Part shown: piece after piece, positions 1 to 37,535 of the stretch | Position numbering within the stretch: the first letter of the stretch is position 1 | Layout: the number at the start of each line of letters is the position of its first letter | Source: a virus | DNA length: 37,535 nucleotides | Virus record (IMG/VR): IMGVR_UViG_3300044966_000230 | Span: 1-37,535 of that record | Reading direction: 5' to 3' (one strand) | Notes under the pieces: generated by a model | Database searches by the model: none | Told to the model about the DNA's origin: nothing | Seen by the model: only the letters and a program-made list of their open reading frames with translations | Translations under genes and position numbers: made by a program

Positions 1-668
1 ACGCCCGCCTCGCCAAATTGCACAGCGTGAAATAGTGCGAGGGCTGTTTTACCCATCGAGGGGCGACCCGCTAAGATTATAAGCTCGGGGTGAAAGCCAC
101 CAGTAAAACGATTCAAGGCGCTTAAGCCCGTGTTTAAGCCGCTGGTTTGCCCTGACTGATACAAAGCGGCGCGGCGGTAATATGCTTGCCGTTCTTCGTC
201 GGATAGTTGAGCCATGTTAATGATGTTATCCGTCGGGCTACCGTCCTCGATTAATGAGTTAAGACGCTTTATTATTTCGGTTGCCGTTTCAACGCCGCTG
301 CGCATCGTTCCAATACCTAAAGCCTGTTCGGTTAGTATTGAACTAACGGAGCATTTAATGTGTTCGTCCTTTAGAATTGAGATGTAATCGTTAACGGGTT
401 CGTTATACGATAACTCATTGCCCCAACTTGCAAGCTCTGAAATGTTTTGCGGCGTTAGGCTTTTTTCGGTTTTATTATATTGTGCAATGGTTAGGAGCGT
501 CGGTTGCTTTTCGTCCTTTATGATTGCCTTAATGAGCTTAAAACAACTTAGCGCGGTGGTATCTTGAAACAGATGTTCGCCGAGTTGCGGCATTATCTCT
601 TTATAATTTTCGTCCGCATTTAGGCAAAGAAAAATTAAAGCCTGCTCGATTTTTGGTAGTGGTTTCAT
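1..668 (-). CDS. dnaB: Replicative DNA helicase DnaB, N-terminal part (gene crosses the circular join)
   Basis: This is the 5' part of a DnaB-type hexameric helicase, which unwinds DNA at the phage replication fork. Translation starts at ATG 668-666 and runs off the window at base 1. Because bases 1-127 equal 37409-37535, the frame continues at 37408 and stops at 36691, giving one intact 461-residue protein (668 + 718 nt = 462 codons with stop). The N-terminal ~150 residues (start MKPLPKIEQALIFLCLNADE) are the helical DnaB N-domain. A linker follows, then the RecA-like domain with Walker A GRPSMGKT at about residues 201-208. The start lies downstream of a GC-rich hairpin (681-699). The DUF6291-like organiser at 1026-1718 lies upstream in the same direction. 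Seen directly: frame continuity and motifs; family role is established knowledge. Confidence 0.93.
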   Translation of the reverse strand, partial: MKPLPKIEQALIFLCLNADENYKEIMPQLGEHLFQDTTALSCFKLIKAIIKDEKQPTLLTIAQYNKTEKSLTPQNISELASWGNELSYNEPVNDYISILKDEHIKCSVSSILTEQALGIGTMRSGVETATEIIKRLNSLIEDGSPTDNIINMAQLSDEERQAYYRRAALYQSGQTSGLNTGLSALNRFTGGFHPELIILAGRPSMGKTALALFHAVQFGEAG

Positions 669-680
669 GCGGTAAAAGTT

Positions 681-710
681 GGGCGGTGGTTAGCCGCCCG
701 TTTTTTATTA
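681..710 (-). terminator. GC-rich hairpin between the 75-aa gene and dnaB
   Basis: A 6-bp perfect stem (GGGCGG 681-686 / CCGCCC 694-699) lies directly behind the stop codon of the gene at 708. On the plus strand it is followed by GTTTTTTATT. On the minus strand, the transcribed one, only AACTTTT follows, so it may be a leaky or two-way terminator. The same GGGCGG...TTAGCCGCCC design recurs at 8081-8099 and a relative lies at 7019-7043. Confidence 0.5.
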
Positions 711-935
711 AAATCCAAACTTTTGTTTCATCATTTCACGCTTTGCGGCGTTAAATCCTTTTGTCCACGCATTCATTATTTCAATGCTTGAAGCCTCAAA
801 TTTTGGAGTTTCTCCAATTTTTCTACCTTCTAACATTTTCATAAGTTCAGGGCTTTTTGAAGGTGCTGCCATAATTCCTTTTGCGAAATCTAATGTTCCT
901 AAAATTTCTGCGGTTTGAAGTTGTGTTGCTTTCAT
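708..935 (-). CDS. Small hypothetical protein with its own promoter (moron-like)
   Basis: A 75-residue protein of unknown function, beginning MKATQLQTAEILGTLDFAKG. It is soluble, lysine/methionine-rich and shows no motif I recognise. I chose ATG 935. The frame is open further up to 974, but those 13 extra codons would begin inside the -7 promoter element TATGTTTG (964-971), and the same leader precedes the genes at 8110 and 17438. Promoter, short AT-rich leader, single gene and following hairpin make a self-contained transcription unit between the replication organiser and dnaB. Function unknown; a host-takeover or superinfection role is possible but only inferred from the layout. Confidence 0.72.
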   Translation of the reverse strand: MKATQLQTAEILGTLDFAKGIMAAPSKSPELMKMLEGRKIGETPKFEASSIEIMNAWTKGFNAAKREMMKQKFGF

Positions 936-963
936 TGTGTAAGTGTTTAAGAGTTTGATGCAG

Positions 964-994
964 CAAACATACAACTCTTTTTTGATTCTGCAAA
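964..994 (-). promoter_or_regulatory. Bacteroidota-type promoter for the gene at 708-935
   Basis: On the minus strand, TTTG (994-991), a 19-nt spacer and TATGTTTG (971-964) match the Bacteroidota housekeeping promoter (-33 TTTG, -7 TAnnTTTG). Transcription should start near 957. The leader contains a TTAAAC element and a TTACACA element before ATG 935, as in the units at 8368-8398 and 17871-17901. Confidence 0.82.
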
Positions 995-1025
995 CTTTTT
1001 CTAAATTATTTTAAAAATATTTTTG

Positions 1026-1718
1026 TCATTGCATCTTTAGCCCCATCGAGGCGCGTGTTACTGTTGAGGTTTGCGGTTGTTTAGGATTGTTGTTTTTATT
1101 TGGTTCGAATAAGCCTTTATAGTTACCCTCAATGCTTCGTGCGATTCCATCGAGCGCCTCTTGTTCTGTTTTATAAATTTGAGGCATTTTTTTCATCAAA
1201 GATTTAATACCTAAAGTAGTCGGGTAATCTTTGTTCGTTATTCGATTAATCAAAAAATCTTTAAAGGCTTCGTTTAGTTTTTCGCTTTTTTCAAAAAATG
1301 TCATACCCCTTATTTCAATAACTGATTTAAAAACCCTATTTTCTTTTTTAACATTTTCATTTACATTAACACTTACACTTACATTATCACTATCACTATC
1401 ACTATCAGCTTCGTTTGCTAAGGTTTGCTTAGCAAATTTAGCATTTGCTTTTTTTGCTTGTTTTTGCTTGCCTTTGCTTAAACCACCTTTTTTACCAGCC
1501 TCTTTACGCTTTTCACAAGTAGATAAATATTTTTCTTTATCTCGGTCAAGTGTATTTTTTATAGGATTAAAAAGAAAAAATAAAGGGTTTTCAGGTGTGA
1601 TTGTTTTACCTTCAATCATATATTCAAATATGATAGTAGTTAGTTCTCCAAGCTGGCTTTTATCAAGATACTTTATTGTATCCCATAAATCACAGTATAA
1701 TATAAATGATGCTTTCAT
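1026..1718 (-). CDS. Phage replication organiser-like protein (DUF6291 type)
   Basis: A 230-residue protein whose N-terminus (MKASFILYCDLWDTIKYLDK, then SQLGELTTIIFEYM) resembles DUF6291, a family found in phages next to replication genes. Residues 1-60 form this domain. A basic, lysine/glycine-rich stretch follows (about 68-98), then a low-complexity linker of alternating Asp/Ser and Val/Asn encoded by hexamer repeats (1385-1407), then a helical C-terminal domain. Position just before dnaB and the two-domain shape fit a protein that binds origin DNA and recruits the helicase; this is inference by analogy to replisome organisers. The start overlaps the stop of the gene at 1718-1933. AT-richer than most of the window. 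Confidence 0.68.
   Translation of the reverse strand: MKASFILYCDLWDTIKYLDKSQLGELTTIIFEYMIEGKTITPENPLFFLFNPIKNTLDRDKEKYLSTCEKRKEAGKKGGLSKGKQKQAKKANAKFAKQTLANEADSDSDSDNVSVSVNVNENVKKENRVFKSVIEIRGMTFFEKSEKLNEAFKDFLINRITNKDYPTTLGIKSLMKKMPQIYKTEQEALDGIARSIEGNYKGLFEPNKNNNPKQPQTSTVTRASMGLKMQ
1385..1407. repeat. Short hexanucleotide tandem repeat (TATCAC)x3.8
   Basis: Nearly four direct copies of TATCAC inside the gene at 1026-1718, flanked by degenerate relatives (TTACAC, ACATTA) over about 1360-1410. On the coding strand they specify an alternating Ser/Asp linker passing into Val/Ser and Val/Asn. Because the unit is 6 bp, copy-number slippage would change linker length without shifting the frame. 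Confidence 0.85.
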
Positions 1719-1933
1719 TAGAAAATAATTCCGAATGTATCCTTATTGTCATCTGAAAATAACTGAATACCTCTTTGTATCCAATATGCCCTTTTTTTAT
1801 ATCTTAAAAGGTTTTCAATAGCGGTTGTATATTCACCATCACATTCACAAGCTCTACGCTCTAAATGTATTTGTTTCTCAATAGCTGCATTGATTAACGC
1901 CTCTTCGATTTGTTCTAAATAATTAGTTTCCAT
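1718..1933 (-). CDS. Small hypothetical helical protein
   Basis: A 71-residue, mostly helical protein starting METNYLEQIEEALINAAIEK, with a Cys-Glu-Cys (CEC) near residue 29 and a lysine/arginine-rich middle. No family recognised. I chose ATG 1933; the frame is open to 2005, but that extension lies inside the hairpin at 1947-2009 and would encode Arg/Pro-rich sequence from stem DNA. The start codon sits only 3 nt after the T-run of the hairpin, so expression probably depends on read-through or attenuation there. Its stop overlaps the start of the replication organiser, suggesting coupled translation. Confidence 0.65.
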   Translation of the reverse strand: METNYLEQIEEALINAAIEKQIHLERRACECDGEYTTAIENLLRYKKRAYWIQRGIQLFSDDNKDTFGIIF

Positions 1934-1935
1934 AT

Positions 1936-2009
1936 TAAAAAAAATACCCTTTGGTGGCTGCGGTCGAAGCGGCTCGGTTGTTAAACCTTGCCTCGCAGCC
2001 CTCAAAGGG
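1936..2009 (-). terminator. Strong intrinsic terminator or attenuator just upstream of a start codon
   Basis: Two nested perfect stems: CCCTTTG (1947-1953) with CAAAGGG (2003-2009), then, after a 2x2 internal loop, GGCTGCG (1956-1962) with CGCAGCC (1994-2000). On the minus strand the stem is followed by UAUUUUUUUU (1937-1946), which makes a textbook terminator for the operon ending with the gene at 2071. The next ATG (1933) is 3 nt beyond the T-run, an arrangement typical of attenuators. No clear promoter lies between hairpin and gene. Confidence 0.75.
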
Positions 2010-2070
2010 CTTCAAGATTTTTTAAACTACATTCAGGCTTCGACCTCTGAAAGTTTAAATATACTAAAAA

Positions 2071-2865
2071 TTACATATTTACGCCACACATTTCCAAACA
2101 GTTTTTACAATTGCCAAAATATGTTTTCTTATTAAACTTCGATACATACGTTTTCTTACCTAAAAACTTTGTTTTGTGTATGTTTATAACACCACTTTTT
2201 ACGAGCTGGTTGTTTTTAGAACTTCTAAACACCGTATCCAAAACCTCATACTTATTAAATATTTGCGCCTGTATTTCTGAAAACGTTTTACCATCATTTG
2301 AATCAGTATTAAAGTCGAATGAAACTACCCTTAAAATTGATTTACAATAAGGTTTAATTCTTTCATACTCATTCAAACATAAATCGAGTTGGCTTTTATC
2401 ATCAATTGCAGAAACTGAAGTATTAATACAAATTTTTAGCTTCGATATTCTTTTAAGTTGGTCATCAGTTAAAACAGTCCAATGCTTAGTTATTATAACT
2501 ATTTCTTTTCGACTATCCTCTTTAAACATATCTAACTGAATATTGCTTTGTATTTTTTCGCATATCAAAATAGTATGCTCCCAGTCTTCGGACGGGTCGC
2601 CCATCGTACCCATCCGAATAAAAGGCATCTTAACTTTACTTATCTCTCTTTTAATCTTATCTAACTGCTTTTGGCTCGTAAAGTTCTTTATAACTGTTTT
2701 GCTGAAATTATAGCCGTAAATTTTAGCAATGCGCGCGGCGTAACAATCATTATAACATCCTAACTTATTGTTTTTAGTTCCTGAAGAACAGCCAGCCGTA
2801 GGGTCTATTGAATAAATACCGCGCGCATTTTTGGTTAATGCTATAACATTCGAATAGGTTTTCAT
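2071..2865 (-). CDS. Cysteine-rich protein, DUF5131/radical-SAM-like, partner of the methyltransferase
   Basis: A 264-residue protein with an N-terminal cysteine cluster, GCSSGTKNNKLGCYNDCYAAR (about residues 25-45) shortened here as GC-x10-GCYNDCYA, resembling the GC...GCxxCYA signature of DUF5131-type proteins, and a C-terminal CKNCLEMCG cluster. Between them are segments reading like a TIM-barrel (MPFIRMGTMGDPSED; IVIITKHW; ICINTSVSA). Such clusters often bind an Fe-S centre or zinc; I cannot tell which. ATG 2865 overlaps the stop of the GNAT-methyltransferase gene (TAATG), so the two are translated together and probably act in one DNA-modification pathway. The operon ends at the hairpin 1936-2009. 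Family assignment tentative. Confidence 0.6.
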   Translation of the reverse strand: MKTYSNVIALTKNARGIYSIDPTAGCSSGTKNNKLGCYNDCYAARIAKIYGYNFSKTVIKNFTSQKQLDKIKREISKVKMPFIRMGTMGDPSEDWEHTILICEKIQSNIQLDMFKEDSRKEIVIITKHWTVLTDDQLKRISKLKICINTSVSAIDDKSQLDLCLNEYERIKPYCKSILRVVSFDFNTDSNDGKTFSEIQAQIFNKYEVLDTVFRSSKNNQLVKSGVINIHKTKFLGKKTYVSKFNKKTYFGNCKNCLEMCGVNM

Positions 2866-4265
2866 TATAAGCGCCCAACGTTTGGAAATAGGTCTTTAAT
2901 TTTGTTAGGGTCGCCCTTAAAAAACGCGTATACCTTTTGCTCGCATTTGGGGTACTTTCTTGAGTTTAGCGTTTTCTTAGCAGTTGCGCGGCGGGTAAAT
3001 TCGCTTTCTAAATACACGATTCTGTTATAAATATGCAGCCCTTGACTTTTAAAAAATAATTCGTGTTCGGCTTCGCATCCATAATAACCGCCTTTACTAT
3101 CGCGACTATCTCCAGTCATAACGACAAAGAAAGTATTATCATTCATTACCGAAATAGCTTTTTTATAACCTTCAAAAAGTAAATCTCTAAACTCGTCGTA
3201 AGTTGGCAAAGTGTTTAATTCACCGTCGGGCGATTTGCCGTCGTAATCAATATACTTTTCTACTTTATAATAAGGTGGGCAAGAAAATATTAAATCGAAT
3301 TTTTCGGGGTTTTTAGGTAAGTATTTTGAACTATCGGATTGAACCCATTTAACGTTATAAAAGTCCTGACAAATGGCATTATTTGCGTCGCATTGGTTTT
3401 CTCTAATTTCAGAGGATAGATATTCAAAACCGCACCCGCCAGCTACAAAACCCATTTGAACTCCGCCGCCGAATGGATTATAAACCCTCACGCCGTTTTT
3501 TGGCATAAACATTTTTACTATTATCTCACACAATGCAGGGTCTAAAACACTTGCATTGCCGTTTAGGTCTTTGCCTTTATCGGTTATAATTTCGTCGTCT
3601 TTTACAACTTGTTTAGATAAAACTACGTTGCTCATTCCGCTGCTACCTTGCCAGCAACCCTCGCGGCTTGCAAACTTTGGATTAGGTACGTTATACTTTA
3701 ACCCAGCCGCCTCAATTTTTTCGTTCCATTCTCTTTTAATCTTTAACCATTCGCCGCTCGTTGATTGCCATAAATTAGTCATAGCCATATGACAAAGTTT
3801 TTTTACACGCACTTGTTCAGGTTGCCCGTAGTACATATAAACGAAATCCGACTTTTCTAAATTCACTTTAAAGCCTAAAGCCGTAAATACTTTTGGATTT
3901 TCTAAATCATGCTTTTTAGATACCGTCATTATCATTACATAGTTATCAGTATTTTGCTTAATGATTTCAGAAACCATCATCGAATAAATGGTTTTATCTT
4001 TATACTCGGGATACATTGCCGACTGAAGCAAGCAAAACTCTTTTACAACGTGGTTAACCTCGTAAGTAAAAAAGCCCGCAAAATTGCCGTCAATCTCACA
4101 AATAATAGCTGAGTTCTTTTGCATATTCTTTCTTGCGGCTCGATATGCTACGCCATCCAATAAAGCAAGTTCGGCTACTTTTACTTCATAGCCCGAGCCT
4201 ATTACCGAATTAACTTTTTTAATTTCGATTTTTGGCTCAAATAGTTGTGTTTGTTTTGTGTTCAT
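2865..4265 (-). CDS. GNAT-like domain fused to a DNA methyltransferase
   Basis: A 466-residue two-domain protein. Residues ~25-150 look like a GNAT fold (SAIICEIDGNFAGFFTYEV, then FCLLQSAMYPEYKDKTIYSM and a C-terminal ALGF), though the usual acetyl-CoA RGxG loop is not evident. Residues ~190-466 are a Rossmann DNA aminomethyltransferase: SAM-binding VYNPFGGGVQMGF (near 265) and catalytic IFSCPPYY (near 335), the CPPY form of the N4/N6 motif IV. It should methylate adenine or cytosine amino groups, or act with the GNAT part in a larger base modification such as Mom-type carbamoylmethylation (inference). The following cysteine-rich gene starts on its stop codon. Substrate sequence unknown. Confidence 0.72.
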   Translation of the reverse strand: MNTKQTQLFEPKIEIKKVNSVIGSGYEVKVAELALLDGVAYRAARKNMQKNSAIICEIDGNFAGFFTYEVNHVVKEFCLLQSAMYPEYKDKTIYSMMVSEIIKQNTDNYVMIMTVSKKHDLENPKVFTALGFKVNLEKSDFVYMYYGQPEQVRVKKLCHMAMTNLWQSTSGEWLKIKREWNEKIEAAGLKYNVPNPKFASREGCWQGSSGMSNVVLSKQVVKDDEIITDKGKDLNGNASVLDPALCEIIVKMFMPKNGVRVYNPFGGGVQMGFVAGGCGFEYLSSEIRENQCDANNAICQDFYNVKWVQSDSSKYLPKNPEKFDLIFSCPPYYKVEKYIDYDGKSPDGELNTLPTYDEFRDLLFEGYKKAISVMNDNTFFVVMTGDSRDSKGGYYGCEAEHELFFKSQGLHIYNRIVYLESEFTRRATAKKTLNSRKYPKCEQKVYAFFKGDPNKIKDLFPNVGRL

Positions 4266-4282
4266 GATTTTTGTGTTTGTGT

Positions 4283-4675
4283 TTATTTGTTTAAATAGTT
4301 TTCAATCGTTTCAATACATTCATCTAACCCCGAGCAAAACAATGCCTCGAAACCAGCGTTTTTAAGCCGCGTAATGACTTCAAATTGTTCGGTAAGGTGT
4401 TCATCTTGCTTTAGCGTTCCATCGCGTTTAAACGGGTTAAAATCGCTTTTTTTTATTTCAATAAATAAACCGCTAAACTTTCCACGCGGGGCAGCGATAA
4501 ATAAATCGGGGTAGCCTCTTTGGGGGTTCATGCTTTTGTGAACCCTTGCTTGTCCCATACTCATTTTAGTTCCTGCGCTAAAGTCAAACCGAAAAAGTAT
4601 TTCGGGGTGCTTTAAGCTCATATAACGGGCAATGGCAGAATAAATATCGCTTTCGCGTGGCGGGCGGCGTTTCAT
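4283..4675 (-). CDS. VRR-NUC domain nuclease
   Basis: A 130-residue single-domain nuclease of the VRR-NUC branch of the PD-(D/E)XK superfamily. The N-terminal acidic residue is in RESDIYSAIARYM. The core motif is GYPDLFIAAPRGKFSGLFIE followed by IKK (about residues 54-76), giving the catalytic D...E-x-K. The C-terminal helix has Q-x-EV and ends near FEALFCSGLDECIETIENY, typical of the family. Phage VRR-NUC proteins probably act as structure-specific DNA nucleases during replication and recombination. Starts by ATGA overlap with the gene upstream, in the recombination/nuclease operon running from 7.7 to 4.3 kb. Confidence 0.85.
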   Translation of the reverse strand: MKRRPPRESDIYSAIARYMSLKHPEILFRFDFSAGTKMSMGQARVHKSMNPQRGYPDLFIAAPRGKFSGLFIEIKKSDFNPFKRDGTLKQDEHLTEQFEVITRLKNAGFEALFCSGLDECIETIENYLNK

Positions 4676-4935
4676 CGTTTGTAGATATTATTACAAACTA
4701 TCATGTATTCAACGCGCCCTTTTAAATCGGTTGTTTCGTCGTAAAGGTCTATCATTATGCTTCGATTGTTTTCGTGGTCGTTAAACACCTTGCGATATTT
4801 AAAACAGCACTCTAAGTATTCGAAGCCGCAGGATAAAAGGTAGGCGGCTACATTTTTGTAGGTGTGTCCGATAAATTCGGTAAGGTCGCCGAGGTCGTTA
4901 GCGTATGTAAGTGCCTCTTTCGATGATTTGCGCAT
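4672..4935 (-). CDS. Hypothetical protein in the recombination operon
   Basis: An 87-residue protein starting MRKSSKEALTYANDLGDLTE, with a cysteine-containing middle (SCGFEYLECCF) and acidic C-terminal half. No family recognised. It overlaps the 83-aa gene upstream by 38 nt and the VRR-NUC gene downstream by 4 nt, so it is translated as part of a chain of coupled genes that make nucleases and DNA-binding proteins. A role in DNA metabolism is suggested only by location. Confidence 0.62.
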   Translation of the reverse strand: MRKSSKEALTYANDLGDLTEFIGHTYKNVAAYLLSCGFEYLECCFKYRKVFNDHENNRSIMIDLYDETTDLKGRVEYMIVCNNIYKR

Positions 4936-5149
4936 TGAGTAAATTTATTAAATCAGTTCTTTCAACTTTTAAAAGTATTGCAATCGTATTCGCTGGTATC
5001 GTTCCTTTATGCAGCCACCAAAACTCGGCGCACTTAGTTAACTTTTTTTGATACCCGACACCCGTTTGAGGCATCCATTTAATAAGGCTATCGAGTTGAC
5101 TAATTAGCTTTAGGTAATCAAATTTCGTTTGTTTAACGCGTTCCTTCAT
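4898..5149 (-). CDS. Hypothetical basic protein in the recombination operon
   Basis: An 83-residue basic, mostly helical protein (MKERVKQTKFDYLKLISQLD...). The C-terminal part (KGTIPANTIAILLKVERTDL) could form a helix-turn-helix, but it is too short to assign. It overlaps the PD-(D/E)XK gene upstream by 17 nt and the next gene by 38 nt in a different frame; both overlaps are unusually long, yet each frame keeps its own ATG. Function unknown. Confidence 0.6.
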   Translation of the reverse strand: MKERVKQTKFDYLKLISQLDSLIKWMPQTGVGYQKKLTKCAEFWWLHKGTIPANTIAILLKVERTDLINLLNAQIIERGTYIR

Positions 5150-5714
5150 GGCTCAAGTAGTTAATTATTAAATCCGTTGCACTTGCGATTTCAGCGTCGT
5201 TATGGCGGTACAAATAGAGGTCGCTAAACTTACCCGACTTTTTAACTTTTGGCGGCACTCCGATATAGTAAAATTGCCGAGGGTCAAAGCCCATAAGCAT
5301 CGAATACCAAACCGCTTGCACATGATTACAATGCGCTACCATATCGGCGGCGAAGGCTTTTATATTCTTTGCGCTTGTTGTTTTAACATCGGCAATTATA
5401 CCGCGCTCAAGCCAACACAAATCCATCATTCCTTTACCTTCGACCGTTATGCCGCCAACGGTTACCGTGTTTAGGGTAATGTATTCGTGCTGCGATTTAT
5501 CGAATAGTTCGCCTAACATTTCGACCGCGTGAATCGCATTATAAACGTTTTGCGTGTTTGGTGGCATAAGCTCATAGGGCTGCTCAAGTAAATCGAAATG
5601 GAACGCCGCGCCCTCGGTTAGCGCCTTTTGTGCGTAGCTTATGTCGCCCGTGTAAAATCGTTTTATACGGCTTGCGCTTATGGCTGGGTGTTTAATGTAT
5701 TCTTCGCGTGTCAT
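5133..5714 (-). CDS. PD-(D/E)XK exonuclease, RecB/Cas4/ExoVIII-like
   Basis: A 193-residue nuclease. The N-terminus (HPAISASRIKRFY, then ALTEGAAFHFDLLEQP) matches phage RecE/ExoVIII-like PDDEXK nucleases. Catalytic residues visible are GMMDLCW (Asp near 97), IIADVKTTSA (Asp-x-Lys near 110) and HVQAVWYSMLMG, the Q-x3-Y motif helix. Such enzymes resect double-strand ends for phage recombination, usually beside an ssDNA-binding protein, as here with the SSB-like gene at 7049. ATGA overlap with the upstream gene. About the usual length for a compact phage form. No separate annealing protein is recognised. Confidence 0.83.
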   Translation of the reverse strand: MTREEYIKHPAISASRIKRFYTGDISYAQKALTEGAAFHFDLLEQPYELMPPNTQNVYNAIHAVEMLGELFDKSQHEYITLNTVTVGGITVEGKGMMDLCWLERGIIADVKTTSAKNIKAFAADMVAHCNHVQAVWYSMLMGFDPRQFYYIGVPPKVKKSGKFSDLYLYRHNDAEIASATDLIINYLSHEGTR

Positions 5715-5932
5715 ATTTCGTAAGTATCGTTGTAGTATTGTTCTGCTGACATACTTTTTTGCCCTTGCCCGTCAATGTAGCCGCTATCGTGTGCGTCGAT
5801 TATTTGCCGTTCTTCCATTGCGAGGGCTTGCTCATAAACACTATCCATATCCATCATAAAATGAGCATAGAATGGTGGTAGTCTTTTTTGCATCACTTCA
5901 ATTAAAAAGGCTACTGCTGTTTGCTTTTGCAT
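5711..5932 (-). CDS. Hypothetical acidic protein
   Basis: A 73-residue protein starting MQKQTAVAFLIEVMQKRLPP. I chose ATG 5932 because it overlaps the stop of the upstream gene as TAATG; the five-codon extension to 5947 has no such support. The second half is acidic with QQYYND-like ending (SAEQYYNDTYEI). Related short proteins with a C-terminal EQYYNxTY are common in Bacteroidota phages near recombination genes (recalled, not checked). Function unknown. Confidence 0.7.
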   Translation of the reverse strand: MQKQTAVAFLIEVMQKRLPPFYAHFMMDMDSVYEQALAMEERQIIDAHDSGYIDGQGQKSMSAEQYYNDTYEI

Positions 5933-6327
5933 TAGATTTCCTCCCATTTTTCAACTCGTTTAGAAACCTTGTACCCTGCATCCTTAACCATTTTAATAGC
6001 GGTTTCGATGCTTAAAACGCCGTATGTTTGCTTTTCAACTGGCTTAGGGGTAAACTTAATTTCGATTTGTTCGGGCGAATTATCGAGCTTTTTGATTACA
6101 TCCATTACGCGGTTATAAGATACCGAGCTAAATCTTGTATTAATTAGCCATTTGTTTAGAGCGCATGAGGTATAACCAGCCATTCGGCTAAACTCGGCTT
6201 TAGTTAAATTGTGGCGCTTGCGTGCCGTTTCGATTCGTTCGCATATTTCAGTATGCGTTAATTGTGTGAAAGTGTACATAGGTTTTAAGTGTTTAATGTT
6301 TGTTATTGTATTGGTGTAATTGTTCAT
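5932..6327 (-). CDS. Helix-turn-helix DNA-binding protein
   Basis: A 131-residue protein with an XRE/Cro-like helix-turn-helix at about residues 24-75: EICERIETARKRHNLTKAEF, then SRMAGYTSCALNKWL and RVMDVIKKLD. A basic C-terminal domain follows (GVLSIETAIKMVKDAGYKV). It could regulate the early operon or act as a replication accessory factor. ATG 6327 overlaps the upstream stop (ATGA), which supports this start; an internal ATG at 6279 would still keep the whole HTH. No lysogeny genes are nearby, so a classic CI-type repressor role is unlikely. Confidence 0.72.
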   Translation of the reverse strand: MNNYTNTITNIKHLKPMYTFTQLTHTEICERIETARKRHNLTKAEFSRMAGYTSCALNKWLINTRFSSVSYNRVMDVIKKLDNSPEQIEIKFTPKPVEKQTYGVLSIETAIKMVKDAGYKVSKRVEKWEEI

Positions 6328-6995
6328 CGGATTACTTGCGTTTTGTGTTCGTATAGCTCAATACCTTCGATGCTATCAACGCCCAGCTCCTTCATTGCTT
6401 TGGGCAAGCCGTTTAGTAAATCTTCGGGCTTTAGGTTGTTAAATGCGAATTGAACCGAAAGCACTTTTACCCAGTTAACCTCTCCGTTAACACGCGCCTT
6501 AATCGTGCTGCGTATGTTTTTCGTTTGGTTATTTTCTACCGTTGTGGCGTATAACTTATCGGTAAAAGCTGCGATAACATCGCTAACCGCTTCGGCTTCC
6601 TTCATGCTTTGCGCGGCTTCGGCTATTAATTTCGCTTCGGCGGCTTCCTGTTCAGCTTCGAGCCGTTCATGGTATTCTACCATTCGCTTTTTGGCATCCT
6701 CAATAAAATCGAGTAGCGGCGCGGTGGCATCCTTTTCGAGCTTCATAAGTTCTTTTTTAAACGAATCGAGCGGCGCGGTTACTTCCTTGCGTGCTGCTTC
6801 GATTGCCTTAACCGCATCGCTTACGTCTTTTACAGCGGCGTTCATTGCGGTGTATTCGCTAACATTTTGAACTGAGAGCGCTTCGCCGCCGCCCGTGTTT
6901 CGTGCTACTATCGATTGCGCGTTTAAAGTTTGAGGCGAATTTATCGCGTGGTATATTTTTTCGATTGGTATTTGTACCTTTGCAAGCGTGTTCAT
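6324..6995 (-). CDS. Coiled-coil protein of the recombination module
   Basis: A 223-residue protein with a long central coiled coil (about residues 55-140, rich in Ala, Glu and Lys, e.g. RMVEYHERLEAEQEAAEAKL). The C-terminal domain (EVNWVKVLSVQFAFNNLKPE... GIELYEHKTQVIR) resembles the end of DUF1351-like phage recombination accessory proteins. It follows the SSB-like gene and precedes HTH and exonuclease genes, so a structural or loading role in recombination or replication is inferred. ATG 6995 is 25 nt beyond the hairpin at 7019-7043. Confidence 0.6.
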   Translation of the reverse strand: MNTLAKVQIPIEKIYHAINSPQTLNAQSIVARNTGGGEALSVQNVSEYTAMNAAVKDVSDAVKAIEAARKEVTAPLDSFKKELMKLEKDATAPLLDFIEDAKKRMVEYHERLEAEQEAAEAKLIAEAAQSMKEAEAVSDVIAAFTDKLYATTVENNQTKNIRSTIKARVNGEVNWVKVLSVQFAFNNLKPEDLLNGLPKAMKELGVDSIEGIELYEHKTQVIR

Positions 6996-7018
6996 GTATG
7001 TTTATTTATTTGTAGGTT

Positions 7019-7043
7019 AAAGGGCGGCGCTTTGCCGCCCTTT
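7019..7043 (-). terminator. Perfect 10-bp hairpin behind the SSB-like gene
   Basis: AAAGGGCGGC (7019-7028) pairs perfectly with GCCGCCCTTT (7034-7043) around GCTTT, 5 nt past the SSB-like stop codon. There is only a short U-tract (UUU) on the minus strand, so it may be a partial terminator, or an RNA 3' end stabiliser that adjusts the ratio of SSB-like protein to later genes. Confidence 0.55.
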
Positions 7044-7048
7044 ATCAT

Positions 7049-7723
7049 TTAATCCCACGGCAAGTCGTTAGCCGCCTTTTGTCCGAAAATATCGTCAATG
7101 TCGGGTAGTTCCTCAAAGTTCTGAGGCGGCTGCGTTTTAGGTGTAAAATCGTTTTTAAAACTTGCCGTCGTCATTGCCTTGTACTCGTCCGACTCTTTTA
7201 TTTTATCCTGTAAAAACTCGGGCAGCTTCGCGAATACTTGTTGGTCGTGCGCGGTCGGTGTGTAAGTGAATGCCTCGTTAATCGGCGCTGGACATTCGTA
7301 GCCCTTCATAAGCGGCGCAAAGCTGATAATGTTTGCGTAGGTGTTTTCGCCTTTGGTAACGTGGGCAATGTTTACCATGCACGTTTTACCAAGCATCTTA
7401 AAAATATCGAGCTTTGAGGCTTCGCCGTCGGTTAACTTTTTGCCGAGCCATGCAGATACATCGCGGCGTAATAAAGCCTTTTCGTTCATAGATAACGTGT
7501 AAATACTGCGAACATAGTACGGCTGTTCGCCTTTGCTTTCATCGAATACCGCTTTCTCGGTTGGCAGCTCAAATAAGAATTGGACTTTGCGTTTTTTGCC
7601 TGCATAAATACCGCCTTGTTCGGTCGTACCGAGGTCGATAATTTGATAGCAGCGTGCAGGGTAACTACCCTCGGGTGCGATTTGGCGGTTTGCCGTTCCG
7701 CCTACGGGTGCTGTTAAAGCCAT
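7049..7723 (-). CDS. Single-stranded DNA-binding protein-like (DUF669-type)
   Basis: A 224-residue protein with a beta-rich body (SYPARCYQIIDLGTTEQGGI; KRKVQFLFELP; MLGKTCMVNIAH) resembling phage DUF669/OB-fold SSB-like proteins, and an acidic tail ending DDIFGQKAANDLPWD. Acidic tips ending in a hydrophobic residue or Trp-Asp are the partner-docking feature of SSBs (established knowledge). It should coat ssDNA during replication and recombination, beside the exonuclease at 5133. It is followed by a strong hairpin (7019-7043), which may allow higher expression than its downstream genes. Confidence 0.72.
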   Translation of the reverse strand: MALTAPVGGTANRQIAPEGSYPARCYQIIDLGTTEQGGIYAGKKRKVQFLFELPTEKAVFDESKGEQPYYVRSIYTLSMNEKALLRRDVSAWLGKKLTDGEASKLDIFKMLGKTCMVNIAHVTKGENTYANIISFAPLMKGYECPAPINEAFTYTPTAHDQQVFAKLPEFLQDKIKESDEYKAMTTASFKNDFTPKTQPPQNFEELPDIDDIFGQKAANDLPWD

Positions 7724-7748
7724 TTTAAAAAGTATTAAAGGGTTAAAA

Positions 7749-8048
7749 TTAAAGATTCTCAGATTCGAACGAGTGTACTAAGTTGCGGTTAATACCGTCA
7801 ATGACCTCGATAAATAGTTCGCTGAATTTGTTACGCTCAAGCGGTTCAAATAGTCGGTGTTCAACTGGTACGCCTTCGACTTGCTCGCGGTGAAACTTAC
7901 GCGATATGTTTGCCGCGCCTGAATCGCAGCGCGTATAAATTCCTTTCATGCAGCCGTCGTTAACAAGCATCGTCATAACGCCGCTAAGGTGGTCGTAAAA
8001 ATAAAATTCTGTGTTTTGGTAATTGCGGAAAATGGTAACTGTGTCCAT
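7749..8048 (-). CDS. Hypothetical protein at the head of the recombination operon
   Basis: A 99-residue protein (MDTVTIFRNYQNTEFYFYDH...). It has mixed alpha/beta character, two central cysteines (DGCMKGIYTRCDSG) and an acidic C-terminus. No family recognised. It begins just after the terminator at 8071-8099, so it is the first gene of the 8.0-4.3 kb operon, but I find no clear TAnnTTTG promoter before it; read-through or a weak promoter must serve. Confidence 0.6.
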   Translation of the reverse strand: MDTVTIFRNYQNTEFYFYDHLSGVMTMLVNDGCMKGIYTRCDSGAANISRKFHREQVEGVPVEHRLFEPLERNKFSELFIEVIDGINRNLVHSFESENL

Positions 8049-8070
8049 GTGTATGATTGTATAAGGGTTT

Positions 8071-8099
8071 AAAAAGAAAGGGGCGGTTATTAGCCGCCC
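8071..8099 (-). terminator. Intrinsic terminator of the 73-aa moron-like gene
   Basis: GGGCGG (8081-8086) pairs with CCGCCC (8094-8099) around a 7-nt loop. On the minus strand it is followed by CTTTCTTTTT. It lies 10 nt behind the stop codon at 8110. The stem sequence repeats that at 681-699. Confidence 0.75.
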
Positions 8100-8109
8100 G
8101 TGAGGGTTA

Positions 8110-8331
8110 TTATTTGAATGTTATCTCATTTAGTCCTTGACCATAAAAAAATTCAAAGCGAGCGATTTCTTTAGAGCCTTGTGTTATTGTTGCCCATAAA
8201 GATTCATTTGTTGGGCGGTATTCATATTGCTTCGCTAATTTCATTTCAATGAAATCAGGGCTTACATTAAGTTCTGTAGAAACTTGGTTGAAGCAGTAGC
8301 TTCCTTCGAATAAACTAATTGTTGTTGTCAT
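8110..8331 (-). CDS. Small hypothetical protein with its own promoter and terminator (moron-like)
   Basis: A 73-residue protein starting MTTTISLFEGSYCFNQVSTE, mixed alpha/beta, no known motif. A full Bacteroidota promoter (8368-8398) lies upstream and a terminator (8071-8099) downstream, so it forms an independent transcription unit between lysis and recombination operons. The promoter and AT-rich leader closely match those of 708-935 and 17438-17842, pointing to shared control, possibly very early expression. Function unknown. Confidence 0.7.
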   Translation of the reverse strand: MTTTISLFEGSYCFNQVSTELNVSPDFIEMKLAKQYEYRPTNESLWATITQGSKEIARFEFFYGQGLNEITFK

Positions 8332-8367
8332 GGTGTAAATTTTTGAGTGTGTAATTGTTTAACACTG

Positions 8368-8398
8368 CAAACATACAACCTTTATTTGAAATTGCAAT
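8368..8398 (-). promoter_or_regulatory. Bacteroidota-type promoter for the gene at 8110-8331
   Basis: Minus strand ATTG (8398-8395), 19-nt spacer, TATGTTTG (8375-8368). The -7 octamer and spacing are identical to those at 964-994 and 17871-17901; the -33 box differs by one base. The leader is about 30 nt and again contains TTAAACA. Confidence 0.75.
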
Positions 8399-8452
8399 AC
8401 CTTTACAAAAATAAATGCAAAATAATTTATAAAGTGTTGATTTTCAACGCTC

Positions 8453-9097
8453 CTAATTTTGCGCCCGTGCGATACCGAAACCGATAACCGCCCCGAAACC
8501 GACCTTTGCCGCCGTTGTTTCGTACCATTTTTTGCGCGGTTGCTCGATTACAAAGCTGCGCAGCCCTTCGGCTACCATGTTCGGGTTATCGATTGCAACC
8601 CTAACCACGCTTTCGCGCTTACGAAACGGGAAAACGCCGCGTAAAGTGTCGCCTATACCTACCGAAATAGTAGCTGGTATGCTTAAACTATCGATTTGAA
8701 GGTATCCGAGGCGGTTAATTTTGCCCGTAATACTAAACCAGCGTTCAAACTTTTGAAATTCACGCGGCAAAACAAGCGCGGGAACGGTGTCATGTATATA
8801 AATCGGGTCGCCTAACGCTATTTTTGTCTTAAAAACGGTGCGCGTAACGACCTCGACCGCTGCTTTTGGCTTATCGATTCGCAACTTTTCGGTTAAGTCC
8901 TTAAGTTCTGTGATTTGTTGCCCCTGAGTGTAAATCGTTAAGGAATCGTTTAGGCGCGTTTTAACGAACTTTTGTTCGGTTAGTGTGGTTTGCGCTTGTT
9001 GATTGCACGAACGTAGCAATATGAGGCTTAAAATGGCTAAAAATAGCAATCTTTCAGCCCAAACGTAGCTTACTGATGTATTGGTCGATTCTTTCAC
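8453..9097 (-). CDS. Membrane-anchored spanin-like lysis protein
   Basis: A 214-residue protein with an N-terminal membrane segment (AERLLFLAILSLILLRSC, residues ~14-31) that ends in a cysteine, so it may be a signal anchor or lipoprotein-type end. A coiled-coil/periplasmic region follows and a glycine-rich hydrophobic C-terminus (VGFGAVIGFGIARAQN) that could be a second membrane segment. This layout next to lysozyme and holin-like genes fits an inner-membrane/envelope spanin function, inferred. The start is GTG 9097, inside the 52-aa gene (44-nt overlap); no ATG exists nearby in this frame. Confidence 0.55.
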   Translation of the reverse strand: MKESTNTSVSYVWAERLLFLAILSLILLRSCNQQAQTTLTEQKFVKTRLNDSLTIYTQGQQITELKDLTEKLRIDKPKAAVEVVTRTVFKTKIALGDPIYIHDTVPALVLPREFQKFERWFSITGKINRLGYLQIDSLSIPATISVGIGDTLRGVFPFRKRESVVRVAIDNPNMVAEGLRSFVIEQPRKKWYETTAAKVGFGAVIGFGIARAQN

Positions 9098-9212
9098 GGC
9101 ATTTAGCTTGTTCGTTTAGTATTGCTTTAGCAACGCTGGGCGGCATTTCGCGTTCGGTTAGGTAAATCTTTAGAACTTTAATCAGCCGCTTATCAATTTG
9201 TTTATCATTCAT
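9054..9212 (-). CDS. 52-aa small helical protein, coupled between PAS-HisKA and spanin-like genes
   Basis: A 52-residue basic helical protein starting MNDKQIDKRLIKVLKIYLTE and ending SKLRLG. ATG 9212 overlaps the stop of the PAS-HisKA gene as ATGA and its end overlaps the next gene by 44 nt, as expected for a real gene in a packed operon. It has no membrane segment. Function unknown. Confidence 0.6.
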   Translation of the reverse strand: MNDKQIDKRLIKVLKIYLTEREMPPSVAKAILNEQAKCRERIDQYISKLRLG

Positions 9213-9775
9213 ATTTGGCGTGTTGCTTTCTTAACTAATACTTTAACTGCTTCATCCAAATTTACAACCGATTCCTCTAACATCCGCAAAAGGTCGGCGC
9301 GTTCGCTTTCTGAAATCGCTTTATTGGTACTTATCAACTTAACCAAACCACTAACCGAGGTTAATGGCTGCCGTAATTCATGCGAAAGCATAAATCTAAA
9401 TTCTTCAAGTAATACCCTTTGGCGTTCGTGTTCGTGCGCGCTTATGCTTGTTACATCAACGAGCTGAAAGCCGATAAAATGCACCGCGCCCATAATTGTA
9501 TAAATATTCCAAACATTGAAACGCTCGGATAAATTCTTTTGCTTCGTTCGGGCGTAAACTCGCGAGGGTTCGGGCTGTTTATCTTTAGCCCTTTTAACGG
9601 CTTCTATTAACGTTTCTTTATCCTCAGGGCTGCTAACTATGTCAACGATGTTTTTCGGCTTTATATGGCTCGCGTAATGCTTAAAAAGTTCGTTGGCGCT
9701 TACTATCGTACCGTCCGTTTCGGTAACAACGTAAAAAAGGTCTAAAGAATTTTCTAAAATGTAAACGGTAGACAC
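9209..9775 (-). CDS. PAS-HisKA protein: histidine-kinase fragment without an ATPase domain
   Basis: A 188-residue protein. Residues ~8-115 form a PAS-like sensor domain (NSLDLFYVVTETDGTIVSAN... RFNVWNIYTIMGAVHFIGFQ). Residues ~125-188 form a HisKA dimerisation/phosphoacceptor hairpin with an H-box, FRFMLSHELRQPLTSVSGLV, containing the phosphorylatable His and the following Glu-Leu-Arg-x-Pro-Leu. The protein stops there: no N, G1, F or G2 boxes of a HATPase domain exist. It cannot phosphorylate itself. It could be phosphorylated in trans by a host kinase, act as a decoy for host two-component signalling, or time lysis, given its lysis-operon site. Start is GTG 9775, right behind a TAnnTTTG element. 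Confidence 0.8.
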   Translation of the reverse strand: MSTVYILENSLDLFYVVTETDGTIVSANELFKHYASHIKPKNIVDIVSSPEDKETLIEAVKRAKDKQPEPSRVYARTKQKNLSERFNVWNIYTIMGAVHFIGFQLVDVTSISAHEHERQRVLLEEFRFMLSHELRQPLTSVSGLVKLISTNKAISESERADLLRMLEESVVNLDEAVKVLVKKATRQI

Positions 9776-9779
9776 ATTG

Positions 9780-9812
9780 CAAAAATAAGCAATAGTGTTA
9801 AATTATACTAAA
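9780..9812 (-). promoter_or_regulatory. Possible promoter for a leaderless PAS-HisKA mRNA
   Basis: Minus strand TATTTTTG (9787-9780) matches TAnnTTTG; a poor -33 (TTTA) lies about 21 nt upstream. The GTG start (9775) begins 4 nt after the -7 element, so the mRNA would have almost no leader. Moderate support because only the -7 box is good. Confidence 0.4.
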
Positions 9813-9815
9813 CGT

Positions 9816-10211
9816 TTATACGTTTCTCAAATCAGTAAAAAGCGAACGCCACGCAGCGCCGCAACCGATTAAATACTTTGCCGAAAGCCACAAGGTAAAA
9901 CTAAACACAACTCCGTTTAAAAGTATATCGTAATTCATAGGCGTTTCAAAATCTTGGGTATTTCTTACGGGTTGACTTTTGAGCGTGTAGGTTGTGGGTT
10001 GTGGGTATAATGATAAATCGCACGGGCTAATTGTATCGAATGCGGTTAAAACTACTTGAGGCTTTGGGTGAACATAAGCCCCCGAAATAATAGCCTCATA
10101 CGATTCTTTGTTCGCATTCACGAAAGCCGTGTCAACCTCATAGCTCATAGTGTCCACGTTGAGCTTATTGTGGCGTGCAATCTTGACGGTATCTCTACGA
10201 ATCTGCTGCAT
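9816..10211 (-). CDS. Hypothetical protein with a C-terminal membrane segment (lysis region)
   Basis: A 131-residue protein. The N-terminal two thirds are soluble and Thr/Pro-rich. A hydrophobic stretch, ILLNGVVFSFTLWLSAKYLIG (about residues 96-116, shown as ILLNGVV...AKYLIG), can cross the membrane once. It overlaps the holin-like gene by 17 nt and sits in the lysis operon, so an antiholin, pinholin partner or spanin component is possible. Family not recognised. Confidence 0.5.
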   Translation of the reverse strand: MQQIRRDTVKIARHNKLNVDTMSYEVDTAFVNANKESYEAIISGAYVHPKPQVVLTAFDTISPCDLSLYPQPTTYTLKSQPVRNTQDFETPMNYDILLNGVVFSFTLWLSAKYLIGCGAAWRSLFTDLRNV

Positions 10212-10401
10212 CGTCTTTAGCTTTTGGAATGTACCCAGCGGCGATTAGCGTTGCTACAATTGCCGCGAGAGTTTCGGTTGAAATGACTTTAAAGATTAGC
10301 AAGAATATTGAAACTAATATCATAAGGCTTCCGATAGTGCTACGCCAATGCTTGACAATTATGTCTATGATTCGCCTCGGTTTAGTAGCACGTTTTCGCA
10401 T
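10195..10401 (-). CDS. Holin-like small membrane protein
   Basis: A 68-residue protein: basic N-terminus (MRKRATKPRRIIDIIVKHWR), then a hydrophobic segment (IGSLMILVSIFLLIFKVI, ~24-41), a short turn, a second weakly hydrophobic segment (LAAIVATLIAAGYI, ~45-58) and a charged tail (PKAKDDAADS). Size, two membrane segments, charged ends and the position right after the lysozyme gene fit a class II holin, which would form membrane lesions that release the endolysin. Function inferred from topology and context. Confidence 0.6.
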   Translation of the reverse strand: MRKRATKPRRIIDIIVKHWRSTIGSLMILVSIFLLIFKVISTETLAAIVATLIAAGYIPKAKDDAADS

Positions 10402-10447
10402 AGGTTAAAATACGCGAAAGCATTGCAAGCGTTGGGGCAATTGCGCC

Positions 10448-10906
10448 CTAAACTTTACAAAGTGAGAAATATAGGTTTGCCTCTTCGCGTCTGCGATTGG
10501 TTAGCCCTGAAAGCACCTTGCCGCCTGCCTTGTTCCATCTTAGGAACTCATCCAATATGCTTGGGTCTGCGTTGTTGGCTTTTGCCTTTCTTAGCAACGT
10601 GGATTTAATGAGCGCACCCGTGCCGACATTGTAGGCAAAGCATACCAACGCATCGAACTGGCATTGGTTAATGTTCGGTAGGTGCTTATTTACCGCTGCC
10701 TCAAATGGCTCAAGCGTTGCAAGTAGCAATTGCGTTGCCTCCTTTTCGCTTGTCAACTTTTCGCCAAGTATTACCTTCTTGCCGTTCGGGTAGCGTGTTG
10801 AGCCGTAGCCTATCGTAGGAACGCCAGCAGGGCAAACATAACTCGTGAGCCTCAAGCCCTCGTACTTCTTAATCAAATTAAGTCCGAGAATAGAGGTGCT
10901 GCGCAT
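10448..10906 (-). CDS. Endolysin, GH24 T4-type lysozyme
   Basis: A 152-residue muramidase that cleaves peptidoglycan at the end of infection. The N-terminal active site reads LIKKYEGLRLTSYVCPAGVP then TIGYG, giving the catalytic Glu (~17), Cys in place of the usual Asp (~26) and Thr (~32). The E-C-T variant occurs in a known subgroup of phage lysozymes. C-terminal features (CQFDALVCFAYNVG; NRRREEANLY) complete the GH24 fold. I chose ATG 10906; the frame is open to 10951, but those 15 codons overlap the upstream gene and are not needed by the domain. No signal peptide, so release needs a holin. Confidence 0.9.
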   Translation of the reverse strand: MRSTSILGLNLIKKYEGLRLTSYVCPAGVPTIGYGSTRYPNGKKVILGEKLTSEKEATQLLLATLEPFEAAVNKHLPNINQCQFDALVCFAYNVGTGALIKSTLLRKAKANNADPSILDEFLRWNKAGGKVLSGLTNRRREEANLYFSLCKV

Positions 10907-10920
10907 GGTTAGGCTTTTAA

Positions 10921-11388
10921 TTAAAGAATGATATATTGCACTGTACAACAAACTGGAATAACTGCTAAAACCAAAGATAAATTGTCGCTTTTAACTGTTA
11001 AAGCATTGTTAAGAATTGTAATATTTATATTTTCAGCAGTATCAACAACTCCAAGTCCATAACCAAATCCAGTACCAATTGGAATTGGTAATGTAAAACT
11101 TAAAGCGCCAGTTGAAGAAATTGTAAAATCTAAACTTATATTAAAACTAAATGTCAATGTTACAACATCTCCATTTTTTGAATACGTACCATCTGGACCT
11201 CCTGTTGATGTAATTGCTCCTGTTAAACTACTTAAGGTAGGTGCAAAAGACCCGCTTTCTAAAACAGGCAAAAGGCTTGACACCTCAATTTGGCTGCTTG
11301 TATTACTGCTCGTATCAACAATGTACAATACATCGTCTGAAGCTGCTGCCCCTAATACTGGTAAATCGGTTACTTTAACGCCTGCCAT
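10921..11388 (-). CDS. Virion-associated fibre-tip or accessory protein
   Basis: A 155-residue Ser/Thr-rich beta protein with the N-terminus MAGVKVTDLPVLGAAASDDV then LYIVD, a motif repeatedly seen at the start of phage fibre-associated proteins. The rest is repetitive beta sequence (TSTGGPDGTYSKNGDVVTLT). It follows the large fibre gene, so it probably decorates or caps the fibre, or forms part of receptor binding. AT-richer than the fibre gene, which suggests separate acquisition. A 16-bp palindrome (11405-11420) lies upstream of its ATG. Confidence 0.6.
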   Translation of the reverse strand: MAGVKVTDLPVLGAAASDDVLYIVDTSSNTSSQIEVSSLLPVLESGSFAPTLSSLTGAITSTGGPDGTYSKNGDVVTLTFSFNISLDFTISSTGALSFTLPIPIGTGFGYGLGVVDTAENINITILNNALTVKSDNLSLVLAVIPVCCTVQYIIL

Positions 11389-11404
11389 AATGAATGCTTT
11401 TAGT

Positions 11405-11420
11405 TTTGTAAATTTACAAA
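11405..11420. promoter_or_regulatory. 16-bp perfect palindrome before the fibre-tip gene
   Basis: TTTGTAAATTTACAAA is a perfect palindrome between the stop region of the 75-aa gene (the stop TAA is inside it) and ATG 11388. Its core GTAAATTTAC recurs in the palindrome at 16948-16959. It may bind a dimeric regulator, but no evidence of binding can be seen. Confidence 0.4.
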
Positions 11421-11641
11421 TTATTCAGATACGCTAACGCCTTTTCTGAATTATCAAATTGTTGCTCGTTGAACGTGGTGCTTGTGGTGGCAAAGCAATA
11501 CACGCCTGCATCGCAAATGATGTGCAGGCTTTCGCTATCCACTATCTCCCAGTTCGGCTCAATTAGTTGCGCATCAATTTCGCCATTAGCAACGGAAGAA
11601 TAAAACTGAATAGCCTTTGATGTGATGTTTACGTTTATCAT
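11414..11641 (-). CDS. Small protein following the tail fibre
   Basis: A 75-residue protein starting MINVNITSKAIQFYSSVANG. I chose ATG 11641 because it overlaps the fibre gene stop as ATGA; the longer open frame to 11743 would overlap the fibre gene by 106 nt. The sequence reads like a small alpha/beta domain ending FDNSEKALAYLNNL. Possibly a fibre chaperone or accessory protein, by location only. Confidence 0.68.
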   Translation of the reverse strand: MINVNITSKAIQFYSSVANGEIDAQLIEPNWEIVDSESLHIICDAGVYCFATTSTTFNEQQFDNSEKALAYLNNL

Positions 11642-14169
11642 AGTTTCTCGATTAAGTACATTGAGCCTAAACTTATATCGGCTGCGTTTGAGTTTTGAAT
11701 TGTGAAAACAATAAACTGATTCGTAGTCCAATTTATTACGCAAGTCGTGGCGTTAAGTGCAAGGAAGAAATCTGTGCTTTGGCTTATGGTAGCTGTATTT
11801 AAAACCTCAGTGTTATTGGTGCTATTTTTAATTACTAAATGACGCTGAAAGGAATTAAACAAAAAGTTACTCGCACCAGTGTTTTGCCAAGTCCCCAAAA
11901 GAATAGGGCTGCCGCTTAGGTTCGCAGTTGTATTGGCATACATTCGAAGCGCTTGACTTCCTGCCGTTCCCGTTTTGCGTGTCCTATAAGTGATACGAAT
12001 AATATCCCCTGCTGCAAATGTATTCGCAGCAATAGCCTGCGTAAAAACCGCCGTATTTGTAGTACCCGAAAAGCTTGCTGAATCAGTTGTGGATTTATAA
12101 ATTAACGGCAAGCTCGGGAATGAAGCAAGCGTGCCATCCCCTCTAACATATTGCGCGGTCGTGCCTGTTGGCGTGTTAAACTTGCCGTTGAAGGTAGTCC
12201 AATCGCCGCTGCTTAATGCACCTCTGTTGCTTGCGCTGGCAGTTGGTAGGTTGAAGGTGTGCGTGCTGCTTGCCGAGCTGATGCCGAAATCCGTGCCACT
12301 TGTGCCTGTTGCGAAGTTTTGCACTTGCGCCGTCAAGCCGTTTAATGCGTTAAGCCCTGTGGTGAACGTAGTGATTACTTGGCAGAGGTTATTGTCCTCG
12401 GTATGCAAGGTAATGTTACGCCCCGATGTAGTTACGAAAATGCGTATTGCAAGCCTATCAGTTGCAGCCAATACAGTCGAAGGTACTGCAAGGGCAGAAA
12501 CATACAAATCGACCACCGTGCCGCCCGTAATGGCTTCGGGGTTTGTAGACCCTGTTGAAATTAGCGTAAAGGTTGCGCCATCGTACTTGTAAAGCTCCAT
12601 GTAAAAGCTCGGATTGCCGCCGGTATTCGATGCGTTAAAGTAGGTCTCAAAGTTCCAATTGCCTGAAGGGATTGCCAAAAGGCTTGGGTCGCCTGCATCC
12701 GTTATGAATTGTGCAATGTAGCCATCGCCTTGCGCGTTTGTGCGTGTGAAGTTAGTGCCACCTCCAAGCACTGGAACGCGGCTCATTTGGAAGTAGGCAT
12801 TACCTCCAATCGTGCCTTGACTTATTGAGCCGTTGAGGTAATAGTTAACGGATGCGCCACCGCCGCCGCCCAAAGGAAAATTTGCCAAAGAGCCATCGCC
12901 TCGAACGTACTGGCTCACAACTCCATTTGCCGTTATGTCAATGCTTGGTGTAGTGTTTGGATTAGGTACTGCAACGCTGAATGCTGGGTTTGTCGGGTTA
13001 GGTACTGTTGCCGCAACCGATGTAACCGTTCCATTTGTAAGCGTTGGAAACGGCGTAGGTGTTCCAGTTCCATCGAGATAGTCCGAGCTTGTTCCCGTTG
13101 GGGCATCGAACTTGCCGTCAAAGGTGTTCCAATCTGCGCTGCTGAGGTAGCCATCGGTCGTGGTATCGGCTTGGCTTATGCTTATGTCGGGCGTAGTGCC
13201 ACCGCTTGAGGCAATCGGAGCGGTTGCGGTTACATCCTCAACAATGGTCGCAGGAATAGTAGGCTTATTCAATATCTGATTATTGCCGCTCGTAGCGTTC
13301 CAATTCGAAGGCTGTTGAACCGTTGGAAAGCCAACCCCAAGATTAACCCAGTAGCTCGTATTTGTTGGAAGTATTGAATCGTTCGCAGCGATGCAGCGAT
13401 AAACGTTTCCGTTATACCAAACGATGTTTCCTATCGCGTAAGCGTTACCCGTTGCGCTTAAATGGTCGGTCGTAAACGGCAAGGCTATTAATGCACCGCC
13501 GCCACCACCGCCACCAATTGCGATTAACGGGTCGGCGGGTGTACCGTTTCCAATTATTGTTATGCCGTCAACAGCAACCTCGGTTAAGCAAGGGTTACAC
13601 GGCAAAAAGTCGGGCGGTAATGGTATATCGCCCGTGTCGCAAATATCATAACAAGTATCTTCCGAGCCGCTTACTATTTCAACCTCAACCTCGATTACAA
13701 CGGTTGCAAATTCGAAGTTAGGCGGTAACGTTTTGTCGCCCACCGTGTACCCGTTCGGGATTACTTCGTAGCTTACAACGTCGATAATATCTTTAAAACC
13801 ATAATCGCGACCGCTAACCAACTTGAAAACGCGAGAGGCTACCCAGTCGCCCGCATCTTCGCTATCGCATGGTAAATTATTTTTTCTTACTACGGCATAA
13901 GCTGAAAGGTTAAATTTCGTCGAATACATTTGTTTGCATCCGCTAACCCTTAAATTTTCAACTTTTGAAATATTTACTTTGCCACGCTTCGCCCAAAATA
14001 GCGTACCTACTTTAGCGTCGTAATCCGTAACGGGTAGCGCTTGCCCGTCGCCTATGTAGTAAATCCAACCCTTATCGCCTGTAAGCTCACATAAACCGTA
14101 TATGCGGTCGAATATATTACTTACCTCAATTCGTTGGTTTAAACGGTCTATAATGGTTTTTAAAATCAT
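11638..14169 (-). CDS. Large tail fibre / receptor-binding protein
   Basis: An 843-residue fibre. Residues 1-~200 form a virion-attachment region with cysteine pairs (DTCYDICDTGD; LPCNPCLTEV). A poly-Gly hinge (seven Gly near 225) follows, then a long Thr/Asn/Gly-rich shaft. Repeats seen: SADWNTFDGKFDAPTGT versus SGDWTTFNGKFNTPTGT, and YVRGDGSLANFP versus YVRGDGTLASFP. The C-terminal ~170 residues form a beta-rich tip. Repeated GDGxLAxFP segments are common in fibres of Bacteroidota phages. It begins by ATGA overlap with the tail-completion-type gene. Should bind the host surface receptor. Confidence 0.82.
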   Translation of the reverse strand: MILKTIIDRLNQRIEVSNIFDRIYGLCELTGDKGWIYYIGDGQALPVTDYDAKVGTLFWAKRGKVNISKVENLRVSGCKQMYSTKFNLSAYAVVRKNNLPCDSEDAGDWVASRVFKLVSGRDYGFKDIIDVVSYEVIPNGYTVGDKTLPPNFEFATVVIEVEVEIVSGSEDTCYDICDTGDIPLPPDFLPCNPCLTEVAVDGITIIGNGTPADPLIAIGGGGGGGALIALPFTTDHLSATGNAYAIGNIVWYNGNVYRCIAANDSILPTNTSYWVNLGVGFPTVQQPSNWNATSGNNQILNKPTIPATIVEDVTATAPIASSGGTTPDISISQADTTTDGYLSSADWNTFDGKFDAPTGTSSDYLDGTGTPTPFPTLTNGTVTSVAATVPNPTNPAFSVAVPNPNTTPSIDITANGVVSQYVRGDGSLANFPLGGGGGASVNYYLNGSISQGTIGGNAYFQMSRVPVLGGGTNFTRTNAQGDGYIAQFITDAGDPSLLAIPSGNWNFETYFNASNTGGNPSFYMELYKYDGATFTLISTGSTNPEAITGGTVVDLYVSALAVPSTVLAATDRLAIRIFVTTSGRNITLHTEDNNLCQVITTFTTGLNALNGLTAQVQNFATGTSGTDFGISSASSTHTFNLPTASASNRGALSSGDWTTFNGKFNTPTGTTAQYVRGDGTLASFPSLPLIYKSTTDSASFSGTTNTAVFTQAIAANTFAAGDIIRITYRTRKTGTAGSQALRMYANTTANLSGSPILLGTWQNTGASNFLFNSFQRHLVIKNSTNNTEVLNTATISQSTDFFLALNATTCVINWTTNQFIVFTIQNSNAADISLGSMYLIEKL

Positions 14170-14672
14170 GCTCCCAGTTGTTTATTAATTTGTTCAATTA
14201 CTAACTCCTCATGTATTCGTAAAAATTCCTTTTCTTCTTCCTCGGTTGGTAAAAATATAATACCATAACCTCTAAAGGAATCGTAGCGCGGGTTAACCTC
14301 TTTACCGAATTGTAAGCCTTGCGCCTTTGCGTATTCTAAATCATTAAGCATTAACGCAGCGGCTAACCCTTGTTCGAGTATCGGCTCGTTTAAAAAGTTA
14401 CGCCGTAAAAAGCCCGTTAATTCGAGCGGTATAGGGCGGCGCTCTTTTATTTTCGTGTAAGCGGGTGAATAGGGCGTTTGATAATCGCCTCCACGCCGTG
14501 CGGGTAATGGTATTTTTTCGCCCGCCGTGTTGAGGTTACCGCCTGAAGTTTCAAAGATTCGATTGTACATTAAGCGGCGTAATTCGATAGCGGCTAAGTA
14601 CAAAGGTTCGAAATTATCGAGCCATTGATTGTAAAGCGCCTCAGTTCGTTTTTTCGCCTCCTCGGGTGTCAT
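14166..14672 (-). CDS. Virion morphogenesis / tail-completion-like protein
   Basis: A 168-residue protein with helical N-terminus and the segment PAYTKIKERRPIPLELTGFL then RRNF, resembling phage virion morphogenesis or HK97-gp10-like neck proteins. The C-terminus is an acidic helix (EEEEKEFLRIHEELVIEQIN). It lies between the head-associated 342-aa gene and the fibre, with ATGA overlaps on both sides. Probably part of the head-tail connector; moderate certainty. Confidence 0.6.
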   Translation of the reverse strand: MTPEEAKKRTEALYNQWLDNFEPLYLAAIELRRLMYNRIFETSGGNLNTAGEKIPLPARRGGDYQTPYSPAYTKIKERRPIPLELTGFLRRNFLNEPILEQGLAAALMLNDLEYAKAQGLQFGKEVNPRYDSFRGYGIIFLPTEEEEKEFLRIHEELVIEQINKQLGA

Positions 14673-15697
14673 GGTAATGCCGTAACGTATTTAATATTTT
14701 TACGGCAGTCGAAACAATGGTTATCGTCGGGTAATCGCATATTCTGAAGCATTGCCGTTAACTCATTGTTGTATTGGTCGGCTGCAATATCGCGAGCGGT
14801 TGTTATACCGCCTAAATCCTTTGCACCCTTGTTAACGATTACGCTTGTGTTTGCTCGTTGGTTAGGGCTAACCGTTAGCGCGTAGTTGTATATTTCAACA
14901 GCGGTCGCATAAGCTAACGCTAAACTCATTTGATTACCTATTGAACACAACCAGCCGCGACGGTCGCAGCTTACCGAGTAATTCAAACTCATGCCTGTTG
15001 TGTACTTATTATTCGAACTACTTAACACGCTTACGCCGTCCGTAGTTAGGTTAATGCCTATTGCATCGACGAACGGGCAAATATGCGCCTCACGAACCGA
15101 ACCGCCGCAATCGTAGCAACTGCCCTTTTTTGGAATGAACTTAACCGTGTTCATAGTTGATTCGTAAACAAAAGCCAAATCCAACTTGCGGCGCTTGGCT
15201 GCGAACTCCTTACCGATATAATATTCGATGCCGCCCGCCGTGTACGTTATTGTATCAATTAGCTGAAGCGTAGTCATATCGAAAACTAATATCGGTACGT
15301 TTGTATTACTCGAGTCAATTGCGAGCGTTAAATCGCTTATAAATAGGTTTAGATAGCTTAACGTGTTCGGGCTTATCTTTACACGGATGCCGCCGTAATT
15401 ACCAACACCTAACGCGGTTTGAATGTTAGCGTAATCGGTAACAACTTGACCTACCCTTTTCGATTCGATAATAGTGTCGGCTTTCATCATTGGACTAAGC
15501 CGCGTCAAAACGTCGCTGCTTAGTTTCTTCCAAGCGAAGGCGCGTTTATCCTCAAACAACTCAACGCCGTTGTTATATTGGTCGGTTATTAGCTGCCCTA
15601 AAAAGGTGTTGTTTATACCGAGTTCGTCGATATATAAGCCCGTCGTAGGTTCTGCGACGTTGCAATCGCGTAAGCCTAAAAGTGATTCGTAGCACAT
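14669..15697 (-). CDS. Cysteine-rich structural protein after the capsid gene
   Basis: A 342-residue protein with many paired cysteines: MCYESLLGLRDC at the N-terminus, GSCYDCGG...HIC in the middle (~195-212), SCDRRGWLC (~250) and HCFDCRKN at the end. The mixed alpha/beta body is unassigned, but position between major capsid and the connector-type gene suggests a head-tail connector or decoration protein. The cysteines may bind zinc or form disulfides. ATG 15697 is 6 nt behind a TATCTTTG element (15710-15703) that overlaps the capsid terminator T-run, so it may be expressed from a leaderless mRNA. Confidence 0.55.
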   Translation of the reverse strand: MCYESLLGLRDCNVAEPTTGLYIDELGINNTFLGQLITDQYNNGVELFEDKRAFAWKKLSSDVLTRLSPMMKADTIIESKRVGQVVTDYANIQTALGVGNYGGIRVKISPNTLSYLNLFISDLTLAIDSSNTNVPILVFDMTTLQLIDTITYTAGGIEYYIGKEFAAKRRKLDLAFVYESTMNTVKFIPKKGSCYDCGGSVREAHICPFVDAIGINLTTDGVSVLSSSNNKYTTGMSLNYSVSCDRRGWLCSIGNQMSLALAYATAVEIYNYALTVSPNQRANTSVIVNKGAKDLGGITTARDIAADQYNNELTAMLQNMRLPDDNHCFDCRKNIKYVTALP

Positions 15698-15702
15698 AGG
15701 TA

Positions 15703-15710
15703 CAAAGATA
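15703..15710 (-). promoter_or_regulatory. Possible -7 promoter element for the 342-aa structural gene
   Basis: TATCTTTG on the minus strand matches TAnnTTTG, but no TTTG lies at the -33 position because the capsid terminator occupies it. The start codon follows within 6 nt, as at 19381 and 9775. Confidence 0.4.
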
Positions 15711-15738
15711 AAAAAAAAGAGGGGTAATAAACCCCTCT
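15709..15738 (-). terminator. Intrinsic terminator of the major capsid transcript
   Basis: AGAGGGG (15718-15724) pairs perfectly with CCCCTCT (15732-15738) around TTTATTA; on the minus strand a run of nine U follows. The -1 frame extension of the capsid gene ends exactly at this hairpin. Confidence 0.88.
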
Positions 15739-15827
15739 CATTCAGTTACAAGATTATCAAAACCATTTTGCGTCAATAGGTCGTTATCGGCTTGCGATAA
15801 TAAACCTACCGACGCCGCTACGGGTTT
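15738..15827 (-). other. Possible -1 frameshift extension of the major capsid protein
   Basis: The last sense codons of the capsid gene are A AAC CCG followed by TAG. The heptamer AAACCCG (15827-15821) has the X-XXY-YYZ form in the zero frame. A -1 slip avoids TAG and reads 27 more codons (VAASVGLLSQADNDLLTQNG then FDNLVTE) to TGA 15740-15738, where the terminator begins. No start codon lies near the front of this open stretch, so only frameshifting would express it whole. The product would be 375 residues, analogous to minor capsid forms such as T7 gp10B. Y=C is not the most efficient slippery type. Confidence 0.45.
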
Positions 15828-16864
15828 ACAATCTCAATGCAGTTAACGTAGTTGATGCCTGCGTATTTGTCGCCTGCTTCGTAAATATCGTCAGGTAATG
15901 TAACGAGTTTACCAGTATGCGTTAATACGATTGACAAATTACCGCAATCGTCCTTCATGGTTAAGTCAACAGGCAAGCCAGCAGGGGTGAAAGCAATTGT
16001 TTTGCTGTAATTGCTACCCGCTACTGGTGTAATACCCGCGTTCCATTCTGCCATATTGAACGATAACCATTGCATCGCGCCTGCGGTCGTAGCTAAGTTC
16101 TTTAGCTGCGAACCTTGAGCGGCTGCCAAACGTGCATCGTAAGCGAATCCGAAACCGTTTTGCTGCGAAATCGCTAACAAGTCGATACCGAACTGCGTGC
16201 AGCAACCAGCTTGCACCGCGTTAGCGTAACGCTGCATTTCAGCGCCACCAAATACAACGGGTGCGGCTGGATAATTAGCCATGCGCGTAGCCTGAAGGAT
16301 GTCAGCCAAAGCGAACTCGTTCAATGCTTGCCCGCCTGTTTGGCGTGTTGCAATGCGTAAGCAATCACCGCTAACGGTGTAGTAACCGCTAACCTCAGTA
16401 CCCCAAGTGCCGATAGCGGCAACGGCTTGAGTTGCGGCGGCGCTTGCTACTTTTCTATCCATTACGTCCATTAAACGCATGATAGACTCAAGAACGTAAC
16501 GGCTGTTTTCTTGACAATGACGCGCAATGTCGGCAGCGTTAATTAATTGTTCTGCGATGTACGTGTCAGTCGTTTCGAGCGTGTACGTAGTGGTGCTATC
16601 GCCGTAGGTGTTGGTAGCCGTACAAGTTAAGATGTTACCACCTTCTTCTACTTCTGTTTCAGGTAAACGCTGAATCCAACGCGCCTCAACGGTTTTTAGC
16701 TTGCCGTTTCCAGTCGAAACCTCTTGGCGAATTAGCTTTACGTTTTCAGGTGAGTTAAGAAATTCGAGAAAAGGCAACTGTTCGCGCTGCCCAACTTCGA
16801 TAAAAAGCTCCGAAAGGCTCATTTGCACATTCGGGCATTCGGATAAAATGCGAGAAATTGACAT
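15818..16864 (-). CDS. Major capsid protein
   Basis: A 348-residue protein starting MSISRILSECPNVQMSLSEL. It has an N-arm-like region, an E-loop-like beta stretch (GNILTCTATNTYGDSTTTYT), a long helix (YVLESIMRLMDVMDRKVASA) like an HK97 spine helix, and a beta-rich C-terminal half. It follows the scaffold gene at a distance and is separately terminated (15709-15738), consistent with the most abundant virion protein. HK97 fold is inferred from length, order and layout; I cannot confirm it by alignment. The gene ends at a slippery heptamer (see 15738-15827). No clear minus-strand promoter is found in the 570 bp upstream. Confidence 0.75.
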   Translation of the reverse strand: MSISRILSECPNVQMSLSELFIEVGQREQLPFLEFLNSPENVKLIRQEVSTGNGKLKTVEARWIQRLPETEVEEGGNILTCTATNTYGDSTTTYTLETTDTYIAEQLINAADIARHCQENSRYVLESIMRLMDVMDRKVASAAATQAVAAIGTWGTEVSGYYTVSGDCLRIATRQTGGQALNEFALADILQATRMANYPAAPVVFGGAEMQRYANAVQAGCCTQFGIDLLAISQQNGFGFAYDARLAAAQGSQLKNLATTAGAMQWLSFNMAEWNAGITPVAGSNYSKTIAFTPAGLPVDLTMKDDCGNLSIVLTHTGKLVTLPDDIYEAGDKYAGINYVNCIEIVNP

Positions 16865-16894
16865 TTTGTTTTTAGGTTTAAGAGTTTACGTTTG
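16865..16894 (+). promoter_or_regulatory. Plus-strand promoter next to the capsid start codon
   Basis: TTTG (16865-16868), 18-nt spacer and TACGTTTG (16887-16894) match the Bacteroidota consensus on the plus strand, pointing away from the capsid gene into the gene-free region. It may make RNA antisense to nothing coded, upstream of the second promoter at 16967. Confidence 0.55.
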
Positions 16895-16947
16895 CACTTA
16901 ATAGGCGGCAAACATTCACGCCTAAAAAAAATTTGTCATTTGAGCGC

Positions 16948-16959
16948 CGTAAATTTACG
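16948..16959. promoter_or_regulatory. 12-bp palindrome CGTAAATTTACG, possible operator
   Basis: A perfect palindrome sharing the 10-bp core GTAAATTTAC with the palindrome at 11405-11420. It lies 7 bp upstream of the -33 box of the plus-strand promoter at 16967, a place where a regulator could act. Confidence 0.4.
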
Positions 16960-16966
16960 AAATGTT

Positions 16967-16996
16967 TTTGTAATTAAAAAAGTCGTTTTATATTTG
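16967..16996 (+). promoter_or_regulatory. Plus-strand Bacteroidota promoter for a small RNA
   Basis: TTTG (16967-16970), 18-nt spacer, TATATTTG (16989-16996): a full match to -33/-7 consensus on the plus strand. No coding region follows in this direction, so the product should be a non-coding RNA starting near 17000. Confidence 0.7.
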
Positions 16997-16998
16997 TT

Positions 16999-17097
16999 CT
17001 CGAAACAATCGAGCGGTTGATTCGTCATAAAGATTTTGATTCCTATAATGGTTTCAAATTACCTCGGACAGCCCGCTCGCAGTTTCGGGGTTTTTTT
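16999..17097 (+). ncRNA. Candidate structured small RNA, ~95 nt
   Basis: Begins just after the promoter at 16967-16996 and ends at a weak hairpin plus seven T (CCCG 17072-17075 / CGGG 17086-17089, TTTTTTT 17091-17097). Possible pairings: hairpin CTCGA/TCGAG (16999-17003 / 17009-17013); closing stem CGAGCGG/CCGCTCG (17010-17016 / 17073-17079); inner hairpin 17033-17043 / 17050-17059 with a UU/UU internal loop. The first hairpin and the terminator stem each compete with the closing stem, so two exclusive folds exist. No open frame of note. Function unknown: an antisense or decoy RNA, or an origin-linked RNA. Support is promoter plus structure only. Confidence 0.5.
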
Positions 17098-17392
17098 ATG
17101 CCCCACCCGTTCGAGCTATTGACGGGATTAGTCGCATACCTTTGGATAGGTTAGGCTAAATGCGGGGGCGAGTTCAAGCAGGTTTTACATCAATTCAAAA
17201 TACTTTTAAATCTATTGCCACGGGCTGCAAAACACCTTCCCGAATAGAGCCAAACTGCGAACGAGCGATTCTCAATGAGAATGTTTGGTAAGGGGTGTTT
17301 ACAATTCTTAAGGGGGTTGGGGGTTGTAAACACCTTTTACTTACCCTCATGCTCACTCACTCAAACTCATAAGAATGTTTTGAATTTGGCGC
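17098..17392. other. Gene-free region rich in inverted repeats (possible origin)
   Basis: Together with 16865-17097 this is the only gene-free stretch over 300 bp. Perfect or near-perfect inverted repeats: GCCCC 17100-17104 / GGGGC 17165-17169; CCCGT 17106-17110 / ACGGG 17122-17126; TCTATT 17211-17216 plus CGGG 17221-17224 / CCCG 17239-17242 plus AATAGA 17243-17248; CCAAAC 17250-17255 / GTTTGG 17283-17288 enclosing ATTCTCA-A-TGAGAAT 17268-17282; GGTGTTTACAA 17294-17304 / TTGTAAACACC 17324-17334 with a G-rich loop (GGGGGTTGGGGG). The density suggests an origin, packaging site or long structured RNA; no coding frame is convincing. Confidence 0.55.
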
Positions 17393-17420
17393 AAAAAAAA
17401 GCCTACTGGTTAGGTAGGCT
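17393..17420 (-). terminator. Terminator of the zinc-ribbon moron-like gene
   Basis: AGCCTAC (17400-17406) pairs with GTAGGCT (17414-17420) around TGGTTAG; on the minus strand at least eight U follow. It lies 18 nt past the stop codon at 17438. Confidence 0.9.
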
Positions 17421-17437
17421 CGGGTAATTAGGTTAAT

Positions 17438-17842
17438 TTAAAGAGTTACTTTGTATTTAATTGCAAGCCTTTCGATGTATTCTTTATTTTGTTGCAATTG
17501 GTCTAAATATAATTTAGTAGCACATTCCGAATAATACCCGCTATTTGGGTCTGAAAAAATTTCAAACGGCTTTGTAAAGCTATCGTCTAATTTAAATTGT
17601 ATTCTTTCAATTACTGGAGCAATGTGTAAGTTAAACAGCTTAGTATTTTTTTGCTCTTTTTTAAATGAGGTCATAGCCTCTTTTTTTTCTTCATCTGTAA
17701 CTCCGTGATTTTTAAAAGCACATACGCTACCGTAGTAAAGTTCTTCGCCGTTTAATTCAATGCAGTAAGTACCCTTAAGTCCTGTTTTACCGCAGCATTC
17801 GCATTCGTTAACCGAGTCTGTAAAAGCTATTATTCGTTTCAT
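17438..17842 (-). CDS. Zinc-ribbon protein with its own promoter and terminator (moron-like)
   Basis: A 134-residue protein starting MKRIIAFTDSVNECECCGKT. The first ~45 residues hold a probable zinc site: ECECCGKTGLKG-TYC and then YYGSVCA, a small domain often seen in plasmid and phage proteins of unknown role. The rest is a charged helical domain. I chose ATG 17842; the open frame reaches 17881, but those 13 codons start inside the -7 box TATGTTTG (17878-17871). Flanked by terminators on both sides (17954-17983 and 17393-17420) and with its own promoter, it is an autonomous unit inserted between head genes. Function unknown. Confidence 0.75.
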   Translation of the reverse strand: MKRIIAFTDSVNECECCGKTGLKGTYCIELNGEELYYGSVCAFKNHGVTDEEKKEAMTSFKKEQKNTKLFNLHIAPVIERIQFKLDDSFTKPFEIFSDPNSGYYSECATKLYLDQLQQNKEYIERLAIKYKVTL

Positions 17843-17870
17843 AGTGTGAATGTTTAAATGTTTAACTCTG

Positions 17871-17901
17871 CAAACATACAAACATTATTTGAATCTGCAA
17901 A
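17871..17901 (-). promoter_or_regulatory. Bacteroidota-type promoter for the zinc-ribbon gene
   Basis: Minus strand TTTG (17901-17898), 19-nt spacer, TATGTTTG (17878-17871). It shares TTTGCAGA-T-CAAA around the -33 box and GTATGTTTGC around the -7 box with 964-994. Leader elements TTAAACA and TCACACTATGAAA follow. Confidence 0.85.
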
Positions 17902-17953
17902 CTATTTCATACAATTATTTAATCTTTTTTTGTAAGTGCTTAATTTACTGCAT

Positions 17954-17983
17954 AAAAAAAAGGACTGGAAGCGAAACCAGCCC
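17954..17983 (-). terminator. Terminator of the portal-scaffold operon
   Basis: GGACTGG (17962-17968) pairs with CCAGCCC (17977-17983), one G-U pair, around an 8-nt loop; on the minus strand a run of eight or more U follows. It lies about 48 nt past the stop codon at 18031 and ends the transcript that includes scaffold and the small genes behind it. Confidence 0.88.
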
Positions 17984-18030
17984 TTTCTAATTACCCTAAT
18001 AGTAATCACGTTATGAACCTTACAAAGGTA

Positions 18031-18303
18031 TTAAGGCAAATCGATTTTACCAAAAAAAGGTTTATCGCTTACCGAACGGTTACCCTCACAGCTCCAAAGC
18101 TGACGCGCCCACCAATTAGCAGAAAAACGCGGCGAAGGGATGCCGTTACTTCGAGCGCAATAATTATTACCCGCGTCAGTACCTACCTTTATTCGATAAC
18201 CCGACGCGCCAAAATGCACCTCGTTCCCTTCATCGTCTACGGCTTTATATTTCTTACCCTCGCGGTCGGATGCCGTTACATTATAACCTTCATACATTGG
18301 CAT
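18031..18303 (-). CDS. Hypothetical protein with ARSxGI...SANWWAR motif
   Basis: A 90-residue protein starting MPMYEGYNVTASDREGKKYK, with the segments FGASGYRIKVGTDAGNNYCA, RSNGIPSPRFSANWWARQLW and a following Cys. This pattern of YCARSxGI and SANxxARxxWxC recurs in phage hypothetical proteins I have seen, but I know no function. Last gene of the scaffold operon, before the terminator at 17954-17983. It could be a small virion or maturation factor. Confidence 0.65.
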   Translation of the reverse strand: MPMYEGYNVTASDREGKKYKAVDDEGNEVHFGASGYRIKVGTDAGNNYCARSNGIPSPRFSANWWARQLWSCEGNRSVSDKPFFGKIDLP

Positions 18304-18439
18304 ATCTTAACTCTTTTAAGGTTTGTATTATTAATACCATTGCAGCGGTTAGCTCGTCAGCATCTACCATGTTTGAATGGAAGCCTTGCCGCCATGAGTG
18401 ATGCTGTTCTAAAATCTGTATGGCTTTGCTTAGTTTCAT
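18290..18439 (-). CDS. 49-aa small protein coupled to the scaffold gene
   Basis: A 49-residue protein starting MKLSKAIQILEQHHSWRQGF and ending KELRYANV. ATG 18439 overlaps the scaffold stop as ATGA, and its end overlaps the next gene by 14 nt. Mostly helical with a Trp-Arg-x-Gly turn; short phage proteins of the AIxxLExHxxWRxG type are widespread. Function unknown. Confidence 0.65.
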   Translation of the reverse strand: MKLSKAIQILEQHHSWRQGFHSNMVDADELTAAMVLIIQTLKELRYANV

Positions 18440-19260
18440 TTAACAAAGAAACGAGGGTTAACGCCTTTAATTCTTTTTTCGGATTGTAACTCAAGCGGCG
18501 GTAAGATAGCCGCGCCTTGCCTGTTTAATGGCTTGCCCGCGTGTGGGTTCTTTTGAATTATACCCGCCGCAGTTGCTTCGGCAATCAGCACATCGTTAAC
18601 ACCTAAAAACGCGCCCGCCTTATCTTTAGACTTTAAGCGTTCGCCCGTCTTGCGGTCTTTCACAAATGCGCTACCATCATCCTCTAAATCGATAATAAAC
18701 TTTTCATTAATCGCCGATTTAAAGCCCTTAATCGTGTATTCGTTAACGGTCGGGTCTAACTTCAATGCACCGAGTTCGCGCTCAAATACGCTGCTTACCT
18801 TAATCGCTTTTTGTTCTTCAGCGGCTTGCGTTTTGTAGCTTTCGAACTGGGTTAACGCTTCCTGACGCGCTTGTTCAACTTCGCTGTATTTACGCTCGAG
18901 GGTTTTATGTTTCTTTTCCCACTCGGCTACTAACTCAGCAGCGCCGTTACCAGTTGATTTCTTTTCCCATTCCTCGCGCTGCTTTTCGTATTCGGTTTTA
19001 GCGCGTTCTGCTGCGTTGCGAATTACGTCTAAGCTCTTTTGCTCTTTAAAATCTTCGTCGGTTAAGGTAACGCCAAAAGGTTCAAACGCACGCTTTACAA
19101 CGTTGGCTATTGAGCCGTTAAGTTTACCGAGCGTCGCGGCGTGTTCTTTTTGGTCTATCCAGTTCGCTGTGAATTTCTCCTTCGCCGTTTCGAGGCTTTC
19201 GGCTTCGTCGAGGTTTAGGAATTTGATTAGCTCCATCGCCTCCTCGGGTTTCATTGCCAT
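18436..19260 (-). CDS. Capsid scaffold protein
   Basis: A 274-residue acidic, strongly helical protein. Residues ~85-165 are a long coiled coil (REEWEKKSTGNGAAELVAEW; KTLERKYSEVEQARQEALTQ). The C-terminal domain is basic and compact (SEKRIKGVNPRFFVK), like the capsid-binding end of phage scaffolds. Position between the MuF-like gene and the capsid gene fits the usual portal-MuF-scaffold-capsid order. It would template procapsid assembly and leave before DNA packaging. No protease is recognised nearby, so the scaffold may exit or be cut by another enzyme. Overlaps the 85-aa frame upstream by 137 nt. Confidence 0.75.
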   Translation of the reverse strand: MAMKPEEAMELIKFLNLDEAESLETAKEKFTANWIDQKEHAATLGKLNGSIANVVKRAFEPFGVTLTDEDFKEQKSLDVIRNAAERAKTEYEKQREEWEKKSTGNGAAELVAEWEKKHKTLERKYSEVEQARQEALTQFESYKTQAAEEQKAIKVSSVFERELGALKLDPTVNEYTIKGFKSAINEKFIIDLEDDGSAFVKDRKTGERLKSKDKAGAFLGVNDVLIAEATAAGIIQKNPHAGKPLNRQGAAILPPLELQSEKRIKGVNPRFFVK

Positions 19261-19381
19261 AAATTATAGGGGTTTCTATTTGTTTTAATTTCAACTCACG
19301 CGCGCCGCGTGTCATTAGGTTACTTGCCACAACGTCGGATGCGTGTATAATCTTGCCGTCTATTAGTAGTAAGTATTTCAT
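19124..19381 (-). CDS. Hypothetical protein ahead of the scaffold, possibly leaderless
   Basis: An 85-residue frame starting MKYLLLIDGKIIHASDVVAS. The first ~45 residues look like a real small domain; the last ~45 residues are Arg/Pro/Gly-rich and overlap the scaffold gene for 137 nt in another frame, so they may just be out-of-frame scaffold sequence read up to the next stop. ATG 19381 lies 6 nt after a TACCTTTG box on the minus strand (19395-19388), suggesting a leaderless start. Function unknown. Confidence 0.45.
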   Translation of the reverse strand: MKYLLLIDGKIIHASDVVASNLMTRGARELKLKQIETPIIYGNETRGGDGANQIPKPRRSRKPRNGEGEIHSELDRPKRTRRDAR

Positions 19382-19387
19382 TTACCA

Positions 19388-19419
19388 CAAAGGTAGTTAA
19401 TTTGAAATTGCAAAACAAT
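19388..19419 (-). promoter_or_regulatory. Minus-strand promoter for the scaffold operon
   Basis: Minus strand ATTG (19419-19416), 20-nt spacer, TACCTTTG (19395-19388). ATG 19381 follows 6 nt later. It is divergent from the plus-strand element at 19445-19452. Confidence 0.5.
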
Positions 19420-19444
19420 TAATCAATTTTGAGTCTGTTTAAAC

Positions 19445-19452
19445 TAACTTTG
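19445..19452 (+). promoter_or_regulatory. Plus-strand -7 element for the glycosyltransferase
   Basis: TAACTTTG matches TAnnTTTG and lies 17 nt before ATG 19470. A TTTG at 19428-19431 is only 13 nt upstream, too close for a normal -33 box, so strength is uncertain. Confidence 0.5.
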
Positions 19453-19469
19453 ACTTTTATTTATTCATT

Positions 19470-20852
19470 ATGATAGGAGTAGCAATAACCACCCACAACC
19501 GTAGAGAAACCGCGCTGGAAACAGTTGCTAAATGGAAATCAATGCTGCCAAATGAAGCCGTTATTTTAGTCGTAGACGACGCAAGCAACGAACCATACCC
19601 AAATGCTGATTATCGTTTCGAGGTTAACGTAGGTATTGCCAAAGCAAAAAACAAATGCATCGAGCTGCTAATTGAAAAGGGGTGTACCGAACTATTTTTA
19701 GCCGATGACGATTGCTACCCTATTTCGCCCGAATGGTGGTTAGCCTATACCGAAAGCCCTTACCCTTTGCTTTCTTATACGTTTTCGGTTGTGGCAAAAA
19801 GAATCCAAAACGGTAACCGATTAATAAAAAAAGACGGCGCGCATAAATGGTATTCAAACCCATGCGGCTGCATGGTGTATATTAATAAAAGTGTAGTCGA
19901 TAAAATAGGCGGTTACGATGTGCAATACTCACTATACGGCGATGAGCATTTGGATTATGCTATACGCGCTAAAAACGTCGGGCTTATACCTTACGCTTAC
20001 ATTGATGTTTTCAACCCTTTTTTTTATTGCTTAGATGAAGCTGGTAACTATCGCACGTCGCGTATCGATGCAGCCGCGCAAAGTTATTTAAGCCATAGGC
20101 GGCTATCGGAGCAAAAGCATAGCACGGCTTTTATGCCTTACCACGAAAATAAAAACGAATTACAAAAGCCTTACATTCTTTCGAGTTATTTCAATTACGC
20201 AATTGACCCGCAAAGAAAAGTTAAGTGGGTTAATAGTGTTGCGCCGCTTTTGCCCTTAATGAATAGCTGCAAAGATTTAGGGGTTCGGCTGGTAATCTTA
20301 ACGAATTGCGATTTTGAAAATGACGGAACGACTGAATTTATAAAAATAGAAAACCCCGATAATCAATTTAGCCCTAACGATTTTCGTTGGTTGATGCAGT
20401 TGGACTACATCCAAAAGAATAGAGCCAGCCATGTATATTGCGTAGATGCTACCGACGTTGAGGTGCTTCGTAACCCTTTTGAGATTAATAGCGATTTGCT
20501 TTATGTGGGATATGAAAAGGGGCAAACGCTTGCCAGCCCGTGGCTATGGTCGCATCAATGGAGGCATACTAAAAACGCTAATTACTTTAATATGTTAAAA
20601 GCATCAAAGGGTTTTACGCTTTTAAATTGCGGCGTTGTTGGCGGTGCTTATTCTATTGCCCTTAGATTCTTTCAGCTCATGGCAAACGAAACTTATTTCA
20701 ATGCTAAAAAAACACAAAGGGCTATGGATATGGCTTCGTTTAATTATGTCGTTTATTCGCACTTCGCTGATTCGTTTGTAACAGGCTCGGAAGTAGTTAC
20801 CGAGTTTAAAGCCAACGAAAGAAATACGGTGTCAATGTTTAAACACAAGTAG
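19470..20852 (+). CDS. Two-domain glycosyltransferase, the only plus-strand gene
   Basis: A 460-residue protein. Residues 1-~215 are a family 2 GT-A glycosyltransferase: VAITTHNRRETALETV, VVDDASN, a DxD-type motif in ELFLADDDCYPI (~75-86) and the acceptor-site region GGYDVQYSLYGDEHLDYAIR with catalytic acidic residues. Residues ~240-460 look like a second nucleotide-sugar transferase domain: VRLVILTNCDF, HVYCVDATDVEVLRNPFEI (a D-x-x-D metal site) and FTLLNCGVVGGAY. It should transfer sugars to a phage or host acceptor. Its stop (20852) abuts the MuF gene stop (20853) with no gap and no terminator, so transcripts converge. Inverted against every other gene, it is likely a late insertion. Confidence 0.85.
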   Translation: MIGVAITTHNRRETALETVAKWKSMLPNEAVILVVDDASNEPYPNADYRFEVNVGIAKAKNKCIELLIEKGCTELFLADDDCYPISPEWWLAYTESPYPLLSYTFSVVAKRIQNGNRLIKKDGAHKWYSNPCGCMVYINKSVVDKIGGYDVQYSLYGDEHLDYAIRAKNVGLIPYAYIDVFNPFFYCLDEAGNYRTSRIDAAAQSYLSHRRLSEQKHSTAFMPYHENKNELQKPYILSSYFNYAIDPQRKVKWVNSVAPLLPLMNSCKDLGVRLVILTNCDFENDGTTEFIKIENPDNQFSPNDFRWLMQLDYIQKNRASHVYCVDATDVEVLRNPFEINSDLLYVGYEKGQTLASPWLWSHQWRHTKNANYFNMLKASKGFTLLNCGVVGGAYSIALRFFQLMANETYFNAKKTQRAMDMASFNYVVYSHFADSFVTGSEVVTEFKANERNTVSMFKHK

Positions 20853-21764
20853 CTAATCAATATAACCTTCAGCCCTTGCGCGAGCCTTAACCGTTTCGGG
20901 TACTTTAGAAGCTGGTACGGGTACTAAAGTATGTCTACACTCCCAACCGCCGCGATTAACGAAAATGGTTCTTTCATCGGTGTTATCTATTCTACCCGCC
21001 CAAGTTCCGTTTCTTATATCATTTATTCCCGCGCTGTTTTCACCGCGACCCCATGCTTCTATTTCTTTTCTGTGGAATATTTGCCCTTGCCTATGTTCAC
21101 AGAACGGGCGCGTCGTTGGTATTTCGCCCCCTAAGTATTGAAACCATTGTATGCCAATTGCTTCATTAATTGCAGCCGAATAGCTATTATCTGCGATAGC
21201 TTGTGCGGTACTTGCTACCGTTCTAACATTCCTTAATAATTTGCCGTCGATTTCTTTCGTTCCTATAATCGTTTGGCTTAACGCTTTTACCGCTTGATTA
21301 AGCGGCGCTCGTGCGGCTACGTTTGCCGTTAGCTGCTCTAAAAACGGCTGCGATACAACTTGTCTTAATCCACTACCAAAAAAACTATTAATCGCGTTCT
21401 GTTGGCTTATTTGAACTAAACGCCGTTGCGCTTCGGTAGGTTCAAAACCAGCCTCAAATTTTTGCGCTATTTCAGTAGATAGGTTTACGCCCTCTTGAAT
21501 CTGAGTTAGGAACTTTGAAACCGCATCCTTGTATTCGCCACCCGCTAAAACCTTGTTTAGTTCGTCGGCTATTAATCCGATTCGGTTTATATTGGCATCG
21601 GTTTGAGTTATATTCCCATCACTATCAACGTCCATATCGCGAAGCAACGGCTCAACGGTTCGCCACGCGTCGAGCTGCGCACGTTCTGCGCTCGTTGCCA
21701 TATCCTTCGGTATCTGTTCAAATAGCCGAATTTTTTTCTTTATCAGTTCGTCAAGCGATGCCAT
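20853..21764 (-). CDS. MuF-like minor head protein
   Basis: A 303-residue protein whose C-terminal ~110 residues carry the MuF signature: WFQYLGGEIPTTRPFCEHRQ, then GQIFHRKEIEAWG, WAGRIDNTDERTIF and NRGGWECRHTLVPVP, with paired Cys/His residues that could hold zinc. The N-terminal 190 residues are helical. MuF-type proteins bind the portal inside the capsid and may be injected with DNA. It overlaps the portal gene by 14 nt, the normal order. Encoded right against the inverted glycosyltransferase gene. Confidence 0.85.
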   Translation of the reverse strand: MASLDELIKKKIRLFEQIPKDMATSAERAQLDAWRTVEPLLRDMDVDSDGNITQTDANINRIGLIADELNKVLAGGEYKDAVSKFLTQIQEGVNLSTEIAQKFEAGFEPTEAQRRLVQISQQNAINSFFGSGLRQVVSQPFLEQLTANVAARAPLNQAVKALSQTIIGTKEIDGKLLRNVRTVASTAQAIADNSYSAAINEAIGIQWFQYLGGEIPTTRPFCEHRQGQIFHRKEIEAWGRGENSAGINDIRNGTWAGRIDNTDERTIFVNRGGWECRHTLVPVPASKVPETVKARARAEGYID

Positions 21765-23661
21765 TTAATAAATCGCGTTGCGCGGTTTGTATTGGGTCTA
21801 ATTGCTCACGCACCTTTGATGCTGCAATGTTACGCAGCGCTACGACTTGTTCCTGTTGCGGTAAATCAGTAAACCTCGGGGCTTCCTCTGTTGGTATATA
21901 GTTACGGATTAATTCCATTACTAACTGAGGGGCGCTAAAGTGTAACACGTCTTGCCATTTTTCTACCGTACCGTTTGCAACACGCGCAGCAATATCGGCG
22001 CTATTCATTAACAAAAGTTCGTCGGCGTTTATAATCAAATCGTAAACCGCGCTCGTTTCTTCGTCCGTATAGTGGATTGCTTTAATGTAATTATAAACAT
22101 TCGAGAACGTAACCGAAGGCGGTACGCCCGCCGCGATACCTTCGCCTATTACAGCTAAATAATCGCTCGGGGTGCTTACATCAAAGGTAGTTGGATAAAC
22201 CAACGTAACGCCCCCGAATAAGTCGCCGTAACGCATCTTACCAGTCGTTACAAGTATAAACTCATACAAGCTAAATAACTGGTCAGAAATAGGCTTTAAA
22301 AACGCATACAAGCTACGCATCTTATTTAAGCTACCCGTAGCCGTTACACCTTCGCCAACGCCTACCGAACTATCGCTCGTTGGTAGGTGTAAAATAGCAC
22401 GGGCTTTTTTCATTTGGTTATCTATTTCAACGCGCAAAAAGTTGAGCGTATCCATAGGCGGCGAAACAAACTTTAAGTATTCGCCACTTATACCGCTATC
22501 GCCTTCGCTTACCGAGGTTTTAGGCTTAATTAAAAGCATACCCGTAGGGCTAAAACGCGACTTTAAACCGCCACCGCTACATGAAGGGCAAGTACGATAA
22601 CCGCCGTTAATAGGGTCGAACAATTGCCCGTCTACGCACTTATTACCTTCGCGGTCTATGAAGTCGCAAACCTCACCCAAAGCAACCATAAAAGGAAACG
22701 CGCTCGTTGCTTTGCTTATTTGTAAATAGCTTTCATCTAATACCACTTGGTCTAAAAAAGGTACGGCGGTAATAAACGGGGATTGAAACGCTATTTCGTC
22801 GTTAATGAGCTGAGGCGTACCCATTAGCTTATGACATGGAACGTACCCTAAATTGTGCTGAAAGTAAAGCACGGGTTCGCTAAATTCCATATCGGCTTTC
22901 TTACCCGTTTGGTAAATCTTCCAAATGTTAGTATCGTCGTAAAGCTCTAAAACGATACCGCTTTTTTCCATCTTAGAACCGCTTTTTACATTGCTATAAT
23001 CGTCGGTTATAACTAAGTAGTATTCGCCGAAACTTTGCCCTACAATCGATTTGCATGAATAGTAATGCGGCATTGGTTTTAAAAGCTCGTTGCTTATAAC
23101 TTCACTATCGTCGCTTTCATCCGTTACCGTTTCTACGTCCTCGGGTTCAACTGCGATAATACCGTTAGGGTCTACCAGCTTTAAAGTAGGTAGCATTGTT
23201 TTAACGAACGCCTCAACGCTGCCAAATTTCTTTATTTCCTCGTTAACGAACCGCTGGAAACTATCTTCGCCGAAACGTTCATCCAGTTCGGGAAAATATC
23301 GAATGCTCCAATTTTGGTCGGCAAACGCACGGCTTACCGTTGCTTTAAAATCCTCAAATACGCTTAACGTAGTGGGCTTATAATTAGCCTTAATGTATTG
23401 CGCTTGTACGTCGGTTTGATTCGGGGCGCGAACGCTTAACAAATGCTCGGGGTAAACGTCGGGGCGCGTATGCGGCAAAATACTATCGTACATCTTAGCC
23501 GCGTAGTTATACCCGTTCCAATACTCGGGGTATTGGCTTACGCCTTGCCGCTGTTTTGTTATTGGGTTTAACGGCGAACTGCGATTCGCTTCGCTCCAGC
23601 CCTTAAACTTAGCCGCAAAACGATTTACTACTTTGTCGATTTCCTCGGGTGTCAATGCCAT
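21751..23661 (-). CDS. Portal protein
   Basis: A 636-residue portal, the dodecameric ring through which DNA enters and leaves the head. Features: acidic N-terminal half with the stretch SVFEDFKATVSRAFADQNWS; a long helical wing; a C-terminal acidic/helical clip-stem. Unusual is a cysteine insertion at about residues 325-365 (ALGEVCDFIDREGNKCVDGQ then RTCPSCSGGG), resembling a zinc ribbon. ATG 23661 overlaps the stop of the 25-aa gene (TAATG). Assignment rests on length, position before MuF and scaffold, and general similarity to Bacteroidota phage portals. Confidence 0.8.
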   Translation of the reverse strand: MALTPEEIDKVVNRFAAKFKGWSEANRSSPLNPITKQRQGVSQYPEYWNGYNYAAKMYDSILPHTRPDVYPEHLLSVRAPNQTDVQAQYIKANYKPTTLSVFEDFKATVSRAFADQNWSIRYFPELDERFGEDSFQRFVNEEIKKFGSVEAFVKTMLPTLKLVDPNGIIAVEPEDVETVTDESDDSEVISNELLKPMPHYYSCKSIVGQSFGEYYLVITDDYSNVKSGSKMEKSGIVLELYDDTNIWKIYQTGKKADMEFSEPVLYFQHNLGYVPCHKLMGTPQLINDEIAFQSPFITAVPFLDQVVLDESYLQISKATSAFPFMVALGEVCDFIDREGNKCVDGQLFDPINGGYRTCPSCSGGGLKSRFSPTGMLLIKPKTSVSEGDSGISGEYLKFVSPPMDTLNFLRVEIDNQMKKARAILHLPTSDSSVGVGEGVTATGSLNKMRSLYAFLKPISDQLFSLYEFILVTTGKMRYGDLFGGVTLVYPTTFDVSTPSDYLAVIGEGIAAGVPPSVTFSNVYNYIKAIHYTDEETSAVYDLIINADELLLMNSADIAARVANGTVEKWQDVLHFSAPQLVMELIRNYIPTEEAPRFTDLPQQEQVVALRNIAASKVREQLDPIQTAQRDLLNGIA

Positions 23662-23738
23662 TACGCGACTGCTTTAGAAGTTGGGTTAACGATAACGTGC
23701 GAACCGCACGACTTAGAACGGCAAAATGTAGGTTTCAT
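23661..23738 (-). CDS. 25-aa microprotein coupled to methyltransferase and portal
   Basis: A 25-residue peptide, MKPTFCRSKSCGSHVIVNPT then SKAVA, with a CxxxxC pair and a His. ATG 23738 overlaps the methyltransferase stop as ATGA and its stop overlaps the portal ATG as TAATG. Such double coupling is hard to explain unless translated; it may be a tiny zinc-binding protein or simply carry ribosomes to the portal gene. Confidence 0.5.
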   Translation of the reverse strand: MKPTFCRSKSCGSHVIVNPTSKAVA

Positions 23739-24301
23739 AGTTTCTGTATTATTGATAAGCCACGCCCCTCGGAAGTGTTGAGCGTAACTACGTTATAATT
23801 ATATTCTTTAACGTAGCGCATTAAATCGCTTACGTCTGCAATGTGCAAAGTATCATGATAGGCAATTACGCCACCTTGAGTAAGTACGCGCTCAATCTCT
23901 TTGAACTCGGCTAATATGTTTTCAAAACTATGGTCGCCATCAACAAATATAAAATCAAAATGGTTTGCTGGCATTGATTGAATAACCGTTATCGATTGCC
24001 CTAAAATAAAATCAACAGCAACGCCGCTACGTTCTAAATTATGCTTTCGGTAATCCGTTATATCGATGCCTGCATAATAACCGCCTATCGGTAGCGCCTC
24101 AATCATTTTAACTGAGGTTTCGCCTTCGAATACTCCAATTTCTAAAACCGCTTTAGCGCCCGTCATTTTAATAAGCGAACCAATAAACTCGCACACATCA
24201 ACTTCACTATTCCATTCGTGGCGAATAGTTTCCCTTTCGGGCAACGGCTCAAGCCCGTATATTTCAATAGGCTGTTGATGGTTAGCGTTTTCCTGTAACA
24301 T
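23735..24301 (-). CDS. SAM-dependent methyltransferase (Methyltransf_24 type)
   Basis: A 188-residue class I methyltransferase: VLEIGVFEGETSVKMIEALP (motif I, SAM-binding), YYAGIDITDYRKH, then HFDFIFVDGDHSFENILAEF (motif IV-like) and LTQGGVIAYHDTLH. The D-G-D-H signature is typical of the Methyltransf_24/cephalosporin hydroxylase-type family that often methylates sugars or small molecules. It overlaps the GT8-like gene by 20 nt, suggesting that both act on the same glycan, for example capping sugars on a virion protein (inference). Followed by the 25-aa gene and the portal. Confidence 0.8.
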   Translation of the reverse strand: MLQENANHQQPIEIYGLEPLPERETIRHEWNSEVDVCEFIGSLIKMTGAKAVLEIGVFEGETSVKMIEALPIGGYYAGIDITDYRKHNLERSGVAVDFILGQSITVIQSMPANHFDFIFVDGDHSFENILAEFKEIERVLTQGGVIAYHDTLHIADVSDLMRYVKEYNYNVVTLNTSEGRGLSIIQKL

Positions 24302-25208
24302 ATTTGTTTTCGATTATTCGATTAATGTAGTAAACGTGCGTTTTACCGTCTTGAGTATTCCAAACCTTTAGCAACCTATCTAACCACTCAATATAAAACA
24401 TTGGGGTAAATCTTTGCCCACCAAAGTAACCCATTAAATAAAAATCAGCTTCAATATCGCTAATATTCAATTGTTTTTTATGGGTAATGTAAACGCTCTT
24501 AATATCAATTGAGGCATCTATGTTTAACTTACACAAAGCTATGTTAGTGTATAATTCGTCGGGTTGCCCGTTACCCCATTTGGCGCGTAGCTTATGCAAG
24601 GGAATGGGGTTATTTAAAAACATATCCGAAGCCGTTTTGAATAACAGTTTGGATTGTTCGGATTTACGAATAAATTGAATCGATGAATTTATAGCGGGTA
24701 ATATAGCGTCGTTATCTAAATTATATTGCTCCCAAATATCGTCAGCCCACGCCCATTGCATCGCGTTAAAATCGCGCCCTTTGTCAATAGTGTGGCTGCC
24801 TATTACCATCGTTTGGTAATCTTTGTCAGCGCTAACCAAATGGTTTATTAAAGGCTCAATATCTTTGAGGCATACCGCATCGACATCTAAAAACAGATTA
24901 TTATCGAAGGGTAATAAATCGTACATTAATAGTTTAACCTTTGCAGGGTCAAACTTTTTGTTTAGATAAATGTAATCGTTTGGTAAGTCTACATAAGTAT
25001 CGATTACCTCGCGTAATTCGGGGCAATAATAAACCGCGCCCTTATCTACGGACGGGCTAATCAATGCAATCTTAATAGACTTGTTGAATCGCTTAATTGA
25101 ATAAGCAAGATTGTAAGTAGCCCAATAATATTGCGGTTTGCCAAAAGCAACAAGCACGACCCCTGTTGAGGTGTGCTTGCCGCTCTGATTTGTTGGCTCG
25201 GTATTCAT
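24282..25208 (-). CDS. Glycosyltransferase, GT8-like
   Basis: A 308-residue retaining-type GT-A enzyme. Motifs: GVVLVAFGKPQYYWATYNLA at the N-terminus, NLFLDVDAVCLKDIEPLI (DxD metal site near residue 104) and KWGNGQPDELYTNIALC in the acceptor region. It should transfer a sugar from a nucleotide-sugar donor. ATG 25208 is part of the TAATG overlap with the tail-tube-type gene, so it is made with a virion structural protein, which suggests a virion target. Second of two glycosyltransferase genes in the genome. Confidence 0.78.
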   Translation of the reverse strand: MNTEPTNQSGKHTSTGVVLVAFGKPQYYWATYNLAYSIKRFNKSIKIALISPSVDKGAVYYCPELREVIDTYVDLPNDYIYLNKKFDPAKVKLLMYDLLPFDNNLFLDVDAVCLKDIEPLINHLVSADKDYQTMVIGSHTIDKGRDFNAMQWAWADDIWEQYNLDNDAILPAINSSIQFIRKSEQSKLLFKTASDMFLNNPIPLHKLRAKWGNGQPDELYTNIALCKLNIDASIDIKSVYITHKKQLNISDIEADFYLMGYFGGQRFTPMFYIEWLDRLLKVWNTQDGKTHVYYINRIIENKYVTGKR

Positions 25209-25747
25209 TAACTGAAGATACCAACTGGAGCATTGTACTGAGTTGGAATATCTTTATCGCGCCATGAGAAAGTTACTTCGTAACGCTGAAGTTCGTTATT
25301 TTGCTCGGGCAAAATAAAGTTAGCGCTCGTTGTAATACCAACAGGCGGGTCGATAAAAATAATCTTACCGCTATCACACATATACGCCATAATCCAACCG
25401 ACGCGGCGGTTGTTTACATCGTTCCAAAACAAATTGTTTTCGTCTGTTACGTTGGCATCGTATAGTGTGGCGGTGCGGTCTTCATTAATACGAATCGGCG
25501 TACCGCAACCGATAGGAGAATCTACCGTTACAGGCGAACCAGCTGGAAGGGCGAAACGAATATCCTCAATTAAACGAGCTTCGCCGCTATCTAGGTAGCC
25601 TTGTATTTCTGTTGCATTTTCTGGGTTAGCCACAGTTACATTACAAGCTCCTACGATAATCGCAGAAACACCGCCGAGTTTATACTCGTTGCACTCCACC
25701 AAATTATGTTCGAGTAGCGATACATCGCAATAGGAAACGCATCCCAT
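25208..25747 (-). CDS. Probable tail tube / major tail protein
   Basis: A 179-residue beta-rich protein (MGCVSYCDVSLLEHNLVECN...), ending LQRYEVTFSWRDKDIPTQYN then APVGIFS. A full promoter (25830-25859) and a ~76-nt leader with a possible hairpin (AGGT/ACCT) precede it, implying strong separate expression, as for a tube protein. Cysteines at the N-terminus and GCGTPIRINEDRT are notable. The assignment is inferred from size, fold character and expression layout; it could instead be a minor tail or decoration protein. Confidence 0.5.
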   Translation of the reverse strand: MGCVSYCDVSLLEHNLVECNEYKLGGVSAIIVGACNVTVANPENATEIQGYLDSGEARLIEDIRFALPAGSPVTVDSPIGCGTPIRINEDRTATLYDANVTDENNLFWNDVNNRRVGWIMAYMCDSGKIIFIDPPVGITTSANFILPEQNNELQRYEVTFSWRDKDIPTQYNAPVGIFS

Positions 25748-25829
25748 AATTTAAAAGGTGTTTAATGTTTCGGCTTCGGTTTGATAGGTCGTAAGCCTGA
25801 CACCTAAAATGGATTGCTCAAATGTTACA

Positions 25830-25859
25830 CAAATATACGAATTTTATTGCTGATACAAG
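25830..25859 (-). promoter_or_regulatory. Promoter for the tail-tube-type gene
   Basis: Minus strand CTTG (25859-25856), 18-nt spacer, TATATTTG (25837-25830). It starts transcription near 25823, giving a ~76-nt leader before ATG 25747; the -33 box has one mismatch and overlaps the end of the 548-aa gene. Confidence 0.65.
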
Positions 25860-27490
25860 TTAATCACATTTTGCGTCATTAACCTTTCACCATCTTGCGC
25901 TAATATAAACGGCTCTGAGTCGTTATCTAATATCGAGGGTAGGCAATTAGCATCCACGCCAACACAAACCGTTTTACGCACCTTATCGCGCTTACTATAC
26001 AAGTCAATAGTTAACGCCCCTAAATCGTCGGCGTTATCGTATTCAATTGTTGGGAACTCGTTATCGGCTGGGAAAACTAAGTCGCCGTTTATGTAACAAT
26101 TATCGAAGTAGAAAACAATCGAAAGAAAGTCTAAAACGTATTCGGGTAAGCGTCCAAAATAATAGCTCAATTTCTTTTTACGGTCTACATAACTTGCCTG
26201 CCAACGCCCCGAAGCGTATCTAAATAAATCGGTATCGGTATCATATTGCGGTTGAAAGCGTCGCCCCTCTAATCGAATACCCGCCAAAAAGGAACTACCA
26301 GTAAACGCAAAACCGAATTGATTTTCGCCGTTACAACCTTCAATCTTAAAGAATCTGCAATCGTCGGAATAGTCGCCCACTTGTATGAGGTCGCTATACT
26401 TATCGTACTTAGCCCAATTCTTATCGGCTCGCACGGTTACACGCTTAACAACTATTTCGCCATCGAGCGAAGCACCGAACTGAGAGCCGAACAAACTTAG
26501 TGCGCCGCCGCTTGTTACTGTGATTGTAAAATTGTAAGTGCCTGCCGTAGTTATTGCTGTGCCATAATTATTGCCATCAACTTGCAATCGAAGCCGTGCA
26601 TTGATTATCGATTCAACTTCAATCTCGACATAATAGTCCGTGTCTTCGCATAGCTCTGTTACTGAAACCAAATTTGTAGCATTGCCTATCACCGTCAAAT
26701 CAATGGTCGCTTCACCGTTACCTACGTTCCAATTATCAGAACCCGTTACGGGTGTGGAAGTCCAACCGATAGGCAAGCAATCGAGGCATAAAGGATTGCC
26801 GTTAAAGTAAGGGTTGTATATGAAGTATTGACCGCAAGTATTCTCGCAATAGTCGGCAATCGCTAACCGATAGCAACCCGCGTCTATTTCGTAATCGCTT
26901 AAATCAATTGCAGCCGTTAAGTATTGTTGGCTCGTTGTAATAACAGGGTCTAACACTTGAACAACTGCAAGCGTTTCGGCATCTACAATGCCAGCGAATA
27001 AGCCTCCGTTTGGAACTGGTACAACGCTATCGATAACGAAAGAACCATTGAAGGGCTGCCCGCCATTGCTAAAGGCTATCAGTATTGCATTGCTTGTTAA
27101 GTCTGATGTCGTTAAGTATAGCGAATGCGTGCCTTGTGTTGACACATCAAGAAACGAGCCGCCGTTTATTAACACCCGAAGCACGCCAACAATATCGCTT
27201 ACGGTTATGGTAACGATAAAATTTTGCACCACATCATACCGCAAGTAGCTTGCAATGTAGCCGCCTGTTGATGTGCCACCGCCCGTAATCGTGCTGCCGT
27301 CCTGCGTCCACGGTGCGACCAATGTTTCGCCAAAGAACTCAACTTCGCCACATTGACTCGCTTCGAGCTGCCAAAACAATTGGTCGTTAAAGTCGGCAAG
27401 TTGCGCAAAGGTGCTATTGCAGCCCTCACATTGCTCGGGTAAAACGCTGTTAAATAATATCGGTTGGTTCGGTATCGAAGTATAACTCAT
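25844..27490 (-). CDS. Tail-associated protein with two carbohydrate-binding-like domains
   Basis: A 548-residue protein. Residues ~45-165 (WTQDGSTITGGGTSTGGYIA ... GQPFNGSFVIDSVVPV) and ~235-350 (PIGWTSTPVTGSDNWNVGNG ... FGASLDGEIVVKRVTV) are similar beta-sandwich modules of the jelly-roll kind used for carbohydrate binding. The C-terminal ~200 residues are unassigned, with FDNCYINGDLVFP and a Cys pair (KTVCVGVDANC). It starts by ATGA overlap with the 658-aa tail gene, so it is likely a distal tail or baseplate protein that touches cell-surface glycans. Confidence 0.65.
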   Translation of the reverse strand: MSYTSIPNQPILFNSVLPEQCEGCNSTFAQLADFNDQLFWQLEASQCGEVEFFGETLVAPWTQDGSTITGGGTSTGGYIASYLRYDVVQNFIVTITVSDIVGVLRVLINGGSFLDVSTQGTHSLYLTTSDLTSNAILIAFSNGGQPFNGSFVIDSVVPVPNGGLFAGIVDAETLAVVQVLDPVITTSQQYLTAAIDLSDYEIDAGCYRLAIADYCENTCGQYFIYNPYFNGNPLCLDCLPIGWTSTPVTGSDNWNVGNGEATIDLTVIGNATNLVSVTELCEDTDYYVEIEVESIINARLRLQVDGNNYGTAITTAGTYNFTITVTSGGALSLFGSQFGASLDGEIVVKRVTVRADKNWAKYDKYSDLIQVGDYSDDCRFFKIEGCNGENQFGFAFTGSSFLAGIRLEGRRFQPQYDTDTDLFRYASGRWQASYVDRKKKLSYYFGRLPEYVLDFLSIVFYFDNCYINGDLVFPADNEFPTIEYDNADDLGALTIDLYSKRDKVRKTVCVGVDANCLPSILDNDSEPFILAQDGERLMTQNVINLYQQ

Positions 27491-29463
27491 GGAAGTAGTT
27501 TGTTAGAACGTAGCTCGAATTGTGCGCCCTTGCGCATTACTGATTCTATTTGAATGTTTTTAATGTAGGTCGGTGTAACCGCGAGGCTATCCTCTTTGCG
27601 CCCTAATAAAATAGGCTTCGATGTTTCGCTTGTTATTGCGTTTATCTCTGCCATGCTTAACGGGCGTTTAAACTTGTATAGATACGCTTGCACGTCGTTT
27701 ATATCGACGGGCTGTAAATCGGGGCTTTGAAAGTTTGAACCCGAGCCGCTAAACATTGAGGCATTCGCAAAGCCCGAAAGTATCCGTTTTATTTTTGGTC
27801 CAACGGTGGACGCTCCAGTTATATCTGTATAAACCCTTTCGCCTTGATTGCAGTAAAATGTAGCCGTCGCGGTAACTAACATAAAACCATTACTTGTAAC
27901 AGGCGTACCTAAAACCTCTTGTATTAATTCCCCACCATCGCCGCTATATCGTTTTATGATTGCTATCAAAGTATTATTCCCAAAAGCACCCGAAAGCTCA
28001 TCAACATAAAACGAAACGCTAAAGTTATAAATACCGCTAAAAGGTATTCGATAAAATTGCCCGTTTAAATTATTGCCCGCGTCGGTTATTTCGTTATTCC
28101 AATCAGGGAAAACGCCGTTATATTCACTAAACGATGTAGCTGTTGTATTTATAATTTCCCAGTCCTGAACGGGTACTACAAATACCGTTGCGCTAAACGG
28201 GGTTAATGTAGGGTCGAACGCATTAAAAAAGCCTTGCAGCGAATTAGGAAAGCCATTTAACCAATTACCCGAAACGGATTCATTCGAAAAGTTTAAGTTG
28301 TAAAAAGGAATCGTTAGCCCTGCTAAGTTATAAACGCGCGCACTAAATGAATTAGGAGCGAAGCGGCTACGGTAATCGCTTTGAATTATTATAGGGCTTA
28401 ATTCGTGGTCTTGACTTTGAAACCTTAGTATATCTTCAATAACGTTATGGTCAAACACAACGTCGCTCGTTTTTAGGTTTAATACATTCGATGTATTGCA
28501 TTCACCAACAAAGCCAAAAGATTCATCACGAAAGCCCTGAAATACTGGCTGCGGAAATAAGCAAAAGCCTTCGCCCCCGTTACATTCATTCGGGAATAAA
28601 TAAGGCGACGAACCAAAGTTAACCGAAGCGTAAAGCCGCGATACATCGAACTTCATTTCGATGTCGGGCTGGTCGTAAAGATTAACCGAGGCTGTTGATT
28701 GTTGGAAATAGCTAACGGGTTCAATACGCAATAACGGTCTCCCGTTCGCTTGCCTTTCGAAACCCATACCGAGATTTAACTTTTGTTTTAAAGTTAAATA
28801 CAATTGCTCAAACGTAGCCGACATTTCAATATCGGTGCGCGTGCGCAATACATTGCCCTGCGTATAAACTGGTATGTCGTTTGTCGGGTCGGTATAATCA
28901 AAAAGGTCTGAGGCAAAATCTACAAGCCCGTCGCTCATGCAGTTTACTAAATGCGCGAACACATCGTAAACGCCGTACCCATAAGTAAAGTTAGGATACC
29001 ATGTACCCATCGCAGGGTCAAATATATCGAGCCTTCGAATAGTTGGTGGCGTTATTGGTGTACCGTTCTTTGAAGTTGTTAAGCGTAGCGAAAATGGTAT
29101 CGATTTATTATTATTAATCTTTGTGCTAAACGTTTCGTCGTAAACCTTTGTTTTAACCTGACACCTATCGAGCAAAAAGTTAGATTCGGTTGCAATGATA
29201 TACCCATCAACTAAACGCTCCCAAACGCCACTCGATTCGCAAAGGTATTGCACCTCAACGCGAACCAATTCACAATAGCCCGAAGTTGCGAGCTTAGTGT
29301 ACAAGTAAGTAAACACATCACCGCCAAAGATTAACTCATTATCGAACGAAACTATTCGCGCTCCTATCGTATCGTCCTCGGTTATATTAATACCAAAATC
29401 TTCGGGGTTCAAAGGTTGCCCCCTATCGAGGTTATCGATTAAAAACTTTAATTCAGATGCCAT
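27487..29463 (-). CDS. Distal tail / baseplate protein
   Basis: A 658-residue protein following the tape measure, the usual place of distal tail and tail-associated (Tal) proteins. The N-terminal ~350 residues (MASELKFLIDNLDRGQPLNP; ARIVSFDNELIFGGDVFTYL; VQYLCESSGVWERLVDGYII) resemble a Tal/gp27-like hub. Residues ~420-560 contain a beta-sandwich (FPDWNNEITDAGNNLNGQFY ... GIYNFSVSFYVDEL) that may bind sugars. It overlaps the tape measure by 16 nt and the 548-aa gene by 4 nt. Hub role is inferred from order. Confidence 0.65.
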   Translation of the reverse strand: MASELKFLIDNLDRGQPLNPEDFGINITEDDTIGARIVSFDNELIFGGDVFTYLYTKLATSGYCELVRVEVQYLCESSGVWERLVDGYIIATESNFLLDRCQVKTKVYDETFSTKINNNKSIPFSLRLTTSKNGTPITPPTIRRLDIFDPAMGTWYPNFTYGYGVYDVFAHLVNCMSDGLVDFASDLFDYTDPTNDIPVYTQGNVLRTRTDIEMSATFEQLYLTLKQKLNLGMGFERQANGRPLLRIEPVSYFQQSTASVNLYDQPDIEMKFDVSRLYASVNFGSSPYLFPNECNGGEGFCLFPQPVFQGFRDESFGFVGECNTSNVLNLKTSDVVFDHNVIEDILRFQSQDHELSPIIIQSDYRSRFAPNSFSARVYNLAGLTIPFYNLNFSNESVSGNWLNGFPNSLQGFFNAFDPTLTPFSATVFVVPVQDWEIINTTATSFSEYNGVFPDWNNEITDAGNNLNGQFYRIPFSGIYNFSVSFYVDELSGAFGNNTLIAIIKRYSGDGGELIQEVLGTPVTSNGFMLVTATATFYCNQGERVYTDITGASTVGPKIKRILSGFANASMFSGSGSNFQSPDLQPVDINDVQAYLYKFKRPLSMAEINAITSETSKPILLGRKEDSLAVTPTYIKNIQIESVMRKGAQFELRSNKLLP

Positions 29464-31940
29464 GCGTACCTCGAATCGTTTCCGTTAATGTTTATTACCG
29501 TATTATTACGCTTTAGGTCGCGCCTCATGCCTTTAATTTCTTTCTCCATGCCTTTACTGTTTAATGAAGCATTGACGTTAATAGCGCGCTCCTTTTTGCC
29601 CATGTAGTAATTTAATGCGGGGCGTACATATCGTTCGTCTATTAAACGTTTAAACGCCGCGCTCGATGTGTTTAAAGCATCAAGTTCGGAACGGTGGCGC
29701 GTTACTGCATTACGGTTAACTACAAATTCACCGCGCTCGGCTTCGATTAAAGTACCGCCCGCATCATGGCTGCGACCGCCTACAATACCCCCTTGTTTAA
29801 ACTTGGGTATCGGTTGCGCTGCAATAATACCTAATTGAGCCGCCCCAATAATACCAGCCGCAACTTGAAAAGGAATAGCAGCAGGGTAGCCTAATTGCGC
29901 ACCCGTTTTAGTTATCGATGCAGCGGTATCGATTATGGTTTTAAATATGTTTAATGCTTTATCGGCTTTGGCTTGCTTTGTTTTTTCGGCTGCTATTTGT
30001 CGGCTTGTTCGCAAGCGTAAAGCATCGAGTTTACGTTGCTTTTCAACTTCACTTTCTACGCTTTTATTTATAGCCTCTTGTTCGACTAAAGCATCGTTAT
30101 TTATTTGCTCTATACGCGCCTCAGATTGTGCCGCTTGAAATTCCACAATAGCGCCTAAAGTATTTGCAACCGCATCGGCAACCTCAAAAGCGTAATCGAT
30201 TGTTTGCTGGTTTGTTTTCTTACGTTCCTCGCGTATCGCGTTTTGCGTTTCTGTTTCAAGCAATAGAATCGCACTTGCTCTTTCCTTTTCGTCTTTTATG
30301 CTGTTGGTTATTTGTAGCTTTTGCGCGTTGGCTTGTTCTTCTATTAATTGAATGCGGCGCTCTAACGTGCTACCCTCTGCGGCTTCTAACGCTCGAAGGG
30401 TATTTATGCGCGTGTTTAATTCGCTTTGCGCTTGCGCGGCTTTTAAATCGGCTATTTGCTCGGCATATTTCTTTTCGATGTCGTAGGTTAATTGCCCAGC
30501 TTCTTCGGCGGCTGCTATCTCGATTGCCTTTTGCTTTTCTAAACTTTCGATGCGTAACTGAAAGCTCGCATCTTCGGCAACCGAAACCGCTTGTAACTGT
30601 TCCTGTAAATCGGCTTCGCGTGTCGCCGCTATTGAATCGTTAGCGGCTTTTTGATTTGCAACTCGTTTAGCTAATAAATCCTTTCTATCCTTTTCAAGTT
30701 GCTCGAGTTCTTTCTTTTCAGCGTCGGCGGCTTTCTTTGCTTCTTCTTTGGCTTTGTCGGCTGCTTCCTTTGCGGCGGTTGCTCGAATAACTAAAATATT
30801 ATTTGAGGCTTCCTGTACTGCGTCTGCGGCTTCCTTTTGCGTTTCCAAAAGTTTGTCGCGTTCCTCTTTATCTAAGTCAAGTATTTTAGATTGCTTCGCC
30901 TGAAAGTCCTTAAGTATCTTTTGATTTGCTGCTATTACCGCCTTTTCGCGTTCAATCTCTAATTGTGTAGTATTGCGCCCCGCTGCCTTTTCAACTTCAA
31001 TACGGCGGTTATAACCGTCTACTATTTTCTTTGTCGCGTCGGCTTGCCGCTTCGATGCGTTTTCAAATGCAGCCCCAGCGCGGTCGGCTTCATCGGATGC
31101 GCCTACCCATTCTTTAATAGTATCAACTACGCCACCGATTGCGTTGCTAACGTCCTTAAAAAATGGTATTGAATTTTCTAAAGCTCTTTTAACTTTATCA
31201 AAGTTTTCGATTAATGCAATTAAACCAATAACCAACAAGCCCACACCCGAAGCGGCTAAAGCTATTCTAAAGGCTTTTAACGCACCCGTAGACGTTCCGA
31301 CTACCGTTGTATAGATTGCCTGCTTTGCGGTTAATATAGCGGTCTTAATTGCGCTTTCTTCGAGCAATAGGTTTGCTATTTGCTGCACGCCGTTAGCGAC
31401 CGCGATAGCTCCTTGAACTTTTAATATGCCTTTTTGTAAATCTTCGCTCTCAGAACCGAACAACGCAGCCGCACCTTGCGCAACCTCAAAGCCCGCCGCT
31501 AAACCTTGCGTAGCTTGTACAGCTGCATCGAACTTAAAAGTATCGGCGGCAAGGATTCTAACCCGTGCGCGCGTGTCGCCTATTTGGTCTTCGAGCTTTG
31601 CGGCTGCGATTAATAGCTGGTTAAACTCTTTGGTGTTATCCTTACCTTGTTGCTCGAGTAGGGTTAATTCTTGTTTTAAGCCGCGTAGCTGCCCTGTTAA
31701 GGTTTTACCGCTCTTAGCTAACTTTTCAATTGAGCTTGTGTTACTATCGAGCGCCTTTTTAACTTCGCCCCCACTAAATGCAGCGGCGGCGCTTTTGGCT
31801 GCGTCCTTAAACTCGGTTGCAATCTTATCCGAAGCCTTTTGAGCGGACTTAACCGCCTCGTTGTTTACCTCGTTTATCTTGTTAACCGTTGCTTCGAGTT
31901 CGCCCGCATCGGCTTTATATTTGATTAAGACTTCAGCCAT
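29448..31940 (-). CDS. Tail tape measure protein
   Basis: An 830-residue protein that sets tail length and helps DNA entry. It has long coiled-coil stretches (residues ~25-130 and ~290-640, rich in Ala, Lys, Glu, e.g. KEEAKKAADAEKKELEQLEK), a hydrophobic transmembrane-like segment near 235 (IALAASGVGLLVIGLIALIE) and a second near 695 (AAGIIGAAQLGIIAAQP). I chose ATG 31940, which overlaps the chaperone stop by 8 nt; a TTG start at 31967 would add nine residues. At about 0.15 nm per residue the tail would be near 125 nm (general rule for helical tape measures). Confidence 0.88.
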   Translation of the reverse strand: MAEVLIKYKADAGELEATVNKINEVNNEAVKSAQKASDKIATEFKDAAKSAAAAFSGGEVKKALDSNTSSIEKLAKSGKTLTGQLRGLKQELTLLEQQGKDNTKEFNQLLIAAAKLEDQIGDTRARVRILAADTFKFDAAVQATQGLAAGFEVAQGAAALFGSESEDLQKGILKVQGAIAVANGVQQIANLLLEESAIKTAILTAKQAIYTTVVGTSTGALKAFRIALAASGVGLLVIGLIALIENFDKVKRALENSIPFFKDVSNAIGGVVDTIKEWVGASDEADRAGAAFENASKRQADATKKIVDGYNRRIEVEKAAGRNTTQLEIEREKAVIAANQKILKDFQAKQSKILDLDKEERDKLLETQKEAADAVQEASNNILVIRATAAKEAADKAKEEAKKAADAEKKELEQLEKDRKDLLAKRVANQKAANDSIAATREADLQEQLQAVSVAEDASFQLRIESLEKQKAIEIAAAEEAGQLTYDIEKKYAEQIADLKAAQAQSELNTRINTLRALEAAEGSTLERRIQLIEEQANAQKLQITNSIKDEKERASAILLLETETQNAIREERKKTNQQTIDYAFEVADAVANTLGAIVEFQAAQSEARIEQINNDALVEQEAINKSVESEVEKQRKLDALRLRTSRQIAAEKTKQAKADKALNIFKTIIDTAASITKTGAQLGYPAAIPFQVAAGIIGAAQLGIIAAQPIPKFKQGGIVGGRSHDAGGTLIEAERGEFVVNRNAVTRHRSELDALNTSSAAFKRLIDERYVRPALNYYMGKKERAINVNASLNSKGMEKEIKGMRRDLKRNNTVININGNDSRYAWHLN

Positions 31941-32061
31941 TTTGGTGTTGCTTATAGAACACCTCAAATTTAATCAAAAAAACGTCAATATCGGACTGCA
32001 TCAATTCTTTAAACTCGAGAACATTACCGCCCGCGATGTGCATCACTTGTTCCCTAAATTT
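31933..32061 (-). CDS. Tail-assembly chaperone GT-type extension reached by -1 frameshift
   Basis: This frame is read when ribosomes slip -1 at A AAT TTA (32061-32055) near the end of the gene at 32043-32705. The fused product has 217 zero-frame residues plus 40 new residues (REQVMHIAGGNVLEFKELMQ then SDIDVFLIKFEVFYKQHQNG), total 257. The slip site is a canonical X-XXY-YYZ heptamer located 10 nt before the zero-frame stop, and the arrangement just ahead of the tape measure is that of lambda G/GT. An internal ATG (32043) overlapping the zero-frame stop (TGATG) could also start a 36-residue peptide. Confidence 0.75.
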   Translation of the reverse strand, partial: KFREQVMHIAGGNVLEFKELMQSDIDVFLIKFEVFYKQHQNG

Positions 32062-32705
32062 GTCTTGCGCTTGTTTTGCCCGTCGTCGCGGTGAGAACTC
32101 AACGCCGCTAACGTTTCGTGCAGCTTTTGTATTTGTACTCGGTTGTAATCCCATAATGTCGTTAACTCTTCGGGCGACATACGTAACAAGGGTTTCAGCG
32201 GCTCGATATCCAAACCTGTAAAAAAATCGTGCGACCCCTCCTCTGCCATCGCCTCAAATAGTTTTAGTTTCGATTGGTGGATATCGGGGTTTATAACCGC
32301 TGGGTTTTCGTCCGAACGTATTACCCAAGTTGCGGCAATGTTCAACAATAGGTCGCGGTGTATAACCGTGTTTTGCCTTTCGCGAATAACGTGTATGTAG
32401 GTAGCAACTAACGCGGCGTTGCGTGGGTTCGTTAAGCCAGCGCCTAAAGCCTTTTCCATTTCGGTTAGTATTGCTTCCATCTCAGAACCCGAAAGCCCGC
32501 TACTTAATCGCTCAAGCAAACTCATGCTCATGGCAAAGCGTTCGAGTGGTAACGATGTTTCTTTTGGAAATCGGTAATAACTAAAGCCGTCTTTACTGAA
32601 TAGCTGTACTAAGTTGTATTTAGGTAATTCGGGATTCGCTTTATTGCGCGAAAATATTAATCGCAGTCGCGCGCCTAATTTGCTGAATGATGTAGTCGAT
32701 GTCAT
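32043..32705 (-). CDS. Tail-assembly chaperone, short (G-type) form
   Basis: A 220-residue helical protein starting MTSTTSFSKLGARLRLIFSR, with AMEEGSHDFF-like acidic helices and a basic C-terminus (DDGQNKRKTNLGNK). It coats the tape measure during tail assembly in lambda-like phages (established for G/GT pairs); here the role is inferred from position and the slippery site close to its end. The start overlaps the upstream gene by 65 nt; an internal ATG (MSMSLLERL, residue ~59) would be a shorter alternative. Confidence 0.7.
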   Translation of the reverse strand: MTSTTSFSKLGARLRLIFSRNKANPELPKYNLVQLFSKDGFSYYRFPKETSLPLERFAMSMSLLERLSSGLSGSEMEAILTEMEKALGAGLTNPRNAALVATYIHVIRERQNTVIHRDLLLNIAATWVIRSDENPAVINPDIHQSKLKLFEAMAEEGSHDFFTGLDIEPLKPLLRMSPEELTTLWDYNRVQIQKLHETLAALSSHRDDGQNKRKTNLGNK

Positions 32706-32904
32706 TTTTTACTTTTATGATATTGCCGCTACGCAATTGAATTATTGAATCTTCAGTTTCGCCGCTAAAAACGTGGCTTATATCGTTTACGTTTATTAGC
32801 ACCTCAACGAACCCAATATCGCGCTCGCTTAGTTCGCGAAGGGTTTCATCCTCGGTATCGAGCGACTCGGTCAGGAACGCTTGGCAGAGGATGAACCCAG
32901 TCAT
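32641..32904 (-). CDS. Hypothetical connector or tail-region protein
   Basis: An 87-residue acidic protein starting MTGFILCQAFLTESLDTEDE. I chose ATG 32904, 3 nt after the stop of the upstream gene; the frame is open to 32931 but would overlap. Beta-type segments (GFVEVLINVNDISHVFSG; EDSIIQLRSGNIIKVKN) suggest a small beta protein. It sits between terminase and the tail chaperone, where head-tail joining or tail-terminator proteins often lie. Confidence 0.58.
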   Translation of the reverse strand: MTGFILCQAFLTESLDTEDETLRELSERDIGFVEVLINVNDISHVFSGETEDSIIQLRSGNIIKVKNDIDYIIQQIRRATAINIFAQ

Positions 32905-32906
32905 TT

Positions 32907-33116
32907 TTAAATCCAATAATCGTGCGGGCATTCAGCATCTTTAACCCGCGTTTTAGCAGGTAGGAAACAACCGCACGCCGTACAAAGGTTTAAAGCCTTG
33001 TTGCGATGCTGGCATAAGTTACAAATAGGCGTGCGCGTATCACTTAGCGCGTTAGCTTCCTTGTTAGATGTTACCCAAAGATACCAGCCGTGAATTATTG
33101 ATTTTATCCGTTGCAT
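32907..33116 (-). CDS. Zinc-ribbon-like small protein
   Basis: A 69-residue protein starting MQRIKSIIHGWYLWVTSNKE. It has two CxxC-type pairs: ICNLCQHR and LCTACGCFLPAK, then CPHDYW, which fits a zinc ribbon. Short zinc-ribbon proteins with a CxxCGCxLxxK motif are common near structural genes of Bacteroidota phages. I chose ATG 33116 rather than GTG 33125. It overlaps the gene upstream by 13 nt. Role unknown. Confidence 0.7.
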   Translation of the reverse strand: MQRIKSIIHGWYLWVTSNKEANALSDTRTPICNLCQHRNKALNLCTACGCFLPAKTRVKDAECPHDYWI

Positions 33117-33457
33117 ACTACGCACTCCATTAAGTTAATTACTTCGGGTTCTTCGCTTATTATTTCAATGTTCGCCACGCTAAAGCTAATACAATCGTAT
33201 TCCACTTCGCATATCGTAAACTTATTGCAGCCAGCTAATTCGATTGTATAGCCTTGCCCGTTATCTATCTTCGCTCCCGTAATGGTTAGCAGCCCGTCAA
33301 TATCGGATTCGGCGTTAAACGCTTGCAGCTTATTCGTTGCGTTGCTTTTTAGCGTTATGGTGTAGCTTGTTTCGGGTTCTACAAATCCGAACGCTATACC
33401 GCCGTTACAGTAAGCTACTTGAATGCCTGAATCGAAGCAAGGTGAACAAACGCTCAT
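33104..33457 (-). CDS. Hypothetical cysteine-rich protein after the terminase
   Basis: A 117-residue beta-rich protein starting MSVCSPCFDSGIQVAYCNGG and ending LMECVVCNG, so CxxC pairs lie at both ends. The middle is beta sequence (TSYTITLKSNATNKLQAFNA). Similar N-terminal CxxC pairs occur in the 179-aa and 342-aa virion proteins here, so it is probably a virion component, such as a connector or tail-end protein. ATGA overlap with the terminase stop. Confidence 0.6.
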   Translation of the reverse strand: MSVCSPCFDSGIQVAYCNGGIAFGFVEPETSYTITLKSNATNKLQAFNAESDIDGLLTITGAKIDNGQGYTIELAGCNKFTICEVEYDCISFSVANIEIISEEPEVINLMECVVCNG

Positions 33458-34770
33458 AGGTATCGTTTAAGTATTGCGTTTACAAAGTAACGAAAACAAT
33501 CTAAAAAGTCGGCACGCTCTGAAATGTTTTTTCGGTTGCTCTTTATTATTTGCCCGTCCGCGTTGCATTGCACTTGCTTAGCGTCGAAAACAAAGCCTTT
33601 GCAGTTTTTACTATTAACGCGTATATCGAGTTTCTTTAGCGCGGTATTGCAATCAATACGGCTGTTAACGTGGCGCGGGTTCGCTGGTATTATTATTTGA
33701 TTATCGGCTAACTTGAGGCGGCGTTTAATCTGAATGTAAGCGCTTGAGTTATCGCGTTCCTGTATTGTACCGCCTTTGCCCATTGCGTCGCCTGTTATGC
33801 GTATTAGCCCCGTTGGTATGTTCAATGCTTCGACCGCATCGCAGAACGCATCTATTGAGCCGCGCTCTATCTTTATTTCATCCACTACCGTAGCCGAACT
33901 GCCAACGTTTTGAATAACCAAAGCGCATAACGGGTTAATGTTAAAATCGACGCTTATAAACGTCGGTAAATGCGCGTTATGTGTTACGCTATCGTCGATG
34001 TGCTTTTCATCGCTCCATGCGTATAGGAACGGGTTAGCAACGTCGTCTAATACGTCCCAGTCGCCCTCGACGAATCGAGCGTATTGAATAGGCGGTAATT
34101 CCTTTAGCGCTTCGAGGTATTCGGGCGCGATGTGTGGGTTATCTGTTATACGGCTCGGTATGTAAGCCCACCGTTCGGGTAATGTGTTTTCGCGGTATCG
34201 GTTGTATATAATCGACTTAACCCAGTTTTGCGCTGGGTTGCACGTTGCGAGGCAAACGATAGGCGGTTTACCGTGCGCTTTATTCCAACTGCCTATACGT
34301 TCCTGAACTTTGTAGAATGTTACTTCTTGTAATTCGTTTACCTCATCTAAGCCCGCGCCGTTAATCTCTAAACCTCGAAAGCGGTTTAAATCTTTATCGT
34401 CGTCAAACGATTCTGCCATGAACATAAGCTCCGAACCGTTTGTGAATGTTATAACGTTTGTTTCCCTATTCCAGTTCTTAACATAGCTGCTTACCCCGTC
34501 CATCATTATCGAGGCAAAGCTCGGGAACGTGGTACGCTTTAAGTCAGGTAGGCTTTTACGAATAACCGCCCATCGGCTGCGCGGGTACGTTAAACAAAGC
34601 GATGTTAGAGTTAATAGAAGCCAATACGTTTTACCGCCGCGAATCTTTGCCCCCACACTTTCGAGCGGGGGCGGTTATCGTATAGCGCCCCCGAAGACAA
34701 TTACTCTTTTGTCCCCGTTGGTCGCCATGTCGAAGGCTGTGGTTTGTGTTTCAGTTAATGTAAATTGCAT
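33454..34770 (-). CDS. terL: Large terminase, interrupted in Walker A by a stop codon and 36-nt insert
   Basis: The DNA-packaging ATPase and nuclease. Starting at ATG 34770 the frame reads MQFTLTETQTTAFDMATNGD then KRVIVFGGAIR and meets TAA (34677-34675). In the same frame 36 nt later it reads R-GGKTYWLLL... to the stop at 33454. Skipping the insert gives a normal 425-residue protein with Walker A GAIRGGKT. Other motifs are intact: Walker B with GAGLDEVNEL, coupling motif LATCNP, nuclease acids in FISVDFNINP, RITGDAMGKGG and SERADFLDCFRYF. A GTG at 34656 could start a 400-residue form, but that lacks the beta strand before the P-loop. Either translation bypasses the insert, or the gene is broken or starts internally. 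Intactness of the rest argues for function. Confidence 0.85.
34639..34677 (-). other. Candidate translational bypass element in terL
   Basis: Starts with UAA right after codons AUA CGA (Ile-Arg) and ends with landing codons AUU CGC (Ile-Arg). Skipping 36 nt from CGA to CGC keeps frame and protein. Fold 1: GGGGGCG (34692-34686, before the stop) pairs with CGCCCCC (34673-34667), placing CGA and UAA in the loop. Fold 2: GCCCCC (34672-34667) pairs with GGGGGC (34654-34649), extended by further pairs and capped by a GAAA tetraloop (34662-34659). The two folds exclude each other. T4 gene 60 bypass also has a stop after the take-off codon, a tetraloop hairpin and matching codons. One tRNA-Arg (ICG) can read both CGA and CGC. 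Confidence 0.6.
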
Positions 34771-35275
34771 AGCTTTTTATATTACGCATTGCTACGCTTT
34801 TGCATACTCCTAATTTATCAGCAATTGATTTATAGCTCATGCCTAACTTTCTTAGTAAATACATTTGCTCAATTTGCTCTTTTGTTCGTTTAGTCCTGTG
34901 GCTATCAATTGACCTTTTAGCCTTAATCAAACCATTATCAAATGCGTGCTTAATGTTTTCGGAATTAGTAACCCATTCAAGGTTTTCGATACGGTTATTC
35001 TGTTTATTGCCGTCTTTGTGATTAACCATAGGCTTATTCAATTCATTGCTTAAAAACGTTTCAGCAACTAATCGATGCACTTTAAATGTCGTGTGCTTGC
35101 CTAAGTGCTTAAATGCTACTCTTAAATAACCTTTTTTATCTTTTGCAGGCTTTAGGGTTTTGCCTTTTGCATTGATATACTTATCCAAATATTTAACCTT
35201 TCGGTCTATTGTTCGAACATTACCAAAGTTAGAAACCTCAACCTCTGAATTAAATGATTTCCAAATTTCATTCAT
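34751..35275 (-). CDS. HNH homing endonuclease (NUMOD4-HNH-HTH)
   Basis: A 174-residue free-standing homing endonuclease. Order: NUMOD4 (IWKSFNSEVEVSNFGNVRTI, ~3-25), HNH nuclease (VHRLVAETFL...MVNHKDGNKQNNRIENLEWV, ~63-105) with the catalytic H-N-x(8)-N pattern, and a C-terminal helix-turn-helix (KEQIEQMYLLRKLGMSYKSI then ADKLGVCKSVAMRNIKSY) for target binding. It is AT-richer than its neighbours, as expected for a mobile gene. It overlaps the small terminase stop by 8 nt and the first 20 nt of terL. The likely target is terL, given the bypass element 70-110 bp downstream; this is inference. Confidence 0.92.
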   Translation of the reverse strand: MNEIWKSFNSEVEVSNFGNVRTIDRKVKYLDKYINAKGKTLKPAKDKKGYLRVAFKHLGKHTTFKVHRLVAETFLSNELNKPMVNHKDGNKQNNRIENLEWVTNSENIKHAFDNGLIKAKRSIDSHRTKRTKEQIEQMYLLRKLGMSYKSIADKLGVCKSVAMRNIKSYAIYIN

Positions 35276-35702
35276 TGCTATTATTTTTAGTTTCGGTGCG
35301 AATGATAACGAGCGGTTCGGTAGTGGTTATGGTATTTTCTCCGTTATTGCTCCAACGCCCGCGCTGCCTATTCGCTAACCAATGTTTAGCCGCCGCCGTG
35401 TCAGAGGGTAGCTGCTTGCGTAGCTTTACTACTTCGCCGTCCTTAGTTACCGCTTCCTCGACTATCGTAACACCTAATGCACGCTCATACATCGAGCGCG
35501 CTACTTTAGCGTCCGCGTCCTCTTTGCCGCGTGTTAACGACTCTAAAAATGTGGGCTGGTCGCGTTTCCAATTGTTAAACGTCGCCTCACATATATCGAA
35601 TGCCGCTGCCATTTGCACGTCGTTAAGCCCGAGCAAAGCAAGGTTAAACGCCCGTTCGTCGTATTCGGGTTTATAATCCGTTGGTCTACCTAATTTTTTC
35701 AT
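35268..35702 (-). CDS. terS: Small terminase subunit
   Basis: A 144-residue protein that recognises phage DNA for packaging. The N-terminal helix-turn-helix reads GRPTDYKPEYDERAFNLALL, GLNDVQMAAAFDICEATFNN and WKRDQPTFLESLTRG. A helical oligomerisation region follows, and the C-terminus is Thr/Asn-rich and acidic. It is separated from the large subunit only by the inserted HNH gene. ATGA overlap with the 47-aa gene upstream supports the start. Confidence 0.87.
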   Translation of the reverse strand: MKKLGRPTDYKPEYDERAFNLALLGLNDVQMAAAFDICEATFNNWKRDQPTFLESLTRGKEDADAKVARSMYERALGVTIVEEAVTKDGEVVKLRKQLPSDTAAAKHWLANRQRGRWSNNGENTITTTEPLVIIRTETKNNSNE

Positions 35703-35842
35703 CGCTTGTTTCTTGCTTTGCGGTATTTCTCGGCTTCGGCGTATGCTATCGCGGCGGCTTGCTCGTTTGAATAACCTTCGCTAATTAGCTTACGAATGTT
35801 CATGCTTATAATCGTTTGCGTATCTCCTTGAAATAGTGGCAT
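35699..35842 (-). CDS. 47-aa small protein before terS
   Basis: A 47-residue helical protein, MPLFQGDTQTIISMNIRKLI then SEGYSNEQAAAIAYAEAEKY and a basic end. The IRKLIxEGYxxxQAxAIAYxxA pattern is a widespread short phage/prophage motif of unknown role that often sits near packaging or portal genes. Its stop overlaps the terS ATG (ATGA), so translation is coupled. Confidence 0.72.
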   Translation of the reverse strand: MPLFQGDTQTIISMNIRKLISEGYSNEQAAAIAYAEAEKYRKARNKR

Positions 35843-35854
35843 AGTATTACAAAA

Positions 35855-36238
35855 TTACAAATTATAAGTGTCGATTCGTTTTTTAACCATTTCAATAAAG
35901 CGTTCCATCATTGCCGCATAAAATCCGTTAAAGTCCTTATGACCTTCGGGCGCGTGTTCAAACAGAACGTAAAGCGTTGCGCGTAACCGTTGGCTCGGTG
36001 TTTTGCTACCGAGTTCGGCGGCATCGAGTTTAAGGTTATTAAGTAGCTGTTCGTCGTTATAATTGAATTGTTCGCCCTTAAACGCCATAACGCCTACGCC
36101 GCCCATCCATTGACTGAATAACGCGCTCGTTTGCTCGGGCGTTAGTTCTTGCGTTCCGATTGTTACTTTAATCGTTTTATCGCGGCGCGTGGCTACCGAT
36201 TCAATCGCACACGGTATGGTTAATAGTTTAGCATCCAT
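35855..36238 (-). CDS. Hypothetical protein upstream of the terminase genes
   Basis: A 127-residue protein starting MDAKLLTIPCAIESVATRRD. First half is beta-type (DKTIKVTIGTQELTPEQTSA), second half helical (APEGHKDFNGFYAAMMERFI then EMVKKRID). No family recognised. Its ATG overlaps the RGGxREGAGR gene by 11 nt and it lies between replication and packaging genes. Function unknown. Confidence 0.62.
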   Translation of the reverse strand: MDAKLLTIPCAIESVATRRDKTIKVTIGTQELTPEQTSALFSQWMGGVGVMAFKGEQFNYNDEQLLNNLKLDAAELGSKTPSQRLRATLYVLFEHAPEGHKDFNGFYAAMMERFIEMVKKRIDTYNL

Positions 36239-36455
36239 ACTCGGGGTCGTGTTTCTTTGATTTGTATTCGAGCTTTAAGCCTTCGAGGTATGTGCGAACC
36301 ATTGCCGTAATCTTTTCGCGGTGCGTTTGCGGTACGCGAAAGCATAAAGTAGCTGTTTGTTCGCCGTATTGCTTCGACCTACCAGCACCCTCACGGCGAC
36401 CGCCACGCTTCGAAATCGGTTTCGGTGTTGCTTCCATTGCTGCAAATATAGTCAT
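36228..36455 (-). CDS. Small basic DNA-binding-like protein (GGRREGAGR motif)
   Basis: A 75-residue basic protein starting MTIFAAMEATPKPISKRGGR, then REGAGRSKQYGEQTATLCFR and VPQTHREKI. The GGxREGAGR motif followed by a beta strand and helix (ribbon-helix-helix type) is common in small phage DNA-binding proteins. I chose ATG 36455, which overlaps the upstream stop as ATGA, not the more distant 36509. It may act as a transcription regulator; inferred from fold type only. Confidence 0.7.
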   Translation of the reverse strand: MTIFAAMEATPKPISKRGGRREGAGRSKQYGEQTATLCFRVPQTHREKITAMVRTYLEGLKLEYKSKKHDPEYGC

Positions 36456-36691
36456 TTTTTGATTACGTTTTGCAAATTTATACCGTGTTTTTTTAGGAGC
36501 TTCAGCCAATCGAGCGAACGGTTTAAATACAATCGGTAGGCTATCGAGGTTCGCGGCGCGCTCGTTAATTGCGCTGCATAGCTTCGATGTGTTTTAAGCG
36601 TGTCGGTGTAATGCGTAACGCCCTCTTTAAATTCGCCTTGCTCGGGTTCGTAGTTTGTCATGTAATCTATTATTCGTTCCTCGGTTGTCAT
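36452..36691 (-). CDS. Hypothetical protein following dnaB
   Basis: A 79-residue helical protein starting MTTEERIIDYMTNYEPEQGE. Its ATG overlaps the dnaB stop as TAATG and its stop overlaps the next ATG. The C-terminal basic helix (LNRSLDWLKLLKKHGINLQN) may bind DNA or protein. No family recognised; a helicase-loading accessory role is possible from location. Confidence 0.65.
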   Translation of the reverse strand: MTTEERIIDYMTNYEPEQGEFKEGVTHYTDTLKTHRSYAAQLTSAPRTSIAYRLYLNRSLDWLKLLKKHGINLQNVIKK

Positions 36692-37535
36692 TAAAACGGC
36701 GTAAAATCAAATGTTTCGTTAGGTAATATTGCGGTTTCCTTAACTGGTAAAAAGGTGCTGCCAGTATTGCCGCCATTATCGCTAAAATGCGTTAACGTTT
36801 CATTATGCTTAAATCGCACCTCACCCGTCGAGCCTTGCCGATGCTTTTCGAATAAGTAAAAAACGTCGTTAGTGTATGGCGTGCCGTTATCTTCAGTAAG
36901 CGCGTAGTATGAAGGTCGCCAAACGAACATAACGGTATCGGCATCCTGTTCAATGCTACCCGACTCGCGAAGGTCTGAAAGTATCGGTCTTTTGTCGGCG
37001 CGTTGTTCTACTTGCCTACTTAACTGAGCAAGTGCAATAATCGGTATATTTAACTCCTTTTGCGCGGCTTTTAACGTGCGGCTTATCTCAGCCACCTCAG
37101 CTTCGCGATTACCGCCTTTAAAGCCCTCAATAGTCATTAGCTGCAAATAATCGATTATAGCCCACTTACAACGATTTTTACGCACCTCGCGGCGTAATAT
37201 CCTTACGGCTTCATGTACACCGCATCGCGCTTTGTCATAAATCAAAATAGGGAGCTGTTCAGTTTTGCCTATCGATTGCTCGAATGCGTGCAACTCGGGT
37301 TGTGTTAGGTTACCATCGCGAAGGCGTGCGCTATTAATTAGGCTTTCGCCGTGCTGCAATATAAGGCGCTGGGCTAACTGGCTGCGATTCATTTCGAGAT
37401 TAAAATAAACGCCCGCCTCGCCAAATTGCACAGCGTGAAATAGTGCGAGGGCTGTTTTACCCATCGAGGGGCGACCCGCTAAGATTATAAGCTCGGGGTG
37501 AAAGCCACCAGTAAAACGATTCAAGGCGCTTAAGC
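36691..37535 (-). CDS. dnaB: Replicative DNA helicase DnaB, C-terminal part (gene crosses the circular join)
   Basis: The 3' part of the helicase described at 1-668; bases 37409-37535 duplicate 1-127 and belong to one gene only. It contains the RecA-type motor: Walker A GRPSMGKT, Walker B and DnaB motif IDYLQLM (about residue 309 of the full protein), ALAQLSRQVEQRADKRPILS and DLRESGSIEQDADTVMFVWR, the strongly conserved DnaB motif 4 region. The C-terminal ~60 residues are polar. The stop overlaps the next ATG (TAATG). Confidence 0.95.
   Translation of the reverse strand, partial: LSALNRFTGGFHPELIILAGRPSMGKTALALFHAVQFGEAGVYFNLEMNRSQLAQRLILQHGESLINSARLRDGNLTQPELHAFEQSIGKTEQLPILIYDKARCGVHEAVRILRREVRKNRCKWAIIDYLQLMTIEGFKGGNREAEVAEISRTLKAAQKELNIPIIALAQLSRQVEQRADKRPILSDLRESGSIEQDADTVMFVWRPSYYALTEDNGTPYTNDVFYLFEKHRQGSTGEVRFKHNETLTHFSDNGGNTGSTFLPVKETAILPNETFDFTPF
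37409..37535. repeat. 127-bp direct terminal repeat identical to 1-127
   Basis: The last 127 bases equal the first 127. 127 is a common maximum assembly k-mer, so this marks a circularised contig of 37,408 bp rather than biological ends. A true short terminal repeat is less likely because it lies inside the dnaB coding sequence and dnaB reads through perfectly once the ends are joined. Confidence 0.95.

Follow-up and report, generated by a model that had tools for sequence, protein, structure and literature searches.

A candidate translational bypass element in a proposed homing cassette at the P-loop of a phage large terminase gene

How can a phage make its large terminase subunit (TerL) when the Walker A motif of terL is split by a stop codon and 36 nucleotides that its relatives do without? 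This question is raised by a viral DNA of 37,535 nucleotides, the whole of which was analysed and is called here the window. Its terL gene lies on the minus strand, starts at ATG 34770 and reads 31 codons into FGGAIR, directly followed by UAA (34677-34675); after the gap, the frame continues from the landing arginine codon with GGC GGT AAA ACG (GGKTYW...) up to the stop at 33454 (Table 1). The second part of the gene, which matches Pfam Terminase_6N and PHROG 979 and 2 (terminase large subunit), belongs to a large terminase subunit, since both the ATPase family match and the conserved motifs are present in the window protein. The original prediction, which was made from the letters of the window, described a Walker A motif split by a stop codon and a 36-nt insert and proposed that ribosomes bypass it. 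The split is confirmed in window coordinates, and comparison of related loci makes it highly probable that ribosomes skip the insert by programmed translational bypassing; the insert would be part of a homing cassette, and the adjoining HNH endonuclease and the mobility of the element had been overlooked.

Table 1. Features of the split terL locus in the window (positions of the 37,535-nt stretch)
Feature	Positions	Strand	Remarks
Terminase small subunit gene	35268..35702	-	upstream of the cassette; PHROG 309, 2e-39
NUMOD4-HNH endonuclease ORF, 174 aa	34751..35275	-	overlaps terL start by 20 nt
terL exon 1	34678..34770	-	31 codons, MQFTLTETQTTAFDMATNGDKRVIVFGGAIR; encodes the adenine-binding region and the P-loop's first half
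5' stem-loop in exon 1	34678..34733	-	base abuts or includes the take-off codon; covariation
Take-off codon CGA (Arg31)	34678..34680	-	ATA-CGA in 49/49 insert-bearing vs 1/53 insert-free loci
36-nt non-coding gap	34642..34677	-	begins with UAA; missing from 53 insert-free homologues
Gap hairpin, GAAA (GNRA) tetraloop	34649..34672	-	starts 5-6 nt after take-off; covariation
Landing codon CGC (Arg)	34639..34641	-	CGN landing in 49 loci
terL exon 2	33454..34638	-	394 aa with ATPase and nuclease domains; resumes at codon GGC (GGKTYW...)

A protein search with exon 2 recovered 80 IMG/VR loci, 18 of which carry an insert at exactly the same point, and further loci came from two DNA-pattern scans and one hairpin-only pattern, giving 102 loci after de-duplication (about 200 related genes were compared overall). 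An insert is present at the same terL site in 49 of these 102 unique metagenomic loci, all carriers being metagenomic contigs, and 26 different inserts are found among them; the other 53 loci are uninterrupted and read GAIRGGKT. One scan demanded ATACGA and CCCC...GGGG and is therefore blind to other forms, but its results agree with those of the other searches (protein, endonuclease and hairpin-only), which were free of this constraint. All true element matches, including those of the hairpin-only pattern, which asked for no terL sequence, lie at the terL P-loop. The recurrence of one insertion point in 49 unique loci, with 26 different and equally structured inserts, places the window insert far beyond chance and shows that it is not an isolated artefact.

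Close terL relatives are absent among GenBank phages, and no cultured phage with an interrupted terL was recognised among the matches listed for the TerLs of the window and of loci L216, L237, L248, L296, L300 and L370. The cultured-phage P-loops that were read base by base are those of Flavobacterium phage 11b, Cellulophaga phage phi10:1 and one Vibrio phage. Compared with the interrupted TerL of L248, those of 11b and phi10:1 show 76% and 61% identity, and in both phages the P-loop is uninterrupted (YGGAAGGGKS) and no endonuclease is annotated directly upstream. Five relatives in bacterial genomes, also read base by base, are all uninterrupted, and further bacterial matches show long open frames. 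The related uninterrupted TerLs are found mainly in Bacteroidota (Sphingobacteriales MAGs, Pedobacter nyackensis and an uncultured Bacteroidetes MAG), with one in a MAG labelled Neomegalonema, so the phage probably infects a member of the Bacteroidota, as judged from these sequence relatives. On the 52,227-base contig IMGVR_UViG_3300044695_002763, terL occurs twice at a distance of about 36 kb, and the insert is present in one copy but not in the other (L027 and L030); the contig probably consists of two related phages joined in assembly, and both alleles coexist in one sample.

A stop codon inside Walker A could mean that terL is broken, either as a decayed gene or in a defective or mixed population. 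The median dN/dS of exon 2 is 0.037 in insert-bearing loci and 0.035 in insert-free ones, exon 1 consists of 31 open codons up to the arginine throughout the 102 unique loci, the hairpins described below covary, and the carriers come from many samples and several clades. Both exons of insert-bearing terL are thus under purifying selection at the sequence level, which is selection for the joined protein, and the earlier view that the gene is not decayed is borne out. Additional exon 2 lesions exist in 2 of the 49 carriers and fit a broken gene: L163 has a premature stop at exon 2 codon 238 and L193 a frameshift after approximately exon 2 codon 187, which are either sequencing errors or real decay. 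For the family as a whole, a broken terL is very unlikely.

If the gene is functional, its two parts have to be joined, or the second part has to suffice. The distance from the take-off CGA to the landing CGN is 36 nt in 21 loci, 37 nt in one and 38 nt in 27, so gaps occur in all three frames. In 21 loci the landing codon is immediately preceded by a UAA in its own frame, and in 31 of the 49 insert-bearing loci there is no in-frame start (ATG, GTG or TTG) upstream of the Walker A lysine. Readthrough of UAA, frameshifting and restart are excluded as general solutions by these three observations. A restart inside or after the insert, with a truncated TerL that suffices, has in its favour the in-frame GTG 34656 of the window, which opens a 400-aa ORF; the same start is no general solution because of the 31 loci that lack one, its product would be without the first half of the P-loop, and exon 1 is selected both as protein and as RNA. 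Restart is accordingly given almost no credence. The codon after take-off is a stop in 17 of the 49 loci, among them the window with its UAA, and UGG in 26 of the 49, so a stop at this position is neither essential nor general in the family.

The gap contains a conserved RNA structure. In the window, the GC-rich hairpin GCCCCCGCTC-GAAA-GTGTGGGGGC occupies 34672-34649, and the 47-nt stretch around it has an MFE z of -3.6, with none of 200 shuffles as stable. The distinct inserts, except the longer one of L128, align without gaps over 28 nt and have one layout, which is six nucleotides followed by a 9-bp stem (CCCCNNNNN/NNNNNGGGG) closed by a GNRA loop (GAAA or GCAA; GUAA in L128). Every insert forms this covarying hairpin: its columns are 98.9% paired, with 29 double changes, and the covariation is 0.522 compared with 0.214 after shuffling (0/500), slid controls reaching at most 0.074. 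A second stem-loop lies in exon 1 and ends at the take-off codon. Its 22 distinct insert-bearing sequences fold alike (covariation 0.192 vs 0.130 shuffled, 0/500), and insert-free relatives lack it: pairing of the stem columns is 93% in insert-bearing and 62% in insert-free loci, and the fold z is -3.55 versus -0.38, values below -2 being found in 100% and 2%, respectively. A 3' stem-loop at the start of exon 2 was not found (mean z of the first 60 nt, +0.28), and, as regards a nascent-peptide signal, no KKYK motif is seen in the window, where exon 1 has only 31 aa. Visual inspection of the window had suggested another hairpin, GGGGGCG...CGCCCCC, whose loop would contain the take-off codon; it was discarded, as relatives do not conserve it.

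The landing codons in the 49 loci are CGA (21), CGT (15) and CGC (13), and never CGG or AGR. They are synonymous with the take-off codon in 49/49 loci and identical to it in 21. In the 38-nt class, AGA and AGG make up 40% of the exon 2 arginine codons, yet none is used for landing. CGA, CGT and CGC form the codon set of a tRNA-Arg that carries inosine. A duplicated insertion target would drift at all three positions, whereas the landing codons vary only at the third. The original prediction had Ile-Arg codons on both sides of the gap: the arginine is kept at landing, but the isoleucine is not general, since the triplet before the landing arginine is ATT, TTC, TCC, TAA, TAT or TTA depending on the locus, and it has been dropped from the matched landing site.

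Short matching codons around the insert could also suggest its excision at the DNA level in a fraction of the population. This is extremely improbable, since the flanking identity often covers only two bases, features of RNA type are kept (GNRA loops, G-U pairs in the stems, codon matching) and no excision machinery is evident.

The best rival treats the insert as a tiny intron that is removed before the RNA is translated; such removal, if precise, would give the right protein at all three gap lengths, and it is compatible with a conserved gap hairpin. However, an Rfam search, which covers group I and group II introns, gave no family match up to E = 5, and 36-39 nt is below the size of known self-splicing introns. 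Splicing creates no need for the last triplet of the insert to be synonymous with take-off while its third base varies, it does not predict the conserved exon 1 stem that ends at the take-off codon, and the 3-8 nt versions found in distant terminases could not be introns. An intron is thus improbable. Translational bypassing is favoured by gaps in all three frames, by UAA abutting the landing codon, by covarying stems on both sides of take-off, by a usually synonymous landing and by purifying selection on the exons, and among the mechanisms listed it is the only one that fits all comparative data. Facts that count against bypassing are the lack of a T4-like 3' stem, an A-site UGG that could be decoded normally, four imperfect landings and a stemless sub-family (both among distant loci, see below), and the two lesioned carriers.

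The comparison also indicates that the insert is mobile and moves among phages with its endonuclease gene. The endonuclease ORF (Pfam HNH_3 6e-12 and NUMOD4 2e-8; PHROG 59, HNH endonuclease, 1e-47) has counterparts directly upstream of, and overlapping, the terL start in 22 of 46 insert-bearing loci versus 0 of 52 insert-free ones (p = 1.8e-9, a value that ignores relatedness). The four closest relatives of the endonuclease, searched without reference to terL, are all located on an inserted terL. On the exon 2 tree, the insert's presence and absence require 17 changes, at least 13 of them forced by well-supported branches, and these counts are rough because terL recombines. When phages of one clade with and without the insert are compared, the identity of exon 2 is about 0.9 throughout and that of exon 1 is 0.51-0.83, the switch being at the insert, and insert-bearing members of two clades have a common exon 1. 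From this switch, the endonuclease, exon 1 with its stem and the gap behave as one cassette, of which the NUMOD4-HNH ORF is proposed to be the homing endonuclease.

Cleavage by the endonuclease, the take-off, sliding and landing of the ribosome, and the identity of the tRNA are what we infer from these comparisons. The NUMOD4-HNH enzyme would cleave insert-free relatives at their conserved P-loop sequence, the repair process would copy the endonuclease gene together with terL exon 1 and the insert, and the insert, by destroying the target site, would protect its carrier. During translation, the ribosome would halt on CGA, whose pairing is weak because of the I-A wobble pair, with a stop codon or UGG in the A site and the GNRA hairpin at the mRNA entry, where this hairpin may keep the A site unused. 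The 5' stem-loop may refold in the wake of the ribosome, as far as the take-off codon in the P site, and pull the mRNA; the peptidyl-tRNA(Arg) would then release, the ribosome would slide 36-38 nt and re-pair at CGN, and translation would restart at GGK[T/S].

This type of element has until now been established in phages only for T4, and the best reading of the comparative data is that the terL element would work like T4 byp/mobA in another gene. The T4 gene 60 gap hairpin has a UUCG loop, as opposed to GNRA in the terL element, and includes the take-off codon, whereas the terL hairpin begins 5-6 nt after it. The gap is 50 nt with glycine GGA in gene 60, compared with 36-38 nt and arginine CGA at the terL P-loop. 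In both, a stop often follows take-off, an HNH gene lies nearby and relatives without the gap exist. In T4 the stop is an aid and not the defining step, and landing is assisted by a 3' stem-loop where ORF2 begins; the terL element differs in that no stop is required, no 3' stem is seen, and many lineages show repeated gain or loss. Both systems have a tetraloop hairpin in the non-coding gap near take-off and a 5' stem-loop upstream (PMC11194080, PMC5009743, PMC3014915), which in T4 forms behind the ribosome and promotes directional sliding (PMC11194080, PMC5009743). The terL endonuclease ORF is intact, in contrast to T4 mobA, which appears defective (PMC3014915).

In the mitochondria of Magnusiomyces capitatus, 81 byp sites in one organelle genome are reported to be seemingly independent of mRNA context (PMC5009743). 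As far as that account goes, they resemble the terL element in that short inserts are skipped, an imperfect match of take-off and landing is allowed and no stop is required, and they differ from its single conserved phage site and strong RNA structure. The original prediction took bypassing inside the P-loop of an essential packaging ATPase to be new. The terminase of Streptomyces phage Hau3 is one earlier bypass candidate (cited in PMC5009743), by another route: as cited there, the Hau3 case is tied to a UUA codon, its gap is much shorter, and it is not presented as a cassette inserted together with an endonuclease, which the terL element is.

Searches with the endonuclease family and with distant TerLs reveal terminases, down to 22% identity, interrupted at the same P-loop point. 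A script sorted the 99 distant loci, and those with an interruption were also inspected visually; 71 are intact, all of them lacking an upstream endonuclease. Hairpin types include CGT to CGT or CGA (L254, L370, L385), GCT to GCA (L248) and ATT to ATC (L389), as well as the imperfectly matched CGA to AGT (L216) and CGA to AGA (L430). Minimal types are CGG-UGA-CGG (L296), CGC-UGA-CGT (L377), GGT-UGA-GGC (L300, L302), TCT-UGAC-TCT (L333), TCG-UAG-TCT (L237, L238), CGC-UGACAAA-CGA (L368) and CGC-UGACAAAC-CGT (L374, L375). The landing usually tracks the take-off (Ala-Ala, Ile-Ile, Ser-Ser, Gly-Gly, CGG-CGG), and four distant types have an imperfect match (CGA to AGT, AGA or AGC; GCC to ACT). The Ala-to-Ala hop of L248 would yield exactly the P-loop of phage 11b, and in L389 a six-nucleotide spacer before the stem independently indicates ATT as take-off. 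Strong 5' stems end at or near take-off in L296 (z -6.7), L248 (-5.4) and L300 (-4.5); no 5' stem is present in the L254/L377 sub-family (L254, L370, L385, L389, L377, L368, L374).

Synthetic in-frame stop hops, in which matched codons flank a stop and 9 nt are read as one amino acid, have been described, and no natural one is known according to a review (PMC5009743). CGC-UGA-CGT and CGG-UGA-CGG resemble these constructs but are natural candidates, and the 3-8 nt versions are, by their sequence, candidate natural stop hops. It is reasonably likely that the terL P-loop is a general hotspot, at which NUMOD4-HNH endonucleases repeatedly fixed self-protective inserts that would all be bypassed by the ribosome, as hairpins of 36-39 nt or stop hops of 3-8 nt, with at least five amino-acid/tRNA types (Arg, Ala, Ile, Ser, Gly). 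If so, bypassing is a recurrent phage strategy and these are the first natural stop hops.

Two poorly matched minimal interruptions beside an HNH gene, those of L220 (GCC-TGACT-ATA, 5 nt) and L233 (CGA-CAGC-GGC, 4 nt), could be frameshift sites, minimal hops or decay. In L216, whose terL landing is AGT and not CGN, an in-frame stop (about 3000-3020) interrupts the endonuclease ORF close to the N-terminus, and this may be a decaying cassette.

For decades, efficient programmed bypassing in phages has been a near-singleton (T4 gene 60), so natural variation offered no way to derive its rules. With dozens of natural variants at one site, which have covarying stems on both sides, three gap lengths and varied A-site and take-off codons, its requirements become directly testable. 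The terL cassettes also suggest a general route: a homing endonuclease that targets the best-conserved stretch of an essential gene requires a protective insert that leaves the protein unharmed, and bypassing would supply one with no need for an intron or intein. To gene callers, such phages will seem to lack an intact terminase.

The window has three other genes of note. A small protein at 9209-9775 (-) matches the His kinase A phospho-acceptor domain (Pfam HisKA 9e-7), which is unusual for a phage. An O-methyltransferase family gene at 23735-24301 (-) (Pfam Methyltransf_3 7e-17) adjoins a 308-aa ORF and lies between structural genes. The sole large plus-strand ORF among the minus-strand genes, at 19470-20852 (+), has a weak match to a galactosyltransferase domain and is possibly a recently gained glycosylation gene.

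Follow-up and report, generated by a model that had tools for sequence, protein, structure and literature searches.

Genes and insert at the terL locus

The window, that is, the whole 37,535-nt stretch of IMG/VR virus record IMGVR_UViG_3300044966_000230 analyzed here, contains a single terL terminase gene, preceded by genes for an HNH homing endonuclease and the terminase small subunit (Table 1). An insert of 36 nt (34677-34642, minus strand) splits terL inside the Walker A motif (VFGGAI-R / GGKTYW), which is uninterrupted in relatives. It consists of a short spacer with an in-frame stop codon, a GC-rich hairpin, termed hairpin B, whose first G also belongs to the spacer, and a linker. The two Arg codons that border the insert, CGA and CGC, could presumably be read by one tRNA-Arg; a search for tRNA genes in the window found none. 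The adjacent HNH gene is likely the mobility partner of the insert. A preliminary description of this DNA had placed the terL stop codon within a bypass-like element made of a take-off codon, a hairpin and a landing codon, a reading that the sequence comparisons below support.

Table 1. Features of the terL locus in the window
Feature	Position	Strand	Description
terminase small subunit gene, terS	35268..35702	-	context; phrog_309
HNH homing endonuclease gene	34751..35275	-	NUMOD4 + HNH_3 + HTH; 20-nt overlap with terL start
terL 5' exon	34678..34770	-	ATG to take-off codon, 31 codons, MQFTLTETQTTAFDMATNGDKRVIVFGGAIR; homologous to uninterrupted terLs
hairpin A	34667..34692	-	stem arms 34692-34686 and 34673-34667; forms when folded alone; lacks conservation
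terL take-off codon CGA	34678..34680	-	Arg of Walker A GGAIRGGKT; final residue homologous to empty alleles ahead of the insert
spacer TAACCG, 6 nt	34672..34677	-	in-frame stop TAA (34677-34675) right after take-off; final G pairs with last C of the stem; the same 6-nt distance in every distinct element as parsed
hairpin B	34649..34672	-	GCCCCCGCTC-GAAA-GTGTGGGGGC, loop 34662-34659; conserved core of the element; z -4.4; covariation in homologous inserts
linker AAAGATT	34642..34648	-	hairpin to landing codon; 5-11 nt in other elements
landing codon CGC (Arg)	34639..34641	-	one tRNA-Arg could presumably read both CGA and this codon
terL 3' exon	33454..34638	-	GGKTYW..., 394 codons plus stop; resumes at GGC 34638; Terminase_6N match

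A family of related inserts

Among 80 terL relatives in IMG/VR, 19 carry an insert and 61 have an uninterrupted P-loop, and filled and empty alleles occur in close relatives. After diverse cases were added through pattern scans and an endonuclease search, 34 distinct inserts of the same kind were collected, most of them on metagenome contigs; all of the material except the cultured comparisons is metagenomic. The hosts are mainly diverse terL genes, in which several codon positions of the P-loop are occupied: after R (CGA or CGG), after I (L099, L161), after A of GGAA (L158, L162, L237, L275, L281), after G of ARG (L152), after the third G of GGG (L166), after G of TSAG (L171) and after G of RRSG (L286). 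Other inserts lie in motif B of the family B polymerase PolB (L232 and L288, with L259 identical) and in DnaE, DNA polymerase III alpha, at PD/IDxDF (LPD/IDTDF in L274). Empty homologues exist for sites other than that of the window as well, in huge-phage PolB, in the DnaE of a Tenacibaculum phage and in the TerL of a Rhizobium phage, and the TerL of Flavobacterium phage 11b is an empty homologue 79% identical to L281.

The relatives of the A-type terL that come from cultured phages carry no insert, and DNA searches with the terL regions of the window, L171 and L099 returned no match in cultured phages. A TAG-pattern scan of genome contigs, which TAG-less prophage copies would escape, gave 27 stretches, none recognized as a terL insert; one further pattern scan added no new gene.

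The polymerase hosts have features of their own. In L232, L259 and L288 the family B polymerase gene is split and the element in motif B goes from CTT to CTA, while the huge-phage PolB relatives LR745206 and LR756502 are split yet empty. The DNA polymerase III alpha gene of L274 (positions 1-4523) is in pieces: an N-terminal open reading frame (ORF) is followed by an ORF of GIY-YIG appearance without a Pfam match (610-1467) and a C-terminal ORF, which holds an intein (Intein_splicing, 8.5e-11) in addition to the bypass element at PD/IDTDF. In Tenacibaculum phage Larrie the same gene is annotated as two adjacent coding sequences.

Common layout and the conserved hairpin

All these inserts follow a common plan: a take-off codon, 6 nt usually with an in-frame stop, a GCCCC...GGGGGC hairpin, a linker of 5 to 11 nt and a landing codon, with gaps of 34 to 42 nt across the family. 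The hairpins are 24 to 26 nt long, with a loop of usually 4 to 6 nt and a CCCC/GGGGG base (GCCCC/GGGGGC in most), a base that was itself ascertained by the GCCCC/GGGGG patterns used in the search, as was part of the TAG excess. In every insertion class, 6 nt separate CCCC from the end of the last codon that is shared by homology with the empty allele; in L046, L079 and L136 the codon after take-off is homologous to the empty allele too.

A stop occurs in 17 of the 21 distinct take-off/spacer pairs (at +1 in 5, at +2 in 12, none in 4), or in 15 of 19 when the two spacers found through the TAG pattern are set aside. A stop immediately after take-off, as in the window (TAA), is therefore no strict rule of the family. 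Since the stop is the second codon in 12 spacers and absent from 4, the ribosome would have to leave with a sense codon in its A site, unlike in T4. The landing codon repeats the first two bases of the take-off codon in 31 of 34 elements and all three in 11. The exceptions are UGA in L098 and L143 and GUA in L162, in which the first two bases differ by C-to-U changes only, so that pairing with an anticodon G would still be possible. Judged from these codons, one peptidyl-tRNA could pair with both take-off and landing sites. Take-off from the +1 codon where the stop stands at +2 was considered and rejected, as the P-loop would gain or exchange a residue, mostly with no matching landing codon; it is possible only in L046/L079 and L136 (GGT-GGT and GGC-GGC), where the protein is the same either way.

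In all 34 elements, take-off lies about 25 to 38 codons past a plausible start codon, and in T4 it is codon 46. For terL this proximity follows from the position of Walker A. The PolB and DnaE elements lie within the downstream pieces of split genes, and proximity to a start may be required for bypass. When the 5' exons were viewed side by side, no nascent-peptide signal common to the families was evident.

The preliminary description had also reported three short blocks that can pair in two ways, and these are present where it placed them on the minus strand: GGGGGCG (34692-34686), CGCCCCC (34673-34667) and GGGGGC (34654-34649). Folded alone, the first two form hairpin A (7 bp, -14.7 kcal/mol for 34692-34667) with CGA-UAA in a 12-nt loop, and the last two form hairpin B, a longer stem of 9 bp capped by GAAA (-17.6 kcal/mol for the 26-nt segment), both as proposed. 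None of 200 shuffles was as stable as hairpin B (34672-34649; z -4.4), compared with 5 of 200 for hairpin A (z -2.3), and no other strong hairpin of the GCCCC/GGGGG type occurs in the 37.5-kb window. Hairpin B exceeds chance.

The covariation across homologous inserts that the same description had called for is found in hairpin B, whose stem shows compensatory changes. Among the 13 hairpins with a length of 26 nt, pairing holds in 90% of cells and 18 cells are double changed versus 7.2 after shuffling (0/500), with a covariation score of 0.378 against a maximum of 0.201 in slid registers; in the 8 hairpins of 24 nt, 97.5% are paired and 6 are double changed versus 1.7 (2/500), these shuffle counts not being probabilities, since the hairpin sequences are partly related. 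The outer 5 pairs are invariant in both sets and belonged to the search pattern, so the evidence comes from the inner pairs. Hairpin B is thus an mRNA stem-loop within the gap, with a presumably stimulatory role.

Probable ribosomal bypass and its alternatives

The insert is very probably a mobile translational bypass element that works like T4 gene 60 and MobA with another hairpin layout, as far as can be judged from sequence comparison. Ribosomes would translate terL to Arg CGA, codon 31, and then meet the GC-rich hairpin that starts in the 6-nt spacer. The peptidyl-tRNA-Arg would quit CGA, pass over the 36-nt gap and re-pair with CGC, and translation would pick up at GGC GGT AAA to give an intact Walker A (VFGGAIRGGKTYW) and a full-length TerL. 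We infer both this order of take-off and landing and the removal of the gap by the ribosome, not by RNA processing. Several observations count against this reading: the three imperfectly matched landing codons, the spacers with a late stop or none, the lack of a nascent-peptide signal common to the families, the filled loci that have no recognized endonuclease, the metagenomic origin of most elements and the search by stem pattern.

Could the gap instead be excised from the RNA? A minimal, intron-like excision of a new type would give the same product; the landing codon match is imperfect in some elements, and elements placed at active-site motifs together with homing endonucleases resemble introns. 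However, the inserts are just 34 to 42 nt long and have no Rfam match (window positions 34400-35000, E values up to 1). Excision would need neither the codon phase kept at every position, nor a stop within two codons in 17 of 21 spacers, nor the repetition of the take-off dinucleotide at the landing site. A spacing that is constant in phase, stops that are in frame and the repetition of codons fit the ribosome rather than RNA excision, which we regard as improbable. A group I or group II intron was rejected, the 36-nt insert having no catalytic core and no Rfam match.

A second proposal, that of the preliminary description, concerns how bypass would be driven: hairpin A followed by hairpin B, as a two-state switch, would promote take-off. 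Both hairpins do fold in the window with the isolated energies given above, and T4 uses an extra 5' stem-loop (PMC5009743, PMC11194080). Against the switch, hairpin A would itself lie under a ribosome whose P site is occupied by CGA, the C-block of the window pairs within hairpin B with a probability of 0.99 when all blocks are folded together, and B prevails in 27 of 27 co-folded elements, holding the C-arm with probabilities of 0.71 to 1.0. Hairpin A is not conserved: its upstream arm varies as Gly is encoded by synonymous codons (GGT GGT in L046, L079, L104 and L143), tracking the codon usage of empty genes, in which GGGGGC is the most frequent Gly-Gly pair (20 of 46 uninterrupted terLs). 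For the most part it arises incidentally, from G-rich Gly-Gly codons that stand opposite the C-arm. Because the upstream G-block is ordinary Gly-Gly coding, present in empty alleles too, the switch finds no support and is very improbable. The direct repeat formed by the first and third blocks, previously taken as a hint of how the insert arose, is uninformative for the same reason: the first belongs to the host gene and the third to the insert, and their likeness is a coincidence.

Still less probable is that the filled terL is inactive or an assembly artifact and that TerL comes from another source. Cultured comparisons aside, the elements come from metagenomes, and on one 52-kb contig (IMGVR_UViG_3300044695_002763) about 36 kb separate a filled terL from an empty one (L007 and L012), probably two strains merged by assembly around a circular map. 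The same inserts nevertheless recur in many independent samples, and the window record has one terL only. Selection weighs against inactivity as well. The ratio of nonsynonymous to synonymous substitution rates, dN/dS, is far below 1 in both exons of filled pairs wherever dS could be estimated, except in the short 5' exon of L232/L288 (0.56, from 5 differences), and in the 3' exon it is 0.016 to 0.11 in filled pairs with measurable dS. The lowest value belongs to L098/L143 (dS 1.07; 132 synonymous and 15 nonsynonymous differences), whose gaps differ by 1 nt. By these substitution patterns, both exons are under purifying selection.

Least probable of all is a working TerL produced by stop-codon read-through or from a downstream start at GTG 34656: the gap of the window keeps the frame, with a single stop, and that GTG is in frame, but gaps of all three frame classes occur (shift modulo 3 of 0 in 14 elements, 2 in 10 and 1 in 10), so that read-through could not restore the frame in 20 of 34, of which 16 also have no in-frame start before landing, while in L046/L079 a TAA stands immediately ahead of the landing codon and either product would break Walker A, yet the 5' exon is under selection.

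Endonuclease linkage and co-conversion

HNH genes lie directly upstream of terL in the window and in L002, L003, L017, L020, L021, L027, L080, L106, L115, L128, L152, L158, L162, L166, L214, L215 and L237, and those adjoining terL in the window, L002, L106, L115, L152, L158, L162, L166, L214 and L237 are HNH_3 genes; in L171 a PHROG profile identifies a homing endonuclease. Within the 80 terL relatives, matches to the window HNH protein occur beside filled terLs only (7 of 19 filled versus 0 of 61 empty), and its four closest relatives (55 to 78%) are all next to filled terLs. Many filled loci have no recognized endonuclease neighbor.

Filled-empty pairs share 80 to 98% identity in most flanking bins and 62 to 68% in the 60 nt that cover most of the 5' exon, a drop that is absent from filled-filled and empty-empty pairs. 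dS is likewise lower in the 5' than in the 3' exon (0.22 versus 1.07 in L098/L143; 0.09 versus 2.29 in L232/L288). This identity drop and the low 5' exon dS are the signature of co-conversion of the 5' exon with the insert. Empty sites and co-conversion of the flank, the two marks of a mobile cassette, both appear in these comparisons.

The inserts thus appear to spread between phages with a DNA-cutting enzyme. By analogy with T4 MobA, the target of the HNH endonuclease would be the empty terL site: the enzyme would cut an uninterrupted terL at a conserved site, repair would copy the endonuclease gene, the 5' exon and the insert into the cut gene, and the insert would then shield the site.

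Relation to known bypass systems

T4 gene 60, run as a control, showed GGA-TAG, a UUCG-loop hairpin built on the take-off codon and a landing GGA after 50 nt, with the site inside TDADHDG and mobA annotated as HNH nearby. It shares with the present inserts a noncoding gap, a stop after take-off, a GC hairpin with a tetraloop, a matching landing codon, a conserved active-site motif near the ORF start and a linked HNH homing endonuclease (in T4 MobA, between genes 39 and 60). In PMC5009743 and PMC11194080, gene 60 is described with a 50-nt gap, a hairpin on the take-off codon, a perfect GGA match and a requirement for the nascent peptide and a 5' stem-loop. In contrast, the hairpin of the present inserts begins 5 nt past take-off and occupies most of a gap of 34 to 42 nt, the stop is often the second codon, the match often extends to two bases only, and several genes and insertion positions are involved. 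The inserts may well work like gene 60, for which common descent with T4 is not needed.

The byp elements of Magnusiomyces capitatus mitochondria are likewise many short inserts skipped during translation. They are mitochondrial and said in PMC5009743 to be independent of mRNA context, whereas the present inserts lie in bacteriophage genes and have a conserved hairpin sequence and linked endonucleases. Two further cases are set apart by their descriptions in that review, as far as its relevant passages go: the terminase of Streptomyces phage Hau3, a proposed bypass termed "likely bypassing," has a much shorter gap tied to a UUA codon, with no hairpin element or endonuclease mentioned there, and plaA of Prevotella loescheii, with a reported 29-nt translational hop in Bacteroidota, is a single bacterial gene (PMC5009743).

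Efficient bypassing, studied among phages in T4 gene 60 alone, was considered apparently unique to that gene in a 2010 review (PMC3014915), and T4 and yeast mitochondria are the only cases named in a 2024 paper (PMC11194080). From the sequences compared here, phage bypassing, solidly known from T4 gene 60 alone, appears to be a recurrent family. Mobile bypass elements are probably widespread in bacteriophages and previously undescribed in the open PMC literature, with hairpin inserts acting as ribosome-level introns that travel with more than one kind of endonuclease, occupy codons of the active site in terL, PolB and DnaE and function only close to the ORF start (codons 25 to 46), even if the gene must be split for it. 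Filled and empty alleles of natural elements would open bypass to comparison, mutation and classification, and such comparison addresses the rules of hairpin, spacing and codon by which a ribosome is released and lands. Split or "frameshifted" phage terminase and polymerase genes may then be intact, and homing endonucleases could persist next to essential genes with neither intron nor intein.

Other sequence features

Some recurrent sequences resemble the inserts in form. Repeats of the form CCCCTGAATCCCCCTAGGGGGC (L091 and others) fit the search pattern and were rejected as bypass inserts, being located after a stop and unrelated to them. The repeat CCCCTGAATCCCCCTAGGGGGCAAATCAGGGTTAGGGGGC stands straight after a stop codon in L091, L092, L101, L108, L109, L111, L118, L121, L123, L129, L135 and others. 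The hairpin GCCCCCGGTTTTTACGCCGGGGGC, identical in many contigs (L229, L234, L236, L243, L246, L247, L250, L264, L273, L278, L283, L284, L285), follows a stop (EVKK*) just ahead of the open frame of a 347-amino-acid ORF (QLNKEWAMQIPESDHS...) and is perhaps a terminator or a leader. Elsewhere in the window, the minus-strand gene at 2865-4265 matches phage DNA methyltransferases (phrog_498).

Follow-up and report, generated by a model that had tools for sequence, protein, structure and literature searches.

The stretch of DNA analysed here (the window) is the whole of positions 1 to 37,535 of the IMG/VR virus record IMGVR_UViG_3300044966_000230, 37,535 nt in length. Its minus strand carries, in this order, the gene for the terminase small subunit (terS), a gene for a predicted HNH homing endonuclease, and the gene for the terminase large subunit (terL). 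A Pfam search with terS (35268..35702) gave no match. An earlier note on this DNA had placed a NUMOD4/HNH gene between terS and terL, overlapping both, and this arrangement is borne out: the HNH ORF (34751-35275) shares 8 nt with the end of terS (35268) and 20 nt with the start of terL (ATG 34770). The terL gene itself is interrupted, as its Walker A codons are split into GGAIR and GGKT by an insert that contains a stop codon. The gene encodes MQFTLTETQTTAFDMATNGDKRVIVFGGAIR, followed by TAA, and reading resumes at RGGKTYW, the takeoff codon being CGA at 34680-34678 (Table 1). The insert lies 74-112 nt beyond the HNH stop, in agreement with the 70-110 bp estimated previously. No second Terminase_6N match was found in the record, and no tRNA genes were found in a search of the window. 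The attribution of this DNA to a Bacteroidota phage should be taken as a weak pointer: among isolates, Flavobacterium phage 11b matches the window TerL best, with 32% identity, and a TerL scan of genome contigs returned one relative, from Fibrisoma montanum, which is insert-free and 30% identical.

Table 1. Features of the terminase locus in the window, followed by terL genes of other families that are broken at the P-loop
Sequence	Feature	Coordinates	Strand	Remarks
Window	terS (terminase small subunit)	35268..35702	-	position and conservation beside terL
Window	predicted free-standing HNH homing endonuclease gene, 174 aa	34751..35275	-	NUMOD4 + HNH_3 + HTH
Window	terL 5' part, 31 codons	34678..34770	-	last residues ...VIVFGGAIR, first half of Walker A
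Window	upstream stem-loop (5'SL)	34693..34716	-	GGGGACAA / TTGTCTTC, 8 bp
Window	39-nt insert	34639..34677	-	in-frame TAA 34675-34677, hairpin, landing codon CGC 34639-34641
Window	gap hairpin	34649..34672	-	GAAA tetraloop 34659-34662; covariation among relatives
Window	terL 3' part	33454..34641	-	landing codon, GGKTYW..., remaining terminase ATPase/nuclease; Terminase_6N match
L339	terL	1090-2526		GGAIR (CGT), TAA, GNRA hairpin, landing CGT, 39 nt
L335	terL	2123-3461		GGAA (GCT), CTT TAA, hairpin, landing GCA, 40 nt (manual count)
L308	terL	3549-5048		GGAIR (CGA), TGA, GNRA hairpin, then SGGKT
L366	terL P-loop	near 3768		GGT TA GGT before SAKT
L324	terL	3525-4959		1 extra nt at P-loop
L312	terL	748-2147		5 extra nt at P-loop

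Searches with TerL, the HNH, TerS and the insert yielded 266 TerL matches, which reduce to 139 distinct loci; the distant Fibrisoma relative (L210) was set aside, and the remaining 138 were classified. A search with the insert pattern matched 48 contigs, one presumed carrier (L170) being a chance pattern match that was dropped. The insert is present in 44 of the 138 loci and absent from 94, always at the same codon, and it is invariably flanked by ATA CGA and CGN GGN GGN AAA. Its length is 39 nt at 19 loci, 40 nt at one and 41 nt at 24, so that all three frames are represented. Since it is seen in many metagenomes and in three frames, assembly error is excluded, and the interruption recorded in the earlier note is real. 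The only 40-nt insert among the 44 is that of L179, at 6268. One 52-kb contig (IMGVR_UViG_3300044695_002763) holds two terL loci of the family (L008 and L013), one insert-bearing and the other insert-free, from tandem, co-assembled or chimeric phages.

The codons at the borders of the insert are constrained. All 44 insert-bearing loci have CGA as the takeoff codon, and in all 44 the zero frame is closed by an in-frame stop; the matching arginine codon of the 94 insert-free loci is CGA in 33, CGT in 31, CGC in 19, AGA in 8, AGG in 2 and CGG in 1. The landing codons are CGA (19 loci), CGT (14) and CGC (11), three codons that in many bacteria are read by a single inosine-34 tRNA-Arg. Within the 41-nt class, a TAA in the landing frame stands directly before the landing codon at 19 of 24 loci, the remaining five having TAT there and an open landing frame. 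With the TAA abutting the landing codon, neither a frameshift nor an upstream restart would yield product at those 19 loci.

Every one of the 44 inserts contains a hairpin (the gap hairpin) whose stem is capped by a GNAA tetraloop, with the G-A-A of the loop invariant. Across 21 distinct sequences, 98.9% of the cells in the 9-bp stem are paired, double changes occupy 31 cells against 12.6 expected from shuffles and 0-4 in slid versions of the stem, and compensatory changes are seen in four of the nine pairs. The stem in the window contains one T-T mismatch, and the window RNA folds no better than its shuffles (z -0.47), the weakest value of the four sequences tried, the other three lying at -2.4 to -2.9. 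The second element, the 5'SL, spans positions 36 to 13 nt upstream of the takeoff codon and, in the window, ends 12 nt before it. Its pairing is complete in 13 of 16 distinct insert-bearing 36-mers and in 5 of 83 insert-free ones, with median z values against synonymous shuffles of -1.78 and 0.18, respectively; the 5'SL accompanies the insert and is rare without it. As judged from dN/dS, purifying selection acts on both halves of terL with similar strength whether the insert is present (0.033 for the C part and 0.133 for the N part) or absent (0.034 and 0.184). A search of Rfam with positions 34400-35400 of the window gave no intron match even at E values up to 10. Two protein halves split by a stop-bearing gap, synonymous takeoff and landing codons, a gap hairpin and a 5'SL are the features of a bypass element, and it is highly probable that the insert is a programmed ribosome bypass element, this being the best reading of the comparative signature. 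The suggestion in the earlier note that the insert is bypassed has thereby gained support from the stops, the codons, both hairpins and the selection acting on terL.

The product of the HNH gene matches NUMOD4 (E 2e-8) and HNH_3 (E 6e-12) above the Pfam cut-off and an HTH domain below it. Among solved structures it comes nearest to chain 1u3e_M, labelled 'HNH homing endonuclease' (E 2e-15), which we take to be I-HmuI. By its domains and intact ORF the protein is thus predicted to be a homing endonuclease of the I-HmuI/NUMOD4 type. The ORF is complete at all 21 loci that bear it, with lengths of 174-178 aa, and the median dN/dS of the family (0.139, from the 52 of 210 pairs with usable dS) indicates that these intact genes evolve under purifying selection. 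Two alternative versions of the C-terminal HTH exist in the family. When compared with the proteins of L199 and the window, the HNH of L283 (2374-2898) resembles a chimera of both versions, as if the DNA-binding specificity had been swapped.

The distribution of the HNH gene is linked to that of the insert. It lies between terS and terL at 21 of the 44 insert-bearing loci and at 0 of the 94 insert-free loci (Fisher p 6e-13, kinship disregarded); L224 was counted as lacking the HNH in this comparison, its apparent HNH being an over-extended ORF of L213. The link keeps its sign in 17 tree-independent pairs, where the HNH goes with the insert about nine times and never the opposite way (p ~0.004). 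The gene is absent from 23 of the 44 insert-bearing loci, two of which have less than 700 nt of upstream sequence. A census of loci with both elements, with one or with neither had been proposed in the earlier note, which regarded an HNH in many insert-free relatives as evidence against a mobile cassette. The 138 loci comprise those with neither, those with both and those with the insert only, and the class with the HNH only is missing, which is the pattern that a nuclease combined with a resistance insert predicts. The missing class suggests, at the level of sequence comparison, that the insert may confer resistance to the endonuclease. A search led by the HNH is blind to the insert, and among the best 80 of the 561 loci that it matched, 16 matches reach 50% identity or more along the whole query or most of it. 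The terL gene is readable in 15 of these 16 (L140 among them) and carries the insert in 15 of 15; in the sixteenth (L303) the sequence ends inside the HNH gene. We consider it quite likely that the HNH and the insert form a linked cassette.

Evidence for movement comes from comparing trees of the two parts of terL. The terL-C tree holds 131 of the 138 loci, 40 of them insert-bearing, after seven loci with less than 900 nt of terL-C were left out (including four insert-bearing ones, three of these with the HNH). The presence of the insert changes 23 times on this tree, at least 17 of the changes being forced by supported branches; on the terL-N tree, which is built from only 75 columns, the 75 nt directly 5' of the insert, it changes twice. 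Where two loci are closely related (88% or more over the C part), their terL 5' parts are 97.3% alike when both carry the insert and 69.3% alike when only one does, and the identity profile reveals a linked tract 5' of the insert that ends at the insert. L003 and L018 are 98-100% alike over the HNH and the terL 5' end, about 92% alike over terL-C and about 36% alike over terS, and between L213 and L225 (on the L004 and L018 contigs) the HNH DNA shows 99.6% identity. These blocks uphold the co-movement that the mobile-cassette proposal had assumed and indicate that the HNH, the terL 5' end and the insert can move as one unit. Compared with the window, L082 is 77% alike in its HNH and 80% in its TerL, and L003 is 57% alike in its HNH and 99% in its TerL; these mismatches imply that the HNH also moves relative to terL. 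At L018/L225 the HNH and terL are close to those of the window and the terS upstream of the HNH is unrelated to the window terS at the DNA level, so that terS appears to have been swapped as a module.

Exchange at this position is not specific to the cassette, because insert-free terL 5' alleles are swapped as well (RQAF versus DYAV type, 4 changes among 18 rows; insert versus DYAV type, 9 changes among 53 rows), and thus exchange alone is no proof of homing. Moreover, linkage on the 5' side is expected if the 5'SL belongs to the bypass signal, and it may therefore come from the function of the 5'SL in recoding and not from co-conversion.

Outside this family, weaker HNH matches among the best 80 of 561 lie directly 5' of distant terL genes that are likewise broken at the P-loop (Table 1). 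Codons on the two sides of the break are matched or synonymous in L339 (CGT-CGT), L335 (GCT-GCA) and L366 (GGT-GGT), and unmatched in L308-L310, L312 and L324. The L308-L310 sequences are identical over the stretch compared and represent one lineage, in which an obvious matched landing codon was not found; the breaks in L324 (1 nt) and L312 (5 nt) could be sequencing errors or dead genes. Flavobacterium phage 11b, a relative of L335 (73% identity), has an uninterrupted GGAAGGGKS and no HNH at that place, and Paenibacillus phage API480, compared with L366 (57.5%), has an intact FGGYGSGKT. With P-loop breaks in the 15 close matches, in L308-L310 and in five others, every recognised terL directly 3' of a free-standing HNH is interrupted among the matches listed, the downstream genes of the remaining HNH loci having been inspected by eye. 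In L306, L307 and L344 the HNH relatives lie 5' of terS and the terL P-loop is intact; these are outside the cassette position and were counted neither way. A search of Bacteroidota matched 6 of 395 genomes, and no interrupted terL was recognised there. In L326 (1120-2130) another terL apparently has a group I intron within its P-loop codons and an HNH relative within that intron, the intron match in Rfam being sub-threshold (15.9 bits).

The closest known parallel is in phage T4, where, according to a paper of 2011, MobA and the gene 60 insert reportedly act as a mobile cassette. The earlier note had also drawn this parallel and had named MobE as the partner of gene 60; the partner is MobA, whose gene lies between genes 39 and 60, and MobE is located between nrdA and nrdB (PMC3014915, PMC2988022). 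In T4 as in the window, a short insert interrupts a coding sequence and has an HNH endonuclease gene 5' of it (PMC5009743, PMC3014915, PMC11194080, PMC2988022). The T4 element is likewise described with a take-off codon, a gap hairpin stabilised by a tetraloop, a 5' stem-loop and a synonymous landing codon; in the window a stop is 3' adjacent to the take-off codon. The 5' stem-loop of gene 60 is thought to pull the mRNA (PMC5009743, PMC11194080), and it has been proposed that the T4 insert may have protected against the nuclease (PMC5009743). The T4 element, however, runs from GGA to GGA over 50 nt within a topoisomerase gene, whereas the present one runs from Arg CGA to CGN over 39-41 nt within the P-loop codons of the unrelated terL. 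The T4 case was called 'apparently unique' in 2010 (PMC3014915), whereas here many lineages are polymorphic for the presence of the insert and of the HNH, and the HNH ORFs are intact where T4 mobA has been called 'apparently defective'. By analogy, the terL locus may be a counterpart of the T4 cassette and work like it, and an independent invention, as the earlier note envisaged, is plausible in that T4 gene 60 is an unrelated gene.

Other systems share single features with the locus. Bypassing has been proposed for a terminase gene of Streptomyces phage Hau3 (PMC5009743), where the gap is described as much shorter, located at a UUA codon and thought to be regulatory, without bypass of a deleterious insert; here, in contrast, a structured 39-41-nt insert occupies the P-loop and has an HNH gene as its neighbour. 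I-HmuI and other NUMOD4/HNH endonucleases resemble the window HNH in domain make-up and sequence, but the window HNH is free-standing between terS and terL and not intronic; MobA, MobE and I-HmuI-like HNH endonucleases are reported to nick one strand (PMC2988022). The byp elements of Magnusiomyces capitatus mitochondria and the 29-nt hop of Prevotella loescheii are also non-coding stretches skipped in translation, but have no gene or HNH in common with this locus; in the account of PMC5009743, bypassing in M. capitatus is seemingly independent of mRNA context and the P. loescheii report stands without follow-up. Among open-licence PMC papers, we found none on bypassing at the terL P-loop linked to an HNH.

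The explanation that we favour, with a probability of roughly 0.6 as a whole, is that the locus is a homing cassette, in which an I-HmuI-type HNH gene between terS and terL is combined with a structured and non-coding gap of 39-41 nt in the Walker A codons. A ribosome translating terL would arrive with CGA in its P site, the gap hairpin and the stop ahead of it and the refolding 5'SL behind it. The peptidyl-tRNA-Arg would then detach, slide across the gap and re-pair at CGA, CGC or CGT, and re-pairing past the gap would result in an intact GGAIRGGKT P-loop. We infer bypassing as the mechanism from the comparative signature described above. At the DNA level, the gap would split what in insert-free terL would be the nicking site of the HNH, and repair templated by the carrier DNA would bring in the insert together with adjoining sequence, the HNH being included or not. 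Cleavage of the uninterrupted Walker A site by the HNH, and protection of that site by the insert, we regard as somewhat more probable than the contrary.

Not all of the evidence demands a homing nuclease. The insert and the terL 5' hairpin could constitute a recoding module spread by ordinary phage recombination, with the HNH as a passenger, a scenario that would accommodate the 23 of 44 insert-bearing loci without the HNH, the recombination of insert-free terL 5' alleles at the same place, and the co-travel of the tract 5' of the insert, which the 5'SL would explain. Conversely, a passenger would not be expected to be missing beside all 94 uninterrupted terL genes of the family, nor should other terL families with a free-standing HNH at this position also be broken at the P-loop, as they are among the matches listed; moreover, the HNH ORFs are intact and show signs of purifying selection, and we consider this scenario unlikely. 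Removal of the gap from the mRNA, as a tiny intron or by an endonuclease-ligase reaction, would likewise spare the ribosome from skipping it. The insert is structured and has a GNRA loop, and the L326 relative of the HNH seems to occupy a group I intron at the terL P-loop, but 39-41 nt is, to our knowledge, far below the length of any self-splicing intron. Splicing would also need no synonymous arginine codons at the borders, yet both are kept in 44 of 44 loci and matched codons recur in L339, L335 and L366; together with the lack of any Rfam intron at the window locus, this makes removal from the mRNA improbable.

The position of the HNH gene between terS and terL could instead reflect a role in DNA packaging unrelated to the insert, as a link to packaging has been reported for HNH genes next to terminase genes (PMC12724721, PMC5304195) in the case of GVE2/HK97-type HNH proteins. 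The gene is, however, of the I-HmuI/NUMOD4 type and evidently dispensable, since it is absent from all 94 insert-free and from 23 of the 44 insert-bearing loci, and PMC12724721 describes I-HmuI-like HNHs as variably present and packaging-linked GVE2-like HNHs as present in all genomes studied there; a packaging role is accordingly very improbable. Hardly better are the prospects of stop read-through or restart, by which a truncated or longer TerL would be made and tolerated. Read-through is formally possible in the 39-nt class, where the frame stays open past the stop, and an in-frame GTG in the window could serve for restart, but the 40- and 41-nt classes shift the frame, the TAA lies directly against the landing codon at 19 of the 24 loci of the 41-nt class, the GTG is not conserved, and the extension would land inside the P-loop. 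That terL is a pseudogene, or the insert an assembly artefact, can practically be dismissed: the data do consist of metagenome contigs only, but the insert occurs in 44 distinct contexts, both halves of terL are selected as in intact alleles, and the record holds no second Terminase_6N match. Frameshift, restart, read-through, pseudogene and artefact were thus rejected on the frame classes, the position of the TAA, the selection and the 44 contexts.

If the homing-cassette explanation is extended to the other terL families, we see an even chance that phages in general offer a homing target in the Walker A (P-loop) codons of terL, and that bypassing provides a recurrent, intron-like route to immunity of an essential gene against a homing nuclease. 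In that event I-HmuI/NUMOD4-type HNHs would have lodged repeatedly between terS and terL, and the terL gene would persist in at least five lineages because ribosomes hop or shift across small insertions that destroy the site, meaning the 39-41-nt hairpins, the 40-nt GCT-GCA hop, the 5-nt GGT-TA-GGT hop and others; the L326 relative seems to sit in its group I intron at the same motif.

Few uses of bypassing were known in 2016 (PMC5009743). For an essential gene, 44 putative bypass alleles that cover all three frames and have covarying signals form, together with the 94 insert-free controls, a natural collection that is linked to intact genes of predicted homing endonucleases. With this collection one can test whether bypass elements originate as a defence against homing nucleases, and it provides material for defining the minimal bypass signal, namely the 5'SL, the gap hairpin with its GNAA loop and the Arg-CGA take-off. 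In annotation, gene callers will call such terL genes truncated. A group I intron (RF00028, 85.7 bits) is present in L367 (2711-2968), upstream of an HNH gene and of a terL fragment whose start lies close to Walker B.
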